Assembly: GCF_000970205.1 (NCBI RefSeq) | Contig: NZ_CP009512.1 | Coordinates: forward strand, 1,178,001-1,242,000 | DNA: 64,000 nucleotides | Source: Methanosarcina mazei S-6 | Lineage (GTDB): Archaea; Halobacteriota; Methanosarcinia; Methanosarcinales; Methanosarcinaceae | Direction: 5' to 3' | Shown: piece by piece, positions 1-64,000 of the stretch | Layout of the letters: every line of letters starts with the position of its first letter | How positions within the stretch are numbered: position 1 is the first letter of the stretch | Translations under genes and position numbers: made by a program | Notes under the pieces: generated by a model | Databases searched by the model: none | What the model saw: the letters and a program-made list of their open reading frames with translations, nothing else | Told to the model about the DNA's origin: nothing

Positions 1-171
1 GTTGCATCTCTCGCTAAAGAAGCCGGAGTCAGGCAACTTGTCCTTACCCATATCAGTTCACGTTATACTGATGATGTGGGACCTATCCTGAATGATTCGA
101 GAAAAGTATTTGAAAATGTTATTGTAGCCGAAGACCTGATGGAACTTGAAGTCCCTTACAGACCTGATTGA
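1..171 (+). CDS. rnz: Ribonuclease Z, C-terminal 56 residues (partial)
   Basis: The reading frame is open from base 1 and stops at 169-171. The peptide contains LTHISSRYTDD, which matches the last metal-ligand motif (H-[FI]-S-x-R-Y) of ribonuclease Z, the metallo-beta-lactamase endonuclease that trims the 3' end of precursor tRNA. The stretch after it (AEDLMELEVPYRPD) is the usual C-terminal tail of archaeal and bacterial RNase Z. The start and the main HxHxDH motif lie outside the window. The assignment rests on the short tail only, but that motif is distinctive. Confidence 0.8.
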   Translation, partial: VASLAKEAGVRQLVLTHISSRYTDDVGPILNDSRKVFENVIVAEDLMELEVPYRPD

Positions 172-224
172 GTCCACTGCTGAGGATATTAATAATTTAA
201 TTTTTAGAAACAAAGATTGAGATT

Positions 225-362
225 CAGGTTACAGGATTTAAAAAGTAGATTCCAGGTTTAAAAAATGGGTTACAGGATTTAAGGTACAGGATTTAAAAAA
301 TAGGTTACAGGATTTAAGGTATATGATTTAAAAAGTCGATTCCAGGTTTAAAAAGTAGATTA
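225..362. repeat. Degenerate short tandem repeat downstream of rnz
   Basis: A motif close to gattycaggtttaaaaagta recurs about seven times with small changes (ttacaggattta, tccaggtttaaa, tacaggatttaa). It sits between the rnz stop and the 3' end of the leftward gene at 441. No gene is seen inside it. It is one of several AT-rich minisatellite-like arrays in this window. Confidence 0.7.
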
Positions 363-440
363 AATCTCTCTTCAGGAAACAAACCTGTAGAAAGAATCTT
401 TATTTTATCCGGATTACTTCCCGGCTTTACCATCACCTGT

Positions 441-701
441 TCAAACAAGTGTCCAGTCAAGCGGTTTGTCTTCAGAGTTGTAGAGTGTAACTCTCATGGT
501 CTTATCTTCTATTTCATAAATCGGCCTGATTCCAAGATAAAATGTGTCTCCAGGGTTTATTTCAATATCCCCGTTAACCCTTCCGAAGTACACCCTTCCT
601 TGTGTGCCTTTTTCTTCAACTGTCACACCTTTCCAGGCCAGATTCTTGATCACACTTATAACACTGCACTCAAAACGGTCGACTTCACGTATTTCACTCA
701 T
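441..701 (-). CDS. Small conserved-looking protein of unknown function (86 aa)
   Basis: I do not recognise this family. The 86-residue product is soluble and rich in charged residues and beta-branched amino acids, with no signal peptide or membrane segment. The sequence reads like a small beta-rich domain (GRVYFGRVNGDIEINPGD, then YEIEDKTMRVTLYN). Its start ATG at 701 is preceded by AAGGGAT on the coding strand, a reasonable ribosome-binding site. The amino-acid composition is protein-like, unlike the opposite-frame ORF. It is transcribed leftward, tail to tail with rnz, so it is probably its own unit. Confidence 0.65.
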   Translation of the reverse strand: MSEIREVDRFECSVISVIKNLAWKGVTVEEKGTQGRVYFGRVNGDIEINPGDTFYLGIRPIYEIEDKTMRVTLYNSEDKPLDWTLV

Positions 702-954
702 GGGAATCCCTTTTAAATCTTGTTTCGGATATCGTTAAGACTTTACTGAAATATGGTTTCTGATAGAAAATAATGATCTCCATACATAAAACTATCCCAG
801 AGGATTCAACGGAAAAAGTATCTTTAATTTTTTTAAATTTTATAAAAAATAATACATAAGAGAGGTGTCTGAAAAAAATAAAATATAAGAGAGGTGTTTG
901 AAACTTTTTATAAAAAGAAATAGAGGACACTTCTCTTTAATTTATACGTACAGG

Positions 955-2073
955 TTATACGTATAGGTGGGTCGGGTCCGGCATGAAATCTTTCCTGCCC
1001 AGTCTTGCAAGGGCTTTTTCAAAGTCTTTGCCGGTGACAATTTCCCTGTCTTCGATAATTGTCTGGTGCAGGGCGGTTTTAAGGATTTTCTCGACAATAT
1101 CCCTTCCGGAAAGCCCTTTCGCTTTCTTTGCGAGTGCCTGAAAATCACACTCTTCGACACCCAGAGGGAAAGTTTTCACATTTGATTCCAGTATATGGAC
1201 GATTTCTTCTTCTCCCGGAAGGACAAACTCTATTTCCTCTTCAAACCTGCTCCTTACTGCAGAGTCCAGGGAATTTATCCGGTTTGTCGAACAGATGGTA
1301 CAGACTCCGTCGCGTTCGATAATCCCATCCATTTCTGTCAGGAGGGCATTTACAATTTCGCTGACATCCCCTCTGAGCTCCTGAAACCTTCTGTCAAGGG
1401 CTATTGCATCAAGCTCATCAATGAAAATTATGCAGGGAGCCATCTCCTCTGCCCTGTCATACAGCTGATGGATCTGGCGGGCTCCGTCTCCCACATATTC
1501 TCCTATCAGCTGGGTGGCTTTGACAGGAATGAGCGGAACATCGGTTTTGTTTGCGAGGGCTTTTGCAAGCATGGTTTTTCCCGTTCCGGAGGGTCCGAAA
1601 AACAGGATGTTTCTTGGCGCCCATTTTCCGAATCGTTCGGGCTCTTCAAGGAAGCGTTCGATCAGCCTGCATTTCTGCTTTGCAAGTTCCTGCCCTATGA
1701 CATCTTCAAATATGACATCGCCTTTAATCTCTGAGGAAGAAGGAATTCCGCTTTCCTCTTCGGTTACTATAATTGAAGTTGAGCTGCCTATCATGGATTC
1801 TGCGGGTTCCACATCTATAATGCGGTATGCAAAGTCAGGGAACATTCTCCTGTCAAAGAGATAGTCCCCTTTGCGGGCGACATATCCGCTCCACTGTTCC
1901 CGTGCATAGAACTCAAATACATCCCTGTTTTCAATAACCGGATACTCTTCCATCATCCCGCTCAGGGGGTATCCTTCAGGTTTCAGGATAAGAAGTTCGG
2001 ATGTGGACTTCGTAAATTCGGTATTGTTTTCATGAGTCTTTTTCGCATTCACTCGTTGTGAGACTGGTCGCAC
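955..2073 (-). CDS. AAA+ ATPase, proteasome-regulatory-subunit-like (372 aa)
   Basis: This is a single-ring-type AAA+ ATPase. Walker A is GPSGTGKTM (residues about 160-168) and Walker B is IIFIDELD (about 215-222). The sensor 1 Asn is in CSTNR, and an SRH arginine pair follows in AVRSRFEEE. The C-terminal helical lid contains GLSGRDIVEK. The N-terminal 120 residues (EYPVIENRDVFEFYAREQW onward) are not a proteasome-activating-nucleotidase coiled coil. They look like the N domain of the archaeal 26S-subunit homologues such as the M. jannaschii MJ1494 type (from memory). The longest frame starts with GTG at 2073. A start at the ATG of 1956 would remove conserved-looking sequence, so GTG or a nearby start is preferred. 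The substrate is unknown. Confidence 0.85.
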   Translation of the reverse strand: MRPVSQRVNAKKTHENNTEFTKSTSELLILKPEGYPLSGMMEEYPVIENRDVFEFYAREQWSGYVARKGDYLFDRRMFPDFAYRIIDVEPAESMIGSSTSIIVTEEESGIPSSSEIKGDVIFEDVIGQELAKQKCRLIERFLEEPERFGKWAPRNILFFGPSGTGKTMLAKALANKTDVPLIPVKATQLIGEYVGDGARQIHQLYDRAEEMAPCIIFIDELDAIALDRRFQELRGDVSEIVNALLTEMDGIIERDGVCTICSTNRINSLDSAVRSRFEEEIEFVLPGEEEIVHILESNVKTFPLGVEECDFQALAKKAKGLSGRDIVEKILKTALHQTIIEDREIVTGKDFEKALARLGRKDFMPDPTHLYV

Positions 2074-2810
2074 TTTGTTATCAACTCGAATACTTTTCTA
2101 TATCCTATACTGACATGAAGGGCTAATAAAATTAACCCATGATCCTGCCCCTGGATTCGATTGCGAAAGCCTTCTCCTAACTCTATATAAAAAAATATTC
2201 TTTGTTCAAAAATGTTTTTTCCTGGTAAATGTTTCTTCCCGGTGAACTGTTTTTCTGGTGAACTGTTTTTTTTGCTACTACTTCTGTGATGTTATTGTAT
2301 TCTTTATGATCTGTAAAGTTACCGTATCCTTATGACCTGTAAAGTTACTGTATTCTTTATGTTATATCTGTAAACTATCATTGAAATTCAGGTAAACATT
2401 ATATATTCAGATATTTAATCTACAGATGTGAATCCTGAATGATATCACGTTGATGTAAAATATTTATAGGAGTACGAATAAAGAACTTATTGTTTAGAAC
2501 CCGACTGGATAAATGATTATGCAGGCCTTATTAATTAGCTGTTTGAGTAAAAAGGCTTTCATAAAGAGTTCTTTGCAAATTTCCTGATTTATTCGTTTAA
2601 TGTATGATGAAATAAACCAAAGGGAAAGCTAATATATTAGGGCAATAATATAAATCTTTTAATTATCAAATTGAAACTATTTTCTATAATAGTGAAAGCT
2701 GATAATTAATTATCAGTATATTATCTGATTAACACATTTGTATTGTATCGTATTAATGTAGAAAGTTAAACAACGTAAAAAAAGTTAAGCATCTAAGTTG
2801 CTTCCAGAGT
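2074..2810. other. AT-rich intergenic region with a 26-27 bp tandem repeat
   Basis: No convincing gene is seen in these 737 bases. Positions 2291-2376 hold three imperfect copies of a unit reading gttactgtattctttatg followed by a short spacer and ctgtaaa. Just before it, 2230-2272 holds two copies of ggtgaactgttttt. The rest is AT-rich and probably contains the promoter of the small gene at 2829. Confidence 0.6.
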
Positions 2811-2828
2811 ATGATTTGTATGTTTACT

Positions 2829-3008
2829 ATGGAGAATACGGAAGGTTTCGACCAGAAAACTCTTGACAAAATGAACGCTGAAGTCAAAAAGAGTATGAGC
2901 AAGCACGACCCAAAGTCGAAAAATTATAAAAAAATCTGTGAACAGGTTGAGGATCAGGTTTTCGACAAGTACTGTTCTGAAATATTCAGACCATCTCTTA
3001 AACTTTAA
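2829..3008 (+). CDS. Small charged helical protein (59 aa)
   Basis: I do not recognise this protein. It is lysine- and glutamate-rich and predicted helical (TLDKMNAEVKKSMSKHDP, then ICEQVEDQVFDKYCSEIF), soluble, with two cysteines. An in-frame ATG at 2811 would add MICMFT. I prefer 2829 because the added residues look unlike the rest, but neither start has a clear ribosome-binding site. It stands alone, with a long AT-rich leader and a T-rich repeat array directly after it. The composition is protein-like, but existence as a gene is only moderately supported. Confidence 0.5.
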   Translation: MENTEGFDQKTLDKMNAEVKKSMSKHDPKSKNYKKICEQVEDQVFDKYCSEIFRPSLKL

Positions 3009-3051
3009 ACCTTGCCGCTGGATAGCACTTATCCCGGTAAGTTTTTATTTT

Positions 3052-3178
3052 TCTTCTATTTTTTCTTCCATTTTTTTCCACTTTTCCTTCTATTTTTTTC
3101 CACTTTTCCTTCTATTTTTTTCCACTTTTCCTTCTATTTTTTTCCACTTTTCCTTCTATTTTTTCTTCCATTTTTTTC
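3052..3178. repeat. 22-bp T-rich tandem array
   Basis: Four successive copies of ccacttttccttctattttttt run from 3078 to about 3165, the last one varied. Both ends are bordered by the same variant block (tcttctattttttcttccat), so the array is nearly symmetrical. It lies between the small gene ending at 3008 and the exported protein at 3338. The long pyrimidine tracts would act as strong transcription-termination signals in an archaeon. Confidence 0.85.
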
Positions 3179-3337
3179 TCTTTTTCAGTTCTTGCATACC
3201 CGGAAGCCAATTATTTTTAAAAATATTTGTACTGCCTATTATACATTATCCGGAATTTCATCCTCTGCTATCTTACTTTTTTTGAACGTTTCTGTCTATT
3301 GAGAACTTTTTTATATTCAGGACTCTTATTTTCAGTT

Positions 3338-3868
3338 ATGATTTCTTGCAGTAAAAATAGAATCCTGAGTTTATTTCTGGTTATGCTTTTGCTTGTTTCT
3401 TCGGCAGGGGTAGCTTCCAGTGCCGGTGATGTTAAACCTGCCAGCACCTTTAAAACTTCTGTTAATTCCAGTGCAGAGAACGATCTTTATTCCGAATTAA
3501 GCGCGCAGATGGAGCTTTACAACGAGAACTTTGATAATGTGCCCTCGCTTGTTCAAAGGCTGGTTGGAAGTGAAGAGATTGCCGGGAGAATCAAGCTCAA
3601 CAATGGTGAGATGCTCTATGTAACCTTACTTATGAACGGTGGAAAAGTAGGAGACTTTTACAGATATGATACTCCTAACGATCCTAATTCTAAGTTCGGT
3701 CCTACCATAACCGTTGAATCCGATGAAGACACAATAAGAGAGATCCTTAATTCGGATGACCGGTTGAGAAAATCTGTAGAAAAAATGAACGACGGATCGC
3801 TTAAGGTAGAAATAGAAGGTTTTTTCCGAAAAACCGTGCTCTGGAGCATAAAGCAGCTATATTCGTAA
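3338..3868 (+). CDS. Exported protein of unknown function, possibly SCP2-like fold (176 aa)
   Basis: Starting at the ATG of 3338, the protein has a typical signal peptide: a basic N-terminus (CSKNR), a hydrophobic core (LSLFLVMLLLVSS) and a likely cleavage near AGVASSAG. The open frame extends upstream to 3227, but that part reads as translated T-rich spacer. The mature part is about 150 residues of alternating helix and strand, with a pattern (GPTITVESDEDTIREIL, then DGSLKVEIEG) that recalls SCP2-type lipid-binding domains. That resemblance is an inference and is weak. It converges on glmU across a hairpin terminator. Confidence 0.7.
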   Translation: MISCSKNRILSLFLVMLLLVSSAGVASSAGDVKPASTFKTSVNSSAENDLYSELSAQMELYNENFDNVPSLVQRLVGSEEIAGRIKLNNGEMLYVTLLMNGGKVGDFYRYDTPNDPNSKFGPTITVESDEDTIREILNSDDRLRKSVEKMNDGSLKVEIEGFFRKTVLWSIKQLYS

Positions 3869-3973
3869 GCGGACAATATATTTATGAGTTTCAAAAAGTC
3901 AAATCAGTATATAAAACCGGTTCATGGACTAAACTCAAAAACGAAATAAACTTCAAAAATTAATACAGGAAAT

Positions 3974-4027
3974 TTCCCTCCTTAACCTGTAAGAGAAAAG
4001 GAGGGAGTTTTCGAAACTCCTTTTTTA
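3974..4027. terminator. Bidirectional hairpin terminator with two overlapping stems
   Basis: ggagttt (4004-4010) pairs with aaactcc (4014-4020), and a run of six T follows at 4021. An alternative stem, tccctcctt (3975-3983) with aaggaggga (3998-4006), shares three bases with the first. The element lies between the convergent genes ending at 3868 (+) and 4046 (-). Confidence 0.7.
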
Positions 4028-4045
4028 TATCTTTTTATCGGATTC

Positions 4046-5239
4046 TCAGTGCTTGACCACTTCTCCGGGAACTGTGGCTCTCCCTTTTCCCATTACGACC
4101 CCAATATTTATGCTTGTATTGATGCCTGTATGCACATCATCCCCCATTATCACACCGAGTTTTCGCCTGCCCGAATCTATAATCCTTCCTTTCAGCATTA
4201 CTTTTATGTTCTTTCCGTCGTGGCGGAGGTTTGCAACTTTCGTGCCGGCTCCAAAATTACAGCGGCGCCCTATAACACTATCACCCACATAACTCAGGTG
4301 ACCAATATGAGTGCCTTCCATAACAATTGTATTTTTTACCTCAACGGCATTCCCTATCCTTACTTTGTTGCCTATTGCTGTTGATGGGCGGATAAAGCAG
4401 TTAGGCCCTATATCGCAGTAATCTCCTATTACCACAGGTCCTTCGATATAAGCCCCGCTCCGGATAAGTGAGCCTTTTCCTATAGCGACCTCCCCTCTTA
4501 AAGTAACGTTTGGTTCAACATTACCCCGGCAGTATCCTTTCAGGGTTTTTAAGAGGTGCTCGTTTGCTTTCAGGAGGTCCCAGGGGTAACCTATGTCAAT
4601 CCAGCTGTCTCCGAGAAGGCTGTAACCTGCAGGCGCTCCACTGTCGATCAGCATCTGGATGGAGTCTGTTATTTCAAGTTCTTTTCTTACAGAAAGCTCT
4701 GTCCTGTCAATAAAGCCAAAAATTGACTCCCGGAAGAGATAAATTCCGGCGTTTGCAAGCTTTGTTGGGGGGTTTTTTGGCTTTTCAATTATCCTGATTA
4801 CTCTCTCTCCTTCAGTTTCAAGCACTCCGAAATCCGAGGGATTTTCTACCTCTTTTACGCAGATAACAGCTTCCTCTTTTCTTTCAAGCAGGGATTGTAA
4901 ATCAGATTTTTCTATGAGCATGTCTCCGTTAAGCACAAGGAATGCTCCTTCAACGTGCCCTCTGGCATAGCCTATGGCATTTGCAGTCCCTAGCTGCTCT
5001 TTCTGCTGCACGTACTCAATGCTCACTCCCCATCTGCTTCCGTCCCCGAAGTGAGTTTTTATCTGATCTTCCAGGTATCCTGTAATGAAGACAAAACCTT
5101 CAATGCCTGCTTCAACAGCCGAATCAAGGATATGTTCGAGTACGGGTTTGTTTGCTACCTGAAGCATCACCTTCGGGCAGTCGGAAGTAAGAGGTTCCAT
5201 CCTTGTGCCTTTTCCTGCCACAAGGACAACAGCTTTCAT
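4046..5239 (-). CDS. glmU: Bifunctional GlmU-type enzyme (sugar-1-P nucleotidylyltransferase / acetyltransferase)
   Basis: It acetylates glucosamine-1-phosphate and transfers UMP to give UDP-GlcNAc. The N-terminal Rossmann-like domain (about 1-225) carries the nucleotide loop [15 protein letters not shown], and an LNGD metal/sugar motif near 103-106. The C-terminal half is a left-handed beta-helix of hexapeptide repeats. H314, Y317, N337, K343 and K346 are present in GHLSYVGD and [11 protein letters not shown]. This is the same spacing as the acetyltransferase residues of Sulfolobus ST0452 (H308, Y311, N331, K337, K340, from memory), so the acetyltransferase should be active. The start overlaps the glmM stop by ATGA, which implies translational coupling. 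It is last of a leftward UDP-GlcNAc cluster. Confidence 0.92.
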
Positions 5240-6540
5240 TTAAGCGCCTCCTTCACTATTTTTTCTGCCATCTCATAGATCCCATCCACGTTTTCCCGGG
5301 CTTCTGCAGTAATCCTGACTTTTGCTTCCGTGCCTGAAGGCCGGACAAGTACCCAGCCGTTTTCAAGTTCAACGCGGATGCCGTCAATGTCAAGGACTTT
5401 TCCAAGGGGTTCCAGTTTTGATTTTGCCCGTTTCATAAACTCGGCTTTCTTTTCGTTTGCACAGGGTAAAGCGCCTCTCTTTGTGGCATAGATCGGAAGT
5501 TCTGCCCTTAATTCACTTAATTTCTTTTCATTGACAATTTCAACAAGTTTTGCAGCTGCATAGATCCCATCCGGGCAGTAAGAGATCTTCGGGAAAATCC
5601 AGCTTCCTGAGGGCTCTCCACCGTAGATTGCTTTGCACTGCTTTATGCCCTCTGCGACATAAACGTCCCCTACCCTCGTCCTTATGATTTCCGAGCCTTC
5701 AAGGTAATCGTCTACCATAAGAGAGGTATCCACAGGCACAACAACCGACCCTTTTTTGTCCCCGCACTCAAAACGCCCGAATATTGCAAGCAGTTCGTCT
5801 CCGGAAACGAAATTGCCTTTTTCGTCCACTGCCATCATCCTGTCTGCGTCGCCATCGTGAGCTATCCCAAGGTCAGCTCCGAATGCCACAACTGCTTTTT
5901 TAAGCAGGGAAAGGTTCTGGTCATTTGGCTCGGGGTTTCTTGCCGGGAAATGCCCGTCAGGCTGGGAATTCAGGGTTATTATCTCGCAGCCGAGTTCCTG
6001 GAGGAGATAGGGGGTGATTGTACTCCCAGCCCCGCACCCGCAGTCAAGAACCACACGCAGCTTAGACTTTCCTACAAGACCCTCAATCATGTCCATGTGG
6101 TCTCTGATGGCATTCTCGTCTTCAGCAATTTTACCTATTAAGTCCCAGGTAACCCGGGAAAAGTTTTCCTTTTCTATAGCTTCTTCAATCTCTTCCTGCT
6201 GGGCTGAATCAAAAGCCATCCCATCAGGGTTCCACAGCTTTATCCCAACATACTCCGAGGGGTTGTGGGAAGCTGTAACCATTACACCACACTCGTATTT
6301 CCTGGCTGCATAAGCAAGGGTGGGAGTGGTTACCATGCCTGCTTTTGTTACGTCACAGCCTGCCGCGGTCAGCCCGGCAACAAGGGCGTGCTCTATCATG
6401 GGAGCCGAAACCCTTGGGTCTCTCCCTATTACAGCAGTCTTTTTCCGGCTTCCTAATACAAGTCCCACCTTCAGTGCAAGTTCGGGCGTAACTTCCGTAT
6501 TGACTATACCTCTAATTCCTGAAGATCCGAAAAGTTTCAT
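5236..6540 (-). CDS. glmM: Phosphoglucosamine mutase
   Basis: It interconverts glucosamine-6-phosphate and glucosamine-1-phosphate. The 434-residue length and the motifs fit the archaeal alpha-D-phosphohexomutase family. TASHNP carries the phospho-accepting Ser91, DGDADR binds the metal, GEPSG is the sugar-specificity loop, and [11 protein letters not shown] binds phosphate near the C-terminus. The open frame begins 10 codons earlier. The ATG at 6540 is preferred because family members begin with [11 protein letters not shown]. It sits between glmS upstream and glmU downstream, and its TGA overlaps the glmU ATG. Family members also use phosphoglucose or phosphomannose, but the neighbours point to glucosamine. 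Confidence 0.93.
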
Positions 6541-6625
6541 AAATCCCACTCCATATTTCCTGAAGTTCAATTTTTCTGAAAGCTTGTTTATGGTTTAATT
6601 AACCGATCATTTAATAGTGGTGTAT

Positions 6626-8482
6626 TTATTCTACAGTTACACTCTTTGCAAGGTTACGGGGCTTGTCAATAGCGCAGTCCCTGGCAAGAGCAGTGTAATA
6701 AGCAAGCAACTGAAGTACGACAACACTCAAAAGGGGAGCCAGAAGTTCGTCACACGAGGGAACTCTCAGGACAACGTCAGCATATTTTCCTATTTCAGTA
6801 TCATTGATATTGGCAACTGCTATTACATACGCGTCCCTGGCTTTCACTTCTTTTATGTTGCTGAGCATCTTCTCATAAGTCTGCCCTTTCGTGGCAATCG
6901 CAACCACAGGAGCCCCTTCGTCAAGCAGGGCAATAGGGCCGTGTTTCAGTTCCCCTGCAGCAAAGCCTTCGGCATGTACATATGAGATCTCTTTGAGCTT
7001 CAGGGCTCCTTCGAGTGCTATGGGGTAGCTCAGGTGCCTTCCAAGGAAGAAATAGCTCTTTGAACAGGCAAAGTTCTCAGCACATTCCCTTATCACTTCT
7101 TTCTGGTTGAGGATCTGCTGGATCTCACCCGGGACCTTTCTGATTTCCGTAATAAAACTTTTCACGTAGTCAGGACTGAGTTTGCCCCTCACGAGAGCGA
7201 ATTTTACAGCGAGGAGATAAAGGAGGATAAGCTGGGTACTGAAAGTCTTCGTGGCAGCAACCCCTATCTCCGGGCCTGCCCGGGTATAGAGAACACTGTT
7301 TGCTTCTCTTGTTATTGTGCTTCCCACAACATTCGTGATTGCAAGGGTGGGGCAGTTGTAAGACATGATTTCCCGAACAGCTGCAAGTGTGTCTGCAGTC
7401 TCTCCTGACTGGGTAATAGCAATTGCGAGGGTCCCTTCATGCATAACAGGGTTTCTATACCTGTATTCGGAGCAGATGTCAATATCGCAGTGAATTCCTG
7501 CCAGCTGTTCAAAAAGGTATTTCCCCAGCAAGCCTGCGTGCCAGGAAGTCCCGCAGGCGAGAATCTGAACCCTTGACAGTTTCTTTATTTCGTCATCATT
7601 GAGGTTCAGCTCCTTTAAGTATATGGCTCCTTCAAGCTCCGAGACCTTTCCTGCCAGGGTATTGTGGATTGCGCTGACCTGCTCATGGATTTCTTTAAGC
7701 ATGAAATGTTCATAACCTGCTTTTTCCGCAGCTTCAAAGTCCCACTCTATTTTTTCTATCTTCTTTTCTTTGAGTTTTCCTTCCCTGTCAAATATCTCCA
7801 CGCTGTCAGGTGTCAGGACTGCGGTCTCAAAGTCATCGACAAAGATTACGTCTCTGGTATGAATCAGAAAAGCAGTCACATCAGATGCAGCAAAATTTTC
7901 CCCTTTCCCGAGCCCTATAACCAGAGGGCTGTCCTTGCGGGCAAGAACAAGTTTTCCCTGCTCGTCCGCAGAGATTACTGCAAGTGCATATGACCCTTCA
8001 ATCTCTTTTAAAGCTTCCCTGAGCCCTGCAAGAAGATTATTCCGGGCTTCTTTTCCATCCGGGCTTCCATATATGTGTTTGTGCAGAAGATGTGCGATAA
8101 CTTCGGTATCGGTTTCGGATTTGAATTCATAACCTTCTCCGATAAGCCGCTCTTTTAGCGCCATGTAATTCTCAATAATCCCGTTATGTACAAGTGAGAT
8201 TTTTACAGGGTTTCCTCCCGAATTATGGGGATGGGCATTTTCCGTACTTGGGCGGCCGTGAGTTGCCCAGCGAGTATGTCCTATCCCGATAGCTCCTTTC
8301 AGGTTTTTCGGAATTTCTGATTCAAGATTTATGATTTTTCCCACTGCTTTGTATGTCTCAACCCCGCTTCCAAGGACAGTAACCCCTGCGGAGTCATATC
8401 CCCTGTATTCGAGTTTTTTAAGAGATTCTATTATAACCGGCGCAGCAGCATTTCGCCCTGCATACCCTACAATTCCACACAT
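6626..8482 (-). CDS. glmS: Glutamine-fructose-6-phosphate aminotransferase (isomerizing)
   Basis: It makes glucosamine-6-phosphate from fructose-6-phosphate and glutamine, the first committed step of UDP-GlcNAc synthesis. The protein begins MCGIVGYAG, so the catalytic Cys2 follows the initiator Met. The glutaminase domain (to about 220) contains GHTRWATHG and HNGIIEN. Two SIS isomerase domains follow (about 290-425 with CGTSWHA and ITQSGETADT, and about 465-600 with LGRHLSYP). The C-terminus KPRNLAKSVTVE holds the conserved catalytic lysine. At 618 residues it is full length. It lies 23 bases downstream of the start-side gene at 8505 and about 85 bases upstream of glmM, all leftward. Confidence 0.96.
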   Translation of the reverse strand: MCGIVGYAGRNAAAPVIIESLKKLEYRGYDSAGVTVLGSGVETYKAVGKIINLESEIPKNLKGAIGIGHTRWATHGRPSTENAHPHNSGGNPVKISLVHNGIIENYMALKERLIGEGYEFKSETDTEVIAHLLHKHIYGSPDGKEARNNLLAGLREALKEIEGSYALAVISADEQGKLVLARKDSPLVIGLGKGENFAASDVTAFLIHTRDVIFVDDFETAVLTPDSVEIFDREGKLKEKKIEKIEWDFEAAEKAGYEHFMLKEIHEQVSAIHNTLAGKVSELEGAIYLKELNLNDDEIKKLSRVQILACGTSWHAGLLGKYLFEQLAGIHCDIDICSEYRYRNPVMHEGTLAIAITQSGETADTLAAVREIMSYNCPTLAITNVVGSTITREANSVLYTRAGPEIGVAATKTFSTQLILLYLLAVKFALVRGKLSPDYVKSFITEIRKVPGEIQQILNQKEVIRECAENFACSKSYFFLGRHLSYPIALEGALKLKEISYVHAEGFAAGELKHGPIALLDEGAPVVAIATKGQTYEKMLSNIKEVKARDAYVIAVANINDTEIGKYADVVLRVPSCDELLAPLLSVVVLQLLAYYTALARDCAIDKPRNLAKSVTVE

Positions 8483-8504
8483 TTTTTATCTCCTTCTTAC
8501 GAGC

Positions 8505-9722
8505 TTAGAGGACCACCGAATCACGGGACAGGTCTCTGTAAATTGTATTTCCGGACTCTACCTGACAGTTTACCGCTATCATTACTCCGGCTTTAACAAG
8601 CACTCTGCCTCCTATGCGGTTGTCGTCCCCGAGTATAGTGCCGAGCTTTGGGGCTTTATGGACCTTGCAGTTTATGTTTATCTCAAGGTTTTCCTTTTCC
8701 TCTGCGGTAAAACCTGGGCCAAGTGTATTATTGCTTCCAATTATAGAATTTGAAATCTGTCCATGGGAAGAAATCCTGCAGTCATTCATTATGATGCTGT
8801 TCTGTATTTCGGTAAAGGACCTTATGGACACGTTGTCTCCTATAGTAGTGGAGGGCAAAATTACTACGTTAGGTCCTATATCACAGTTTTCCCCGATTAC
8901 AACGGGACCTACAATATAGGTTCCGGAACGAATTATTGTGTTTTTCCCTATTGCGACATTTCCGCGGATTATTACTCCTTCTTCGAGCTCTCCTTCCTGC
9001 TTCAGGTTTTTGGAGGCATTTAATACGGTTGCATTCGCTTTCAGGAGGTCCCACGAGTGAACCGCGTCCAGCCATTTTGATTCTGTAGGGATTGAAGTAA
9101 CCATTTTCCCCTCATCGATCATAAGCTGGAGAGTGTCGGTTATTGCATATTCTCCGTTTTCGGATATTGGGGTCTTTTCAATGGTTTCAAAGACCTGCGG
9201 CGTAAAAATATAAATTCCTGTATTTACAAGGCGGCTTAAGCCTCCGGGCCTTTTTTCCAGAATCTGGGTGACTTTCTTCTTTTCTTTCAATACCACTCCA
9301 TAACCTGCCGTATCTTCCATTCTTACGGTTAAGAGGCTTGCATCACCTTCATAGTTATTAAGGAGGTCGGCGATGGTTTTAGGCTCTACAAGGTTGTCCC
9401 CGTTCAAAACAAGAAATTCGGAATCTTCGGGCCCTATCAGTTTTTTCGCCTGCTCAATTGCATGAGCTGTTCCAAGCTGGGCCTTTTGCTCCACATATGA
9501 TATGTTTACCCCGAAATTAAGCCCGTCTTCAAAATAGTTCATGATGCGCTCTTTTTCATACCCGACAACCAGGATGATTTCTTTGATTTCGTTTTTTTCA
9601 AGCGAAGATATGACATGTTCCAGAATGGGCCTGTTAGCTACAGGAAGCATTACTTTGGAACGAGTAAGTGTAAGAGGCCTGCAGCGCAGTCCTTCCCCTG
9701 CTGCGAGGATAATAGCTTTCAT
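8505..9722 (-). CDS. GlmU-like sugar-1-phosphate nucleotidylyltransferase with a diverged beta-helix domain
   Basis: This is a paralogue of the gene at 4046, with the same two-domain plan over 405 residues. The N-terminal nucleotidylyltransferase domain keeps GxG, PLT, SKVML and LNGDN, although the usual T-R after the glycines is L-R. The C-terminal hexapeptide beta-helix has lost the acetyltransferase set. At the positions matching H314, Y317 and N337 of the other copy it has H320, I323 and K343, and the [10 protein letters not shown] loop is replaced by EEKENLEIN. I infer it is a UTP/dTTP:sugar-1-phosphate transferase with a structural C-domain. The ATG at 9722 is chosen over the frame start five codons earlier because the family begins MKAIILAAGEG. 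It is first in the leftward cluster. Confidence 0.88.
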   Translation of the reverse strand: MKAIILAAGEGLRCRPLTLTRSKVMLPVANRPILEHVISSLEKNEIKEIILVVGYEKERIMNYFEDGLNFGVNISYVEQKAQLGTAHAIEQAKKLIGPEDSEFLVLNGDNLVEPKTIADLLNNYEGDASLLTVRMEDTAGYGVVLKEKKKVTQILEKRPGGLSRLVNTGIYIFTPQVFETIEKTPISENGEYAITDTLQLMIDEGKMVTSIPTESKWLDAVHSWDLLKANATVLNASKNLKQEGELEEGVIIRGNVAIGKNTIIRSGTYIVGPVVIGENCDIGPNVVILPSTTIGDNVSIRSFTEIQNSIIMNDCRISSHGQISNSIIGSNNTLGPGFTAEEKENLEININCKVHKAPKLGTILGDDNRIGGRVLVKAGVMIAVNCQVESGNTIYRDLSRDSVVL

Positions 9723-10260
9723 AGAGTTAAAAAACATTTTTTAGAATTTATACATTCCCTTCAAAACCTGATGGATTAATATATAAAACTATATTTATAC
9801 AAAAAGACTGTTTAAAGACATTGTATATAATATACAAATGAAAAGCGGTTAAACAAAAGGAGAAAAATATATATAAAAAGCAGTGATTTTCTCTTCTAAA
9901 ATATAAAGTAAGTTTCTGCTGTTTTTTCGAACATGATTAGAATATTATCTGTATTTTTCAGCTTTTTTCACGCGGTTTTCAGGCCCATAAAGACAGTTTC
10001 TGTCCTGAGATAGCTTTAATGAACCGAATGAAGTGTCTGCTTTATATCAGGTAGTATAGGAAGGGCCAGAAACAGGTTAATATAATCCTTTACAACAGGT
10101 ATATCATATATTTAAACGGTTTCCGTTTGCAGTACTTTATAAGTTTTTTGCTCATAAGAAGCTATAACTACCATCGACAGTAAATCTACAAATAAATCCG
10201 CTGATTTATTTAAAGGAAAATAGATACTGACCGGGAGTCGGATACTGAGGGGGGAATCAA
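9723..10260. promoter_or_regulatory. Divergent promoter region between the UDP-GlcNAc cluster and the solute transporter
   Basis: There are 538 bases without a gene. Near the left end, ttaatatataaaactatatttata (9775-9798) and tatataatatacaa (9823-9836) are TATA-like and suit the leftward cluster. On the right, ctgatttatttaaagg (10201-10216) is a candidate BRE/TATA for the transporter gene, and gaggggggaatcaa just before 10261 is a strong ribosome-binding site. A long AT-rich leader upstream of an osmoprotectant transporter would fit osmotic regulation, but no specific operator can be pointed to. Confidence 0.5.
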
Positions 10261-11181
10261 ATGAAATTTCGCTTTATTATAGTCCTGCTGCTTGCAGCCT
10301 CTCTTTTTTTCAGCGGCTGCGCGGAAAATAATCAAAATAGAGAGAATAATACGCAGCCTGCAGAAAAAGTTGTGATAGGAACAAAACTTTTCCAGGAATC
10401 CTATATTACTGCTCATATGGTTTCGCTTTTGCTCGAAGAGCAGGGGTATGATACTGAGGTCAAAGAGAACCTCGGAGGCACGCTTGTAAACTACGAGGCT
10501 TTGAAAAAAGGAGACATCCAGTCCTATATTGAATATACAGGGACAATTTACAGCCAGATCCTGAAAAAACCGCCTCTTGAGGAGTGGGACCCTGAAGTGG
10601 TATATGAAGAGTCAGAAAAGGGCATGCTTGAAAGCGATGGAGTAGTAATCGCATCAAGCCTGGGATTTGAAGATGCCTACGCTATAGCTGTTGACAGGGA
10701 ATGGGCTGAAAACCAGGGAATAAACACGATAAGTGACCTTGAGCCCTATGCTTCGGAAATGTCGGTGGGCACTGACCCGGAGTTTGCCACAAGAGAAGAC
10801 GGGCTTCCGCAGCTTGCCCGCGTTTACGGATTTTCATTCAAAAACTACAATTCAATGGCTCCGGGCATAATGTACGAAGCTATGGAGAACAATGAGGTTG
10901 ATGCTATAAGCGCTTATACCACGGATACCCGAAACGACCTCTACGGCCTGAAAGTGCTTGAAGACGATAAGCACGCTCTTCCTCCTTACGATGCCGTTGT
11001 TCTTGTTACCGAGTCCTTTGCAGAGGATAATCCAGAAGCCATGGAGGCACTTTCACAGCTTAACGGCAGGATTGACCAGGACACCATGAGGCGCCTTAAT
11101 GGAGAATATGACATTGAAGGCAGGTCTGCAAAAGATATTGCCAGGGATTACCTGATAGAAGAAGGCCTGATATCTTCCTGA
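10261..11181 (+). CDS. opuCC: OpuC-type glycine betaine/choline ABC transporter, substrate-binding lipoprotein
   Basis: It has a hydrophobic leader ending in the lipobox FFSGC, so it should be anchored to the outer face of the membrane. The mature protein (about 285 residues) is a type II periplasmic-binding fold of the OpuAC/QAT family. It contains VVIGTKLFQESYI at the start of the binding lobe, the NLGGT segment, YIEYTGT, and DAISAYTTD, all typical of quaternary-ammonium binders. The likely ligand is glycine betaine or a similar compatible solute; the exact solute cannot be read from sequence. It is the first gene of a rightward cluster with an ATPase and two permeases. A strong Shine-Dalgarno (gagggggg) precedes the ATG. 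Confidence 0.88.
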   Translation: MKFRFIIVLLLAASLFFSGCAENNQNRENNTQPAEKVVIGTKLFQESYITAHMVSLLLEEQGYDTEVKENLGGTLVNYEALKKGDIQSYIEYTGTIYSQILKKPPLEEWDPEVVYEESEKGMLESDGVVIASSLGFEDAYAIAVDREWAENQGINTISDLEPYASEMSVGTDPEFATREDGLPQLARVYGFSFKNYNSMAPGIMYEAMENNEVDAISAYTTDTRNDLYGLKVLEDDKHALPPYDAVVLVTESFAEDNPEAMEALSQLNGRIDQDTMRRLNGEYDIEGRSAKDIARDYLIEEGLISS

Positions 11182-11205
11182 ACACCGCATGTTAAGGCTC
11201 TGCCC

Positions 11206-12330
11206 ATGTCATTCACAAAACTTTTTGACCGGATAGATTCAGTCCGACTTGAGAATATTACAAAAAAATACGGGGAGCATTTTGCCGTAAAAAACCTGAA
11301 CCTGGAAATCAAGGGAGGAGAACTCCTTATTCTTATAGGAAGGAGCGGTTCGGGGAAGACAACGGCTATAAGGACCATAAACCGCCTTATAGAGCCTGAC
11401 TCCGGTGCAGTGTTTATAAATGGGATCGATACAAGAGAGTTTGACCCTGTCCGCCTGAGGCGGAATATCGGTTATGTGATCCAGAATATCGGGCTACTCC
11501 CTCACCTAAGGATCTCGGAAAATATCGGCTTGCTCCTTAAACTTGAAGGCTGGAAAGAAGAGAGGATCAGAAAAAGAGTGAGTGAACTGCTAAGCCTTGT
11601 TTCCCTTCCTCCTGAGAGTTTTATGGACCGCTACCCTCATGAACTGAGCGGAGGCCAGCAGCAGAGGGTCGGGCTTGCGAGAGCAATGGCTATGGACCCT
11701 CCTCTTTTTCTTATGGATGAACCTTTCGGCGCGCTTGATCCTCTCCTCAGGACTCAGCTTCAGGATGAGTTTTTCAGGATAAAAAAAGAGCTTGGGAGAA
11801 CCATTGTTTTTGTCACGCACGATATTAACGAAGCATTCAGGCTTGGAGACAGGATTGCAATTATGAATAATACCGAGCTCGTTCAGGTCGGGACCCCCGA
11901 AGAATTGATTTTTTCGCCAGCCAGTGACCTTGTTGCTGAAATCGCGGACTCAAAAAGGAAGTACAGGCATATAGATGCACTGAAGGCCGGTGACATGATG
12001 CAGCCTATTAATAGAGAATTAACTCTGGACCCCGAAATGCCTGCAGAAACTGCCCTTGACCTTATAGTGAGGAACGGGCTTGAACTTGCTTTTGTCACGT
12101 CCCCGGAAATTTCTGGACGGATTGGTTTAAACGATGTCCTGAAAGCCAGATCTGAAGGGAGAGAACTTAAAGAAGCCATAAAGCCCCTCCCCCTTTTCTC
12201 CTCCGGGGCTCCGCTTCTCGAAGCCCTTACAGAGCTCAAATCCAGAGGAGAATCTATGGGGCTTGTAGTCGCAGATAACGAACCTGTCGGTGTCCTTTTT
12301 TCGGACCGGGTTCTCCAGAATCTTATTTGA
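11206..12330 (+). CDS. opuCA: OpuC-type ABC transporter ATP-binding protein with C-terminal CBS region
   Basis: It powers compatible-solute uptake. The ABC domain (about 12-245) has Walker A GRSGSGKTT, signature ELSGGQQQRVGLARAMA, Walker B LFLMDEPFGALDP and the switch histidine in FVTHDINEA. The remaining 120 residues resemble a CBS pair (AGDMMQPINRELTLDP, ETALDLIVRNGLELAF), which in OpuA-type transporters senses ionic strength. The start used is the ATG at 11206. The conserved part begins at about residue 12 (VRLENITKKYG), so the true start could be slightly further in. It follows the binding-protein gene by 24 bases. A 235-base gap without a gene separates it from the permeases. Confidence 0.9.
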   Translation: MSFTKLFDRIDSVRLENITKKYGEHFAVKNLNLEIKGGELLILIGRSGSGKTTAIRTINRLIEPDSGAVFINGIDTREFDPVRLRRNIGYVIQNIGLLPHLRISENIGLLLKLEGWKEERIRKRVSELLSLVSLPPESFMDRYPHELSGGQQQRVGLARAMAMDPPLFLMDEPFGALDPLLRTQLQDEFFRIKKELGRTIVFVTHDINEAFRLGDRIAIMNNTELVQVGTPEELIFSPASDLVAEIADSKRKYRHIDALKAGDMMQPINRELTLDPEMPAETALDLIVRNGLELAFVTSPEISGRIGLNDVLKARSEGRELKEAIKPLPLFSSGAPLLEALTELKSRGESMGLVVADNEPVGVLFSDRVLQNLI

Positions 12331-12565
12331 GTTTACTTCGAGCCTTTTCAGTAGCGATCAAGGTGAAACACAGCAGCCTGCCAGAAACATGAGATACTTT
12401 CTCTATGAGGCTGGCTGGACGCCACTTCTTTATTTCCTGGCTTACCGCCTGAGCCCTTCCCCACAGTGATAGCAAAAATAATTACCCGCATACTGAAGAG
12501 ATGATCCAGTTTAAAATCAAACCACGTGCAGAGGTACAGGAGCATATACCACTTGAGGTGATCGT

Positions 12566-13228
12566 ATGATTATTGAAGGTCTTAACGATTTCACTGCAGA
12601 AATAATAAGAGTCTGGAACACTCAGATGCTCTCCCTCCGCACAGTTGAACATCTCTACATGTTTTTCTTTGCCCTCTTTTTTTCTATCCTTATTGGTGTA
12701 GTCACAGGAGTTCTTACCTACAGGAACCAGAAACTTGCAGGCCCCGTCCTTAACAGCCTGAACGTGGTAGAAACAGTCCCTGATGTGGCTCTGCTTGTCC
12801 TTCTGCTTCCCATATTCGGGATAGGTGCTGCACCGACAATAGTTGCTTCTATCCTCTATTCTATCCTCCCTATTGCCAGAGATACCTATACAGGCCTTTC
12901 AAACGTGCCCAGAGAATACATAGAAATTGCCGAAGCCCTGGGACTGACTCCCCGAGAAGTCCTTTTCAAAGTCCGTTTTCCCCTTTCCCTGCCTCTGATT
13001 GCCGGAGGCGTCAGGATTGCGGTCGTATTTACAATGGGGGTTGTAACCCTTGGAGGTCTGATTGCTGCAGGCGGGCTTGGGGCTGCCCTTCAGAACGGAA
13101 TTCAACTGTATGATATGGGCACAATCCTTGTTACGGGTGCCTGGGTGGGGCTTCTTGCAGTGCTTCTGGACGGAATAGCAGGTATAATAGAAAAAATTCT
13201 TAAAGCGAGGTACGGGACATGGTCATAA
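12566..13228 (+). CDS. OpuC-type ABC transporter permease (first of two)
   Basis: This 220-residue integral membrane protein has about five to six hydrophobic segments and the BPD_transp_1 fold. The coupling (EAA) loop reads EYIEIAEALGLTPREVLFKVRFPLSLPLI, with the conserved A-x-G-L. Together with the next gene it should form the channel for the OpuC-like importer. The ATG is preceded by gaggtgatc. It begins after a gap from the ATPase gene and overlaps the second permease by 10 bases. Two different permeases are the norm for OpuB/OpuC systems, whereas OpuA has one. Confidence 0.9.
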   Translation: MIIEGLNDFTAEIIRVWNTQMLSLRTVEHLYMFFFALFFSILIGVVTGVLTYRNQKLAGPVLNSLNVVETVPDVALLVLLLPIFGIGAAPTIVASILYSILPIARDTYTGLSNVPREYIEIAEALGLTPREVLFKVRFPLSLPLIAGGVRIAVVFTMGVVTLGGLIAAGGLGAALQNGIQLYDMGTILVTGAWVGLLAVLLDGIAGIIEKILKARYGTWS

Positions 13229-13839
13229 CTGCAGAAATTCTTGAGGCAACGCTTGAACACCTTTTCCTTGCTTATACGGCTCTTCTTGTCGGAGCCCTTG
13301 TGTCCGTTCCTCTGATATTCCTGTCCCTCTATAATGCAAAACTTGCTTCTCTCGTAATGAGGTTTTCCAACCTTGTTCAGGCAGTTCCCAGCTTTGCGGT
13401 CGTGGCTGTGGTTGTGCCTTTAATCGGGATTGGTTTTTTTCCAGCTGTTATAGCCATAATGTTAAGGGTATTGCTCCCCATAGTCAAAAATACATACATA
13501 GGCCTTTTCAACGTGGACCCTGCCCTGCTGGACTCCGCAAAAGGCATAGGGATGACCGATTTTCAGGTTCTCAGATATGTAAGGCTCCCAAATGCTTATC
13601 CAGCCATCTTTGCGGGCATAAAGTTTGCAGCTATCCTTGCCAACAGCATTGCGGTCCTTACAGCCCTTATAGGTGGTGGGGGCCTGGGGTCCATGATTTT
13701 CGAAGGACTTACAAACTTTAATACCAGCAAAATACTTGCAGGGACCTTCCCTGTCATACTCATAGCCCTTTTCCTTGACTTTTTCTTTTCAGCACTGGAA
13801 AAACGCTTAACTCCGGAATATCTTAAAAAATCAGGTTAA
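13219..13839 (+). CDS. OpuC-type ABC transporter permease (second of two)
   Basis: This 206-residue membrane protein is paralogous to the preceding permease. It has hydrophobic segments around 14-40, 55-90, 130-155 and 175-197. The coupling loop reads LLDSAKGIGMTDFQVLRYVRLPNAYPAI. Its ATG lies inside the 3' end of the first permease in another frame (10-base overlap), so translation is probably coupled. With the binding protein and ATPase it completes a four-gene OpuC-like importer. Which permease corresponds to OpuCB and which to OpuCD cannot be decided here. Confidence 0.9.
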   Translation: MVITAEILEATLEHLFLAYTALLVGALVSVPLIFLSLYNAKLASLVMRFSNLVQAVPSFAVVAVVVPLIGIGFFPAVIAIMLRVLLPIVKNTYIGLFNVDPALLDSAKGIGMTDFQVLRYVRLPNAYPAIFAGIKFAAILANSIAVLTALIGGGGLGSMIFEGLTNFNTSKILAGTFPVILIALFLDFFFSALEKRLTPEYLKKSG

Positions 13840-14103
13840 AATAAAAACCGGATGTTTTATGAATCCTTTCATAACAGGCTAAATTTATATCTCATTCTTT
13901 TAAAATGGAGTTCCGGGAAGAAACTTTTCGGGAGCTTCCAACAGTCGGGATCCGGACCTCTATGAAAAATCGTATGATTTAATATGCATAATCATCAGAT
14001 ATTTTATGTTTTTTTGGTGATATTCTCTGATATCCTTCCGTTTAATTTATCCCTGATGTTCCCCTAATCTTTTAGTGAGTAATACATCTTTGCAGGGAGT
14101 CTC

Positions 14104-15942
14104 ATGCTTGATCCTATACTCTTACTTGGGCTTGTAGTTTCTGTGCTCGTTATGTCTCTTGCCGCAAGGGCACTCAGTTACTATTTTCGGCTCCCTTTTA
14201 TCATTTTTCTGCTGATCGAAGGAATTATTGCCGGGCCCGAAGTCCTCAATCTGCTTGACCCTTCACTCTATATCGAAGGGCTGAGCGCCATTGTGGCAAT
14301 CTCAATATCCGTGATTGTTTTTGATGGAGGGCTCCATATTGACCTTAAGCATATAAGGATGGTTCAGGAAAGTGTCCTCAAACTGACAACAATAGGGGTC
14401 CTTGTGACCTTTCTGGGGACCACAGCCCTGACCAGTATTCTGATAGATATCCCTCTTGAAATTGCAGCCCTATTCGGAGCCCTCGTCACTGCAACAGGAC
14501 CCACAGTGATAACTCCTATTGTCAGAAATATCCAGATTAGCCACAGGCTTGGTAAAATTCTTGAACTTGAGGGGGTGCTGAATGATGCTGCAAGTGTAAT
14601 CCTTGCTGCCATGGTCTTTGAATGGGTTGCAGCAGAACTTTCCGGGACTGATGCTGTAATCTTTATTTTTTACAGGTTAGGGATAGGAATTGCGCTGGGG
14701 TCTTTGAGCGGGTTTGCCCTCAGATGGTTCTTCACCCGGAAGATAGCGTTCAGCAAGCAGACTGTAAGGCTGGTTTCCCTGACTGCGGTATTTGCCTGTT
14801 TCGTCCTTTCAGAATGCCTGGGTAATGAGTCCGGAATTCTGGCGGTAGCTATCTTCGGGATCATACTTGGGACTTCGGAGTTCCCTTACAAGGAGACTAT
14901 CAAGGAGTTCAAAGGCGATATTGTTACTGTGATGCTCTCCCTTATTTTTATCCTGCTTGCGGCAATGCTTGAATTTGAAGATATCCAGAGAATAGGGGTA
15001 AGCGGGATAGTCCTTGTATTGCTTCTCGTATTTGTTATCCGCCCTATGGCGGTTTTCATCTCCATGTGGAACTCTCAGGTCCGCACAAACGAGAAACTTT
15101 TTCTGTCCTTTATCGGGCCCAGGGGTGTTGTCCCGACTTCGGTTGCGACTTATTTTGCAATCAAACTTGATTCTATGGGAATTCTGGGTGGGCAGAGCCT
15201 TGTAGGGCTTGTTTTTCTTACGGTTATTATTACGGTCTTTTTGAGTGGAAGCCTATCAAAAAAAGTGGCAGAAATGCTGGAGGTAATCCCTATGGAAATT
15301 CTTATAATTGGTGGAGGAAAGGTAGGCAGAATCCTTGCCGAACGTTTTGACAGAAGAGGAGAAAATGTAATTGTCGTGGATATTTCAGAGAGCAACTGCA
15401 AGAAATGTATGGAACTCGGGATCCGGATAATCCAGGGTGATGCAGGAGATGTAAATGTCATGAAAAAGGCAGGAATAGAGAATGCCAAATATGTGGTTGC
15501 AACAACCAATAAAGATGATACCAACCTTCTCTTCTGCCAGATTGCTAAAACCTGTTTCGGATTCAGGGGTGATCAGCTGGTAGCCAGGGTAAATGAGATC
15601 GAAAACCTTCAGGCTTTCTGGAATCTGGGAATACGCGCCATTAGCCCTTCAATGACCACTGCAGTGATGCTTGAAAATATGATCGGAAGGCCTCATCTGT
15701 TTTCTATGTGCGAAGTAGGAGGCGAAGGGGAAATGATGGAAGTCAAGGTCACAAATCCCAGGGTGGTCGGAAGAGCCATCAAGGATATCCAGTTTCCTGA
15801 AAAAAGTCTCCTGGTTATGGTTCAGCGGGGGAGTGATTCTATTATTGCTCACGGAAGCCTTGTGCTTGAATATGAAGATATAGTAACCATCATTGGGGAA
15901 GGAGATGCAGCCAAGCAGACTGCCAGCATACTTTATAAGTAA
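14104..15942 (+). CDS. CPA1-type Na+(K+)/H+ antiporter with C-terminal TrkA-N/TrkA-C domains
   Basis: The N-terminal 390 residues contain about 12 hydrophobic segments typical of the NhaP/CPA family. The cation-site motifs are ATGPTVI (with the TGP break) and EGVLNDAAS, whose N-D pair is the signature of electroneutral CPA1 exchangers. From about residue 395 there is a soluble RCK part. The TrkA-N Rossmann motif MEILIIGGGKVGRILAERF is followed by D at the NAD-binding strand end, and a TrkA-C domain follows (from about 530). The nucleotide-binding domain probably gates transport. Its placement after a compatible-solute importer suggests joint osmotic and ion homeostasis. It is separated by 264 bases and may be independently transcribed. 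Confidence 0.9.
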   Translation: MLDPILLLGLVVSVLVMSLAARALSYYFRLPFIIFLLIEGIIAGPEVLNLLDPSLYIEGLSAIVAISISVIVFDGGLHIDLKHIRMVQESVLKLTTIGVLVTFLGTTALTSILIDIPLEIAALFGALVTATGPTVITPIVRNIQISHRLGKILELEGVLNDAASVILAAMVFEWVAAELSGTDAVIFIFYRLGIGIALGSLSGFALRWFFTRKIAFSKQTVRLVSLTAVFACFVLSECLGNESGILAVAIFGIILGTSEFPYKETIKEFKGDIVTVMLSLIFILLAAMLEFEDIQRIGVSGIVLVLLLVFVIRPMAVFISMWNSQVRTNEKLFLSFIGPRGVVPTSVATYFAIKLDSMGILGGQSLVGLVFLTVIITVFLSGSLSKKVAEMLEVIPMEILIIGGGKVGRILAERFDRRGENVIVVDISESNCKKCMELGIRIIQGDAGDVNVMKKAGIENAKYVVATTNKDDTNLLFCQIAKTCFGFRGDQLVARVNEIENLQAFWNLGIRAISPSMTTAVMLENMIGRPHLFSMCEVGGEGEMMEVKVTNPRVVGRAIKDIQFPEKSLLVMVQRGSDSIIAHGSLVLEYEDIVTIIGEGDAAKQTASILYK

Positions 15943-16690
15943 TTTCAATTAATATGTGAGATCTCCTCTGCCGGGAAAACTGTAAAACAAAACAAAATCT
16001 GTAAAACAAAACTAAATCTGTAAATCCGGCATAAAATTGTAAAACAAACATGAAACTATGGAACAAACATAAAACATTCAATTTTTAAAGTCCGGACTTG
16101 AACTTTAATATAATATTTTAATATATTTTTAGCTCCTGGGAGGCGCCTAACATCCCAAACTTTATTAATATGAAAGCACAATCTATTCTAAAGTTGCTAA
16201 AAAATTTCTATTAAGCGACTGGTTTCACTAATAATATTAATTACAATATGAAATATTTATTACCAGAAAGTGCCTTGTGGATAGGTCACTGGATAGTTAC
16301 TGGCAATCTAAATAAGATATAAAAATCGATGTACCGGAAGAATTGCTCTACCGCTATAATGACTATCCGGTTGCCTGAATTATTAATAAAATACATATTT
16401 GAGGATTTGAGGCTAATTTCGGAGCAGAGGTTGGGAAAGGAAAATTGAGGCTCCTGGAGAACGGGACTGCCTTGAATGAGGCAAACTCAGTTCTCAAAAC
16501 CGGGTTGAGACTATGGAACAGGCGTCTTTTCAGGTTGCAGTTCATTGTTACAATTTTTAAGGGACGACTTTGCTCCATATCATACGAATACTTTCACCCC
16601 GCATCACTCAACTTTATATCCTCTGCTGCAGTAATTTAGAGTGCCTCACAATAAAATTATGATAACCATGAGGCTTGCGGAGAATGAAAT
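15943..16690. other. Intergenic region with a five-copy 19-bp repeat
   Basis: No complete gene is seen in 748 bases. Five contiguous 19-bp units (15981-16075) follow the pattern tgtaaaacaaacatgaaac with variation. Around 16440-16560 a short frame reads GLRLWNRRL, which faintly resembles the C-terminus of the antitoxin-like family found at 47711; this may be chance. The final 60 bases before 16691 should hold the RPA promoter; no clear TATA box stands out. Confidence 0.55.
15981..16075. repeat. 19-bp tandem repeat, five copies
   Basis: The units start at 15981, 16000, 16019, 16038 and 16057, each exactly 19 bases. The first two differ at one position, and the third is the most divergent. It directly follows the antiporter gene and is AT-rich. 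Confidence 0.85.
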
Positions 16691-17956
16691 ATGAAACAAA
16701 CTGCAGAATCCATTAGAGACCGGTTTATGAAACTCGGCATCGATGTTCCTGTTGAGGACATCGAAAGCAGACTCGACGAGCTGATTAAGAAGTTCAAGGT
16801 ACCTTCTAACGAAGCGCAGCGCAGCGTAACAAACTACTTTTTGAAGAAATACTCCATTCCTAAAAATGAGTTTTATGTCAGGCAGGCTGAACCCCAGCTC
16901 ACCAAAATTGTGGACATTGTAGAGAACGGGCAGTGGGCAAACCTTAAAGCAAAGGTTATTCAGCTGTGGGAAAACACTCATGAATCCATTTCTCAGGTCG
17001 GGCTTCTTGGGGATGAGACAGGAATCATAAAGTTTACCATCTGGAAAAATGCCGAACTTCCCCTTCTTGAACAGGGGGAAAGCTACCTTCTAAGAAGCAT
17101 AGTTGTCGGGGAATACAATGACAGGTTCCAGGTCCAGGTTAACAAGAACAGTTCCATAGAGAAGCTCTCCGAGCCCGTTGAAGTTGGAGGCGGCGATTTC
17201 ACTCCAGCAGCAAGGGAAGCTGAGCTGAGAAATATTGCTGACCTTACAGGAAACCAGTGGGCAACAGTAAGAGGGAAAGTTATCCAGCTCTGGGAGAACT
17301 CCCACGAATCTATAGAACAGGCAGGGCTTATAGGGGATGAGACCGGAGTCATCAAATTTACTAACTGGGCAAGTTCCGAGCTTCCGGATATGGAAGAGGG
17401 CAGGAGCTACCTGCTGAAGAATGTTGTTGTTAACGAATGGAACGGCAAGGCTCAGGTCCAGCTTAACAGGTCAAGTTCCATAGAAGAGCTCGACGAAGAT
17501 ATTGAAGTAAGGACCTCCATGTCTTCCTATTTCGGGGCAATGGTGGATATACAGACCGGTTCCGGGCTCATAAAACGCTGCCCTGAATGTAAAAGGGCTC
17601 TTGTTAAAGGGGCATGTGCAGAACACGGTAAAGTTAAAGGGGAATATGACCTCAGGATAAAAGCGGTCCTCGATTCCGGGACTTCCACTCAGGACGCCCT
17701 TATCAACAGGGAACTTACGGAAGAGCTTTCAGGCATCTCTCTTGACAGCGCCATTGCAATGGCTGCAGACGCTCTTGATCCGGGAGTCGTACTGGACAAG
17801 CTCAAACACGAGCTTGTCGGCAGGTATTATACCATCACCGGTCACAAGCTTGACCGCTATATCCTTGTAGAATCGATTACTCCACGGACTTCCCTTGACA
17901 GGGAGCTCCTTGACCAGATGCTTGCTGAACCGATTGCTCAGCCGGAGGTGGAGTAA
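16691..17956 (+). CDS. rpa: Replication protein A-like single-stranded DNA-binding protein (two OB folds plus zinc finger)
   Basis: It binds single-stranded DNA in replication and repair. An N-terminal helical region (1-65) is followed by two duplicated OB folds (about 70-170 and 185-285). Both contain a near-identical core: KVIQLWENTHES with GLLGDETGIIKFT, and KVIQLWENSHES with GLIGDETGVIKFT. A C-terminal zinc finger begins CPECKRALVKGACAEHG. This architecture matches the two-OB-fold RPAs of Methanosarcina acetivorans (RPA2/RPA3 type, from memory). The last 110 residues are conserved in that group. The stop is directly abutted by the ATG of the next gene, whose Shine-Dalgarno (ggaggtgga) lies within this gene. 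Confidence 0.93.
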   Translation: MKQTAESIRDRFMKLGIDVPVEDIESRLDELIKKFKVPSNEAQRSVTNYFLKKYSIPKNEFYVRQAEPQLTKIVDIVENGQWANLKAKVIQLWENTHESISQVGLLGDETGIIKFTIWKNAELPLLEQGESYLLRSIVVGEYNDRFQVQVNKNSSIEKLSEPVEVGGGDFTPAAREAELRNIADLTGNQWATVRGKVIQLWENSHESIEQAGLIGDETGVIKFTNWASSELPDMEEGRSYLLKNVVVNEWNGKAQVQLNRSSSIEELDEDIEVRTSMSSYFGAMVDIQTGSGLIKRCPECKRALVKGACAEHGKVKGEYDLRIKAVLDSGTSTQDALINRELTEELSGISLDSAIAMAADALDPGVVLDKLKHELVGRYYTITGHKLDRYILVESITPRTSLDRELLDQMLAEPIAQPEVE

Positions 17957-18526
17957 ATGGCAGGCTTCTTCAGAGAAGCGGCTCGCAGGGTTTTTGCCCG
18001 GGAGCTGAAAGACTCGAACCTCACCTCAAAGGATGAAAGCGACCAGTATGCCCCTCAATATCTCCTTACCCCCACAGGGGCGAAAGTGAACCGCATCTTT
18101 ATTGTGGGCACACTCATTGAAAAAGAAGACATCGGGACCGACTCCGAATACTGGAGGGGCAGGGTTTCCGACCCAACAGGTTCCTTCCTTATTTATGCAG
18201 GACAGTACCAGCCAGAAGCCGCTCAGTTCCTTGCAGAATGCGAACTTCCGGCTTTTGTTGCCGTAATCGGCAAGACCAGTACCTATACCACGGACGACGG
18301 AAATGTCCTGACCTCAATCCGCCCTGAGTCTATCCAGCAGGTAGACGAGCTGACGAGGAATCTCTGGGTACTTGATACTGCAAAGCAAACCCTTGAAAGG
18401 ATAAGAGCTGTTGAGGCACAGGAAGACCCCAACGCAAGGCTTGCAAAAGAGCACTATTCCATTGATACTGAAATTTACCGCGAAATGGTGAAAAAAGCTC
18501 TGGAATCACTTCAAGATAATACCTGA
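17957..18526 (+). CDS. RPA-associated protein (OB-fold partner of RPA)
   Basis: This 189-residue soluble protein belongs to the archaeal RPA-associated family (rpap in haloarchaea, from memory). There it is co-transcribed with and physically partners RPA. The first 110 residues form an OB-like beta barrel (VNRIFIVGTLIEKEDIG, WRGRVSDPTGSFLIYAGQY), and the rest is helical. The ATG begins at the base after the RPA stop, with a strong ribosome-binding site ggaggtgga inside the RPA gene, so the two are a tight operon. A hairpin terminator follows at 18572. Confidence 0.88.
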   Translation: MAGFFREAARRVFARELKDSNLTSKDESDQYAPQYLLTPTGAKVNRIFIVGTLIEKEDIGTDSEYWRGRVSDPTGSFLIYAGQYQPEAAQFLAECELPAFVAVIGKTSTYTTDDGNVLTSIRPESIQQVDELTRNLWVLDTAKQTLERIRAVEAQEDPNARLAKEHYSIDTEIYREMVKKALESLQDNT

Positions 18527-18571
18527 AAACAGTAAAGCCTTAACTGAATAAAAATTATATTAAACAGTGGG

Positions 18572-18604
18572 AAATTCAGGGAATTTTTATCCTGAATTTT
18601 TTTA
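18572..18604 (+). terminator. Hairpin plus T-run after the RPA operon
   Basis: aaattcagg (18572-18580) pairs with cctgaattt (18591-18599) across a 10-base AT-rich loop. A run of T follows, from within the second arm to 18603. It lies 46 bases after the stop of the RPA-associated gene. Confidence 0.75.
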
Positions 18605-18852
18605 CTTTTTATAAAGAAACTTTCTTTTATTGCCTATCTTTTTACCTGTTTTTCTTATTCCTTTCCGGATTTCTTTCCAGATAGTTTCCCAAAATTAATA
18701 TCTTGAAGGAATTACTTCTTTTTTTACGGGATTAGAAAAGTAAAAGGCAAAATCTTGATAAATAAACGAAGCAGATATAAAATAAGTATTGTGTGCTTGA
18801 ATTAGAACCTGTGCTAAAATTTATCAGTCAATCAATAAAATGAGATGATCCT

Positions 18853-19074
18853 GTGAAAACCTATCTTGTGGTCTGGTTTAGTAGCGAGGGAGTCCGTCCG
18901 TCTGAGGTCAACCAGAGGCTGCTGTCCCTGGGCTTTGAGCCCATGCAGGGCAGCTATGATTTTGTATATAACTGGAACAGCAATGTTGGTGTTGAAAAGA
19001 TTCTCGAGTTTGGGGACAAAGTTTATCTGAGCCTTCAGGGCACCGGTGTAATGTTCAAACTGGAGACTATGTAA
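18853..19074 (+). CDS. Small archaeal protein of unknown function (73 aa)
   Basis: I do not recognise a named family. The product is a compact alpha/beta protein with a ferredoxin-like pattern: KTYLVVWFSSEGVRPSEV, a central PMQGSYDFVYNW, and a final strand VMFKLETM. No signal or membrane segment is present. The start is GTG at 18853, with gatgatcct upstream as a weak ribosome-binding site. It stands alone between the RPA operon terminator and a convergent phosphodiesterase gene. The composition is convincingly protein-like. Confidence 0.7.
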   Translation: MKTYLVVWFSSEGVRPSEVNQRLLSLGFEPMQGSYDFVYNWNSNVGVEKILEFGDKVYLSLQGTGVMFKLETM

Positions 19075-19225
19075 ATTTTTGGTTTACTGAATAAGCAGTT
19101 CCAGAGACCTCACCTAGCGAGGCATGTGCCTAGTTCCGGCATTTAAGATTCCTTCAGTTTCCCGGAATCTGGCATTTAAGACCCCCTCGAGTTTTAAATT
19201 TCCACCCCCATTTTTACTCTCACTT

Positions 19226-19774
19226 TTATTTATGACCCTCTTCTTCTTTTTGCCTTTTCAGAGCATCCCGGAACTTTATATATCCGCAGCTGTCTCCTTC
19301 CAGGGTAATTATCCTTCCTTCTATGCTCCCTTTTTCGATTATGAGTTCTACAACACCTGGGTTTGACATCCTGGGCTTTGTAGGAGAACCCGGGCATACA
19401 AGCATTACATCCTTCCTTTCAATGATAGGGCGGTGAAGGTGCCCGAAAATCAGGACATCGACTTCCATTTCTTTTGCCAGGTAGCCCTGTGCGGTCGTGT
19501 CCATCACTGAGAGCCCTGCCTCATGGACCACTCCTATCCTTACCCCTTCAACCTCAAATTTCAGCCTTTCGGGAAGGAGCTTCCTGAGTTCGGGGCTGTC
19601 ATCGTTTCCGGAAACGGCTTTCAGCTTGCCGCTGGCATTAAAAGCCCGGTATGCTTCTACAGTGCTAAAATCCCCTGCATGGACAATAAGGTCGCAGTCT
19701 TCGAGAAGGGTTTGAAGCTGTCCAGGGATCTCTCCTGTCTTGAGATGGGTATCGGAAAGTATAATCAGTTTCAT
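19226..19774 (-). CDS. YfcE/MJ0936-type metallophosphoesterase
   Basis: A 182-residue calcineurin-like phosphoesterase. The metal ligands are visible in order: SDTH (D8, H10), HAGD near 31-34, GNDD near 55, VVHEAG near 82, and the C-terminal GHLHRP near 116. This compact form matches the YfcE/MJ0936 family, which hydrolyses phosphodiesters in vitro; the physiological substrate is unknown. The ATG at 19774 has an excellent ribosome-binding site (GGAGG, seven bases upstream on the coding strand). It is transcribed leftward and is probably monocistronic. Confidence 0.9.
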   Translation of the reverse strand: MKLIILSDTHLKTGEIPGQLQTLLEDCDLIVHAGDFSTVEAYRAFNASGKLKAVSGNDDSPELRKLLPERLKFEVEGVRIGVVHEAGLSVMDTTAQGYLAKEMEVDVLIFGHLHRPIIERKDVMLVCPGSPTKPRMSNPGVVELIIEKGSIEGRIITLEGDSCGYIKFRDALKRQKEEEGHK

Positions 19775-19851
19775 GGAAAACCTCCGCTATAAGTAAAATA
19801 TACCATTTTAAGATAAAAATGTACAGCGTAAACTTCGGGAAGCCTTGGAAT

Positions 19852-19965
19852 CAGGCTTAAATCCGGAATTCATACTTGAATCCGAAATCATACCGGGACC
19901 TGTAATCCATACTTGAATCCGAAATTATACCAGGACCTGTAATTCATACTGGAACCTGCAATTTA
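19852..19965. repeat. 37-bp direct repeat, two full copies plus partial ends
   Basis: Positions 19872-19908 and 19909-19945 are two 37-base units that differ at only a few positions (core cttgaatccgaaat then ataccrggacctgtaat). Truncated versions occur on both sides. It lies between the phosphodiesterase start and the 3' end of the regulator gene at 20042. Confidence 0.85.
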
Positions 19966-20041
19966 ATTTACATTAAAAAAGTAAGTTTCGAGTTCCGGAT
20001 GCATGGAACCCAAAATTAAATATAAAACGTTAAAAAGACTC

Positions 20042-20830
20042 TTATTCGACTGTCAGGTCAACGAGTTCATACTCGAGGTTTTCGGTTTCCAGCCTGTTAA
20101 GAAGAGCAGAGACCTGTTCGTCCACAGAAACCACAAGGGATGAAAGCCCGTGATATGCAGCCTCAATAACGGATTCGTTTGTCCCGAACATTACATTCGG
20201 GCTTATGCCTATCTTGCGGAGTGCGATTAAAGACTCAACGCCTATTGCTGCTATATAGGGTTTTGCGTCTGCCAGCATCTTCAGGCGCTCGAGGTCAACT
20301 TTTCTTGACCCTCCGCGCTCAACCCTCGGAACCTTGCAGATCGTGATGGTTGCATTTTCCAGGTCTATAAGGCCCTTGAGGCTGGTTACTCCTACATCTT
20401 CTCCTTCAGCGGCGTCGGATATAATGGCGCCTGATGCGCCTGTTACTTCCCTGCTGCTTACATAGAGGAGTCCGTGATCCATTTTCAGGTAGACCTGCTG
20501 GCCCTCTTTGACCTCCTCTCTTGTAATGGCTGTCCAGGTAGAGACATGGCTGATTATATCCTCCATGACAAAGCGGGCATACTGCTTCATTTCGGTTGCA
20601 TTCTCAAGAACCCACTCTACGCCTTCTTTCGTTATCCTGTACCGGACACGGCCCTCGGTGACGATCAGCCCGTCATTCACAAGCTCCTTAATGTATTCGG
20701 AAACTGCCTGGGGGGTTATTCCTATTTTTGCGGCAATTTCTTTCTGCCTTACATTGGGCTGGTGGGCTGCAATCTCAATGAGGACCTGAAATTTGGTGAC
20801 TCCGCTCTTGGTCTGGAGGATTTTAATCAT
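20042..20830 (-). CDS. Winged-helix transcriptional regulator with a C-terminal sensory-type domain
   Basis: The N-terminal 75 residues form a MarR/Lrp-like winged helix. EIAAHQPNVRQKEIAAKIGI is followed by the recognition helix TPQAVSEYIKELV and the wing GRVRYRITKEG. The remaining 180 residues are a conserved-looking archaeal domain of unknown ligand, with GASGAIISDAAEGEDVGVTS and a Rossmann-like end. The ATG at 20830 overlaps the upstream regulator's TGA by one base (TGATG). The frame could also begin with TTG one codon earlier. The two regulators are therefore co-translated. The target genes are unknown; the DHS-like gene lies just upstream. Confidence 0.8.
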   Translation of the reverse strand: MIKILQTKSGVTKFQVLIEIAAHQPNVRQKEIAAKIGITPQAVSEYIKELVNDGLIVTEGRVRYRITKEGVEWVLENATEMKQYARFVMEDIISHVSTWTAITREEVKEGQQVYLKMDHGLLYVSSREVTGASGAIISDAAEGEDVGVTSLKGLIDLENATITICKVPRVERGGSRKVDLERLKMLADAKPYIAAIGVESLIALRKIGISPNVMFGTNESVIEAAYHGLSSLVVSVDEQVSALLNRLETENLEYELVDLTVE

Positions 20831-21351
20831 CAATCGTAATTCTCCTCTACATCTTCAATTAATTTTAATCTCTGCCCCATTACTGAAAGCCTTTCGGACC
20901 TGCGGGCAACAGCACAGATATAGAACGGATTCCTATTAAGAGTCCTTGTGAGGTTGCTCATCGAGGTATTGCCTTCTTCTACCAGTCTTTCAAGTTCCTC
21001 CATAGCGTCCTTAACCTCTTCATAAGGCTTGAAGGTCAGCATAATAATGTCGCTGAGGTCTTCAAAAGAACACTGGAAGTTCACCTGGACCTTTGAATAA
21101 GAACTGTGGTATTCTTTCGAGGGTTTTTGCCCTGCTTCGGGAACTCTCCACTGGCTTTCAAGGAGCCCGGCTTTTTTCAGAATATGAAGGCTTTTTGATG
21201 AGTCTGTGCCTATAAACTCATCGATTTCCGCTCTGGTCATCCATTTGTTAGAAAGTGCGTCGAATATTTTTTTATGGGTTCTGGATCCAAAAGTCCTGAG
21301 TAATGGTACTAAATAGGAAGGATCGTTAATTATTCGAGTTCGTTTACCCAT
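20830..21351 (-). CDS. ArsR-like winged-helix protein
   Basis: This 173-residue soluble protein has an N-terminal winged helix (LLRTFGSRTHKKIFDALSN, WMTRAEIDEFIG, and the recognition segment SSKSLHILKKAGLLES). A beta segment YHSSYSKVQVNFQCSFEDL and a helical C-terminal half follow. I infer a DNA-binding regulator; no ligand residues are evident. A clear ribosome-binding site (GGAGAGGACATAA before the ATG) supports the start at 21351. It precedes and overlaps the regulator at 20042-20830, so the pair form one leftward unit. Confidence 0.78.
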   Translation of the reverse strand: MGKRTRIINDPSYLVPLLRTFGSRTHKKIFDALSNKWMTRAEIDEFIGTDSSKSLHILKKAGLLESQWRVPEAGQKPSKEYHSSYSKVQVNFQCSFEDLSDIIMLTFKPYEEVKDAMEELERLVEEGNTSMSNLTRTLNRNPFYICAVARRSERLSVMGQRLKLIEDVEENYD

Positions 21352-21414
21352 TTATGTCCTCTCCTTCTCGCCTTATCTTATCAGTTTCAAATATAATAAA
21401 GATTTGTAATGTAA

Positions 21415-22452
21415 TTATTCGTTATAAGCAATCTCAAGCCCTTCGGGCCCGTCCCAGGAAAAGACAGGGGCAGTGCGTTTAACTCCGCGCGTCTTTTCAT
21501 GCAAAGCATGGGCAACAATAGGAAGGGCAATGGTGGCATCCACGAAAACCTGCACTTTTTTTGCCTGAGCTGCAACCTTGCCCCAGGAAACCGCTTCGTC
21601 AAAAGTGCAGCCTGAGAGCCCACCCCAGTGAGGAGAGTCCGAGGTATACTGGATAGCATATTCATGCCCCGGAACGTCCATTCCCAGAATAGAAGCTATC
21701 ACTTCGGTCTGCTGGATAAAATTCTTCGGGACTCCTCCTCCTACATAGACCACACCCGTATGCCCTGACTTTTCAACGATCTGTGTGATTTCGTCAACGT
21801 CTTTTATCTGGTCTATTTCAAGTTTGAGCCCTCTTCTCCTTGCAATGGTAAGCCCTATACCTATGGAACTGTCCGATAGGGCGGGCACGAATATGGGGAC
21901 GTTATGCCTGTATGCACTTACTACTATCGAATCCTCGGCAGCTCCTCTCCTTACGAGCTCCTTCCCAAGAAGGTACATAAACTCTCTTGAAGAACAGCTT
22001 ATCTCTCCGATTTCCTCTGCAAAATCCGCAATCAGGTTGTCTGCGTTCCTGAACTCTTCTTCAACTGCAAAGACGTCATAAATCCTGTCCACACCGTGTT
22101 CAAAGAGTTTTTCATCATTGGCAAGATGAGAGCCCACATAATGTTTTCTCCCGAGGGCTTCGTGAGAATCATGGAAGAGGTTTGCTCCTGTGCTTACAAG
22201 GCAGTCGATCATTCTTTCCCGGATAAGGTAAGAAATAACCCTGCGCATGCCGGCAGGAACCATGGCTCCGGACAGGCCCATGAGTACGGTAGTGTCCTTT
22301 TCTTTGAGCATGTTGCTCCATGCCTGAACCGATTCCGCAAGCTTTCTGCCCTGAAAACCTGTCCTGAGCATTCCGTCCATTAATTCGCTTACAGACCTGT
22401 CCTTTACATCAATCGGAATTGTCGGGGTGTTAGTAAATACATTGTGATGCAT
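21415..22452 (-). CDS. Deoxyhypusine synthase-like protein
   Basis: The fold and length (345 residues) match the deoxyhypusine synthase family, which moves an aminobutyl group from spermidine to a lysine of aIF5A using NAD. The active-site lysine motif is intact: DEAVSWGK, where K corresponds to human Lys329. The NAD-binding STGANLFHDSHE and VYVGGGVPKNFI segments are also present. The frame opens at 22464. The ATG at 22452 is better placed, because GGAG lies six bases before it. pdaD lies about 430 bases upstream on the same strand. Archaeal DHS is thought able to use agmatine, so a functional link is plausible. It could instead be a homospermidine-synthase-like paralogue. Confidence 0.82.
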   Translation of the reverse strand: MHHNVFTNTPTIPIDVKDRSVSELMDGMLRTGFQGRKLAESVQAWSNMLKEKDTTVLMGLSGAMVPAGMRRVISYLIRERMIDCLVSTGANLFHDSHEALGRKHYVGSHLANDEKLFEHGVDRIYDVFAVEEEFRNADNLIADFAEEIGEISCSSREFMYLLGKELVRRGAAEDSIVVSAYRHNVPIFVPALSDSSIGIGLTIARRRGLKLEIDQIKDVDEITQIVEKSGHTGVVYVGGGVPKNFIQQTEVIASILGMDVPGHEYAIQYTSDSPHWGGLSGCTFDEAVSWGKVAAQAKKVQVFVDATIALPIVAHALHEKTRGVKRTAPVFSWDGPEGLEIAYNE

Positions 22453-22884
22453 ACCATTCTCCATATAAATATAACAGATTGCGATATGTTTTGCCTGTAG
22501 CCCTTACTGCCTTCCCGCAGGTACCTGGCAATATACGGTAAGAGGCGCAAACAGCGTTAAGGGATTATATATTTTTTATTAAATATCAATATATGCAGAC
22601 CCTCTTGCCTGCCGGCTTTTCACAGAGAGCGGCTACTCCCGGATAAGCTTTATTTTCTGTGTTTAAAAGTCATAAGTTAAATGAAATGCGTATAATGAAT
22701 GATAATGATTACTGGGGACTCCTATGATAGTCGTATACCAGATAATGGTCAGGTAATCTGTAAAGGGACATCAATAGCAGACTTATCGCAAACAAACAAT
22801 ATACTGTAAACAACCAGTGTAACCAGTACTGTTATAATGTATATGAAATAGCAGTATTACCGTTTGTACAGGATATCCTGTTAT
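22453..22884. other. Intergenic region between pdaD and the DHS-like gene
   Basis: No gene is seen. The segment near 22560-22590 (ttatatattttttattaaatat) is TATA-like and could serve the leftward DHS-like gene. An imperfect palindromic patch, actgttataatg to atagcagt, lies at 22828-22857. Confidence 0.45.
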
Positions 22885-23382
22885 TTAAATAACAAAAACT
22901 GCTGCGGATATTACAGTCATCCAGTCGCCGCTATCTTTTACTGTTGACGATCTGGGGATGCTGAATGTTTTAAGAGGCTCTTCTTTTGTCCAGGTGCTGT
23001 ACATGCTTTCTGCAAGTTTTACTGCGTGTGCACCTGCGTCCTGCGCGCTTTCTTCATAAGCGTGGTATTCGGAGATATAACCATGTTTGCTGATATCCAC
23101 TGGAAGAGCACAGCCCACTGAACTTGTTAACGTTTTTCCGGGATCATTCGAAGAGATTCTGGACATTACACAGAAAACTATCTCTCCGGGGCTGAGTTCT
23201 TTCAGACCTTCCTCCTTTGTTACAATTTCACATCTCGGAGGCAGGATAGAACTCACAGTTACAAGGTTAAATTTTTCAATACATGCGTCCCGAAGGGCAG
23301 CCTCAAATGATTCAAGTTTTTCGGGATGTGTACCGGCACCACTTGTAAAGAACACTTTTTTTGGAATTAACTTTGTAATCAT
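22885..23382 (-). CDS. pdaD: Pyruvoyl-dependent arginine decarboxylase
   Basis: It decarboxylates arginine to agmatine, the entry to archaeal polyamine synthesis. The 165-residue proenzyme should self-cleave between Ser44 and Ser45 in TVSSILPPRCEIV. This matches the Ser-Ser-[IM]-x-P-P cleavage site of the Methanocaldococcus enzyme (from memory) and would generate the pyruvoyl group. The alpha-chain motif IVFCVMSRISSNDPGKTLTSSVG and the C-terminal catalytic E-Y-H-A-Y-E region are present. AGGA upstream of the ATG supports the start. It is transcribed leftward toward the DHS-like gene but separated by 430 bases. Confidence 0.92.
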   Translation of the reverse strand: MITKLIPKKVFFTSGAGTHPEKLESFEAALRDACIEKFNLVTVSSILPPRCEIVTKEEGLKELSPGEIVFCVMSRISSNDPGKTLTSSVGCALPVDISKHGYISEYHAYEESAQDAGAHAVKLAESMYSTWTKEEPLKTFSIPRSSTVKDSGDWMTVISAAVFVI

Positions 23383-24024
23383 CTTTGCATCCTTAAAATA
23401 TCCTCAGTTTAAGCCTAAACCAGATAGCAATTATCATTTTTAAGCGTTGCCCTTCAATTTAGCTGAAAAAAGCTCTTTTTCTGTTTTCCTGGTCCCCGCC
23501 GGACTTTAAAATTATATATCTTTATTTTAATTTTAATTTTCTTTTCAGGTAATCTTTACGTTGATTTTTTCTAATCTTCAGTCCTTTTCTTTTGATAGAA
23601 GAAGCTTAAAATCTCCAGGTTTTCAGCCTGGTGGCAGTTCACTTTTTCTGCTAAAGGAATATTCTCTAATATTAGCCTGATATTCTCTAATATTAGCCTG
23701 ATACTTTCAAGCTTTATTTGTTTTTTACTTTCTTACTAATTTCTTTTTATTTTCACATCTTTTGTTAAGATTATTTCTTTTTATGAGCTTTCTGCAAAAT
23801 CTCTCATAAGCTTTATATTGTGCAGGATAATTACATCGTGTGTTACTCCCTGCAATTTTCCTGTCCGCAGCTTTCTTATCCGGGAAAATTTTATTTTCCC
23901 GGAAGCTTCCGGAGTGCGGGTCTGATTACCCGGTTATTGTAGCAGGAGATTGTGTTTTTTCCGGCCCCGGGCCTGAAGACAACTACCATTAAATAACCTT
24001 CATCTTGATATAAAGGCAGAGAAA
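23383..24024. other. Divergent intergenic region with a 21-bp direct repeat
   Basis: No gene is seen in 642 bases. Two exact adjacent copies of the 21-base unit atattctctaatattagcct plus g occupy 23659-23700. TATA-like motifs are present on both sides (tatatctttattttaattttaa at 23513-23535, and ccattaaataacc just before 24000 for the rightward gene). Confidence 0.55.
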
Positions 24025-24675
24025 ATGGCAGAGAAACTCAACCTTAAAGTTATGGAACTGCTCAATGGCAGGCGGCTCTCAATAAGTGGGCTCACGCGGG
24101 AACTGAAAGCTGAGGGAATAGAAGAACACAGGCTGGTTCTCACGGGCTACCTCAGGGCACTCAGAGATCTTGAATTACTGGACGAAGTTGAGGTCCCCCC
24201 TTCGAAAATTTATACTCTGCCTGAAAAAAACAAAGATCTTTTGCCGGATAAAGGCAGGGAAGTAAGGCCTGCGGACCCTTCTGATCCAGAAGACATTTAT
24301 CTCATTTTCAGGAACCAGCTCCTTAAAATTGACCTTGACTTCAGGATTCCTGTCGGAGTGTATGTAATTTCCCGGCTTTTCGAGAGGCCCTGTTTCCGCA
24401 GAGAGTTAAAACTTGTAGGAATTACCCAGAAGCACCTTGACCGGTACATGGAAAAACCCGGAATTGTTTGTGAAGCCTCTGACTCGCACCTGAAAAAAGC
24501 CAGAGCCGATATCACAAAAATTGAGATACCTCCTGATGACCCTGCATATGAAATACGCGAAAACAGGGAAGAGGTAACAAAGCTTGCAAATGAAGTGCTT
24601 GCAGGCATGATAAAACACAGGATAGACCTTGAAGGGCTCGTAGCAAAAAGTAAGCAAACTACCCTGCTGCCCTGA
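24025..24675 (+). CDS. Winged-helix-like archaeal protein of unknown function (216 aa)
   Basis: The first 75 residues look like a winged helix (LNLKVMELLNGRRLSISGLT, LTGYLRALRDLELLDEVEV). The remainder is mostly helical and charged, with PDPEDIYLIFRNQLLKIDLDF-type helices and a second helical motif around residues 125-150. No metal motif, signal peptide or membrane segment is present. A DNA-binding or scaffolding role is an inference only. The gene stands about 85 bases upstream of the nitrilase and in the same direction, so they may share a transcript. Confidence 0.7.
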   Translation: MAEKLNLKVMELLNGRRLSISGLTRELKAEGIEEHRLVLTGYLRALRDLELLDEVEVPPSKIYTLPEKNKDLLPDKGREVRPADPSDPEDIYLIFRNQLLKIDLDFRIPVGVYVISRLFERPCFRRELKLVGITQKHLDRYMEKPGIVCEASDSHLKKARADITKIEIPPDDPAYEIRENREEVTKLANEVLAGMIKHRIDLEGLVAKSKQTTLLP

Positions 24676-24771
24676 AAGCCTTTATGCAGATTCTTTGCAG
24701 GTCCCGAACCCTGAAACCTTTTACCTGTCCGAACCAGGAACGATCTTTAATCAAACCTCATGGTCATAAAT

Positions 24772-25680
24772 ATGAAAGTTGCCTGTATCCAGATGGATGT
24801 GCTTCAGTGTAAGAAGCAGGAAAACCTTGAAAAAGCCCTCAGCATGGCTCTTAAAGCTGTTGATAAAGGGGCAGAATTAGTCGTTTTTCCCGAAGTTTTT
24901 TCCACAGGCTTTTGCTATGAAAATATTGACCATGCAGCAGAAACCCTTCCCTCTCCTCTTCTTGAGAACCTGGCGTGTTTTTCCGAAGCCAACGACTGCA
25001 TCATCCTGGGTTCTATCATTCTGAAGGATGGCAACGAATCAGGTGAAGAAAAATATTTTAGAGAGGGAGATGCCTGTTTTTCAGGAAATGAAAATGAGAT
25101 GCCGGTAAATAAAAATTCCACTGAATATAAAAATTTCACTGAAAATAAAAATTCCGCTGAAAATAAAAATTCTCCTTATTATAACCTCGGCTTCTGCTTC
25201 GAGTCCGGGGCTCTTGCAGGCACTTACCGCAAAACTCACCCTTTCAAAGCCGAAAATAAGTATTTCTCAAAAGGCAGTTCGATAGAGCCCATTTCCCTGA
25301 AAAAACAAGACCTGAAAATCGGCTTTGAGATCTGCTATGAACTCCGCTTTCCCGAGGTCGCAAGAAAACTGGCTCTTGCCGGCTCTGACCTGCTTGTAAC
25401 CACAGCAGCTTTTCCGAATCCCAGGTCCGAACACTGGAAGGTCCTTGCAAAGGCAAGAGCAATAGAAAACCAGATCCCTCACATCGCCTGCAACCGCACA
25501 GGTTCTGCCCCTGACTGCAGTTATTTCGGGCACTCGATGATTATTGATGCCTGGGGAGAAGTAAAAGCCGATGCAGGAAGCAAAGAATGTGTAATAGTTC
25601 ATGACCTTGACATGTCCCAGAAAGATGAGGTCCGAAAATTAATCCCTGTTTTTGAAGACAGAAGAGTGGAGCTTTACTGA
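24772..25680 (+). CDS. Carbon-nitrogen hydrolase (nitrilase superfamily) with a repetitive insert
   Basis: It hydrolyses a C-N bond, probably an amide. The catalytic triad is visible: Glu in VVFPEVFS, Lys in YRKTHPF and Cys in FEICYELRFPE. The first strand KVACIQMDV and the late segment WKVLAKARAIENQ also fit the family. The ATG at 24772 is chosen over 24760 because members begin at MKVACIQ. Residues about 100-137 are an extra hydrophilic, Asn/Lys/Glu-rich stretch (KNSTEYKNFTENKNSAENKN) lying before the catalytic Lys. It is encoded by a DNA minisatellite and is not part of the domain core. The substrate is unknown. Confidence 0.88.
   Translation: MKVACIQMDVLQCKKQENLEKALSMALKAVDKGAELVVFPEVFSTGFCYENIDHAAETLPSPLLENLACFSEANDCIILGSIILKDGNESGEEKYFREGDACFSGNENEMPVNKNSTEYKNFTENKNSAENKNSPYYNLGFCFESGALAGTYRKTHPFKAENKYFSKGSSIEPISLKKQDLKIGFEICYELRFPEVARKLALAGSDLLVTTAAFPNPRSEHWKVLAKARAIENQIPHIACNRTGSAPDCSYFGHSMIIDAWGEVKADAGSKECVIVHDLDMSQKDEVRKLIPVFEDRRVELY
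25106..25176 (+). repeat. In-frame 18-bp minisatellite inside the nitrilase gene
   Basis: Four units of about 18 bases (gtaaataaaaattccact, then variants with gaatataaaaatttcact and gaaaataaaaattccgct) keep the reading frame. They encode six-residue repeats N/Y-K-N-x-T/A-E. The length in codons is whole, so expansion or contraction would not break the protein. Confidence 0.85.
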
Positions 25681-26037
25681 TACAGTCTTAACCTTTTTCC
25701 GGTCATTTCCAGCTGCCTGGCTGATATTCCATATTTGGATATTTTCCGGCGCGGCTAATGTTTTCAATTTTATATCCAGTACCAGATGGTTCGAGAGGAG
25801 CGCGGCACGTTTACAGAAAGAACCTGCGATTAATTTGCTGTCATTCAGGAAATAGATAACAGTAAATTAACCGGAGAGTTAACCGGAAAGAACCAGAAAA
25901 CGAACATGAAATTCTTCGAAGAAGAGGCACAAAATATGAAAGTATTTGGGAGTACTTTCATGCCAGAGAAAAAAGTAAGAAATTCCGGGCTTTCTTACCT
26001 GCCCGGATGAGGAATGTTTCATTTATAAAGAAGTTTT
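25681..26037. other. Convergent intergenic region with hairpins
   Basis: No gene is seen. atgaaagta (25936-25944) pairs perfectly with tactttcat (25953-25961), an eight-base loop between. A GC-rich stem ccgggc/gcccgg lies close behind (25986-26007). Together they are likely the terminators for the convergent nitrilase and leuS genes. Confidence 0.55.
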
Positions 26038-28938
26038 TTATTCTTCCTTCTTTTCCTCGATATAAATTGCAGGCCTCAGGGGTTCTGCAAACCTTGACTT
26101 CTTTTGCGGGTCATATTCCGGAGAATCTGCACTCTGGATTTCAACCGGGCAGCCGATTTCTTTCTCGAGGAAGGAGGCTGATTCTTTCAGGAGGTCCTTT
26201 TCATCAAGGCCGAGGTAAGCAAAGGTCTCGTAGCGTTCCGCACCCCCGCTCTTGAATTCTGGCACTATTTTCTGGACGAACTTCGGGATTTCCTTGCCAA
26301 AACGCTTGAGTTCAGGTTTTGCCATCAGGGTTTTGATAAGGGTTCCGACTTCAAGCGGAGCTTCGACCTGAAGTCCGCAGGCACACCTTATGGCTTCTGC
26401 TTTCCAGGCAGGGGCTGTGTAGAGATAGACCTTCTGAGGTGTCATCTTCGTAACCCTTATGATCTCTTCAATATCGTTCAGTGTACTCTTTACAGCCTCT
26501 TCTGAAAGCTCTGCACCGTTGTCTATGAGGTCTTCATTGTAGAGGGGGTACTGCGCAAGGGAAACCGGGTCTTCGTGCCCCATGGCTTCCCATACCTCCT
26601 CACAGAGATGGGGGGTGAAAGGAGCCATAAGCCTGACCCAGTTGTCCAGCACATAGTAGAGCAGGGCTTCCCCGCCTCTCCTCTGGTACCACCTGACATC
26701 ATTTATGAGCAGGAAGAAGGAGTTCTGGATAGCTTCCCTGGTCTGGATGGAGTCAAGGGCAGCATTTGTTTCCTTTATGTAGTTCTGCATCCTTGAGAGC
26801 ATCCAGCGGTCGATCTGCTTCAGCTCTGCACTCAGGGTCCCGCGCTTCCCACTTTCAATAACATCCTTTGCAAAGGCATAGAACCTGTCGACCTGTCTGC
26901 GGGCAGAATCTATCCCTGCCTTCTGCCAGTCTGCGTCCTGAGTCTGTTCGGCTGTCGAGAGGATATACATCCTTGTTATGTCTGCTCCGTAAGAGCTGAC
27001 CGCACTTTCCAGGGTCAGGATGGGACCTTTGGACTTGCTCATCTTTTGCCCTTCAAGGGAAACAAAACCATTTACTGCAAGGGCTTTTGGCCATTTTTCT
27101 TCTTCAAAGAGGGCTACGTGGTGGAAGAGGAAAAAGAGCAGGTGGTTCGGGACAAGGTCTTTTCCGGAAGAGCGCAGGTCAACAGGGTACCAGTAATTGA
27201 AGTGGCTGCGGATTTCTTCTATTAGCTCAGGTTTAAGCCCGGTTTCCGCAGAAACTGCCGCAGAATCGCCTTTTCCGAGAAGGACATAGTCGAAGAATGA
27301 AAGTGTAAGATGTTCAAGGGCAAGCTCGCCTTTTTCGATGAACCTTGCAATGATGTAGTAGCTCATGTAGATTGTCGAGTCCCCTAGAGATTCAATCAGC
27401 CATTCCTTATCAAAAGGAAGGCGGGTCCCGAGACCTTTTCTGCGTGCACATGCCTTGTCTTTGAGCCAGTCAATCTTATTTTCAAACTCAACCCTGTACT
27501 CTGTCGGGATGACCCGCATCTGGCCGAGGCATTTGTAAACCTTTGCTTTCCAGTCAGGGTTTGAGTAGTTCAGGAACCACTGGCCTTTAACCATGTTCAC
27601 GACACACGGAGTCCCGCAGCGGCATACTACGGGCTCGCTGAACTCATAGAAGGTCTCGCCTGCGTTTGAAGCCAGGAAGTCCCTGGTAAGTATGTCCTTT
27701 ATCTTTGAAACAGGGTATCCTTTATATTTCCCTGTGAGCTCCTTAAGGACACCTCCGTGGAACTCTCTCCTGTATACGATTTTTGTTGCTTCTTCGGCTT
27801 TAGGGTCTTTCTGGTCTGAAATTCCCATGCTTTCCACAATTTCTTTTGCAGGGAACTCTCCGAATTCGGGGACCTGGATAAGGGAAATAAGTTCGATTTT
27901 CCTGAGGTCTTCGGTAATTCCATATTCACTCAGGTCAGCATCGTAAAGGTCGCGGAGGGCAAGGTAGTCAAAAGGCGCATGGGCAGGGACACTCATTACT
28001 ATCCCGCTACCGTTCTCAGGCTTTACGAAGGACGCCGGAAGGGAGATTACCTCATCCCCGGTTACCGGGTTTGTGAGCTTGATTCCTATGATGGACTTTG
28101 CAGGCATGTCTTCAACATACTCGACTGTCCTGTCCGTAAAGGTCAATTTCCTGAAAGCGTCCCTGCTGACGACCCAGAACTCCACGTTTCCGTCCTTCTC
28201 AACCCTGGCTTTTACGTAATCGACATTCGGGTTTACCCAGAGGTTTGTCACTCCGTATGTCGTTTCAGGCCTGAGGGTAGCGCAGGGGAGGACGAGGTCT
28301 CTGTACCTGAACTTTATAAGGGTGTATTCCACGATTGTGGCTTCTTCTCCGTGCAGGATATCGTGGTCTTCCACAGGGTTGTTGTCGTTAGGACACCACT
28401 TTACAGGGTGGGAACCTTTTACGATGAGGTCCTTTTCTTCAAGCCGGGTGTACTGCCATTCTATGAATTTTTTGTAGGTAGGGTCAGTTGTTGTGAACTT
28501 GCGCCTCCAGTCAATGGAGTACCCTATCATGCGCATGGCTTTCTCAGCTTCCACCTTGAAATAGTCCACAATCTTTTCCGGAGTATCGAGGGCCGGCAGG
28601 ATATCTCCGGGGATCCCGTGCAGGCGCTCATATACGTCCATGGTCTGCGGGTCCCGGCTTGCGATCAGTTCGGCAAGCCCGACAATCGGTGTGCCTGTTA
28701 CATGGAAGCCCATGGGGTAAAGCACATTGTACCCGAGCATCCTTTTGTGCCTTGCAACCACGTCGCCTATTGTGAAGGTGCGGGTATGCCCTGCATGCAG
28801 GTTCCCGTTAAGATAAGGGTAAGGGATTGTTATGAAGAACTTTTCCCGCTTATCAGGTTCAGCCTGAAAAATCCGGCTCTCATTCCATTTTTTCTGCCAT
28901 TTGTTTTCGATCTCGTGAGGCTTATAGTCCTGCTCCAT
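26038..28938 (-). CDS. leuS: Leucyl-tRNA synthetase (archaeal/eukaryotic type)
   Basis: It charges tRNA-Leu. The 966-residue class I synthetase has the HIGH-type motif in PYLNGNLHAGHTRT near residue 45 and KMSKS in GQKMSKSKGP. Between them is a large CP1 editing domain carrying the threonine-rich LRPETTYGVTNLW. The C-terminal extension after the anticodon-binding helical domain (EYETFAYLGLDEKD region) is of the archaeal/eukaryotic form. The open frame starts five codons earlier. The ATG at 28938 (MEQDYKPHEIENKW) is the usual beginning. It is a single-gene leftward unit, with convergent hairpins downstream. Confidence 0.96.
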   Translation of the reverse strand: MEQDYKPHEIENKWQKKWNESRIFQAEPDKREKFFITIPYPYLNGNLHAGHTRTFTIGDVVARHKRMLGYNVLYPMGFHVTGTPIVGLAELIASRDPQTMDVYERLHGIPGDILPALDTPEKIVDYFKVEAEKAMRMIGYSIDWRRKFTTTDPTYKKFIEWQYTRLEEKDLIVKGSHPVKWCPNDNNPVEDHDILHGEEATIVEYTLIKFRYRDLVLPCATLRPETTYGVTNLWVNPNVDYVKARVEKDGNVEFWVVSRDAFRKLTFTDRTVEYVEDMPAKSIIGIKLTNPVTGDEVISLPASFVKPENGSGIVMSVPAHAPFDYLALRDLYDADLSEYGITEDLRKIELISLIQVPEFGEFPAKEIVESMGISDQKDPKAEEATKIVYRREFHGGVLKELTGKYKGYPVSKIKDILTRDFLASNAGETFYEFSEPVVCRCGTPCVVNMVKGQWFLNYSNPDWKAKVYKCLGQMRVIPTEYRVEFENKIDWLKDKACARRKGLGTRLPFDKEWLIESLGDSTIYMSYYIIARFIEKGELALEHLTLSFFDYVLLGKGDSAAVSAETGLKPELIEEIRSHFNYWYPVDLRSSGKDLVPNHLLFFLFHHVALFEEEKWPKALAVNGFVSLEGQKMSKSKGPILTLESAVSSYGADITRMYILSTAEQTQDADWQKAGIDSARRQVDRFYAFAKDVIESGKRGTLSAELKQIDRWMLSRMQNYIKETNAALDSIQTREAIQNSFFLLINDVRWYQRRGGEALLYYVLDNWVRLMAPFTPHLCEEVWEAMGHEDPVSLAQYPLYNEDLIDNGAELSEEAVKSTLNDIEEIIRVTKMTPQKVYLYTAPAWKAEAIRCACGLQVEAPLEVGTLIKTLMAKPELKRFGKEIPKFVQKIVPEFKSGGAERYETFAYLGLDEKDLLKESASFLEKEIGCPVEIQSADSPEYDPQKKSRFAEPLRPAIYIEEKKEE

Positions 28939-29229
28939 TAGTGTCACGCCCACAGATAATTATCATGATTTAAAAGGATCTGGATACATCAGGGATGTTA
29001 ATTATAACAGTAAACATCAGGGGAAGCTGATTGGCTCCCGGAAAACCTTAAAGAATTGAAGAGTACCGGACCAGACCGATAATATTTCAACTTTTTTCTG
29101 TCCCGGTACTTATGGTACTTATTTATACTTATCTTAGTACTTATCTTCGAATCCTTCCGAAAGGGCCTTTAATACAGTTGCAGTTTCTTGCCGCATATTG
29201 TTTTTTTAAGCCAGATTGTCCTTCAGGCT

Positions 29230-30447
29230 TTATTTTCCCTTCCCGAAAATCGCTTCCCGGATGGACTCGATGTTTGCATCAACGACAGTAGGTTCCTCAC
29301 AGATGTCAATAACGGTCTGGGGGTCTTTAAGGAGGTGGCCTGTGGTAATGCAGACTACTGTTTCGTCCCTGCCTATGACTCCCATGTCAACGAGTTTCTT
29401 AAGACCAGCTACCGAGGCTGCACTTGCAGGTTCGACTCCTATACCCTCAAGCCTTGCAAGGTCTTTCTGGGCTGCAAGGATTTCTTCATCAGTTACGGAC
29501 TCCGCAGTACCGCCGGATTCCCTTATAGCGTTCAGGGCTTTTGTTGCGTTCACAGGGTTTCCTATCCTGATTGCCGTTGCAACCGTCTCCGGGTTCTCTT
29601 CGGGAGTGATTTCCGGAGCCCCGTTTTTAATGGCTTTTACTATGGGGCAGGAGCCTGCTGCCTGAATTCCCGTCATCTTCGGGAGGGAGTCCGTGATGCC
29701 AAGGAGCTTGAACTCCCTGAAACCCTTGTAGATAGCAGTGATATTGCCTGCATTTCCTACGGGCAGGACAATCCTGTCAGGAACTTTGAAGCCGAGCTGG
29801 TCTGCAATCTCGAAGCCGATGGTCTTCTGGCCTTCCAGCCTGTAAGGGTTGATCGAGTTTAAGAGGTAGATCTTTTCCTGGGAGCAGAGAGTGCGCACAA
29901 GAGCGAGTGCATCATCAAAGTTTCCGCGGATGCTGAGGACTTTTGCCCCGTGCATAAGTGCCTGGGCTACCTTTCCAAGGGCAACTTTTCCAGCCGGAAG
30001 AAGCACAACCACAGGTATTCCTGCTTTTGCCCCATAGATTGCAAGGGCTGCCGACGTGTTCCCGGTTGATGCACAGGCGACGGTACTCATTCCGAGTTCA
30101 AGTGCTTTTGTAACCCCAACAGTCATCCCTCTATCTTTAAATGAGCCAGTCGGGTTCATTCCTTCATGTTTTACATAGAGTTCTTTAATCCCTATCTTTT
30201 CGGCAAGGCGATCGCATCTGTAAAGTGGGGTCCCGCCTTCATGTATGGTCACAGGTTCTCTTTCTATGGGGAGAAGTTCTGCATATTTCCAGACCGAAGG
30301 ACATTCGGTCTTTAATTTTTCCATGTCGAGTTTAATTGAGGAATAATCATAAATAACATCAAGCAGCCCATCGCATTTGCTGCATGTATAGATTACTTCA
30401 TCTTTTGAATACTCTGCACCGCACTCGATACATTTTAGATGATACAT
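29230..30447 (-). CDS. thrC: Threonine synthase
   Basis: It converts O-phosphohomoserine to threonine with pyridoxal phosphate. The PLP lysine is K104 in NPTGSFKDRGM, the phosphate-binding loop is LPVGNAGNITA, and STGNTSAALA is the substrate loop. The N-terminal rubredoxin-like zinc ribbon (C6, C9, C22, C25) is common in archaeal ThrC. The length of 405 residues is normal. AGGAGCAATTTA before the ATG is a good ribosome-binding site. It stands alone, with a repeat-containing spacer toward leuS (tacttat repeated near 29105-29150). Confidence 0.95.
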   Translation of the reverse strand: MYHLKCIECGAEYSKDEVIYTCSKCDGLLDVIYDYSSIKLDMEKLKTECPSVWKYAELLPIEREPVTIHEGGTPLYRCDRLAEKIGIKELYVKHEGMNPTGSFKDRGMTVGVTKALELGMSTVACASTGNTSAALAIYGAKAGIPVVVLLPAGKVALGKVAQALMHGAKVLSIRGNFDDALALVRTLCSQEKIYLLNSINPYRLEGQKTIGFEIADQLGFKVPDRIVLPVGNAGNITAIYKGFREFKLLGITDSLPKMTGIQAAGSCPIVKAIKNGAPEITPEENPETVATAIRIGNPVNATKALNAIRESGGTAESVTDEEILAAQKDLARLEGIGVEPASAASVAGLKKLVDMGVIGRDETVVCITTGHLLKDPQTVIDICEEPTVVDANIESIREAIFGKGK

Positions 30448-30866
30448 TAAATTGCTCCTGTATGTGATTTCAAATTTTTTGAACGCCGGGACCCTGTTCA
30501 GACCCGATCTAAATTTAAAGTAGTAAATATAACCCGGACTTCGGATTTTCAGGTTGAGAATCTGGATTTCGGATTAGTATAATATTAGAGTTTAATAATA
30601 TTTTGTATCCTTAACACGCTACTTGCTTTTAAATTATACTGTTTCTGGCTTTTATATTAGGGAGAGCAACCCCGGTCTCCGGTTCAGGGGGTGTAAGCTT
30701 CAATTCTTATATGTGCTTTTTATTGGTGCCGGCTTATAAGGATAAAAACATAAAAGAACGGAACAGGAAATGCTCCACTGCACGAAGCACGTCCCTTAAT
30801 TTTCGGAGCAGTATGATCTCCTCGATATTAATATACGGGTTTTAAGGTCTCCGCGGATATTTCCGC
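30448..30866. other. Intergenic region upstream of thrC
   Basis: No gene is seen. AT-rich sequence near 30515-30540 could hold the thrC promoter. A GC-richer patch at 30655-30745 (agagcaaccccggtctccgg and ggtgccggc) could be transcribed and structured, but no strong stem was found by eye. tgctcc/ggagca at 30770-30811 could form a terminator for the DUF1622 gene. Confidence 0.4.
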
Positions 30867-31199
30867 TTAATCAAACTGGTATTCTTTAACCTCTTTACTC
30901 AGGAAATAGCCAAGAGTTGTCCTGATAAGTACGACAATGCCCAGGAGAACGAGTTCGGATAAAGAAGGGTCTCTCAGGGTCCCGAGAATGGCAACGACAA
31001 TATAAAACTCAAGTCCGAAGAGTATTTTGTTTGTAAGCTTTTTTCTTATCTCTTCCAGAGAACAGGGCTTTTTTAGAGTTTCATACAATAAGAGCTCAAA
31101 TGTCGCTCTTAGCCCCCCATAGATTATAATAACCGTCCCGATTGCCTCGAAAACCCATTCAAAAAACTGCAGAATATTCCTGAACAGATCCGAAACCAT
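30867..31199 (-). CDS. DUF1622 membrane protein (copy 1)
   Basis: A 110-residue protein with three hydrophobic segments: FEAIGTVIIIYGGLRATFELLL, KILFGLEFYIVVAILGTL and LVLLGIVVLIRTTLGYFLS. The pattern R-K-K-L-T-N-K-I-L-F-G-L-E matches the DUF1622 family of small inner-membrane proteins of unknown function. The ATG at 31199 is preferred over one five codons earlier because the paralogue upstream begins MVSELA at the same place. It is a tandem duplicate of the gene at 31307 (about 60 percent alike by eye, identical KEYQFD-type end). Confidence 0.85.
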   Translation of the reverse strand: MVSDLFRNILQFFEWVFEAIGTVIIIYGGLRATFELLLYETLKKPCSLEEIRKKLTNKILFGLEFYIVVAILGTLRDPSLSELVLLGIVVLIRTTLGYFLSKEVKEYQFD

Positions 31200-31282
31200 C
31201 CTGTATCCCTTCAATACGACATTTACCCTTTCACCCTTTCAATACGACATTACGACATTTATCCTTTCAATAAGGCATTTTC
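31200..31282. repeat. Short repeats between the DUF1622 copies
   Basis: The motif ccctttcaatacgacatt and close variants recur about four times (31207-31275). The array fills the 107-base gap between the two DUF1622 genes and may mark the duplication event. Confidence 0.7.
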
Positions 31283-31306
31283 TTATATTTCACCGGACCG
31301 CGGGTT

Positions 31307-31639
31307 TCAGTCAAACTGGTACTCTTCGGCTTCTTTACTTAAGAAGTAGCCCAGGTAAGACCTTATTACCACGATAGCTCCTACAAGGAACAGTTCCTCC
31401 AGAGAAGGCTTTCTCAGGGTCTCAAGCACATCTGCAACTATCAGAAGCTCAAGCCCGAAAAATATTTTATTTGTAAACTTCTTCCTTATGTGTTCATAAC
31501 TGTAAGGTTTCCTGAAAGCCTCGACAAGTAAGATTTCAAGTGCAGCTCTTAACCCCCCAAAAACTATCAGGACTGCACTGACAATTTCAAAAAACTGTAC
31601 GAAAATCCCCAGGATTACAGCAGCAAGTTCCGATACCAT
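31307..31639 (-). CDS. DUF1622 membrane protein (copy 2)
   Basis: A 110-residue paralogue of the next gene downstream, with the same three hydrophobic segments (IVSAVLIVFGGLRAALEILL, KIFFGLELLIVADVLETL, VGAIVVIRSYLGYFLS) and the same conserved loop EHIRKKFTNKIFFGLE. Family function is unknown; an ion-related or small-molecule membrane role is only a guess. Because it lies upstream on the same strand, the two copies are probably one transcript and may form a hetero-oligomer. Confidence 0.85.
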   Translation of the reverse strand: MVSELAAVILGIFVQFFEIVSAVLIVFGGLRAALEILLVEAFRKPYSYEHIRKKFTNKIFFGLELLIVADVLETLRKPSLEELFLVGAIVVIRSYLGYFLSKEAEEYQFD

Positions 31640-32063
31640 CCTTTACCCTGCCAGAAATATCCCCCAGATCCGTTCGGTTCAAACTGAACTTTTTAATAGA
31701 CCGCAGTCTGTCAGTTTTTCCCATTTTTGCCGGTTAATACTTCCATTTAATTTATTCCTGCACAATATATCTATTCCTGCATGTTTCTAATCATAATTCT
31801 CCAATCATAACTCTCCAATCATAACTCTCTAAACATAAATCCCGGACTAAACATAAATCCCGGACTAAACATAAATCCCGGAAAGGACCGGAATAGATCT
31901 AAAGTTTTCCTGTAATAAAGAAGCTCCGATGAAGTCTTTTTCAACGGAGCAAAATTGTACTTCTATGCGTTGAGTTAAATTCGGATTTAATTTCGGATTA
32001 ACTGTGGATTTAACTGTAGATTTAACTGTAGATTTAATTCTGGATTTACATTCTTTCAGAACT
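31640..32063. other. Intergenic region packed with three short-repeat arrays
   Basis: No gene is seen. Array 1 (31785-31829) is tctccaatcataac, about three copies. Array 2 (31830-31881) is taaacataaatcccggac, three 18-base copies. Array 3 (31976-32046) is taactgtagattt, about four 13-base copies. Between arrays 2 and 3 a hairpin at 31923-31950 probably ends the leftward aminopeptidase transcript. Confidence 0.75.
31922..31950 (-). terminator. Hairpin downstream of the M1 aminopeptidase gene
   Basis: gctccgatgaa (31923-31933) pairs with ttcaacggagc (31940-31950) with one mismatch and a short loop. Read on the minus strand it is followed by ttctttatt. Confidence 0.55.
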
Positions 32064-35039
32064 TTACGTTTGCAGAGCCGGAATCTTACCTTGCACTATC
32101 CCATAGGCTTCGACGGCTGCGGGAGCTCCGAGAAGAAGTTTCCTGATCCTGTTATATACACTCGGGTATTTCTGAGGGTCAAGCTCCGCAAGGAGGTCTG
32201 CAAGGATTTTAACCAGCGGGATATGGTATTTTATTTCCATCTGGTCTATGTTCGCAAAGGCGTTGAGGAGGTTGACCGTGGTATATTCGTTTACCGGAGC
32301 CAGTTTTCTCAGGACCTCTGCAAAGAGAACCCTGCCTTCTTCGGTCTCGAGGGACTTCTTGCGGTTGCGGGCAAAGCTCCCGTAAAGTGCACGCTGGTCG
32401 TTTGTCTGTTCTATCCTGAAAGCATCCGACCTTTCCATTTCCCTGACCAGTTCCACCGCATCAACGCTGCTGTTGCTTCCTATTACTGAGAGGAAGGCTT
32501 CCCAGGCGATCAGGTTCTTTTTCGATTCGGCTTCAAAGGCTCTCAGGACTTCTATTTTGTCAGGAGCCGAACTGTTCAGGTATGCGGCAAAAGCACTAAG
32601 CCGGTCGGTCGCACAGGTCGCGGTCTCAAACTGCTGTTTTATAAGGGCATGGATGTCAGGGGCATCAAGGGTTGCAAGGACTCCCAGGCAGATGTTTTTA
32701 GCCTGCCTGCTCTTGATCACCCTTGCGGTTTCTTCCAGTGACCCGTCCCTCGGGGCCGAGGCGTTTTCAAAGAAATTGTAGGCAGAGATGAGGGAGCTCC
32801 TATACTTTCCGGCGACCGCTTTAAGGAGCTTCTGCTTTACATCATAAAGTGCCTGGTAGTGATGGGCAAACTCTTCGTCTTCTACGGATTCGAAAATGGT
32901 CAGGAACTGCCCTCCAGCCCTTTCAAGGAGCTGCCGGTCATTGAGGAGCCTGTAGTAGAGCTCTATAAAGTCTTCGGAGGGGGCAGACCCCGGAACTCTA
33001 AGGAGCCTCAGCTTTTCCCGGTCCACAAAGGTGTAGAAGGCGGTAAACCTGCCCACAATATCGCTGTCCTTCCTGACCTGCATGAGGAGCTCTTCCTGGC
33101 TTGCCCTGTATACAAGCTTGCCGTAGAAGGAGTACCCCCTGTTAAGGGAAAGGAATGAAGGCATACCCACATTTTCAATTAAAATCTCTGCAGTTTCCCC
33201 GCTTACCCTTTCCAGCACTTCAACAATGTCTTTTCCGCTTTCGTCCACAAGGGCTGCCCTGAATGGGAATTCCCAGGGCTTTCCTCCGGCAGGGAAGTGC
33301 TGCTTGAGGAAGAAAGTAAATTTCCCGGTAAGCTTATCGTATTCGGCTGAGACCTCGACCACAGGGAATTTAGTCTGCCTGAGCCAGGTCTCAGATATCT
33401 CCTTTAAGGCCACTCCGCTCTCTTCTTCCATAGCCTCTATCCAGTCCTGTGTGGAAGCGTTGGAATGCTGGAATTTTTTGAAGTAACGGTCAAGCCCCCG
33501 GACAAAAGTGTCTTTTCCTGTGAGGCTCTCGACCATGCGAACGTATTCAGGGGACTTTACATACGTAACCGAAGTGATCAGGTCGTTGGGGTCATTGAAC
33601 CCATCGGGGATGATGGGCATGGAAGCAGCCCCCGAGTCCAGGGCAAAAGTCCCGGAAGCGGGTGCAAGAAGGTCAAGCACTCTCTGGAGCCTCTGGTAGT
33701 CCTCACCGAAAAGAAAAGCGTGGTACTGCTCTTCTATGTGCACGGTCACAGCTTCGTTTAACCAGATCTCAAACGGGCTTCTCCCGGTAACCTCGGACCC
33801 GTTCTGGTTGTGGTAGTACTCGTGAACCTTAACCCTGATCATGTACTCAAAAGCAGGATCCGTTATCTGCGGGAAAGGCATGATGCGGTTTGTGGTAATG
33901 GTTGTGTTCCCCACATTTTCCATGCCCCCGAAGTCCGAGTTCTGCATCCCGATTTCCCGGTACACGGTCCCTGTGTACCTGTACCCGGGAGTGATGTTTC
34001 TGTCAAGCCTGGCAAGCTCGTCCCTGATTTTCCGCAGCTCTTGTCCTTCTCCTTCTCCTTCTCCTTCTCCTGCTCTTTTTCCTTGTCCTTGTCCTTGTCC
34101 TTCTCCTGCTCTTTCTCCTTTTCCTTCTCCTTTTCCAACCTGTCCGTCTCCGCCCAGGTTGTCTTCTCCCTGTCCGGGTCTGGGCTTTGCCTCGATTTTC
34201 AGCTTCTCCCGCCTGCGGACAAGGTCCCACATAAGCTGCCTTATGGCCAGTCTGTCCTCATCGTAATGCTCAGGCCCTGTAAAGACATAGACCCACATTA
34301 CGCAGTCGTGCAGGACATCAAGAGCCTTTTCCGCAGCCCTGGCATCCGAGTCAGGAGGCACGAGCAGTTCCAGCATAAACGTGCTCCCGTCAGGGTATTC
34401 AAATTCCCTTTTAAAGATCGCATAGGTCCCGACCCCGAGGAAAAAGAGATATGTAGCCATGGGCGTTACCGAGTTGTCGTAGACGATTTTGTCCCTTCCC
34501 GGTTTTACGGTATGCCTCTCTACAGCGACATCCCCGTTTGTTATGAGGTTTGTGTAGCGCGAGTCTGCAATGATGGTCGTCCTGTATGTGCATTTTGCAG
34601 TCATGTCATCTATGCAGGGCACGATCCTCTGGAACCCCCACTGCTGGCACTGAGTGATCTGCTGCGGGGGAGCCCCTGCCGGAGTCTCATCATAGTACAG
34701 CCCTTCAAGGATATTTTTTGTGGGCCTGCATACCGTGTCCGTAATGACCGCAATCTCGGTATTCGGCGGGATCAAGTCCCTGAAGCTGATCTCAAGGATA
34801 GCATCATCTTTCCTGTACCTGTAAGAGACCTCGGACTGAAAACAGCTTACAGCCCTGATCTCAAGGTCCTTGCAGTTCAGCTCCAGCTTCTCAATGGGCT
34901 CATCTTTTGTCCTGACCCTGAGTATGGACTTCACGTTCGTCCTGTCATCATAAATGTCAAAAGTCAGGTCCATGTGCAGGACGTCAACTTTGAGTTCCCC
35001 GAAATCTTCGGGATAATATTTGTACAGCCTGTTATTCAT
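32064..35039 (-). CDS. M1-family zinc aminopeptidase with a Gly/Glu-rich insert
   Basis: It cleaves N-terminal residues from peptides. The zinc site is HEYYH near residue 406 with the third ligand in LNEAVTVH eighteen residues on. The exopeptidase motif GGMENVGN sits just before it. At 991 residues it is longer than the usual 850-870, partly because of an insertion at about 290-335 made almost only of G, E, K, Q and R (GEGKGERAGEGQGQGQGK). The insert lies between the N-terminal beta domain and the catalytic domain and is encoded by a hexamer-type DNA repeat. The C-terminal HEAT-like helical domain is intact. It is cytosolic, with no signal peptide. Confidence 0.9.
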   Translation of the reverse strand: MNNRLYKYYPEDFGELKVDVLHMDLTFDIYDDRTNVKSILRVRTKDEPIEKLELNCKDLEIRAVSCFQSEVSYRYRKDDAILEISFRDLIPPNTEIAVITDTVCRPTKNILEGLYYDETPAGAPPQQITQCQQWGFQRIVPCIDDMTAKCTYRTTIIADSRYTNLITNGDVAVERHTVKPGRDKIVYDNSVTPMATYLFFLGVGTYAIFKREFEYPDGSTFMLELLVPPDSDARAAEKALDVLHDCVMWVYVFTGPEHYDEDRLAIRQLMWDLVRRREKLKIEAKPRPGQGEDNLGGDGQVGKGEGKGERAGEGQGQGQGKRAGEGEGEGEGQELRKIRDELARLDRNITPGYRYTGTVYREIGMQNSDFGGMENVGNTTITTNRIMPFPQITDPAFEYMIRVKVHEYYHNQNGSEVTGRSPFEIWLNEAVTVHIEEQYHAFLFGEDYQRLQRVLDLLAPASGTFALDSGAASMPIIPDGFNDPNDLITSVTYVKSPEYVRMVESLTGKDTFVRGLDRYFKKFQHSNASTQDWIEAMEEESGVALKEISETWLRQTKFPVVEVSAEYDKLTGKFTFFLKQHFPAGGKPWEFPFRAALVDESGKDIVEVLERVSGETAEILIENVGMPSFLSLNRGYSFYGKLVYRASQEELLMQVRKDSDIVGRFTAFYTFVDREKLRLLRVPGSAPSEDFIELYYRLLNDRQLLERAGGQFLTIFESVEDEEFAHHYQALYDVKQKLLKAVAGKYRSSLISAYNFFENASAPRDGSLEETARVIKSRQAKNICLGVLATLDAPDIHALIKQQFETATCATDRLSAFAAYLNSSAPDKIEVLRAFEAESKKNLIAWEAFLSVIGSNSSVDAVELVREMERSDAFRIEQTNDQRALYGSFARNRKKSLETEEGRVLFAEVLRKLAPVNEYTTVNLLNAFANIDQMEIKYHIPLVKILADLLAELDPQKYPSVYNRIRKLLLGAPAAVEAYGIVQGKIPALQT
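34040..34140. repeat. Polypyrimidine/polypurine hexamer repeat inside the aminopeptidase gene
   Basis: On the + strand the hexamer ccttct and its variants (ccttgt, cctgct, ccttct) repeat about sixteen times, giving nearly pure pyrimidine on this strand. It stays in frame and encodes the GE/GQ/GK repeats. Such mirror-like polypurine tracts can form triplex DNA (established for similar tracts, inferred here). Confidence 0.85.
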
Positions 35040-35262
35040 GAAAAGTCACCGGATAATAGTTATGAGTGTTATATTGTGGGATAGAAAAGGGTGAGGAGAG
35101 ATTTAAATGTGTAGTTTGTGGGAGAGGGAGGAGAAAATTTCAAAATTTTGAAATAAGATGATTCTCATCAACATGTTAATATATTTCAACTTCTTTTGAC
35201 ATTAATCGTTTTTTAGATTGGTAACAAACTTAAAAAGAAAAACAGTCTAGGTGAATCTCTGG

Positions 35263-36534
35263 ATGGAATCAAAATATACAGTTCTTGATATGTTTTCTGG
35301 CGCAGGAGGGCTTACAGAAGGGTTCTTTCAGCAGGGATTCAAATTTGTTTCTCATATAGAGAAAAATTGTCATGCTAGGAATTCTCTGGAAACCAGAGCG
35401 ATTTATCATTCTCTGAAAGATTCCAGCAACGAAAGGATTTATAGAGACTATATTTCAGGAAATCTCAACAGAGATGAATTTATTCATAAATTCAAAGAGC
35501 TTGAACTCACTCCAGCTGGATTATTACAGGGGGAAGTAACTGAATCAAACGAAACTACTATGATAAAAGAGATTAAAGAGCATTTAAAAGTCATTGACAG
35601 CGATTCGGTTGATGTCGTTATAGGAGGGCCACCATGTCAGGCTTATTCTGTTGCCGGGAGAGGCAGAAAGCCAAAAGAAATGAAAGACGATCCCCGTAAC
35701 TATCTATATAGGCATTACATCTCTTTCTTAAAAAGCTTTGAACCAAAAATTTTCGTATTCGAAAACGTTCCGGGAATTAAAAGTGCAATAAATGGGATTA
35801 TCTTCTCAAATTTACATGAAGAACTGGAAAAACTGGGATACAAAACAGAAGCTCATATGCTGAATGCAAAAGATTTTAGTGTACTTCAGGAAAGAAACCG
35901 GATAATATTTATTGGCTGGAAAAATGAGCACGATCTTTCATATCCTGACTTTTTAAAAACTCCTCTTGGCAGGTTTCATGTTTCTTCCCTTTTGAATGAC
36001 CTCCCCCCCTTGCAAGCTGGCGAAGGTACTGAAGGTCCTGCAAAATATACAAAGCCGTTTTCATGGTCATCTGAATACCTTCAAAGATTTAAGATTCGAG
36101 AAAAGAAAGATATACTTATTCAACACAACGCAAGAATACATAATCCTAGAGATCGTACCATATATAGACTTGCAATTGAAAAATGGGATAAAGAAAGAAA
36201 ACGGCTCAAATATAATGAACTATCACCGGAACTCCAGACACACAAAAATAAAACGTCTTTTCTGGATAGATTTAAGGTGGTCAATCAGTATGGTTACTCC
36301 CATGCTATACTTGCTCATATATCAAAGGATGGTCATTATTTCATTCATCCAGATATTCATCAGGCAAGATCTCTGACGGTTAGAGAAGTGGCAAGAATAC
36401 AGTCATTTCCTGATAATTATAAATTCGAAGGCCCTCGAATCGCGCAGTATGCACAGATTGGTAATGCCGTGCCTCCTCTTATGGCTAAAGGGATAGCAGT
36501 TGAAATCGAAAAGATGCTTGAAGAGATTTCATGA
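35263..36534 (+). CDS. drmMII: C5-cytosine DNA methyltransferase, DISARM DrmMII-like
   Basis: It methylates cytosine at C5. The motifs are in order: FSGAGGLTEGF (SAM binding), GGPPCQAYSVAGRG with catalytic Cys125, VFENVPG, QERNRIIFIGW, the target-recognition region, then VREVARIQSFPDNY and QIGNAVPP. The frame opens with GTG at 35251. The ATG at 35263 (MESKYTVLDMFSGAGG) is more family-like; neither has a strong ribosome-binding site. Its end overlaps the next gene by ATGA. No cognate restriction endonuclease is beside it. The downstream drmA-drmB-drmC-like genes suggest it marks self DNA for a class 2 DISARM system. The target sequence is unknown. Confidence 0.9.
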   Translation: MESKYTVLDMFSGAGGLTEGFFQQGFKFVSHIEKNCHARNSLETRAIYHSLKDSSNERIYRDYISGNLNRDEFIHKFKELELTPAGLLQGEVTESNETTMIKEIKEHLKVIDSDSVDVVIGGPPCQAYSVAGRGRKPKEMKDDPRNYLYRHYISFLKSFEPKIFVFENVPGIKSAINGIIFSNLHEELEKLGYKTEAHMLNAKDFSVLQERNRIIFIGWKNEHDLSYPDFLKTPLGRFHVSSLLNDLPPLQAGEGTEGPAKYTKPFSWSSEYLQRFKIREKKDILIQHNARIHNPRDRTIYRLAIEKWDKERKRLKYNELSPELQTHKNKTSFLDRFKVVNQYGYSHAILAHISKDGHYFIHPDIHQARSLTVREVARIQSFPDNYKFEGPRIAQYAQIGNAVPPLMAKGIAVEIEKMLEEIS

Positions 36535-37205
36535 ATACAGTTACCAGAGATAAAGAATATTTCTCAAAAATAAAAATAATAAGAACTGAACTTCTTATAT
36601 GGGGAGAGGAAAATCTCAGAAAGTTTCCATGGAGAGAAACCTCTGATCCCTATAAAATTGCCGTTGCTGAAGTGATGCTTCATAGAACGAAAGCTGATCA
36701 GGTAAAAAATATTTATGAACAATTTATTCTTAAATATCCTGATTTTGAGTCAATTGTTAAAGCTGGTCGTGAAGCAATTAAAGCTGATCTAAAATCTCTT
36801 GGACTTTTCTGGCGTGCAGATTTACTTTACGACATGGCTGTGGAAGTTATGGAAAAATATGGTGGGGAACTGCCTCTGGATAGGAAAAAATTAATGACAA
36901 TGCCGGGAGTAGGAAATTATATCTCAGCAGCCATTCTATGTTTTGGCTATAACTTTCCTGAGCCAGTACTGGATACAAATACTGTCCGTGTTCTTGGAAG
37001 AATTTTTGGGCTGAAAATTACTGATTCATCAAGGAGGAGCAAGCTTTTCTACGGGATTATGCATGATCTTGTTAATTTCTGGGATCCGAGAACTGTTTCT
37101 TTCGCTTTAATTGATTTTGCAAACGTGGTTTGTATTCCCAGTGATAAACCCAGATGTGAAATTTGTAGTCTTAGAGATATCTGTATCTATTACTCAAAGC
37201 TGTAA
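36531..37205 (+). CDS. HhH-GPD DNA glycosylase, Mig-like G:T mismatch glycosylase
   Basis: A 224-residue member of the endonuclease III/MutY superfamily. It has the MutY-type start FPWRETSDPYKIAVAEVMLHRT, the helix-hairpin-helix MTMPGVGNYISAAI, and the catalytic Asp in PVLDTNTVRVLGR. A C-terminal iron-sulfur cysteine set reads C-x7-C-x2-C-x5-C (usual spacing x6). At the position of the endonuclease III Lys120 it has Tyr (GVGNY), as in the Methanothermobacter Mig G:T glycosylase (from memory). MutY's long C-terminal 8-oxoG domain is absent. It overlaps the methyltransferase by ATGA, so the two are co-translated. The likely job is to restore C at T:G mismatches made by deamination of 5-methylcytosine. 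Confidence 0.88.
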   Translation: MNTVTRDKEYFSKIKIIRTELLIWGEENLRKFPWRETSDPYKIAVAEVMLHRTKADQVKNIYEQFILKYPDFESIVKAGREAIKADLKSLGLFWRADLLYDMAVEVMEKYGGELPLDRKKLMTMPGVGNYISAAILCFGYNFPEPVLDTNTVRVLGRIFGLKITDSSRRSKLFYGIMHDLVNFWDPRTVSFALIDFANVVCIPSDKPRCEICSLRDICIYYSKL

Positions 37206-37440
37206 GCTCCGAATTGTGATTCTTAATACTTTTCACTAATTTATTTTTGAGCAACTGTATTCTAAAATATATACTCTTGTATCTTTCATGAAAATATAAA
37301 TCTAGAGAACTGATTCTATAGAAAATTATTTAACCAAATTTTGGAATACTAACTTGGTATAATATTGTAAAATATTTAACAGATTGCATCTTTAATAATT
37401 TCTTTGGATTTTACATTCATTGGACATGTGGTGCGAGAAT
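37206..37440 (+). promoter_or_regulatory. Gap with promoter-like sequence before drmA
   Basis: The 235-base AT-rich spacer separates the methyltransferase-glycosylase pair from the helicase block. gaaaattatttaacc (37320-37334) and gtaaaatatttaac (37367-37380) resemble archaeal BRE/TATA elements, so drmA to drmE may have their own promoter. Confidence 0.45.
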
Positions 37441-40400
37441 ATGCGGGATAAATATATTGAAGAATTGATAAAAGAAGTTTTAGGGCCCAGAAATGGATCT
37501 GAAGAAACAATGATTGGATCAGATCCTTATACTGAATACATCACTGGAGTTATTATTCCAAAGGATTGTAAACAAAGAGAACTTAGTCCAGATTCGGAAA
37601 TTCTTAATGTTGAGGGTGATGATAAGGGGGCAGAAGATGCTGATTCACAGGAAAACACATTTTCAATACTCCCATCTGAACTTGATCCTCGTGTAAGATC
37701 TAAATCATTTGGGATATCTTTCTTAGTTAAGGGTAAAGATCCTTATTTGAAAGTCTGTGTAACTTGGGGAAGATATTTCAAAGAAGAACTTATTTCAGAA
37801 AATTCTAATAGAAAGGTAGTTACCGAAACGGATTTTTCTTGGAAACGAAAACCTTACTGTGAAATTTTTAATCTCAACATGTCTGGAGAATCCTCTGAAG
37901 AAATAACTATTTACGAAGGAATAGATGGAAAAATTGTATTGAATAGTAGGGGGATAAAGGTCAATAATTCACTCCATATTATTCTTAGTCTGATAAATGA
38001 GTTAAAGATAGGAGATTGTTATGGAGACAAGGTGATTGAATCGTCTCTTTATCAGCCTTCTATACGTGTCATTCTTGGAAATGATTGCAAATTAGAGTCA
38101 ATTGATTCCGAAGAAAATGATGAGCTTAACTTTATCTATAGAGAAAATCCTGTCCTAGCAAGAGGTCACATGTGTTCCTCTATATGGAAGGATGTAGATT
38201 ATCAAGATAAATTTGACATTAAAGTATTATGGCCTGATGGTATTCATTTTGATAAATGTCGTGAATTCATAATTTGTGATGTAAGAAGTGAATTTGTTCC
38301 CCTTTATCCAAATCCAGCACCTATTTTTGAATGGACAAATTCTGAAATCTCGAATTCTCCAGTTTTCTCAGCTTTAAAGTTATCCGAAATGTGGGATGAA
38401 ACAGAAATAAAAGATTATTTAAATCCTATCCTAAAAAGTTATGAACAATGGATTCTGAAAAATGAAACTTCACTTGAGGATTTTTCTGAGAAGGATAAAA
38501 TTCTAGCAAAAAAGCTTATAGATAAACAAAAAATTTGCCTTAAAAGGATTAATAGAGGAATAGAATGCCTTCAAAATGATAAAGATATTCTTCTGTCATT
38601 TTGTTTTGCTAATAAAGTTATATGGTTACAAAACCTCTGGAAAAGGGGCGGCAAACTGGGGGAGAGTAATATTGACTTTGTTTGGAGACCGTTCCAGCTT
38701 GCATTTTTCTTAATGAATCTGGAATCTCTATCCAATAAAAACTCCGAATTCAGAGATTACGTTGATTTGCTGTGGGTGCCTACAGGAGGAGGAAAAACAG
38801 AGTCTTATCTTGCAATGATGGCATTTGTTATGGTTTTAAGACGAAGGAATGCACAGGCAAGAGTTCGGAATGGAGAAAAAGATAACAAAGATATAACTGG
38901 GGCAGGAACTTCCGTAATTTCTAGGTATACATTACGTCTTTTAACCGTCCAACAATTTAGAAGAACACTTATTATGATCACGGCAGCAGAGTACCTGCGT
39001 GTTTTCAATAATCAGGGACTTTCTGGATGGAGGCCACAAAAGTATTCTACATCTGAAGATTGGCTATACGGAACTGTAAGATTTTCTGTAGGAATGTGGG
39101 TAGGAGGAGGAGTATCTCCTAACCATCTTCGTGGTGAACAAGGAGCGATTAAAGCATTACAAAACAGTTCATCGTCAGAAGGTGAACCTGCTCAGATCGT
39201 AAAATGCCCAGTATGTGGTACTTGGCTTGCTGTCCCCAGTTCGGGTTTACCAGCCGGGGTTAATAAAATATATTTCGTAATTAAATACGAAAAAACTCTC
39301 TCTGAATTGAAGAGTCATGTTTCAAAGCTCACATCAGTATCTGATTTGATTACGGAAATTCAAGTTTTAGATGATAGATGCCTTATCAACTATTTCATAA
39401 TGTATACTAAACTTGACAGCTCCAGAAAAGTTGACGAAAAAGAATTTGATGATATTATATCGAAACTTGAAAAAGAGCTTAACGTCAAAGTTGCCTCTTT
39501 CAGACCTTCACGATCTGGTTATTTCCCTTCATACAATGAAGTTGGAAGAAGAAAAGATTCACCTGTTGATTTTGAAATTTTTTGTCCGAATCCTGAATGT
39601 GATCTTAACAGTAATGTTAATCATAAGGAAGGCGTACCCTCCAATGTTTCTGGAAATTCAAAAAAGAAATTACCAGACGGTCTATTTGTGAAAGACAATG
39701 CCTCTCCATTTGCTGAATATTCACATATTCCTATTCCAGCATATACTGTTGATGAACAGATATACCATAGATGTCCAACTATTATTGTAAGTACTGCAGA
39801 TAAAATAGCTAGATTGGCTTTTGAACCCAGATGTAGTTCTATATTTGGAAACATAAGTAAATATAATGGATTTTATGGTTATTACCGTGGTGACTCAGAA
39901 GAAGTATTGCCAAATAATTGCACCAAAAACGCGATTTCAAAGTATTCCTCTAATGTAAATCCATTCCTTCCGCCTGATATGATAGTACAGGATGAACTTC
40001 ATTTAATGGATGGACCTTTGGGTAGTATGTTTGGTATTTATGAGTGTATTGTCGATGGGCTTATCCGCGAATCAGGTGGATCTCCAAAATATATTGCATC
40101 TTCTGCAACTGTTAATGATGCAGCGATTCAAGTTAAAAGTCTTTTTAATAGACCTTTATCCCAATTTCCTGCATATGGTTTAACTTTCAAAGACAGTTTT
40201 TTTGTTAGAATGCCTGCGTGGTCATCTGGATGGGATGAAAATAGACCTGGGAGAGTTTACATGGGAATCTATGCACCAGGAAGAGGTCCGCTAACACCGA
40301 TTATAAGAATCTGGTCAAGGATGCTGCAAACTGGTGGAGAGAATTGTTCTGAAAAGGGTATTGTAAATTTCTGGACTCTTGTAGGCTATTTTAATTCTAT

Positions 40401-41253
40401 TAGGGAGTTAGGAGGAAATAGATCACTTTTTAGAGAAGACATTATTGAAAGATTAAACAATATTTCCAAAGATTCAGTTCGAAATTTGGATGCAGAAAAA
40501 GTGGTTGAACTTTCAAGCCGGATAAACTCTACTGATATTCCACAGCTACTTGAAGAACTAGAACAGGGAAAGAATCGCACTATAAATGAAAACCCTGATG
40601 CTATATTCACTACATCAATGTTTGGAACTGGTGTAGATATTCCTCACTTATCCTTGATGGTTGTAAACGGGCAGCCCAAAACAACATCTCAGTACATTCA
40701 GGCAACTGGTCGAGTAGGAAGAGATCACGGAGCTCTGGTTGTCACATTTTATAAAGCTGGGAGAGCAAGAGATCTTAGCCATTATGAAATATTTACAGGG
40801 TACCATCATAGAATAAACATCGAGGTAGAACCTGCTTCGGTTTCTCCTTTTTCAGACGGATGTTTAGAGAAAGCAGCCGGTCCTGCAATTGTTTCTTTTC
40901 TAAGAAATATGCCTGATCCCAGTTCTAGATGGTTTGCTGAATCAGGTCATACTATTCAAAATGAGGAGTCATTGAAAGACTTTGAAATTTTTTTGCGTAC
41001 TTGCTTACCTAGTGACATTTCCAAAAAAGTAATCCAGTGTTTCCGTTCTCAGTATGATCGGTGGCTTGGAATCTCACAAAAGCTTGGTTTCACTGAAAAT
41101 TTGGTTTATAATGAGTATACTCTATATAGGCCTCCAGAAAAAAATGTAATACTTGGGGATCCAGCACATGAAAAGGTTGGTTTATGTGTTGTTTACAAAA
41201 ACGCGCCACAATCTCTTCGTGAAATAGAAGAAACTACTGCGTTTGAGGTGTAA
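37441..41253 (+). CDS. drmA: DISARM DrmA-like superfamily 2 helicase
   Basis: A large ATP-dependent helicase of about 1270 residues. Motif I is VPTGGGKTESY (about 445), motif II is a DELH box in VQDELHLMD (about 848), motif III is SSATV, and motifs V-VI are FGTGVDIPH and QATGRVGRDHG (about 1086). An insert between motifs I and II carries CPVCGTW and CPNPEC zinc-type cysteine pairs. The N-terminal 350 residues are the DrmA-specific region. The frame opens with TTG at 37420 and has ATGs at 37426 and 37441. The start MRDKYIEELIKEVLGP at 37441 resembles DrmA N-termini as I recall them. In DISARM, DrmA acts with DrmB on invading DNA. Codon use is AT-rich compared with genes upstream. Confidence 0.88.
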   Translation: MRDKYIEELIKEVLGPRNGSEETMIGSDPYTEYITGVIIPKDCKQRELSPDSEILNVEGDDKGAEDADSQENTFSILPSELDPRVRSKSFGISFLVKGKDPYLKVCVTWGRYFKEELISENSNRKVVTETDFSWKRKPYCEIFNLNMSGESSEEITIYEGIDGKIVLNSRGIKVNNSLHIILSLINELKIGDCYGDKVIESSLYQPSIRVILGNDCKLESIDSEENDELNFIYRENPVLARGHMCSSIWKDVDYQDKFDIKVLWPDGIHFDKCREFIICDVRSEFVPLYPNPAPIFEWTNSEISNSPVFSALKLSEMWDETEIKDYLNPILKSYEQWILKNETSLEDFSEKDKILAKKLIDKQKICLKRINRGIECLQNDKDILLSFCFANKVIWLQNLWKRGGKLGESNIDFVWRPFQLAFFLMNLESLSNKNSEFRDYVDLLWVPTGGGKTESYLAMMAFVMVLRRRNAQARVRNGEKDNKDITGAGTSVISRYTLRLLTVQQFRRTLIMITAAEYLRVFNNQGLSGWRPQKYSTSEDWLYGTVRFSVGMWVGGGVSPNHLRGEQGAIKALQNSSSSEGEPAQIVKCPVCGTWLAVPSSGLPAGVNKIYFVIKYEKTLSELKSHVSKLTSVSDLITEIQVLDDRCLINYFIMYTKLDSSRKVDEKEFDDIISKLEKELNVKVASFRPSRSGYFPSYNEVGRRKDSPVDFEIFCPNPECDLNSNVNHKEGVPSNVSGNSKKKLPDGLFVKDNASPFAEYSHIPIPAYTVDEQIYHRCPTIIVSTADKIARLAFEPRCSSIFGNISKYNGFYGYYRGDSEEVLPNNCTKNAISKYSSNVNPFLPPDMIVQDELHLMDGPLGSMFGIYECIVDGLIRESGGSPKYIASSATVNDAAIQVKSLFNRPLSQFPAYGLTFKDSFFVRMPAWSSGWDENRPGRVYMGIYAPGRGPLTPIIRIWSRMLQTGGENCSEKGIVNFWTLVGYFNSIRELGGNRSLFREDIIERLNNISKDSVRNLDAEKVVELSSRINSTDIPQLLEELEQGKNRTINENPDAIFTTSMFGTGVDIPHLSLMVVNGQPKTTSQYIQATGRVGRDHGALVVTFYKAGRARDLSHYEIFTGYHHRINIEVEPASVSPFSDGCLEKAAGPAIVSFLRNMPDPSSRWFAESGHTIQNEESLKDFEIFLRTCLPSDISKKVIQCFRSQYDRWLGISQKLGFTENLVYNEYTLYRPPEKNVILGDPAHEKVGLCVVYKNAPQSLREIEETTAFEV

Positions 41254-41255
41254 AT

Positions 41256-43058
41256 ATGACAAGGGAATTTCAGCATATAAGCAGATCGCAGTTTGTTCTT
41301 ACTTATGGTCCGGGTTCCGTAATCGAAACTAAAAAAGGACCTCGGATTATTCCCTCACTGGAAAAAGGACTTGGTGAGAACTTTAATCCGGATACTTTTC
41401 GAAGATTTGAAATCGCAGAGACAAGGATTTCCAAGTACATTAAAAGCAGATCGGAAGAAAAAATAAATATTCGCATATTAGCTTTGCCTACAAACGCTGG
41501 ACTTGGAAAGCAAAGCAATTATCGTGTTTACTCAACATATGTTTTCCCGGTGTGGAAAGTCTGCTATGGAAGAAGAGGAAATCATGCCCCCATTTTGTAT
41601 AACGGATCTAAATGCCCTCTATGTGAAACTAACGATGAATCTTCTGCAGTTAGATTTGTTGCAGCGTGTCCAGATGGTCACCTCGATGAAGTAAACTGGA
41701 ATTATGCTGTCCATAAAAACTCGTCATGTAAACCAGACTACTTCCGCTGGAAAGCAAATGGAAGTTCTCTAGAAGATATTATCATAGAATGTCCTATTTG
41801 TAGAGCTAGAAACAATATGAAGGAAATTTACAAAATGAATTTTTTCTGTAAGGGAAGAATTCCTGAAAGAGAATCTCCTTCTAGCGATTATTTTCCCATT
41901 TATACCAAGCCTGATAGGTCAAAAAATTGTGAAAAAATGATGAAAATAATGCAGAGGCAGTCAACTTCACTCAGGGTTTCTGAAACAATGACCCTTTTGA
42001 CAATTCCAGAATTCGATAATCAGATATCAAGAATTCTTCAAAGGTATGATGTTTCAATAGCTCTTGATACAATGATGAAAATGCCTTCCGATATTTTACT
42101 TAGGATGGATGCTAATACTGTTATAGACTGGATTTCAAGTAGTCTAAAAGGAAGAATTCCTGATGATTCGCTTGAAGTTATAAGCAAAGAAATTAGAGAA
42201 AAAGGTGTATTAGAGTTCTGTGATCTTTATAAACGCTTAAACGATGAAAGCAAATCTTTCATGAGTTTAATGTATGAAGAGTTTGATTCACTGCTATCAG
42301 GAGCAGGAAGTTCAACCAAAAATTTTGTTATGGGGCATCCAAAAAAGATAATCTCAACCTCACCTCTCATTCCTGAATTGCTTGTTCACCCAATTAGTAA
42401 GATCAGAACAATCACAGTTCAGCTTGGCTACAGACGTATAGTACCAACTGCAGATGAAAGTGAACCCCAATTGTTAGTATCATCAGGTGTGTATTTACCT
42501 TCGGATGGAAGTATTTGGTATCCAGGGTATGAAGGATTTGGTGAAGGTATATTCATTACATTTGGTGAAAGAAAAATTCCTGATCTAACCTCAAAACTCG
42601 CCTACAACCTGTGGAAAGAATACACAGATTCAGGTATGAAATCTGATTCAGGGTGGTCGGAGGTTTCTGTAGAACCCGAATTTGTCTGGCTCCATACACT
42701 TTCTCATGCAGTCATCAGAGCTTTATCCTCACACACTGGTTATTCAGCAGTTTCACTGAGGGAAAGAATTTACATATCTCGTGATGGAAAAAATGGTGGT
42801 ATTCTTATTTATAATACATCTCCAGGAGAAGATGGAGGAATGGGTGGACTTGTAGGGTCAGTAGACATATTCCACGAAATTATCAATAGTGCAGTTGGGA
42901 ATATTTTGCTTTGTTCTAATGATCCCCTTTGTTGTGATGCAACTAAATCAGCAGACTGTGTAAATGGCGCGGCATGTTATAGTTGTCTTTTGATTTCTGA
43001 AACTTCATGTGAACATAGGAACCTCTGGCTTGATAGGCATCTTCTCATTGGAGATTGA
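41256..43058 (+). CDS. drmB: DISARM DrmB-like protein with DUF1998 domain
   Basis: A 600-residue protein beginning REFQHISRSQFVLTYGPGSVIETKKGP, a start typical of DrmB. An N-terminal zinc-type segment CPLCETNDES with CPDGHLDEVNW follows. The C-terminal DUF1998 domain contains WLHTLSHAVIRALSSHTGY, EDGGMGGLVG and a cysteine-rich end (CCDATKSADC, ACYSCLL, SCEHRN). DrmB forms the core complex with DrmA in described systems. It starts 3 bases after the drmA stop, and its TGA overlaps the following start. The length and domain order fit a full-length protein. Confidence 0.88.
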   Translation: MTREFQHISRSQFVLTYGPGSVIETKKGPRIIPSLEKGLGENFNPDTFRRFEIAETRISKYIKSRSEEKINIRILALPTNAGLGKQSNYRVYSTYVFPVWKVCYGRRGNHAPILYNGSKCPLCETNDESSAVRFVAACPDGHLDEVNWNYAVHKNSSCKPDYFRWKANGSSLEDIIIECPICRARNNMKEIYKMNFFCKGRIPERESPSSDYFPIYTKPDRSKNCEKMMKIMQRQSTSLRVSETMTLLTIPEFDNQISRILQRYDVSIALDTMMKMPSDILLRMDANTVIDWISSSLKGRIPDDSLEVISKEIREKGVLEFCDLYKRLNDESKSFMSLMYEEFDSLLSGAGSSTKNFVMGHPKKIISTSPLIPELLVHPISKIRTITVQLGYRRIVPTADESEPQLLVSSGVYLPSDGSIWYPGYEGFGEGIFITFGERKIPDLTSKLAYNLWKEYTDSGMKSDSGWSEVSVEPEFVWLHTLSHAVIRALSSHTGYSAVSLRERIYISRDGKNGGILIYNTSPGEDGGMGGLVGSVDIFHEIINSAVGNILLCSNDPLCCDATKSADCVNGAACYSCLLISETSCEHRNLWLDRHLLIGD

Positions 43059-43528
43059 TGATGATTGAAGAAATTGTTCCTGTGGCTACGGGTGAAAAAT
43101 GGGTTGGATACGGAATAAGGTCATTTAGATCGGTAATCAATGACCTGATTTCGAATTCCACTAATGAACTTTCTCTTACAGCTTATGTTCTCACAGACAT
43201 GAGCATTGTAACTAAATTGAGAAATGCCCTGGAAAGAGGAGTTCAGGTTGAAATATACTTATACGAAGATGAATTTGCGACAAAAAACGAGGCTGTAAAT
43301 TATATATTTAATTTACAAAAAGAATTTAGTTATCTAAAAATATACCGAGTTGAGGACAAAATACTTCATGCTAAAGTTCTTGTTGCTGATGGCAAGAAAG
43401 TTCTTTCTGGATCGGCTAATTTTACATTTAGTGGAATGACAAATAATTATGAGCTTGGTTTCTTGGTAGAGGATCCATCCATAGCGCTCCAGATTTTAAA
43501 GTTAATAAAAAAGTTGGGGGAAAAATGA
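43058..43528 (+). CDS. drmC: Short DrmC-like phospholipase D-family protein
   Basis: It carries one HKD motif: H-x-K-V-L-V-A-D in LHAKVLVADG, followed by SGSANFT. It therefore probably dimerises to build the active site. About 156 residues is short for DrmC, which is usually longer. The N-terminal part (RSVINDLISNSTNELSLTAYVL) matches the PLD fold start. Three possible starts exist: TTG 43055, ATG 43058 (which overlaps the drmB TGA) and ATG 43061. GGAG at 43050 favours one of the ATGs. Its stop overlaps the next ATG. DrmC is reported as dispensable in DISARM; a nuclease or phosphodiesterase role is inferred. Confidence 0.82.
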   Translation: MMIEEIVPVATGEKWVGYGIRSFRSVINDLISNSTNELSLTAYVLTDMSIVTKLRNALERGVQVEIYLYEDEFATKNEAVNYIFNLQKEFSYLKIYRVEDKILHAKVLVADGKKVLSGSANFTFSGMTNNYELGFLVEDPSIALQILKLIKKLGEK

Positions 43529-46500
43529 GAACTTATTACCATTTTGCTTATACCTGTCCCAATTGTCATGAACCTCACGTAACTGGGAAACCAATTGAAT
43601 TTGTTGACGAGAAACGTCTTAGATGTACTTCTTGTAATGCATTGTTCTATACTGAAGTAAATCTGTTCACAGCATCATTTCCCGAAACTGTAAAGTATGT
43701 TACAGAAAAGGAAGGAAAAAAAGCGGAAAATTATCTTTCCCACTTGCCTCTTATATGGAAAGTTGTGCCAAATGAAATAGAAAAATCTTATCTTGACTGG
43801 ATAAAAGATAATCCTGAAGGAATATTTCTTGTCACTTGGCCATGGAATGACCTTCGTTTTATCCCCCTTCTCGCATCAGAGTATCTTTTAACTTTCCCTA
43901 ACAGAAAAGTTGCAGTCATCGGAAATTATTCTATAAATACTGAAAGTAAATCTTATGTGCCTTCATATTCTTCGTATGATGTTTTTAGTAAGACTGTTTA
44001 TATTGAGGGTGAAGATAATTTTCTCCCACCTAAACTAAAGCAAGAAAGCAACAATCTTAAGAGAGAAATGGTTTTTGAAAAGGAAGATGTTGTAGAGGTT
44101 AAGTATAGAAAGTTTGGTGGAAATGAAATAAGAACTAAATTATGCAGTGGTACTGTTAGAAAGTGCAAGAATTCTATAATTAGAGAAGCCGAAGAATTTG
44201 GTGGGAATTTCTTAAGAGAAATTTCTGTTCCTAAAAATAATGGAAAAAAAATTGAAGTTATAAATGAAAATGGAGAATGGAATGTTTCTCTTGAAAAACA
44301 AACTCGCTGGACAGGGAGTCTTAACTATAAGAAGATATGGCTTTGGGAACTCCTTGTTAATTCTACAAAATTAAAAAATTGTGGAACGGAAATTGAGTCT
44401 TTTTTTTACGATGAAGAAACTACTGAGAAAATTCTTGATTACAGAGCCAAGTTACACTTTTTTTCAATTGAATCTGAAATTTCAGAGGTACTTAGAAGCA
44501 TAAAAATAGTATCTCCTGATGTACTTATAATTGAAAATATAGATGATATTATCTCGGATTCCAGATACTTTGGCCCTAGAACAGAAAAGCTAATGGAGTT
44601 TTTGAGAGAAGCTGATGTCAGTACAGTTCTGATGTTTTCAACTAATCCAGATATCCGTCACTTATATCGAATTGGAGAAAGCGAAACTATTTTTGGTTCT
44701 ATTAAGGTATTATTTCACACTTGGGATTCCCCCTCTTTTCTTAGTGATCTGAATCTTGATAGCGGTTCAAGACACCCAAATCCTTTATCTTCAAAAATGG
44801 AACAAATGCCTAAAGAAAAGCTTAGAGAGATTAAACCAGAATACATCTCGATTGATTCCTATGATGAGATTTCTGAGTCATTGGAGGAATGCTTGAAGAG
44901 TATCGACGGGGAAACTAAAAAAGATGTAAAACTGTATTTTTCTAAAGTTTTTTCAACACTTTTAAATGTTGTTGGAGAATATGGAAGGCCTGAAGTACTA
45001 TCCGTAATGAAGCAGTGGAATTCCCAATTGACTTATGATATTTTACTTAATAATCTAAGCCAGGAAATTGAACAAGAACTCTTCTATTCTTTAAATAATT
45101 CTTTGCAAAAAATTTTCTATGTTAATTCATATACTCAGAGGAATCCTCTTAGAGAAAAAATACTGGATATCATCAAGGAAATATTCAAAAAAAATAAGGA
45201 GTGCTTCGTTACGATAATTGTTCCCCGCTTCGAAGCTAAAGGAACTGAACGTTTACTTCGTCAAGAGGATTCGATATTTGAACAAATTTCATCTTTTCTA
45301 ACTGTTTGTAGTTGGGATAAATTAGGAAGTATTGAAGGGACTATTCCAGAGGGCTTCAAACATTTTGTACTATCTACAGGATATCCCTCATTAAGTTACA
45401 ACTTGCATTCTTCCGATGTTGATAAATTTTTCTTTGTTGGAACTACTAAAACAATAGGAAAGATAAAAGAAATTATAGACAAGAGACTTCTTGAGATAAA
45501 TGCCTATCCCGTCGTCAGACTTTATGATAACAATCCTGCACCTCGCCTGCTAAGAGATCTTTTGTCTAAAGTTAACTTTGATGAGAATGAAAAATTACAA
45601 TATATTCATAATTTTGAATTGGGCGAGGAAGAGTATTCTATGTTTTATTCAGGGGCGAGTACTTATGGGGAAACTTCAGATATTTCATATGAATCTAGTA
45701 ATTATTATAAGTTAACTTGTGGGGAGATTGCTATCCTGTGCATTGACTCTCAAAATAGAGGTTTATTTCTTCCTCTCGATAGAGATATTATGCTTAAGGA
45801 TGGAAATTCTTTCCGAGAAATATCCTTTAGTCTCGATTCATCAACGCCCTCGGTCAAAAAGGGATTAATTAATATGGAGGTTATTCTCAATCGTTTGGGT
45901 TTCTATCAATCATTTAGATCTATATTTTTTAAATTCATGATGAAGTGGGGAGACAAACTTCAATTCCAGAAAGGACCCTTTGAGTGGAAGGGATTTAAAC
46001 AATTATTCAGTAATTCGGTTCTATGGATTAATCTTCTGGAGCGGGCAATTGAAATTTTTGCAGAACAGAATCGTATCTCTCTCCAAAAGTCAAAGGATAA
46101 AATTGCAAAGATTCTAGCAGATTCAGGAATTACCGCAAAGAATCCTGATTACATTTCTAGTTGGTGGACAAATTATGAAGAAGTTACAGTTGATTCTGGA
46201 TCATATAAATTATACAGAATTGAGCATCCTTTCACCCCTCAAGATATGAGAATTATTTTTGAATGTATCTCTAAAATATCCTCTTTTTTAATTACTGATA
46301 CAACGATTGCGAATAAATCATATGCAGCTGCTCTTACAATCCAAAATTTAAGGCGAAATGTGCTTAAGAGCTCTAGTACAAGAGAGGGTAAGTATTCATT
46401 TATTTACTCAAAACTTGAAAAGCAAATGAGTCAACTTATAAAAGATGCAGAATTATTCAAGGTTAGTTCCGTTGAAAAAGTTAATATCTCACAAGAAATT

Positions 46501-46554
46501 GAAGCAATGAAGATAATCTACAACTATAATGATTTCTTTGAAAGCTTCGATTGA
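43525..46554 (+). CDS. Large protein at the end of the DISARM cluster, possible divergent DrmE
   Basis: I do not recognise this 1009-residue protein with certainty. It begins with a zinc ribbon (CPNCHEPHVTG, CTSCNALF). Residues about 90-140 (GIFLVTWPWNDLRFIPLLASEYLL) look like the first strand and helix of a helicase lobe without a GKT Walker A. DVLIIENIDDII (about 333-344) with VSTVLMFSTNPD mimics motifs II and III. Residues about 545-670 resemble a second RecA-like lobe (CFVTIIVPRFEAKG, HFVLSTGYPS, KFFFVGTT). A degenerate helicase fold is inferred. The ATG overlaps the DrmC-like stop, so it belongs to the operon. Class 2 DISARM systems carry DrmE of unknown function, so a divergent DrmE is the best guess. 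Confidence 0.7.
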   Translation: MRTYYHFAYTCPNCHEPHVTGKPIEFVDEKRLRCTSCNALFYTEVNLFTASFPETVKYVTEKEGKKAENYLSHLPLIWKVVPNEIEKSYLDWIKDNPEGIFLVTWPWNDLRFIPLLASEYLLTFPNRKVAVIGNYSINTESKSYVPSYSSYDVFSKTVYIEGEDNFLPPKLKQESNNLKREMVFEKEDVVEVKYRKFGGNEIRTKLCSGTVRKCKNSIIREAEEFGGNFLREISVPKNNGKKIEVINENGEWNVSLEKQTRWTGSLNYKKIWLWELLVNSTKLKNCGTEIESFFYDEETTEKILDYRAKLHFFSIESEISEVLRSIKIVSPDVLIIENIDDIISDSRYFGPRTEKLMEFLREADVSTVLMFSTNPDIRHLYRIGESETIFGSIKVLFHTWDSPSFLSDLNLDSGSRHPNPLSSKMEQMPKEKLREIKPEYISIDSYDEISESLEECLKSIDGETKKDVKLYFSKVFSTLLNVVGEYGRPEVLSVMKQWNSQLTYDILLNNLSQEIEQELFYSLNNSLQKIFYVNSYTQRNPLREKILDIIKEIFKKNKECFVTIIVPRFEAKGTERLLRQEDSIFEQISSFLTVCSWDKLGSIEGTIPEGFKHFVLSTGYPSLSYNLHSSDVDKFFFVGTTKTIGKIKEIIDKRLLEINAYPVVRLYDNNPAPRLLRDLLSKVNFDENEKLQYIHNFELGEEEYSMFYSGASTYGETSDISYESSNYYKLTCGEIAILCIDSQNRGLFLPLDRDIMLKDGNSFREISFSLDSSTPSVKKGLINMEVILNRLGFYQSFRSIFFKFMMKWGDKLQFQKGPFEWKGFKQLFSNSVLWINLLERAIEIFAEQNRISLQKSKDKIAKILADSGITAKNPDYISSWWTNYEEVTVDSGSYKLYRIEHPFTPQDMRIIFECISKISSFLITDTTIANKSYAAALTIQNLRRNVLKSSSTREGKYSFIYSKLEKQMSQLIKDAELFKVSSVEKVNISQEIEAMKIIYNYNDFFESFD

Positions 46555-46746
46555 CTATTTATGCTCTTTATTCTGGTTATTCATTTTTTGGTTTTAAGTA
46601 TCATCCAAATATTGGTTAGAATAAAAACTGATTCTTGAAAGCCATCTCTCTTATGCATGACGATAGGTAATAACTTATAACAACCATAGTCCATTTCTTT
46701 AATAAATCCCAGACAACGCAGAAATATCTTCATAGGCATCCACATT

Positions 46747-47412
46747 TCATATTTGCGAATCCCAGGAGGGCGGTTTGTGATAAAAGAAATCTTCTACGCG
46801 GTCTGTGAATATTGCTTCCTCACTCGTCCTTTCAGTGTGCCTGATTATCCTTGTATTAACGGTTTCAAAGTGGTTCAACTCAGATTTAAGAAAGTCTTTG
46901 GCATCTTCAAAGCTTTCAAAATTCCCAATTAGATAGGTCTCACCGTCTGCTGTCGAGGCCGCTTCGATGCCGTAAAAATCGATATACTCCGTTTCTTCTT
47001 CAACAGCCGAAGTTTCTTCGCGGGCCCCTTTGCTCTCCTTAGCGGCCAGTTGCCGGGTTTTTTCATCTCCATAAGCATTTCCCTTTAAGTTTTGTCCAGT
47101 TTTTTCTCCTGATCCCACAGCAACCAGAGTTCCTGGCCTTTCTGAGGCGATGAACTTCTCCACTGATAGGATAATTTTTGCTTTCGGGCTGCTGAGATTT
47201 AACTGATAAAACTTGATATTGCCTGCGCTCCCTTTCTCCTCAATGACCTCTTCTGCAATTAATTTTCTCAGGTGCTTGTAAACGGTTGATTTTGAAACAC
47301 TGGTCATTCGGACAATATCGGCAACATAGAGTTTGTCTTCGTGGTGCTCTGCAAACACCTCGATTATTTTTGCCTGGGGGCATTCTCCGAAGATCTCAGA
47401 TAAAATTGACAT
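46747..47412 (-). CDS. Winged-helix regulator with variable linker
   Basis: The first 70 residues form a clear winged helix (AEHHEDKLYVADIVRMTSVS, recognition helix KSTVYKHLRKLIAEEV, wing GSAGNIKFYQLN). A hydrophilic linker (about 95-140) full of K, E, G and S follows. A C-terminal domain (about 140-215) begins EYIDFYGIEAAST. The base composition is like the host genes and unlike the DISARM block, so it marks the right flank of that island and is probably not part of the system. It converges on the drmE-like gene with a 190-base gap. Its targets are unknown. Confidence 0.75.
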   Translation of the reverse strand: MSILSEIFGECPQAKIIEVFAEHHEDKLYVADIVRMTSVSKSTVYKHLRKLIAEEVIEEKGSAGNIKFYQLNLSSPKAKIILSVEKFIASERPGTLVAVGSGEKTGQNLKGNAYGDEKTRQLAAKESKGAREETSAVEEETEYIDFYGIEAASTADGETYLIGNFESFEDAKDFLKSELNHFETVNTRIIRHTERTSEEAIFTDRVEDFFYHKPPSWDSQI

Positions 47413-47710
47413 GATTTCGCCTATAGTATAGAATCTATCCTCTAACGTATAATAATTAGACGCTTTTATTGTTTTTTAGCTTTCTGATTGCTGAAAAGTT
47501 GAGAATACTTCCGAATAATTTTTCCGAAGGTAGTTGCGGTTAAGTTCCGGGCGGCCCGCTACAACCAAAAAATAAAATTCAAGTCTTACTAATTTATGTT
47601 CTCTTTTCCCGATCAGACTCCTCAAATCCTGTTTTTTTTCAACTAACAGGAAGTTCCTCTGAATCACCTTATTATAAAATGAAGCATAATTTCTATTCGG
47701 TGAAAGGGAT

Positions 47711-48001
47711 ATGACTCTCACTGTGGACATAAAAGGTGACTTCACGCCCCAGGAAGTAAGTGAAGTCATTCGGGCAGCGCTGGAGCAGAATGAGCGCGTT
47801 GCAAAATACAAAATAAAGAAGTATTCGGATATTTGTGGGAATTTTGAGGACAAATACGGGATGAGTTCCGAGCTTTTTATGGAAAAATTCGACTCAGGCG
47901 ACCTTGGAGATGACGAAGACTTTTTCAACTGGTATGCGGCAAAAAGGGGACTTGATATCTGGAATAAAAAACTTGAGATCATCTCAGGGATCCGGATATG
48001 A
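47711..48001 (+). CDS. Antitoxin-like small protein, first gene of a two-gene module
   Basis: A 96-residue charged protein, part of a family with two more copies in this window (50598 and 55603). Shared motifs are [ST]xQEVxEVIRxALExxxxVAKYK near 13-35, a helix around DICGNFEDKYG, and the end D-x-FFNWYAAKRGLDxWNKKLEII. The ATG has aagggat upstream. Its last bases overlap the next gene by ATGA, a layout typical of antitoxin-toxin pairs. I infer it is the antitoxin to the DUF6516/TumE-like neighbour. It could be another kind of small regulatory partner. Confidence 0.72.
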   Translation: MTLTVDIKGDFTPQEVSEVIRAALEQNERVAKYKIKKYSDICGNFEDKYGMSSELFMEKFDSGDLGDDEDFFNWYAAKRGLDIWNKKLEIISGIRI

Positions 48002-48369
48002 ATTTCAGGGACTATTACTTGAAAATTGAATCCTTGCTTAAAGAGTATTCCCTGATCACTCATTTTTCTGTTGATTTTGAAGAGATCACTGCTGATGCAG
48101 GGTCCTTAAAAGGTAACATAGAGCTGATGAACGGTTCTATTCTTTATTTCTTCGAGTTTGTTGAAATCCGCAGTAACAGTCCTGTACTCACGAAATACAG
48201 GTATCACTGGCAATCACCACAGGGAAATCTGGTAAAAAGGTGGGACAATGCCCCCCACCATAAAGAGCTTGACACTTTTCCTCATCATGTTCATGGTCCT
48301 GAAGAGGTGCGCCCTTCTCCTCCGGTTGACCTGAACTCTATACTTGAAGAAATTATTAATTCTGAATGA
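47998..48369 (+). CDS. DUF6516/TumE-like toxin
   Basis: A 123-residue protein that resembles the small DUF6516 (TumE) family of toxin-antitoxin modules, based on its layout. It starts with a beta-rich half, FSVDFEEITADAGSLKGNIELMNGSILYFFEFVEI. The conserved core TKYRYHWQSPQGNLVKRWDNAPHH follows, with the terminal histidine-rich DTFPHHVHGPEEVRPS. The Y-R-Y-H-W and A-P-H-H residues are the most likely active-site candidates. It overlaps the antitoxin-like gene by ATGA, so it is translationally coupled. The mode of toxicity is not known to me. The name rests on memory of the family, not on a search. Confidence 0.7.
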   Translation: MNFRDYYLKIESLLKEYSLITHFSVDFEEITADAGSLKGNIELMNGSILYFFEFVEIRSNSPVLTKYRYHWQSPQGNLVKRWDNAPHHKELDTFPHHVHGPEEVRPSPPVDLNSILEEIINSE

Positions 48370-48621
48370 GCGAGTTTTTCTAGCCTCAAATATTGTTGGC
48401 CGGTTAATCTTTTTAATAAAAGCGATTCCATTTTTTTGGATTTCTACGGAAGGTTGTATTTTTCCCAGGAGTTCTTTTTTAAGTCCCGAGCAGTCTACCG
48501 CAGCCAGAACAAAAATTTTCTTTTATAAATACCGCTCCTGAAAATCTTCCAGCCCCACAAATTTTTCAAATTAAAAATAGTAAAAAAGGTAAAAATAAAA
48601 CCCAAGAACCCGAAATACTTT

Positions 48622-49149
48622 TCAAACAACCTCTACAGTAAGTGTAAAGTTCTCCTCAGTTCCGGTCATATTCTCCCAGGGCCTCTTATATATTCCGTTC
48701 ACCTGCTGGCTGCCCTGGCTCACGGCTTCAATAGTCCATGAATGAGTTCCCGGCACACCAACCTGACCTTCGGGAGACTGGTCCTGGGTATATCCGTCGC
48801 TGAGAATATTGAGCCCCTCACTCACGTTGAGTTCCCAGGAATAGCCTGTGGACGGGTTTTCCCTGAGCTGGAGGATAAAAATTTCTCCATTTTTGATCCT
48901 TATGCTTTTTCCGTTTTCAGCTTCGGTTATGATCTGCCCTGTTTCTATGGTCTGATCGCCCTGAGTTGTGTCACCATTAGTCACTGTTTCATCTGTTATG
49001 CCGGGCGTTTCCGGAGTTACGGATGAAACCTGTTCGGCATCTGCTGGAGTTTCATTTTCTGCGCTCTCTTGCTCTTCGGCACAGCCGGCTGCAAAGACAA
49101 CAGCAGCAGTGACGAGGAACATTACTATTATCGTTGAAATTTTCTTCAT
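48622..49149 (-). CDS. Exported chagasin-like (I42) protease inhibitor lipoprotein
   Basis: It inhibits papain-family cysteine proteases by family assignment. The N-terminus is a lipoprotein signal peptide (KKISTIIVMFLVTAAVVFAAGC, lipobox A-A-G-C). A Thr/Glu-rich linker of about 50 residues follows. The chagasin domain shows its three inhibitory loops: NPSTGYSW, GVPGTHSW and KRPWEN. The ATG at 49149 is chosen, because MKKIST begins the signal peptide; an ATG two codons earlier is also in frame and closer to GAGGG. It stands alone and converges on the toxin-like gene. A cell-surface shield against external proteases is a reasonable inference. Confidence 0.88.
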   Translation of the reverse strand: MKKISTIIVMFLVTAAVVFAAGCAEEQESAENETPADAEQVSSVTPETPGITDETVTNGDTTQGDQTIETGQIITEAENGKSIRIKNGEIFILQLRENPSTGYSWELNVSEGLNILSDGYTQDQSPEGQVGVPGTHSWTIEAVSQGSQQVNGIYKRPWENMTGTEENFTLTVEVV

Positions 49150-49263
49150 AACCATTCCCTCAAACCTCTTTTCCTTTTATTTCATAATGCCTGATTTATT
49201 GTAATTTTTACTGATTATTGTACTACAGTATTAATATTACTGGCTTTTTAAAATAAACCTTGA

Positions 49264-49411
49264 AGAACAATTGATAACTTTTATGGGAAAACTTAAGCCA
49301 GAAACCCGGATGGAGAGAATTTTTAGACCCGTAAGCCGCAAAAAGTGGCCTCGATAGCCTCGATCTCTGGAACAGAAGGCTGAAAATCATCCCGGCAACT
49401 GACATATAATC
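49264..49411 (-). other. Strand note: decayed antitoxin copy lies on + here (see next entry)
   Basis: The leftward open frame across these bases reads as non-protein-like sequence and is a shadow. The signal in this interval is on the + strand and is described as the pseudogene. Confidence 0.3.
49280..49411 (+). pseudogene. Remnant of a fourth antitoxin-like copy
   Basis: Read on the + strand, 49317-49402 gives F-L-D-P-stop-AAKSGLDSLDLWNRRLKIIP. This aligns with FFDWYAAKRGLDHWNRKLEILSG of the intact copies, with an in-frame stop where Y stands and a three-residue insertion. Upstream the match fades (YGKNLSQK may correspond to the YGxxSxEL region). No intact start remains, so this is a decayed copy of the family at 47711, 50598 and 55603. 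Confidence 0.65.
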
Positions 49412-49804
49412 CTTTTTTCCAGCTCTAAAACAGCTTCAGTCAAGACAGTGATCCTCCTTTCACGCAAACTATATATACTTTCCAGCTCAAACAGTAATAT
49501 TGTATAAAAGTCTCTAAATTGGAGAGTGTTTTTTCAGGTAATGCTGCACCCAGGGATCAATTCGAGTGAACCTTCAGATGCATCCTTTGAAGATTTCAAC
49601 TTTTTATCTCGTTTTATGAGCTTTCTATAAGGCTTACGTTATACGTTTTATAACGGGGTCGTTGCTCTATACGAGCCGGTTGGATCTTCACAAAATTGCC
49701 TGAACTGAAATTTAAAAATAAACATAAAAAACAAACAAAGCCAGAAAAGTAAAAAACTCTTTAAAACACTCTTTAAGACCTTTATTCGCGAGGTTTGAAA
49801 TAAA
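49412..49804. other. Intergenic region before the small membrane protein gene
   Basis: No convincing gene is seen. A 29-codon frame at 49541-49630 starts with ATG but has only a weak ribosome-binding site. Near 49628-49672, attgcttacg-like inverted patches (cttacgttatacg, cgttgctctatacg) occur. gtataaaagt at 49502 could be a TATA element. Confidence 0.4.
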
Positions 49805-50050
49805 ATGTCAGAAGAATCCGATGATTCAGACAGTAGTGATAGTAGTGGTAGTAGTCGTCAGAAAATGTTCACAGCAGCCGGAATGGTTCTGTGCGTAATA
49901 CAGTTTGCCTTCTTCGTGGGCATGATTTTGATGTTCATGGAGATGGACTTTGTAGAGGGCTTCAAGTTTATGCTGCTTGCGTATTCTTCAGCGTTCCTCT
50001 ATAAGAACATGGAGAATTCCGGTATAATCCGGCTTGTAACAAGGAACTGA
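49805..50050 (+). CDS. Small membrane protein with a Ser/Asp-rich N-terminus (81 aa)
   Basis: I do not recognise the family. Residues 1-19 are almost entirely Ser, Asp, Glu and Gly (EESDDSDSSDSSGSS), encoded by a run of agt/gat codons. Two hydrophobic segments follow (MFTAAGMVLCVIQFAFFVGMILMFM and FKFMLLAYSSAFLYK). The end GIIRLVTRN is basic. By the positive-inside rule the charged C-terminus may face the cytoplasm. The ATG is preceded by gaggtttgaaataaa, with gagg ten bases upstream. It is an isolated gene. Confidence 0.65.
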   Translation: MSEESDDSDSSDSSGSSRQKMFTAAGMVLCVIQFAFFVGMILMFMEMDFVEGFKFMLLAYSSAFLYKNMENSGIIRLVTRN

Positions 50051-50597
50051 TGACCCGTGTGGATTTAATTTCAGATCCACACTTTTATATCTCTGCTCTC
50101 TGTTCTGTTTCATATTTTACCTTCTTTCCAAATTTCTTTTTTTCATATTTCACCTTCTTCATCCCCTTTTCTCACGTTTAATTTTTTCATATTCCTTTTT
50201 TCACATTTTCTTTTCTTCATATTCATTTTCTCACGTTTCATTTCTTCATATTCCTCTTTTTCATTTTTCATTCTGGGTGTTTTTTGGGTGTTTTAAAAAA
50301 CGATACTCCTGGGTAAGACGATGCTGTCAGCAGGACCTGCTGTGTCCCTGAAGATAAAAAACAGAGAACAGAGATCTGTCACGAAACAGAGAAATAAAAT
50401 CTGTCTGATATTTTTTCAAATTTTATGCTGTGATTAAAATACTTGATTTTTTTACTCAGGTTTCATGCTTCTCATATTTTCCTGAACTCTCTAAAATATA
50501 ACTAATTAATAAATAGAAAGAGAAATATAGGATTAATTTTTAGTATCAACAATAATTATTATGGGATAAATATGGATCTTTAATTTAAGGGATAAAT
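50051..50597. other. T-rich intergenic region and a duplicated translation-start segment
   Basis: No gene is seen. From 50107 to 50270 the + strand carries imperfect T-rich repeats built on tttcatattt/ctcacgttt. At 50563-50580 and 50589-50606 the sequence gggataaatatgga-ctt occurs twice, 26 bases apart. The first copy creates a three-codon frame (ATG GAT CTT TAA, 50572-50583) directly upstream of the real start. Confidence 0.65.
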
Positions 50598-50888
50598 ATG
50601 GACCTTACATTGCAGATTGATACCGATTACTCGCTGCAGGAAGCAAGCGAGGTTGTTCGCTCGGCTCTGGAACATGAGAAGCATCTTGCAAAATATAAGG
50701 TACAGCGTTATGCAACGATCTGCGATGAATTTGAAGACCGGTACGACCTGATATCCACTGAACTCATCAAAAAAATTGAGGCTGGTGAATTTCTCGACGA
50801 CGACAGGTTTTTCGACTGGTATGCCGCAAAAAAAGGGCTTGACCACTGGAAGAAAAAACTGAAGGTCCTTAATGCAGTCAGGTTCTGA
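50598..50888 (+). CDS. Solitary antitoxin-like protein (paralogue of 47711)
   Basis: A 96-residue paralogue of the putative antitoxin at 47711. It shares SLQEASEVVRSALEHEKHLAKYKVQRY and the end FFDWYAAKKGLDHWKKKLKVL. No toxin gene follows; the 285 bases after it contain no matching frame. The ATG is preceded by aagggataaat. The immediately upstream copy of this leader carries a decoy three-codon frame. It may be an orphan antitoxin that guards against the complete module, or a family with a different role. Confidence 0.75.
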   Translation: MDLTLQIDTDYSLQEASEVVRSALEHEKHLAKYKVQRYATICDEFEDRYDLISTELIKKIEAGEFLDDDRFFDWYAAKKGLDHWKKKLKVLNAVRF

Positions 50889-51173
50889 TTTGAAGGGTGC
50901 CGCCAGCTGCAAAATTTTGCTTTAATTAAACATCCTCGTTATCCCGATATTCATTTCCATTTAACTTTTATTTTTCACCTTCATTTCTATTTTAACTTTT
51001 ATTTTTCACCTTTATTCTTATCTTTTTTATTAACTTTGTTTCTTTTCAATCTCCGGTTTCACTCCTAATTTCTTCGTTTTTCCGGTGTACAGTAAAAGTG
51101 TGTAAATTTAACGATACTGTTAAATAGTTAAGTCTCTATCCTTTTACATCTAAATTTTTTTGACGGTGTTCTG

Positions 51174-51974
51174 ATGGCTGAGAAAATTAAATTAACGGAA
51201 CTGGTTTTCCTGTCTGAAAAAAGGAAGAAACTTCTTCTTTTTCTTAAAGATAAGCCGAGGACCATGGCTGAAATTCAGGAACACCTTTCTTCAGTCCCTG
51301 TTTCAATCCTTCCCCAGGTCAAGAAGTTAAAAGAAGGCAAGCTTGTAGTACAGAAAGGGCATGCCTACGAGCTCACTTTATTGGGGATGATAATCGCTGA
51401 TAAAATGCCTCCATTTCTGGATACCCTGGACGTTCTGGAACAGAATTTCGATTACTGGGCAAAAAGGGACCTTGAAGGGATACCTCCTTTTTTAAGCAAA
51501 AGAATTTTTGAACTGAAGGGCTGTAAACTCATCGTTCCGGACGTAAGCCATATGTTCGAGCTCAGTCCTGAATTTGTAGATAGGCTTCACATATCCACAC
51601 ATATTCTGGGTTTTTCTTCTTATTTTCACCCTTCATTTACCACACTCTACCCTGAAATTGCAAAAAAAGGAGTAGAGATCTCTTTAATACTTGCGGACCC
51701 TGTGATTCAGAGGTTCAAAAAGGATTATGGGGAAGAGTTGCTTACCCTTATGAATTTCGAAAACGTCAGTATATTTGCCTTCCACGGGGACGCCAGGATT
51801 GCAGATTTCACAGTAACGGACACGTTTTTCCTGATTACTCTTTTTTCCAGGGATAAATATTTTGAACACGAAAGCCTGATGAGCATTGAACCTGAAGCCC
51901 TTAAATGGGGCACCGACCTTTTCTCACATATGCTGAAAGAAGCAACCCGGGCAACGGATGTTCAGGTCTTATGA
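51174..51974 (+). CDS. Msr-like regulator: winged helix plus DUF1724 domain
   Basis: This 266-residue protein has an N-terminal ArsR-like winged helix (LSEKRKKLLLFLKDKPRTMAEIQEHL, recognition segment VSILPQVKKLKEG). A DUF1724/FilR1 middle domain follows (about 125-250), with KLIVPDVSHMFELSPEF and the strand pair GDARIADFTVTDTFFLITLF. In Methanosarcina, regulators of this architecture include the Msr proteins that control methyltransferase genes for methanol and methylamines. It is closely paralogous to the gene at 57592. GGTGTT before the ATG is the ribosome-binding site. No methyltransferase gene is nearby, so the target is unknown. Confidence 0.88.
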   Translation: MAEKIKLTELVFLSEKRKKLLLFLKDKPRTMAEIQEHLSSVPVSILPQVKKLKEGKLVVQKGHAYELTLLGMIIADKMPPFLDTLDVLEQNFDYWAKRDLEGIPPFLSKRIFELKGCKLIVPDVSHMFELSPEFVDRLHISTHILGFSSYFHPSFTTLYPEIAKKGVEISLILADPVIQRFKKDYGEELLTLMNFENVSIFAFHGDARIADFTVTDTFFLITLFSRDKYFEHESLMSIEPEALKWGTDLFSHMLKEATRATDVQVL

Positions 51975-52828
51975 ACCGGAGTTTTAAATGTATTTTTTAC
52001 TCCTGTAAATCATTTTCCTCGGTTTTCTGTCAATAACCTTCCCTGTTTTTTCTTTCCTGTTTTTCCTTTCCTGCTTTTTTACTCGCTTTTTCATCGATTT
52101 TCTTTTTTCTTCTTTCCGAAAACTTTTCTTATCAGTTTTCCTATTAATTTCTCCTGTAGCCTGCCTGCACTTTCTATTTTCTTTCAGGCATAATTTCCTG
52201 AAAAAACAAAAAACTACTTTAAATATTTACAGGTTGCCTTTTTTCCAGTCCCCGGTACCTTAGATATTTTTCTACTTTAATTTTCAGGTATGTAAATGCG
52301 AATGATAATAGCAATTTCTTTAATGGCAGGCCTGTCAAAACATAATTTCCGGTTCAGGCAAAAAAGGCTATTCGGATGGTCTTAAATCAAAAAGCTTAAT
52401 ATTCAGGATACCAATTCCCATTTAAAATGTTAGCTTATTTATATAAAGAAATATTGGTAATATATTGGTAATATATTGTAAAAGAAAATGCTCTACTCTT
52501 TTCAGTAAATCTTAGAGCTTTTCATACCTGGAGTCAGATTAACAGTTACGAGATTTACTTTTCTATAAGGAGCTGGAAAAGTAATGGTTCTAAAAAAAAT
52601 AAATTAACTCTACTTTAATTTAATGATGGGGTGACCTGATTCGCATCTTGAGGCGTTATTCTCCGGTACGGGACTCGTGCTGCTGGATTTATAATTATGA
52701 AGAAAATACTGCTGATAGATTGTAAATAAGGATCTAAAACAGGCTTAAAGTCTTTTGTAAAATCAAGTGGGTATTCAAGGGGGCAGGGGATGTCATCTGA
52801 AAAGTAAAAAGTAAACAGGGTGTGTTCA
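51975..52828. other. Intergenic region before the PKD-repeat gene
   Basis: No convincing gene is seen in about 850 bases. Repeated pyrimidine blocks (cctgttttttcttt, cctgtttttccttt, cctgcttttttact) occur at 52043-52090. A direct duplication ttggtaatata lies at 52452-52475. The leftward frames here are not protein-like. Confidence 0.5.
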
Positions 52829-55441
52829 TTGAAGCAAATAACGGTGTTAATCGTTTTATTTTTTTTATCTCCTTTACTGGCTGTAGTTGTGGGTTCTGAT
52901 TTAGGCTCCGCCGCAGATAGTGGAAATGAATCAATCACTGCGGACTTTTCAGCTTCTCCATTAACTGGTGAAGCTCCGCTAACAGTACAGTTTACTGACA
53001 GGTCAACAGGCAGTCCTGAAACATGGGAATGGGACTTCGGAGATGGGGGTACATCTAGCGCCAAAAACCCTTCCCATACATATTCCAGGGCTGGAACCTA
53101 CACCGTGTCTCTTGAAGCGGGTAACGGCGTTTCTTCGGACAGTGAGGTCAAGACGGATTATATTACTATTAAGGAAAAACCTGTGGTCCCCGTTGTAGAA
53201 GCCAGCTTCAGTGCTAATACAACTTCAGGCAAAGCGCCTCTCACGGTCAGGTTTACGGACAGCTCAGGCGGAGGGCCGACATCCTGGAAATGGGATTTCG
53301 GGGACGGGACCACTTCTGCCACACAGAACCCGGTCCATACTTATTCCGCTGCCGGAAAGTATTCCGTAAACCTCAGAGCAACTAACGGCACTGTCAGTGA
53401 TGATATCACAAGATCAGACTACATTACTGTTGATGGAAATGGGCCACTGGCCAGCTTTACAGCTTCCCCGCTCGAGGGGCTGGCTCCTCTTGCCGTCCAG
53501 TTTACTGACACTTCAACCGGGAGCCCGACAAAATGGGAATGGGACTTTGGGGACGGCGGCAAATCAACCAGTAAAAGCCCTTCCCATACATATTCCGGAG
53601 CCGGGAAATATACAGTGAAATTAACAGTAACAAATTCATACGGGTCCGATACGGCTGATTCTTCCGTCAATGCATATTCAATCACTGCCCCTGTAGCTGA
53701 TTTCTCCGCAAATCCGGTTTCAGGGTCGGTTCCCCTTTCTGTCCAGTTCACTGACATGAGCAGCAACGGTCCCACTGCCTGGGAATGGGATTTCAATTCG
53801 GACGGGGCTGTGGATTCGACTGAACAGAACCCCGTTTATGTATACACGTCTGAGGGGGTCTATTCTGTCACACTCAATGCAGTCAACGGCACTGCCACAG
53901 GCACTGAGACAAAATCCAGCTTTATTACGGCAGGAAATATGCCAGTGGCTGCTTTTACCGCATCCCCGCAGGAAGGAAATGCTCCTCTTACCGTTCAGTT
54001 TAACGACACTTCTTCCGGAAACGTGGATTCCTGGTTCTGGGAGTTTGGGGACGGCAATACTTCAACGGCCAGGAGCCCGTCTTACATTTATTCCAGCGCC
54101 GGGAATTATAACGTGAAATTGACCGTAACAAACTCTTTCGGGTCTAACAGCACTGAGGTCCCATCTTCAGTAAAAGTGCTCTCTGATACAGCCCCTTCCC
54201 CTGACTTTACATCAAACATTACTTCCGGCAAAGCTCCCCTTACTGTCCAGTTTGAAGACCTTTCCACAGGGGGCCCGACTGCCTGGGAATGGGACTTTAA
54301 CTCGGACGGTACCATAGATTCAACCGAACAGAGCCCTGTACATGAGTTTGCAGATACGGGGTTCTATACGGTTACTTTGAGGGCAGGCAACGGCACTGCA
54401 TGGGACAGCATTACCAAGTCCGAATATATTATGGTTGGAGACGGGCTACATGCTTCTTTTACCGTCTCTGCACGGGAAGGGGGTGTCCCTCTGGCTGTTC
54501 AGTTTACTGACACTTCAGTGGGTAACATAACCTCCTGGCACTGGGATTTTGGAGACGGCAGCACATCCACCTCTCAGAACCCAAGCCATGAATATACCGA
54601 AACCGGAAGTTATTCCGTAACCCTTAATGTCAGTAATGCCTACGGTTATAGCTCTGTCACATGGGCTGATTACATTAAAGCCGGTGAAGAGGAAAAGGTA
54701 AGCAGCGGGTCGGGAGGCTCTGGCGGGTCATCTGCCGGCGGCGGCGGTGGTGGTTCTCCCGAGCCTGCAAGCAATGTGGAGGTCAAGGAACTTGCTCAGG
54801 AATTCATCACTACAGGAGACCGCATTAAGTTCGAATTTACCAGAAACGCCACTGCTATTGTATATGTGAAGTTTGATTCCAAAAGGACCCTGGGAAAGAC
54901 CACAACCATGATTGAACAGCTTAAAGGCAGGTCTGTCCTGACCCCAAAAGAACCTCCTGGAAAGGTCTATAAATACCTGAATATCTGGGTGGGGAATGAG
55001 GGCATTGCAGCTCCACAGAATATTGCCAATGCCATTATAGGTTTCAGGGTCAGAAGCACTGAAATTTCAAAAAACGAGACAGAGGGGCCTTCAGTTTTTA
55101 TGTACAGGTATTCGGAAGGAAAATGGAATGCTCTCCCTACACGAAAAATGGGGGAAGATGGGCAGTACATGTATTTTGAGTCCAGAACTCCGGGTTTCTC
55201 TCCGTTTGCGATCATAACCGGAAAGAAAGCTATTGAATACAAAGAAAATGAGACCGAAACTGAGGAACCTCTGCCTGAGCTTCTAAAAGATAGCAGGCAG
55301 GCTGAAATGCCTGATTCCTGGTCCGTGCCAGCTGCTGAATATAAGGACTGGTCAGGAGTGTCCACAGCCATCAAGGTTATTGTCGGATTCCTGGTAATAC
55401 TTCTTATAGGAATTGCTGTTACGGAAAAAAAGAAACGTTAA
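52829..55441 (+). CDS. Cell-surface protein with seven PKD domains and PGF-pre-PGF domain
   Basis: A cell-envelope protein of about 870 residues. The signal peptide is KQITVLIVLFFLSPLLAVVVG. Seven PKD domains of about 80-90 residues follow. Each has the pattern APLTVQFTD, then W-x-W-D-F-G-D-G, then P-x-H-x-Y, then G-x-Y-x-V-x-L. In repeats 4 and 6 the WDF is followed by NSDG. A Gly/Ser-rich linker (SGSGGSGGSSAGGGGGG) precedes a PGF-pre-PGF domain, and the C-terminus has a membrane anchor (VIVGFLVILLIGIAV) and a basic tail. TTG at 52829 is preferred because gggtg lies six bases upstream; the frame can be extended to GTG at 52820. Adhesion or S-layer association is inferred. Confidence 0.9.
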   Translation: MKQITVLIVLFFLSPLLAVVVGSDLGSAADSGNESITADFSASPLTGEAPLTVQFTDRSTGSPETWEWDFGDGGTSSAKNPSHTYSRAGTYTVSLEAGNGVSSDSEVKTDYITIKEKPVVPVVEASFSANTTSGKAPLTVRFTDSSGGGPTSWKWDFGDGTTSATQNPVHTYSAAGKYSVNLRATNGTVSDDITRSDYITVDGNGPLASFTASPLEGLAPLAVQFTDTSTGSPTKWEWDFGDGGKSTSKSPSHTYSGAGKYTVKLTVTNSYGSDTADSSVNAYSITAPVADFSANPVSGSVPLSVQFTDMSSNGPTAWEWDFNSDGAVDSTEQNPVYVYTSEGVYSVTLNAVNGTATGTETKSSFITAGNMPVAAFTASPQEGNAPLTVQFNDTSSGNVDSWFWEFGDGNTSTARSPSYIYSSAGNYNVKLTVTNSFGSNSTEVPSSVKVLSDTAPSPDFTSNITSGKAPLTVQFEDLSTGGPTAWEWDFNSDGTIDSTEQSPVHEFADTGFYTVTLRAGNGTAWDSITKSEYIMVGDGLHASFTVSAREGGVPLAVQFTDTSVGNITSWHWDFGDGSTSTSQNPSHEYTETGSYSVTLNVSNAYGYSSVTWADYIKAGEEEKVSSGSGGSGGSSAGGGGGGSPEPASNVEVKELAQEFITTGDRIKFEFTRNATAIVYVKFDSKRTLGKTTTMIEQLKGRSVLTPKEPPGKVYKYLNIWVGNEGIAAPQNIANAIIGFRVRSTEISKNETEGPSVFMYRYSEGKWNALPTRKMGEDGQYMYFESRTPGFSPFAIITGKKAIEYKENETETEEPLPELLKDSRQAEMPDSWSVPAAEYKDWSGVSTAIKVIVGFLVILLIGIAVTEKKKR

Positions 55442-55458
55442 TAAAAATCCGGCAAAAA

Positions 55459-55553
55459 TAAAGTAGTTATGAAAATAGCCCATAAATGTAAACCGGGAAA
55501 ATTCCCGGCTAATAAGCTACTATGTTCAGCTGTTTATTTTCATAATTACTTTA
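55459..55553. terminator. Large inverted-repeat element after the PKD gene
   Basis: taaagtagttatgaaaata (55459-55477) pairs with tattttcataattacttta (55535-55553) with one G.U. Inside it a second perfect hairpin is formed by ccgggaa/ttcccgg (55493-55508). Together they make a two-storey structure of 95 bases starting 18 bases after the stop, most simply a terminator, though it may be a small mobile-type element. Confidence 0.6.
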
Positions 55554-55602
55554 TATGAAGCAAGCAATCACAAAATAAGAAATTTCTTTTACCGGGATAG
55601 AC

Positions 55603-55896
55603 ATGAGTTTCACGCTTAATATAGAAACTGGTTTTTCACCTCAGGAAGTACGTGAGGCTATCCGTTCTGCTCTGGAACATGAAAAACATGTTGCAAAATA
55701 CAAGATCGATCGATATTCTGCGATCTGTAAGGGTTTCGAGAAAAAGTTCGGGTACGGCTCAGGTGAGCTCAGGGAAAGGTTTGAAGCCGGTGGTATTGGA
55801 AAAGATAGTGATTTCTTTGACTGGTATACTGCGAAAAGAGAGCTTGATCACTGGAACCGGAAACTTGAGATCCTTTCCGGGATTTCTTTTTCATAG
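55603..55896 (+). CDS. Solitary antitoxin-like protein (third copy)
   Basis: A 97-residue paralogue of the proteins at 47711 and 50598, sharing SPQEVREAIRSALEHEKHVAKYKIDRY and FFDWYTAKRELDHWNRKLEIL. The ATG is preceded by gggatagac. No toxin-like frame follows it. It lies between a large hairpin element and 590 bases without a gene. The role is inferred from the paired copy only. Confidence 0.75.
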   Translation: MSFTLNIETGFSPQEVREAIRSALEHEKHVAKYKIDRYSAICKGFEKKFGYGSGELRERFEAGGIGKDSDFFDWYTAKRELDHWNRKLEILSGISFS

Positions 55897-56490
55897 TGGG
55901 CTTAATATCTTTCCAGTGAAGTCAGGCTATGATTTATTCCTGAAGTTTTCTCTCTTTTTCTGAAGTTTTCTCTCTTTTCTGAATTGTTCTTCCCTGTTGG
56001 TTGTTGTTCTCTCGCAGGTAAACCGATCTGAAATATATTTCCATCTGGAATATCTGCGCGCACGCAGGATATGCTAATTTTCCGGACCCTGTGCCTTGCA
56101 AAACACTTCGAGAAAGTGCCCTGTCACGTATCCTGTAAATTTTAAGGTCAGGGCGTATATCATATGTCTTTTGTTAAAGAGCCTGATCCGGAAAAAATGA
56201 GTTATAAATTGTAAACTTTAAGATTATTCTTACGACAAATATGATTGTATTTTTCTTTCTTCTTCACGAAGGTTTATTGAGGGACTGAGGAGTTATCGAG
56301 TTCTCATACCCGGATCTGACTTTTATTTCCTTTTTGAGATTTTTCCTGTAACTCTTTGAGTTCTGCAAGAGGGCTGAAGGTGCAGAAAACTGTTTGAAAA
56401 TTAGAGGGCGTGGTAGACAAATATTTATAATAAGTATAAGTAGTTAATATTGAGATAAAAACATAAAACTTTACAGTGGGGGAAGACATA
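55897..56490. other. Intergenic region with a 20-bp direct repeat
   Basis: No gene is seen. ctgaagttttctctctttt occurs twice in a row (55940-55979). Near 56423-56450 agtataagtagttaatattg includes TATA-like motifs likely serving the DUF1699 gene. Confidence 0.5.
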
Positions 56491-56898
56491 GTGAAAATTA
56501 GAGTAGTTAGTTCAAGGGAAGAAATCTTTACACTAAATCCTAATGAGCGTGTTGTTCACCTGGCCTTCAGGCCTTCGAACAAGGACATTTTTGCACTTGT
56601 AGAAACCTGCCCGAAAATTGAGGTAATTCAGCTGCCGAAATCTTACAGGCGCACGGTCTCGAAGTCTATAGAAATGTTCCTTGAAATGCAGAGAATCCAG
56701 CTTATCGAAGGGGATGTCTGGGGCCACAGGAAAGACATTAATGAATATTACAGCATTCCATCATCTGTGATCGAAAAGATCAGAGAACTGAAGATGGAGG
56801 GCACGCCTGCTGAGAGGATAGAAGAAAAGGTTGCAAGGGAAAGCAAGCTTAACCCTGAAATGGTTGCTTATATCCTGACCAAGGAAGCTTCTGCCTGA
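56491..56898 (+). CDS. DUF1699-family protein
   Basis: A 135-residue soluble protein. It contains KIRVVSSREEIFTLNPNERVVHLAFRP, then EVIQLPKSYRRTVSKSIEMFLEMQRIQLIEGDVWGHRKDI, and a helical C-terminus. This fits DUF1699, a family known to me mainly from Methanosarcinales and without known function. The frame opens at GTG 56476. GTG at 56491 (VKIRVVSS) is preferred because gggg lies nine to ten bases upstream. The repeated R-R-T/E-M-x-R pattern suggests RNA or nucleic acid contact, but that is speculation. It is a single gene. Confidence 0.8.
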   Translation: MKIRVVSSREEIFTLNPNERVVHLAFRPSNKDIFALVETCPKIEVIQLPKSYRRTVSKSIEMFLEMQRIQLIEGDVWGHRKDINEYYSIPSSVIEKIRELKMEGTPAERIEEKVARESKLNPEMVAYILTKEASA

Positions 56899-57591
56899 GA
56901 ACCCTGAAAATAAGGAATTTTCCAGTAAGGTATTTTTCCTTTCGTTCTTATGTACAACAGGATAATATTGAAAGACTAAACATCTTTCAAATATCCTTAT
57001 TTGTTCTCCAGTCCCGGATTCAGTTTTTAGTTTAAGGAGCCTGGAAACTACTCCCGTAAACCGGGCAATAACGACATTTAGCTAGCGGGAGCTACAGAGC
57101 CCGAGGATTTTTTTTGGACTGAGCCTGGGGATTATTTTTGCTTGGACTATTTTTGTTTTTTACTTTGGTGTATACTCTTAAAATTCTCGGCTGCAAAATC
57201 CTTCTATTTATTCATACCTTTTAAAAACCGTCAGAAGTAAGGTCTGGATTTTTATTGTATCCGGTTTTATAGTTCAGAGTTCTAGCTGGATTATTGCCTT
57301 AATCGCATTTTCGCCTTAATTGTATTTTCACCCAATTGAATTTTTATCTTAATTGTATTTTTATCTTAATTGCATTTTCAACTTTAAGAAACTTTAATCT
57401 TAAGCTAATTTTTTATCTTTATTGAATTTTTGCCTTAATTGAATTTTTACTTCAATGAAATTTTAAATCTTAACTGATTTTTATCCGATGAAATAGTCAA
57501 ACAAGGTAATAACTTATATATTTTTGATGGCTGTAATATTTTTAGTCTTATCTTTATCTTTCTAGCTTTAGCAATGATAGGAGACTGAAGG
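56899..57591. other. Intergenic region with degenerate 18-20 bp repeats
   Basis: No gene is seen. From 57296 to 57485, about ten degenerate units built on cttaattgaatttttat occur. They are AT-rich and could bend DNA upstream of the regulator at 57592. cttatatatttttg (57512-57525) is the likely TATA region. Confidence 0.65.
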
Positions 57592-58389
57592 GTGAAACTG
57601 GAACTCATAGAGCTGATTTTTCTTTCCGATAAACGAAAACAACTATTGCTTTTTCTCAGAAGCGGGACCAAAAACATGGATGAAATTACGGAAGCTCTTC
57701 AGGTAACTTCCACTTCTATCCTTCCCCAGATTAAGAAATTAAAAGATATGTCCCTGGTCTTACAGGAAGACAGGTCATATACTCTCTCTCCTATCGGAAA
57801 AGTTCTCGTTGAAAAAATGCAGCCTCTCGTCAGCACTATAGAGCTTTTTGAAGACAATTTCGAGTACTGGTCGGAAAAGGATCTGCAGGCGTTTACCCTC
57901 TCTTTTAAGAAAAGGCTTGGAGAGCTCGGTAAGTGTAAACTGATCCAGCCTGACCTCGACCGCATGTTCGAGCTCGACCCTGAAGTTGTTGAAGGACTTT
58001 CAAGCTCCGCTTACATCCTTGAAGCCATAGCTTACTTTTATCCGCCTATGATTGCTCTCTGCCAGGAGCTGGCAAAAAAAGGGGTTGAATTTTCATTCCT
58101 GATGTCTGAATCCGTCTATGAACGGTATTATACTGATTATATTGAAGATCTCAGGGATATGCTGGCTCTTAAAAACGTAAAATTTTTCCGATATTCGGGC
58201 GAGCTGAAAATTGCAAGCCTTACAGTTACCGACAAATTTTTTATGCTTTCACTCTTCCCTAAAAACCAGAGGCATTTTGACAGGGAGAGCCTTATATGCC
58301 ACGAGCCTGCCGCGCTGAGTCTGGGGACAGAACTTTTCAATGAACTGCTGCTTGATTCAACGCAAATTACTGAAGTCCCTCATAAGTAA
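57592..58389 (+). CDS. Msr-like regulator: winged helix plus DUF1724 domain (second copy)
   Basis: A 265-residue paralogue of the gene at 51174. The N-terminal winged helix is LSDKRKQLLLFLRSGTKNMDEITEAL with TSILPQIKKLKDM. The DUF1724 region is CKLIQPDLDRMFELDPEVVEGL and GELKIASLTVTDKFFMLSLF. GTG at 57592 is used, with aggag thirteen bases upstream. Family members regulate methyltransferase gene expression in Methanosarcina (established for several Msr proteins). None of the known targets lies close by. The flavodoxin beyond it is convergent. The two copies may share a signal or cross-regulate. Confidence 0.88.
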   Translation: MKLELIELIFLSDKRKQLLLFLRSGTKNMDEITEALQVTSTSILPQIKKLKDMSLVLQEDRSYTLSPIGKVLVEKMQPLVSTIELFEDNFEYWSEKDLQAFTLSFKKRLGELGKCKLIQPDLDRMFELDPEVVEGLSSSAYILEAIAYFYPPMIALCQELAKKGVEFSFLMSESVYERYYTDYIEDLRDMLALKNVKFFRYSGELKIASLTVTDKFFMLSLFPKNQRHFDRESLICHEPAALSLGTELFNELLLDSTQITEVPHK

Positions 58390-58530
58390 CAAAAATCTGT
58401 GGAAGCAGAAAAAATAAGATGCCACCAGATGCCCTTTATATCAACTATTTTTGAGCTCTGGATGGTCTTCTTCCGGTTAACAGGATTCCGTTATTATGCC
58501 GGAATCTCCTGAATAGGATTCTTTTGACCG

Positions 58531-58980
58531 TTATTGCGTTTTTTTACTTCTCTGCTTTATTTTTTCGGCAATATCTACTCCAAGCCTCTTGCATTCCTGA
58601 AGGTCCTTGTCCGTGGGCTTGTGAAGGATCCTGAGTACGGGGTCTATAACGGTCATCCCCAGTTCCCTCATCTTTTCTGCTATCATTATGGGCGCTTCCC
58701 CGCTCCACCCGTAAGACCCGAAAGCAGCTCCCAGCTTGCCCTGCGGGTTGATGGAAACAAGGGTCTCATTCATAAATTTCTCCATGGGCAGCAGCATCTT
58801 GTAGTAAAAAGTCGAAGAACCAACCGCAATCGCTTCAGCTTCTTTGAGTTCTTCAGGCTTTACATCATAGAAACTGACGACCTTTACGTCCACATTCTTT
58901 GACTCTATCCCGTTCCCTATTGCTTCAGCCATATCCTTTGTATTCCCTGAGGTACTCAGATAAACTACTATTGCTTTCAA
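58531..58980 (-). CDS. Flavodoxin
   Basis: A 149-residue electron-transfer flavoprotein. The FMN phosphate loop is YLSTSGNTKDMAEAI, followed by GSSTFYYKM and the AAFGSYGWSGEAP loop that stacks on the isoalloxazine ring. The length is normal for the short-chain class. The start codon is TTG at 58980. The strong ribosome-binding site GGAGGAGAGAGG just upstream makes that choice secure. It is a single leftward gene, possibly an alternative low-potential carrier for ferredoxin. Confidence 0.88.
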   Translation of the reverse strand: MKAIVVYLSTSGNTKDMAEAIGNGIESKNVDVKVVSFYDVKPEELKEAEAIAVGSSTFYYKMLLPMEKFMNETLVSINPQGKLGAAFGSYGWSGEAPIMIAEKMRELGMTVIDPVLRILHKPTDKDLQECKRLGVDIAEKIKQRSKKTQ

Positions 58981-59182
58981 CCTCTCTCCTCCTCTAGCAA
59001 TAAATTATGATACCAGTGCAGTTCCGGACAAGGAGAGCAAAAACCGGCACTTGCGTATCTAAAGCTCAGAGATGGAAGGTACAACCCTGGCTTTCTCGCT
59101 CCCCAATTCGACATTATTTATAAAATTTGTTTTAAATAAGGATTTCGTCATCTTAATAAGGTTCAGTTTTCGCTGGAGGTTA

Positions 59183-60949
59183 TCATATAAAGTCTGCCTC
59201 TATCCGTATAGGGGCTATATAGTTTACAACCTGCAGGGCGATGCTTTCAAGGAAATTGCGGACATTATGCGGAATCCTGTCCACAGTATGGGAGGCAAAA
59301 TTCAGGCTGCCTATTACCTCGCCCCTGTGTTTCATAGGGATTACTGCGACTGCAGTGATCTTTTCTTTCCTTAACATGCCTGCCATCTCTTCCGCAAAAA
59401 AGCTCAGTTTATATACCGGCTTCTCAGTCCAGACCTGCTTTGCTTCCGGAGAGTCCGCCCTGTATGCATAAATTTTTTCTACAAAGTCAGAAGAAAGCCC
59501 CCTGTGTGCTACTAGGTTGATCTGGTCAAGAAGCTCGTCTTTAAGATATATGCCCCCTGCATCTATCTCCCTTATCTTCAGGCAGGAATCAAGAATAAGG
59601 TTAAGCATAGCCTGGAGGTTCCAGGTGCTGCTCAGGGCTATGCTGAGTTCTCTCTGAATCTCTAGCATTTCCCGGGCTTCTTTTCTCTCCGTGACGTCAA
59701 CGACTATTCCTTGGAAGTGAGTAACAGTGTTTTTATTGTCCCGCTGGATGTATGTCCTTTCTTCAACCCAGCGAACATTTCTGTCTCCTGTAAGAATCCG
59801 GTATTCCATTTCAAAAGAGTCTAACTCTTCCCTGACAGCGCGTGCAAGGCTTTCAAAGACCGAATTGATATCTTCTTTGTAAATTATATCTCCATAGAGG
59901 ATCTTTCCCGAAGTGAAGTCTTCCACACTGTATCCAAACTGTGTTATATTTTCCGAAACGAACTCCACAGGCCAGTTTTCCGTATTCTTCCAGAGAAAAG
60001 CTACTGCTGAACTTTTATTGACTATCGTTTTCAGAAGCTTCTGCATTTCCAGGGATTTTCTCAGAGCTTCTTCAATTTTTTTCCTGGGGGTTATATCCAG
60101 CACTATTCCCTGAAAGCAGGTAACACTCCCGTTTCCGTCCCTCTGAATGAAAGTCTTCTCGTTAACCCAGCGAAGGTCTCCGGCTTTTGTTAAAATTCTG
60201 TATTCGGAATTGAAGCTTACTTCCCCTTTCTGGATATGCCTCTCAAGCTCTCCTTCAACCCTTTTCAGGTCATCGGGATGTATTATTTTCCCGTAAAGGA
60301 TACCCTGCGATATGAAATCGCTGGCTGTGTATCCGAACTGTACAATATTATCAGAGACAAAAGTTGCAGGCCAGTATTTTTCATTTTTCCAGAGGAAGAC
60401 CACTGCAGGACTGTTGTTGATTACCGCAGTTAGCACTTTCTGCATTTCCAGGGCTTTTTTCAGTTTTTCTTCACTTCTTTTCCTCTCTGTGATATCGAGT
60501 ACAACACCCTGAAAGTGGGTTACTTTTCCTTCCTGGTCTCTTTCAATAAAGCTCCTTTCATTCACCCAGCGTATTTTCCCGGCTTTTGAAAAAATCCTGT
60601 ACTCCATGCTGAAGTCCGGAGCTCCCATCAGAATCCTTTTTTGAAGCTCCTCACCAACTTTATTCAGGTCTTCGGGGTATATGATGTCTCCGTACAGTAC
60701 CCTGCCCGAGATAAAATCCTCCACGGTATATCCGAAGTTCACCACATTTTCGGAAACAAACTCTGCAGGCCATTTTTCCTCGTTTTTCCAGAGAAATACC
60801 ACTACCTGACTGTTATTGATTATCGTTTTCAGAGCCTCTTCCCTCTCCAGGGCTGCATGGAAGGCTTTCCCCCTTTCGCCGCCTGCAACATCTGCTGAAT
60901 CGGGATACCTGTTCTTTTTTTCTTCATATCCTGCATTCTTATCGTTCAT
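59183..60949 (-). CDS. Three-PAS, one-GAF sensory protein without a kinase domain
   Basis: About 588 residues. Three PAS/PAC units (about 50-155, 175-280 and 300-405 from this start) are nearly copies of each other. Each carries VVFLWKNEEKWPAEFVS-type first strands, a GYTVEDF patch, and an F-Q-G-[IV]-V-[LV]-D-[IV]-T PAC end. A GAF domain follows (about 425-580; SLKIREIDAGGIYLKDE, IPMKHRGEVIGSLN). No histidine kinase, ATPase, GGDEF or output domain is seen, and the protein ends just after GAF. The ATG at 60949 is preceded by GGA on the coding strand. The open frame extends to 61051. It is probably a partner protein that signals through a separate kinase. Confidence 0.8.
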   Translation of the reverse strand: MNDKNAGYEEKKNRYPDSADVAGGERGKAFHAALEREEALKTIINNSQVVVFLWKNEEKWPAEFVSENVVNFGYTVEDFISGRVLYGDIIYPEDLNKVGEELQKRILMGAPDFSMEYRIFSKAGKIRWVNERSFIERDQEGKVTHFQGVVLDITERKRSEEKLKKALEMQKVLTAVINNSPAVVFLWKNEKYWPATFVSDNIVQFGYTASDFISQGILYGKIIHPDDLKRVEGELERHIQKGEVSFNSEYRILTKAGDLRWVNEKTFIQRDGNGSVTCFQGIVLDITPRKKIEEALRKSLEMQKLLKTIVNKSSAVAFLWKNTENWPVEFVSENITQFGYSVEDFTSGKILYGDIIYKEDINSVFESLARAVREELDSFEMEYRILTGDRNVRWVEERTYIQRDNKNTVTHFQGIVVDVTERKEAREMLEIQRELSIALSSTWNLQAMLNLILDSCLKIREIDAGGIYLKDELLDQINLVAHRGLSSDFVEKIYAYRADSPEAKQVWTEKPVYKLSFFAEEMAGMLRKEKITAVAVIPMKHRGEVIGSLNFASHTVDRIPHNVRNFLESIALQVVNYIAPIRIEADFI

Positions 60950-61051
60950 CTTCTTCCAGCCGCCTGGCAAAGAGGTTCTAAATGATTTACTTACAGATGT
61001 TTTCAAAGCAGCAGACTGCCTGACTGCAAATCCGCATGTGTCCTGATTCAC

Positions 61052-61563
61052 AGGTTTGCATGTCTGCAGGTCAGCTCCTGGTTTCCTATTCGCCTTTTTT
61101 ATATAATTTGGTTTTTATCAAATATCAGTTTTTTTGGTTCTGGAATTTCCTCAAGTCTGGCTGCATTCTGCGAATTAGATAAATATTTATATCAAAATAG
61201 CCGGGCTTCTTCAACGCTGCCTTTTCTTTCTGTATTTCTTTTTGGCATCTATGGAATCTTATTTATAGTATAAAAAAGGTAATAAGATTCCGTATTCCGT
61301 GTATGTCCCGGAAAACTGTGGATTCGCTCAATCTTTCATGAACCCTTTACGAACCCCATCAGGAGAATAGCAATATTCTATCCGGATACTTGCCGACCAA
61401 AAGCGGAACCAACAGGATTTCAGGAAATGCCCGGAGTGCAGTAAAAACTGCAAACATGGAATACAAAAAATGGCAAAAAATCTGAAAAATGGCAAAAAAT
61501 AAAAAAATGGATAAAGTCAAAAAAGGCTAGAGCAAAAATAGTCCAAAAACCTAAAACCTCCAT
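61052..61563. other. Intergenic region, no gene seen
   Basis: AT-rich sequence upstream of the PAS-GAF gene, with a likely TATA region near 61175-61195 (gataaatatttatatc). From 61470 to 61540 there is a short A-rich repeat (atggcaaaaaat, twice). Confidence 0.45.
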
Positions 61564-61612
61564 AAAAGGATCTGCAGTAAGGTTTTGAGGGATACCTTAC
61601 TGTGATCCTTTT
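61564..61612. terminator. Strong inverted repeat (18-bp stem)
   Basis: aaaaggatc-tg-cagtaaggt (61564-61583) pairs with accttactg-t-gatcctttt (61594-61612), 18 pairs with a small 2:1 internal loop and a 10-base loop. It ends in a short T-run. No gene ends near it, so it may terminate an unannotated transcript or be the end of a mobile element. Confidence 0.7.
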
Positions 61613-61640
61613 ATTTCAAAATCATTTGTCCGATTGGATT

Positions 61641-61740
61641 AATGAGTTATATTTTTCATTAGTTATATTCTTCATTAGTTATATTTTTCATTAGTTATAT
61701 TCTTCATTAGTTATATTTTTCATTAGTTATATTCCTGCTC
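61641..61740. repeat. 16-bp tandem array, six copies, alternating two variants
   Basis: attagttatatttttc and attagttatattcttc alternate, six units in all (61641-61740), so the super-unit is 32 bases. The first copy is aatgagttatatttttc with one extra base, and the last ends in cctg. Confidence 0.85.
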
Positions 61741-61886
61741 TTAGCTATTCTTTTTACTATTTATATGCTGAGTTTTTTCCTGTAATCAGGGAAAAAAAGT
61801 CTAATCTCCTCTGAACAAAAGTTTGTGAAAAAAAAGCCATATTTTTAAAAACATGATAAAAAACATACATGTGAAAAATAAACTCG

Positions 61887-61974
61887 GTGAACGGGTACAG
61901 CCCCTGGTGGCTAGATGTTGTGGCGGGTGTTGGTGTGATCTTGTAAATGTGTAGTTAGGGGCAGGCCCGTTCAC
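61887..61974. ncRNA. Candidate structured RNA (unknown class)
   Basis: The segment is GC-rich in an AT-rich 1.3 kb gap. An outer 9-bp stem is formed by gtgaacggg (61887-61895) and cccgttcac (61966-61974). A second stem is gcccct (61900-61905) with aggggc (61957-61962), and the G/U-rich interior (about 50 nt) may fold further. An AT-rich stretch upstream (tttttaaaaac near 61845) could be a promoter. No known RNA family was recognised. It is 380 bases upstream of ilvD, and the strand cannot be decided from the symmetry alone. Confidence 0.5.
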
Positions 61975-61979
61975 TATGC

Positions 61980-62354
61980 TAAAATCAACATCAATGACTG
62001 GCTATATAAATATTTGGATATTATTATATTTAATTTCCGTTTTGTGATAGTAAATCTCCATTTTGAGGCTTTAACAGGGGTAATTTTTCCAGATTTTGTC
62101 CTTTTTATGTCCTTTTATTGTTAAACCAGAACGTTGCAACAGGAGGTCTTATCCCAGCGACACACTGTTTAATTTTTATCCCGTTTTATAACTTTCAGGT
62201 AACTCTCTCAGCCTCTTTGCAGTTTTTCTTCCCCAAGCTGTTTATACTATGAAGTTTTTTCCTATCTATACATTATCTATCTGTACATTATAATGGATTA
62301 CGTTCATACTTTTCAGTGTCAAGATAACAAAGAGAGACTAACAGGAGATTCATT
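61980..62354. promoter_or_regulatory. Leader and promoter region of ilvD
   Basis: No gene is seen. ctatataaatatttggatattattatattt (62002-62031) is TATA-like. tgaagttttttcctatctatacattatctatctgtacattataatg (62249-62294) includes a short ctatctatacatta/tatctgtacatta repeat. The ribosome-binding site for ilvD is aggagatt at 62343. Confidence 0.45.
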
Positions 62355-64000
62355 ATGAGAAGTGCCATTATCAAAGAGGGGCCCGAACGTGCCGCAAACC
62401 GTTCCCTTCTGAAGGCAACAGGGGTCACGGACGCGGAAATGAAGAGGCCGTTCATAGCGGTTGTCAATTCCTGGAACGATATAATTCCTGGTCACATTCA
62501 TCTGAACAAACTTGCTGAAGCTGTAAAGGCAGGAATCAGGAACGCCGGGGGAGTTCCTTTCGAGTTCCACACCATAGGGGTCTGCGACGGGATTGCAATG
62601 GGGCACGAGGGTATGAAATATTCTCTCCCAAGCAGGGAGGTTATAGAGGACACTATCGAGCTGATGGTCAGAGCCCACCAGTTTGACGGCATGGTTCTTA
62701 TCCCCACATGTGACAAAATCGTCCCCGGGCACCTTATGGCAGCAGGCAGGCTTGACATTCCTGCAATCGTTGTAACAGGAGGGCCTATGCTCCCCGGATA
62801 TGTGGACGACAAATATACTGACCTTATTTCAGTCTTTGAAGGTGTCGGCGCCTTCAGGGCAGGCAAACTTTCCGAAGCTGAGCTTGAAAGGCTTGAAAAC
62901 CTTTCCTGTGCAGGAGCAGGATCCTGTGCCGGGATGTTCACTGCAAACACAATGGCATGTATGACCGAAGCCCTCGGATTGAGTCTGCCAGGGTGTGCAA
63001 CTGCACATGCCGTTGACGCAAAAAAAGTTCGCATCGCCAAGGAATCCGGAGAGCGCATTGTTGAGCTTGTAAAACAGAACATAACGCCAAGGAAGATCGT
63101 CACTTACAAATCCTTTGAAAATGCCATAATGGTCGACATGGCAGTGGGAGGGAGCACAAATACAACCCTTCACCTTCCTGCCCTTGCCCATGAATTCGGG
63201 CTTGAATTGCCTCTTGAAGCCTTTGACGAACTGAGCAGGAAAACGCCCCACCTTATTTCTCTGAGGCCCGGAGGTCCCAATTTCATGCTCCATTTCGACA
63301 GGGCAGGCGGGGTCGAAGCAGTTATGCAGAGGCTTTCTTCCAAACTCCACCTTGACCAGCTTACGGTTAACGGCAAAACCATCGGAGAAAACATCAGCGA
63401 GCTTGAAATAATCAATCCGAAACTGAATGAAGAGATCATTAAAACTCTGGAAAACCCAATTCATGCAGAAGGAGGAATTGCAGTTCTCAAAGGCAGCCTC
63501 GCTCCCGATGGCTCGGTTGTAAAACAGGCTGCAGTTGACCCGAAAATGCGCGTACATACAGGACCTGCAAAAGTTTATGATTGTGAAGAAGACGCCATGA
63601 AGAGCATTCTTGCAGGAGAGGTTAAACCGGGAGATATTGTCGTCATCCGTTACGAAGGCCCCAAAGGCGGTCCGGGAATGAGGGAAATGCTCGCAGCCAC
63701 AGCCGCAATCGCAGGTATGGGCCTGCTGGAATCCGTAGCTCTGGTGACTGATGGGAGGTTCTCCGGAGGCACAAGGGGACCATGCATAGGGCACGTTTCT
63801 CCTGAAGCCAGTGAAGGAGGTCCTATAGGTCTTGTAAAGGACGGAGACCTTATCGAAATCAATATTCCGGAAAGGATATTGAACCTGAAAGTCTCTGAAG
63901 AAGAGCTTGAAAAGCGCAGGTCTGTCTTTAATCCACCTGAAAAGAAAGTCACAGGTTACCTTGCAAGGTACCAGCGTGCCGTCCATTCCGCAAACACGGG
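62355..64000 (+). CDS. ilvD: Dihydroxy-acid dehydratase (3' end cut by the window)
   Basis: It makes 2-oxoisovalerate and 2-oxo-3-methylvalerate in valine, leucine and isoleucine synthesis. The iron-sulfur/Mg2+ motifs are clear: [37 protein letters not shown], and [17 protein letters not shown]. Later come [30 protein letters not shown] and [13 protein letters not shown] near the C-terminus. ATG at 62355 has aggagatt seven bases before it. About 548 codons lie within the window. Only a few C-terminal residues are missing (ends at VHSANTG). The gene is expected to be intact beyond the boundary. Confidence 0.95.

Follow-up and report, generated by a model that had tools for sequence, protein, structure and literature searches.

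The six-gene operon at positions 35263-46554 of the window, the 64,000-nucleotide stretch of Methanosarcina mazei S-6 DNA analysed here, is assigned to the long-DrmA, C5-methylating type of DISARM, and is predicted from this family to be antiviral. It also encodes a Mig-type DNA glycosylase, which overlaps the methylase gene. Since related operons carry either such a glycosylase or an unrelated Vsr endonuclease, never both, repair seems to belong as a rule to C5-methylating DISARM. The operon is most likely a variant of DISARM whose T:G-mismatch repair module is interchangeable and would protect the self DNA marked with 5-methylcytosine (5mC).

The first-pass annotation had described six plus-strand genes, and all of the reading frames were found where it had placed them (Table 1), in a complete host genome of 4.14 Mb. 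The start codon of the methylase gene (M) is an ATG. Of the ATGA overlaps that had been proposed, those between M and the glycosylase gene (36531-36534) and between drmC and gene 6 (43525-43528) are present, but that between drmB and drmC is not; this junction, TTGATGATG, is TGATG if drmC starts at the ATG of position 43058, and TTGA if it starts at the TTG of position 43055. The gap between the glycosylase gene and drmA is about 215-235 bp, depending on which of the candidate DrmA starts is chosen (TTG 37420, ATG 37426, or ATG 37441).

Table 1. Genes of the operon, given in positions of the window.
Gene or product	Position	Strand	Length and evidence
drmMII-type C5-cytosine DNA methyltransferase (M)	35263..36534	+	~423 aa; PADLOC DrmMII PDLC02649 2e-215, PF00145
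Mig-type HhH-GPD DNA glycosylase (predicted)	36531..37205	+	224 aa, 4-Cys FeS motif; PF00730, 1kea E 2e-53
drmA (long form), SF2 helicase	37420..41253	+	NF038326 DISARM_DrmAL, PADLOC DrmA
drmB (DUF1998/MZB protein)	41256..43058	+	600 aa; PADLOC DrmB, NF038324
drmC, single PLD domain	43055..43528	+	~157 aa; PADLOC DrmC, PF13091
gene 6, Zn-ribbon protein with SF2-helicase-like core (model), in DrmE position	43525..46554	+	1009 aa; AF2/Foldseek/VIA

Compared with the operon of the nearest relative, all six genes show dN/dS values of 0.09-0.25 (0.11-0.13 for the glycosylase), and they are thus under purifying selection, with none of them decaying. The same six-gene order is repeated in other archaeal orders, so that the arrangement is not due to chance. 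The operon lies between two reading frames that, by sequence, encode an aminopeptidase-like protein and a helix-turn-helix regulator. In other Methanosarcina (L058, L057, and L059) it begins next to the same aminopeptidase-like gene, which suggests vertical descent of the operon at this location in the genus. Downstream of the operon, at 47711-48369 on the plus strand, a gene for a 96-aa protein with a weak match to the PADLOC candidate-defence family PDC-M44A is followed by one for a TumE-type toxin (PF20126, 1e-25; PDC-M44B), and this pair is likely a toxin-antitoxin module. A solitary, paralogue-like 96-aa reading frame lies at 50598-50888.

The DISARM assignment made at first sight is borne out by the profile searches, in which DrmA, DrmB, and DrmC fit DISARM models far better than those of any other family. 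DrmA scores 2014 bits with its PADLOC model (E 0) and 1871 bits with its NCBIfam model, for which the cut-off is 999; DrmB scores 857 bits (3e-258) and 486 bits (cut-off 240), respectively. DrmC is matched by PADLOC over residues 3-156 (219 bits, 4e-66), and its 97 bits with NF038319 lie under the cut-off of 133. M scores 713 bits as DrmMII and is the sole PF00145 or C5-methyltransferase gene found in the host genome; it supplies the DNA methyltransferase, DrmMI or DrmMII, that a DISARM system requires. The class 1 genes drmD and drmMI are absent from the operon and from the vicinity of drmA. Class 2 DISARM consists of drmMII, drmE, drmA, drmB, and drmC. The earlier label of class 2 stands as far as DrmMII, DrmA, DrmB, and DrmC are concerned but not for DrmE, and it is only a rough one, since nothing recognisable as DrmE is present and gene 6 encodes a different protein, specific to one subclade.

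Gene 2 is identified from its sequence as an HhH-GPD glycosylase of the Mig type, with a predicted activity on T:G mismatches. It matches the Pfam HhH-GPD family with 37 bits, above the cut-off, and among solved structures the top match to its profile is the G-T mismatch enzyme of Methanothermobacter (1kea). The alignment reveals the motifs HRT, PGVGxY, and DTN, in which HRT takes the position of QQT in MutY, a Tyr follows PGVG where endonuclease III (Nth) has Lys, and DTN contains the conserved Asp; the four cluster cysteines are also present. Both the QQT motif and the C-terminal 8-oxoG domain of MutY are absent from this alignment. PADLOC labels the glycosylase generically as a 'Type II nicking endonuclease' (PDLC03398), the only name that its models give to Vsr as well, and a PHROGs search with the glycosylase returned no match. 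Four other HhH-GPD genes in the host genome are Nth- or Ogg-like by sequence and lack this combination of motifs, which leaves gene 2 as the only Mig/MutY-type glycosylase of the genome. No Vsr was found in the host genome.

Further loci were collected by a phylum-wide genome search starting from DrmA, a scan of 84,980 species, and a survey of Chloroflexota. The linkage of glycosylase and methylase in relatives, a check set beforehand, was found in 16 further DISARM loci, giving 17 with the window, from seven archaeal lineages and Chloroflexota. They come from four Methanosarcina (window included), two Archaeoglobales, Methanophagales, Aciduliprofundum, another Thermoplasmata, Bathyarchaeota, Thermococcales, and, in bacteria, Thermanaerothrix and four more Chloroflexota; in a Lokiarchaeote the glycosylase gene lies about 4 kb from the methylase gene. 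In most of the 17 loci the two genes overlap or are at most 12 bp apart. The Thermococcales pair is found downstream of drmABC rather than upstream, which indicates that methylase and glycosylase move as a unit. In the trees, 16 of the 17 DISARM glycosylases form one clade (support 91/88; 15 of them at 99/97), the Lokiarchaeal enzyme being the sole exception, and this clade, like the Mig of plasmid pFV1, lies outside the MutY clade (100/99). The methylases of the same loci belong to several lineages; the strongly supported clade that contains the Methanosarcina methylase does not include those of Archaeoglobales, Thermococcales, and Thermanaerothrix. It can be deduced from this pattern that the glycosylase line stayed with DISARM while the methylases were exchanged.

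The Vsr-like repair role that had been suggested for the glycosylase finds comparative support, in that a true Vsr usually goes with the methylase in DISARM loci that lack a glycosylase. There are ten such loci, and in an eleventh (G091) about 19 kb separate the methylase-Vsr pair from drmA. Vsr overlaps the methylase gene by ATGA in Nitrospira, follows it by 58 bp in a Thermoplasmata bin, and is convergent to it within 12 bp in G387 and G101. It also accompanies the methylase on a Deinococcus plasmid and in the Chloroflexota loci L144 and L150, and in a further Chloroflexota locus (L153) it adjoins drmC, with a partial C5-methyltransferase gene at the opposite end. Two Methanolobus species show the order methylase-ATPase-Vsr; the intervening gene in these loci (L060 and L061) encodes a GHKL/MORC-like ATPase, and the N-termini of the two ATPases look unrelated. 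None of the surveyed loci holds both glycosylase and Vsr. At the genome level the exclusion is weaker, as three glycosylase-bearing Chloroflexota genomes have a Vsr elsewhere; in one set of six genomes with a glycosylase, none has a Vsr. The methylases of G387, G101, and G091, which go with Vsr, are sister to those of Methanosarcina, which go with the glycosylase (91/91, inside a 99/99 clade), and over well-supported branches the methylase tree shows at least four changes of the glycosylase or Vsr label, the DrmA tree at least five to six. Among the 21 loci of the long-DrmA clade, 15 have a glycosylase, five have a Vsr, and one, on a truncated Methanobrevibacter contig, has neither.

The association with C5-methylases was examined in Chloroflexota, for which 40 DrmA loci were read regardless of their content. 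A glycosylase or Vsr gene is present in 7/11 loci with a C5-methylase and in 0/29 without one (Fisher p=1.8e-5, a test that takes loci as independent, which is true only in part); when only a repair gene directly beside the methylase is counted, the former figure becomes 6/11 (p 1.2e-4). In the 12 plasmid-borne DrmA loci that were read, neither gene is found in any of the nine without a C5-methylase. Both genes are missing from seven loci that do have a C5-methyltransferase gene near DrmA (L065, L119, L123, L176, L177, L179, and L181). Outside DISARM, Mig-type glycosylases and Vsr also accompany C5-methyltransferases on plasmids, and two relatives of M have neither gene annotated nearby. In four loci (L044, L045, L046, and L068), DrmA and DrmB come with a UvrD-like helicase and a NERD-helicase that replace drmC; these loci, possibly a separate YprA-type system, belong to a Lokiarchaeote and to three genomes from a single Halobacteriota family (f26).

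These data bear on what else the glycosylase might be doing in the operon. It could be an antiviral effector, whose excision of mismatched or modified bases in invading DNA would generate abasic sites or nicks that feed DrmAB or block replication, the Vsr-type nucleases of other loci then being alternative effectors. Such a role would not be without parallel, because base-excision restriction enzymes of the PabI family are known (PMC10273834) and Vsr-type nuclease domains are fused to YprA helicases as effectors in ARMADA (PMC12458937). It is nevertheless improbable: both genes track the C5-methyltransferase in the Chloroflexota and plasmid counts, the pair stays with the methyltransferase whether the latter is upstream or downstream of drmABC, standalone relatives go with ordinary C5-methyltransferases, and the known activity of both enzyme families is the correction of T:G rather than an attack on normal DNA. 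Repair would be the simplest account, and both repair genes follow the C5-methylase and not drmABC.

In another reading, the glycosylase would be a mere passenger of a methylase cassette, like the V gene of a restriction-modification system, with no tie to DISARM. The plasmid-borne pairs outside DISARM are in line with this, but the DISARM glycosylases make up one clade while their methylases are of different lineages, a repair gene is present in 20 of the 21 long-DrmA loci, and the two relatives of M outside DISARM have none annotated nearby, so we judge the passenger reading unlikely. Far less credible still is a MutY-like A/G enzyme of general oxidative repair that stands here by chance. 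By name, mutY is the best NCBIfam match of gene 2, but its 150 bits are far under the cut-off of 286.5, and the lack of the QQT motif and the 8-oxoG domain, the position outside the well-supported MutY clade, and the linkage to C5-methyltransferases all argue against it. The repair of T:G mismatches at 5mC remains the preferred reading.

Gene 6 had been described as a 1009-residue zinc-ribbon protein, and the N-terminal four-Cys ribbon is indeed invariant across its homologues. An identity with DrmE was not upheld by PADLOC, NCBIfam, or hhalign, although it occupies the position of DrmE in class 2 loci. It has no PADLOC or Pfam match at all, its only NCBIfam match is below the cut-off (E 0.006), and searches against PHROGs and, with its profile, against the sequences of solved structures gave none. 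A distant DrmE was considered and rejected, as no DrmE model of PADLOC or NCBIfam matched and hhalign comparisons with the DrmE of L067 and with the protein in the DrmE position of L119 gave probabilities of <1%; since DrmE was represented by just one sequence in either comparison, a very remote kinship is possible. A search of plasmids for DrmE yielded no match. In L067 (Nitrospira), DrmE appears to be split at 16126-18494 into two overlapping frames of 177 aa and 650 aa, perhaps by an assembly frameshift.

The AlphaFold2 model of gene 6 has a mean pLDDT of 69.6, and its residues ~79-680 resemble SF2 helicases (the Dicer, Hef, and RIG-I family in Foldseek; VIA Z about 12). Across ten homologues, no Walker A or DExx motif is conserved, and these positions read TWPW and NxDD. 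The C-terminal third, folded alone, gave no Foldseek match at E <0.001; an intein-like fold was dismissed, its best VIA Z of 6.4 being judged meaningless. Homologues are present in L036, L038-L041, L061, L064, L070, and L071, and the DrmA tree shows a single gain of the gene, in a 12-locus clade (SH-aLRT 99) within archaeal DISARM. On the evidence of the model, gene 6 appears to be a degenerate protein of the SF2-helicase fold with an N-terminal zinc ribbon, which is not recognisably DrmE, and it may serve as a catalytically dead, nucleic-acid-binding accessory subunit.

It is well known that 5mC deaminates to T, that Mig removes T from T:G mismatches, and that Vsr nicks at them. For the operon of M. 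mazei, we infer the catalysis, substrate, target motif, and host benefit of the glycosylase along the following lines. M would methylate cytosines of self DNA, as its family suggests, and deamination of 5mC at the self-marked sites would give rise to T:G mismatches. Like its relative Mig, the co-translated glycosylase would remove the T, after which C would be restored by base-excision repair; by this means, it is proposed, the immune mark would not mutate the host. In sister loci, the unrelated Vsr endonuclease probably does the same repair. DrmA-DrmB, together with DrmC and the putative accessory protein of gene 6, would act on unmethylated or incoming DNA, by extension from the solved DISARM of Serratia, in which DrmAB is activated by 5'-overhang DNA and its ATPase is lowered by 5mC (PMC9142583). 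A bolder and rather doubtful extension is that T:G repair is an obligatory module of C5-methylating DISARM, with glycosylase and Vsr interchangeable in the slot, as the system could not safely run without repair; we hold with equal reserve, as part of the same proposal, a stronger form in which the repair enzyme might also aid the discrimination of self from non-self by making or clearing abasic or nicked intermediates sensed by DrmAB.

Compared with known class 2 DISARM, the operon shares the specific matches to DrmMII, DrmA, DrmB, and DrmC, the C5-methylating character, and the operonic organisation, but differs in the co-encoding of a Mig-type glycosylase with drmMII and in the unrelated 1009-aa protein of apparently degenerate helicase fold that follows drmC in place of a recognisable DrmE. 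The pairing of Mig with the MthTI C5-methylase, cited from the outset as a precedent, is indeed present on Methanothermobacter plasmid pFV1, where the glycosylase is 37% identical, has the same motifs and size, and lies near a C5-methyltransferase; however, pFV1 carries a classical restriction-modification system with an NgoPII-family endonuclease, whereas the DISARM glycosylases form a clade of their own. Other plasmids also have pairs like that of Mig and its C5-methylase. With the Vsr of Dcm-type methylases the glycosylase shares the proposed undoing of 5mC-to-T deamination at methylated sites, although fold and chemistry are unrelated, Vsr being a PD-(D/E)xK nicking enzyme and the window enzyme one of predicted base excision. 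ARMADA and the YprA family likewise have a DrmA-type helicase core and include Vsr-type domains, but in ARMADA the Vsr forms a domain at the C-terminus of the helicase, and the methylase is PglX-like, whereas that of the window is a C5-methylase (PMC12458937). The 2025 survey of the YprA family has Vsr only as such a helicase-fused domain and does not mention a glycosylase (PMC12458937). No report of the linkage was found in the open-access papers that were searched on DISARM in combination with a glycosylase, Vsr, or Methanosarcina. Collectively, Mig next to a C5-methylase is known already from pFV1, and glycosylase or Vsr as a component of DISARM, of which no description was found, appears to be new.

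The annotation of DISARM would gain two components from this analysis, a repair enzyme and a degenerate helicase, the latter being matched by no PADLOC model. An immune system that marks self with a mutagenic base would carry its own antidote, and the repeated filling of the repair slot by two unrelated enzymes may represent a testable principle of the cost of immunity. In archaea and Chloroflexota, the occurrence of glycosylase or Vsr beside related methylases would offer a clean natural experiment on how 5mC is maintained.
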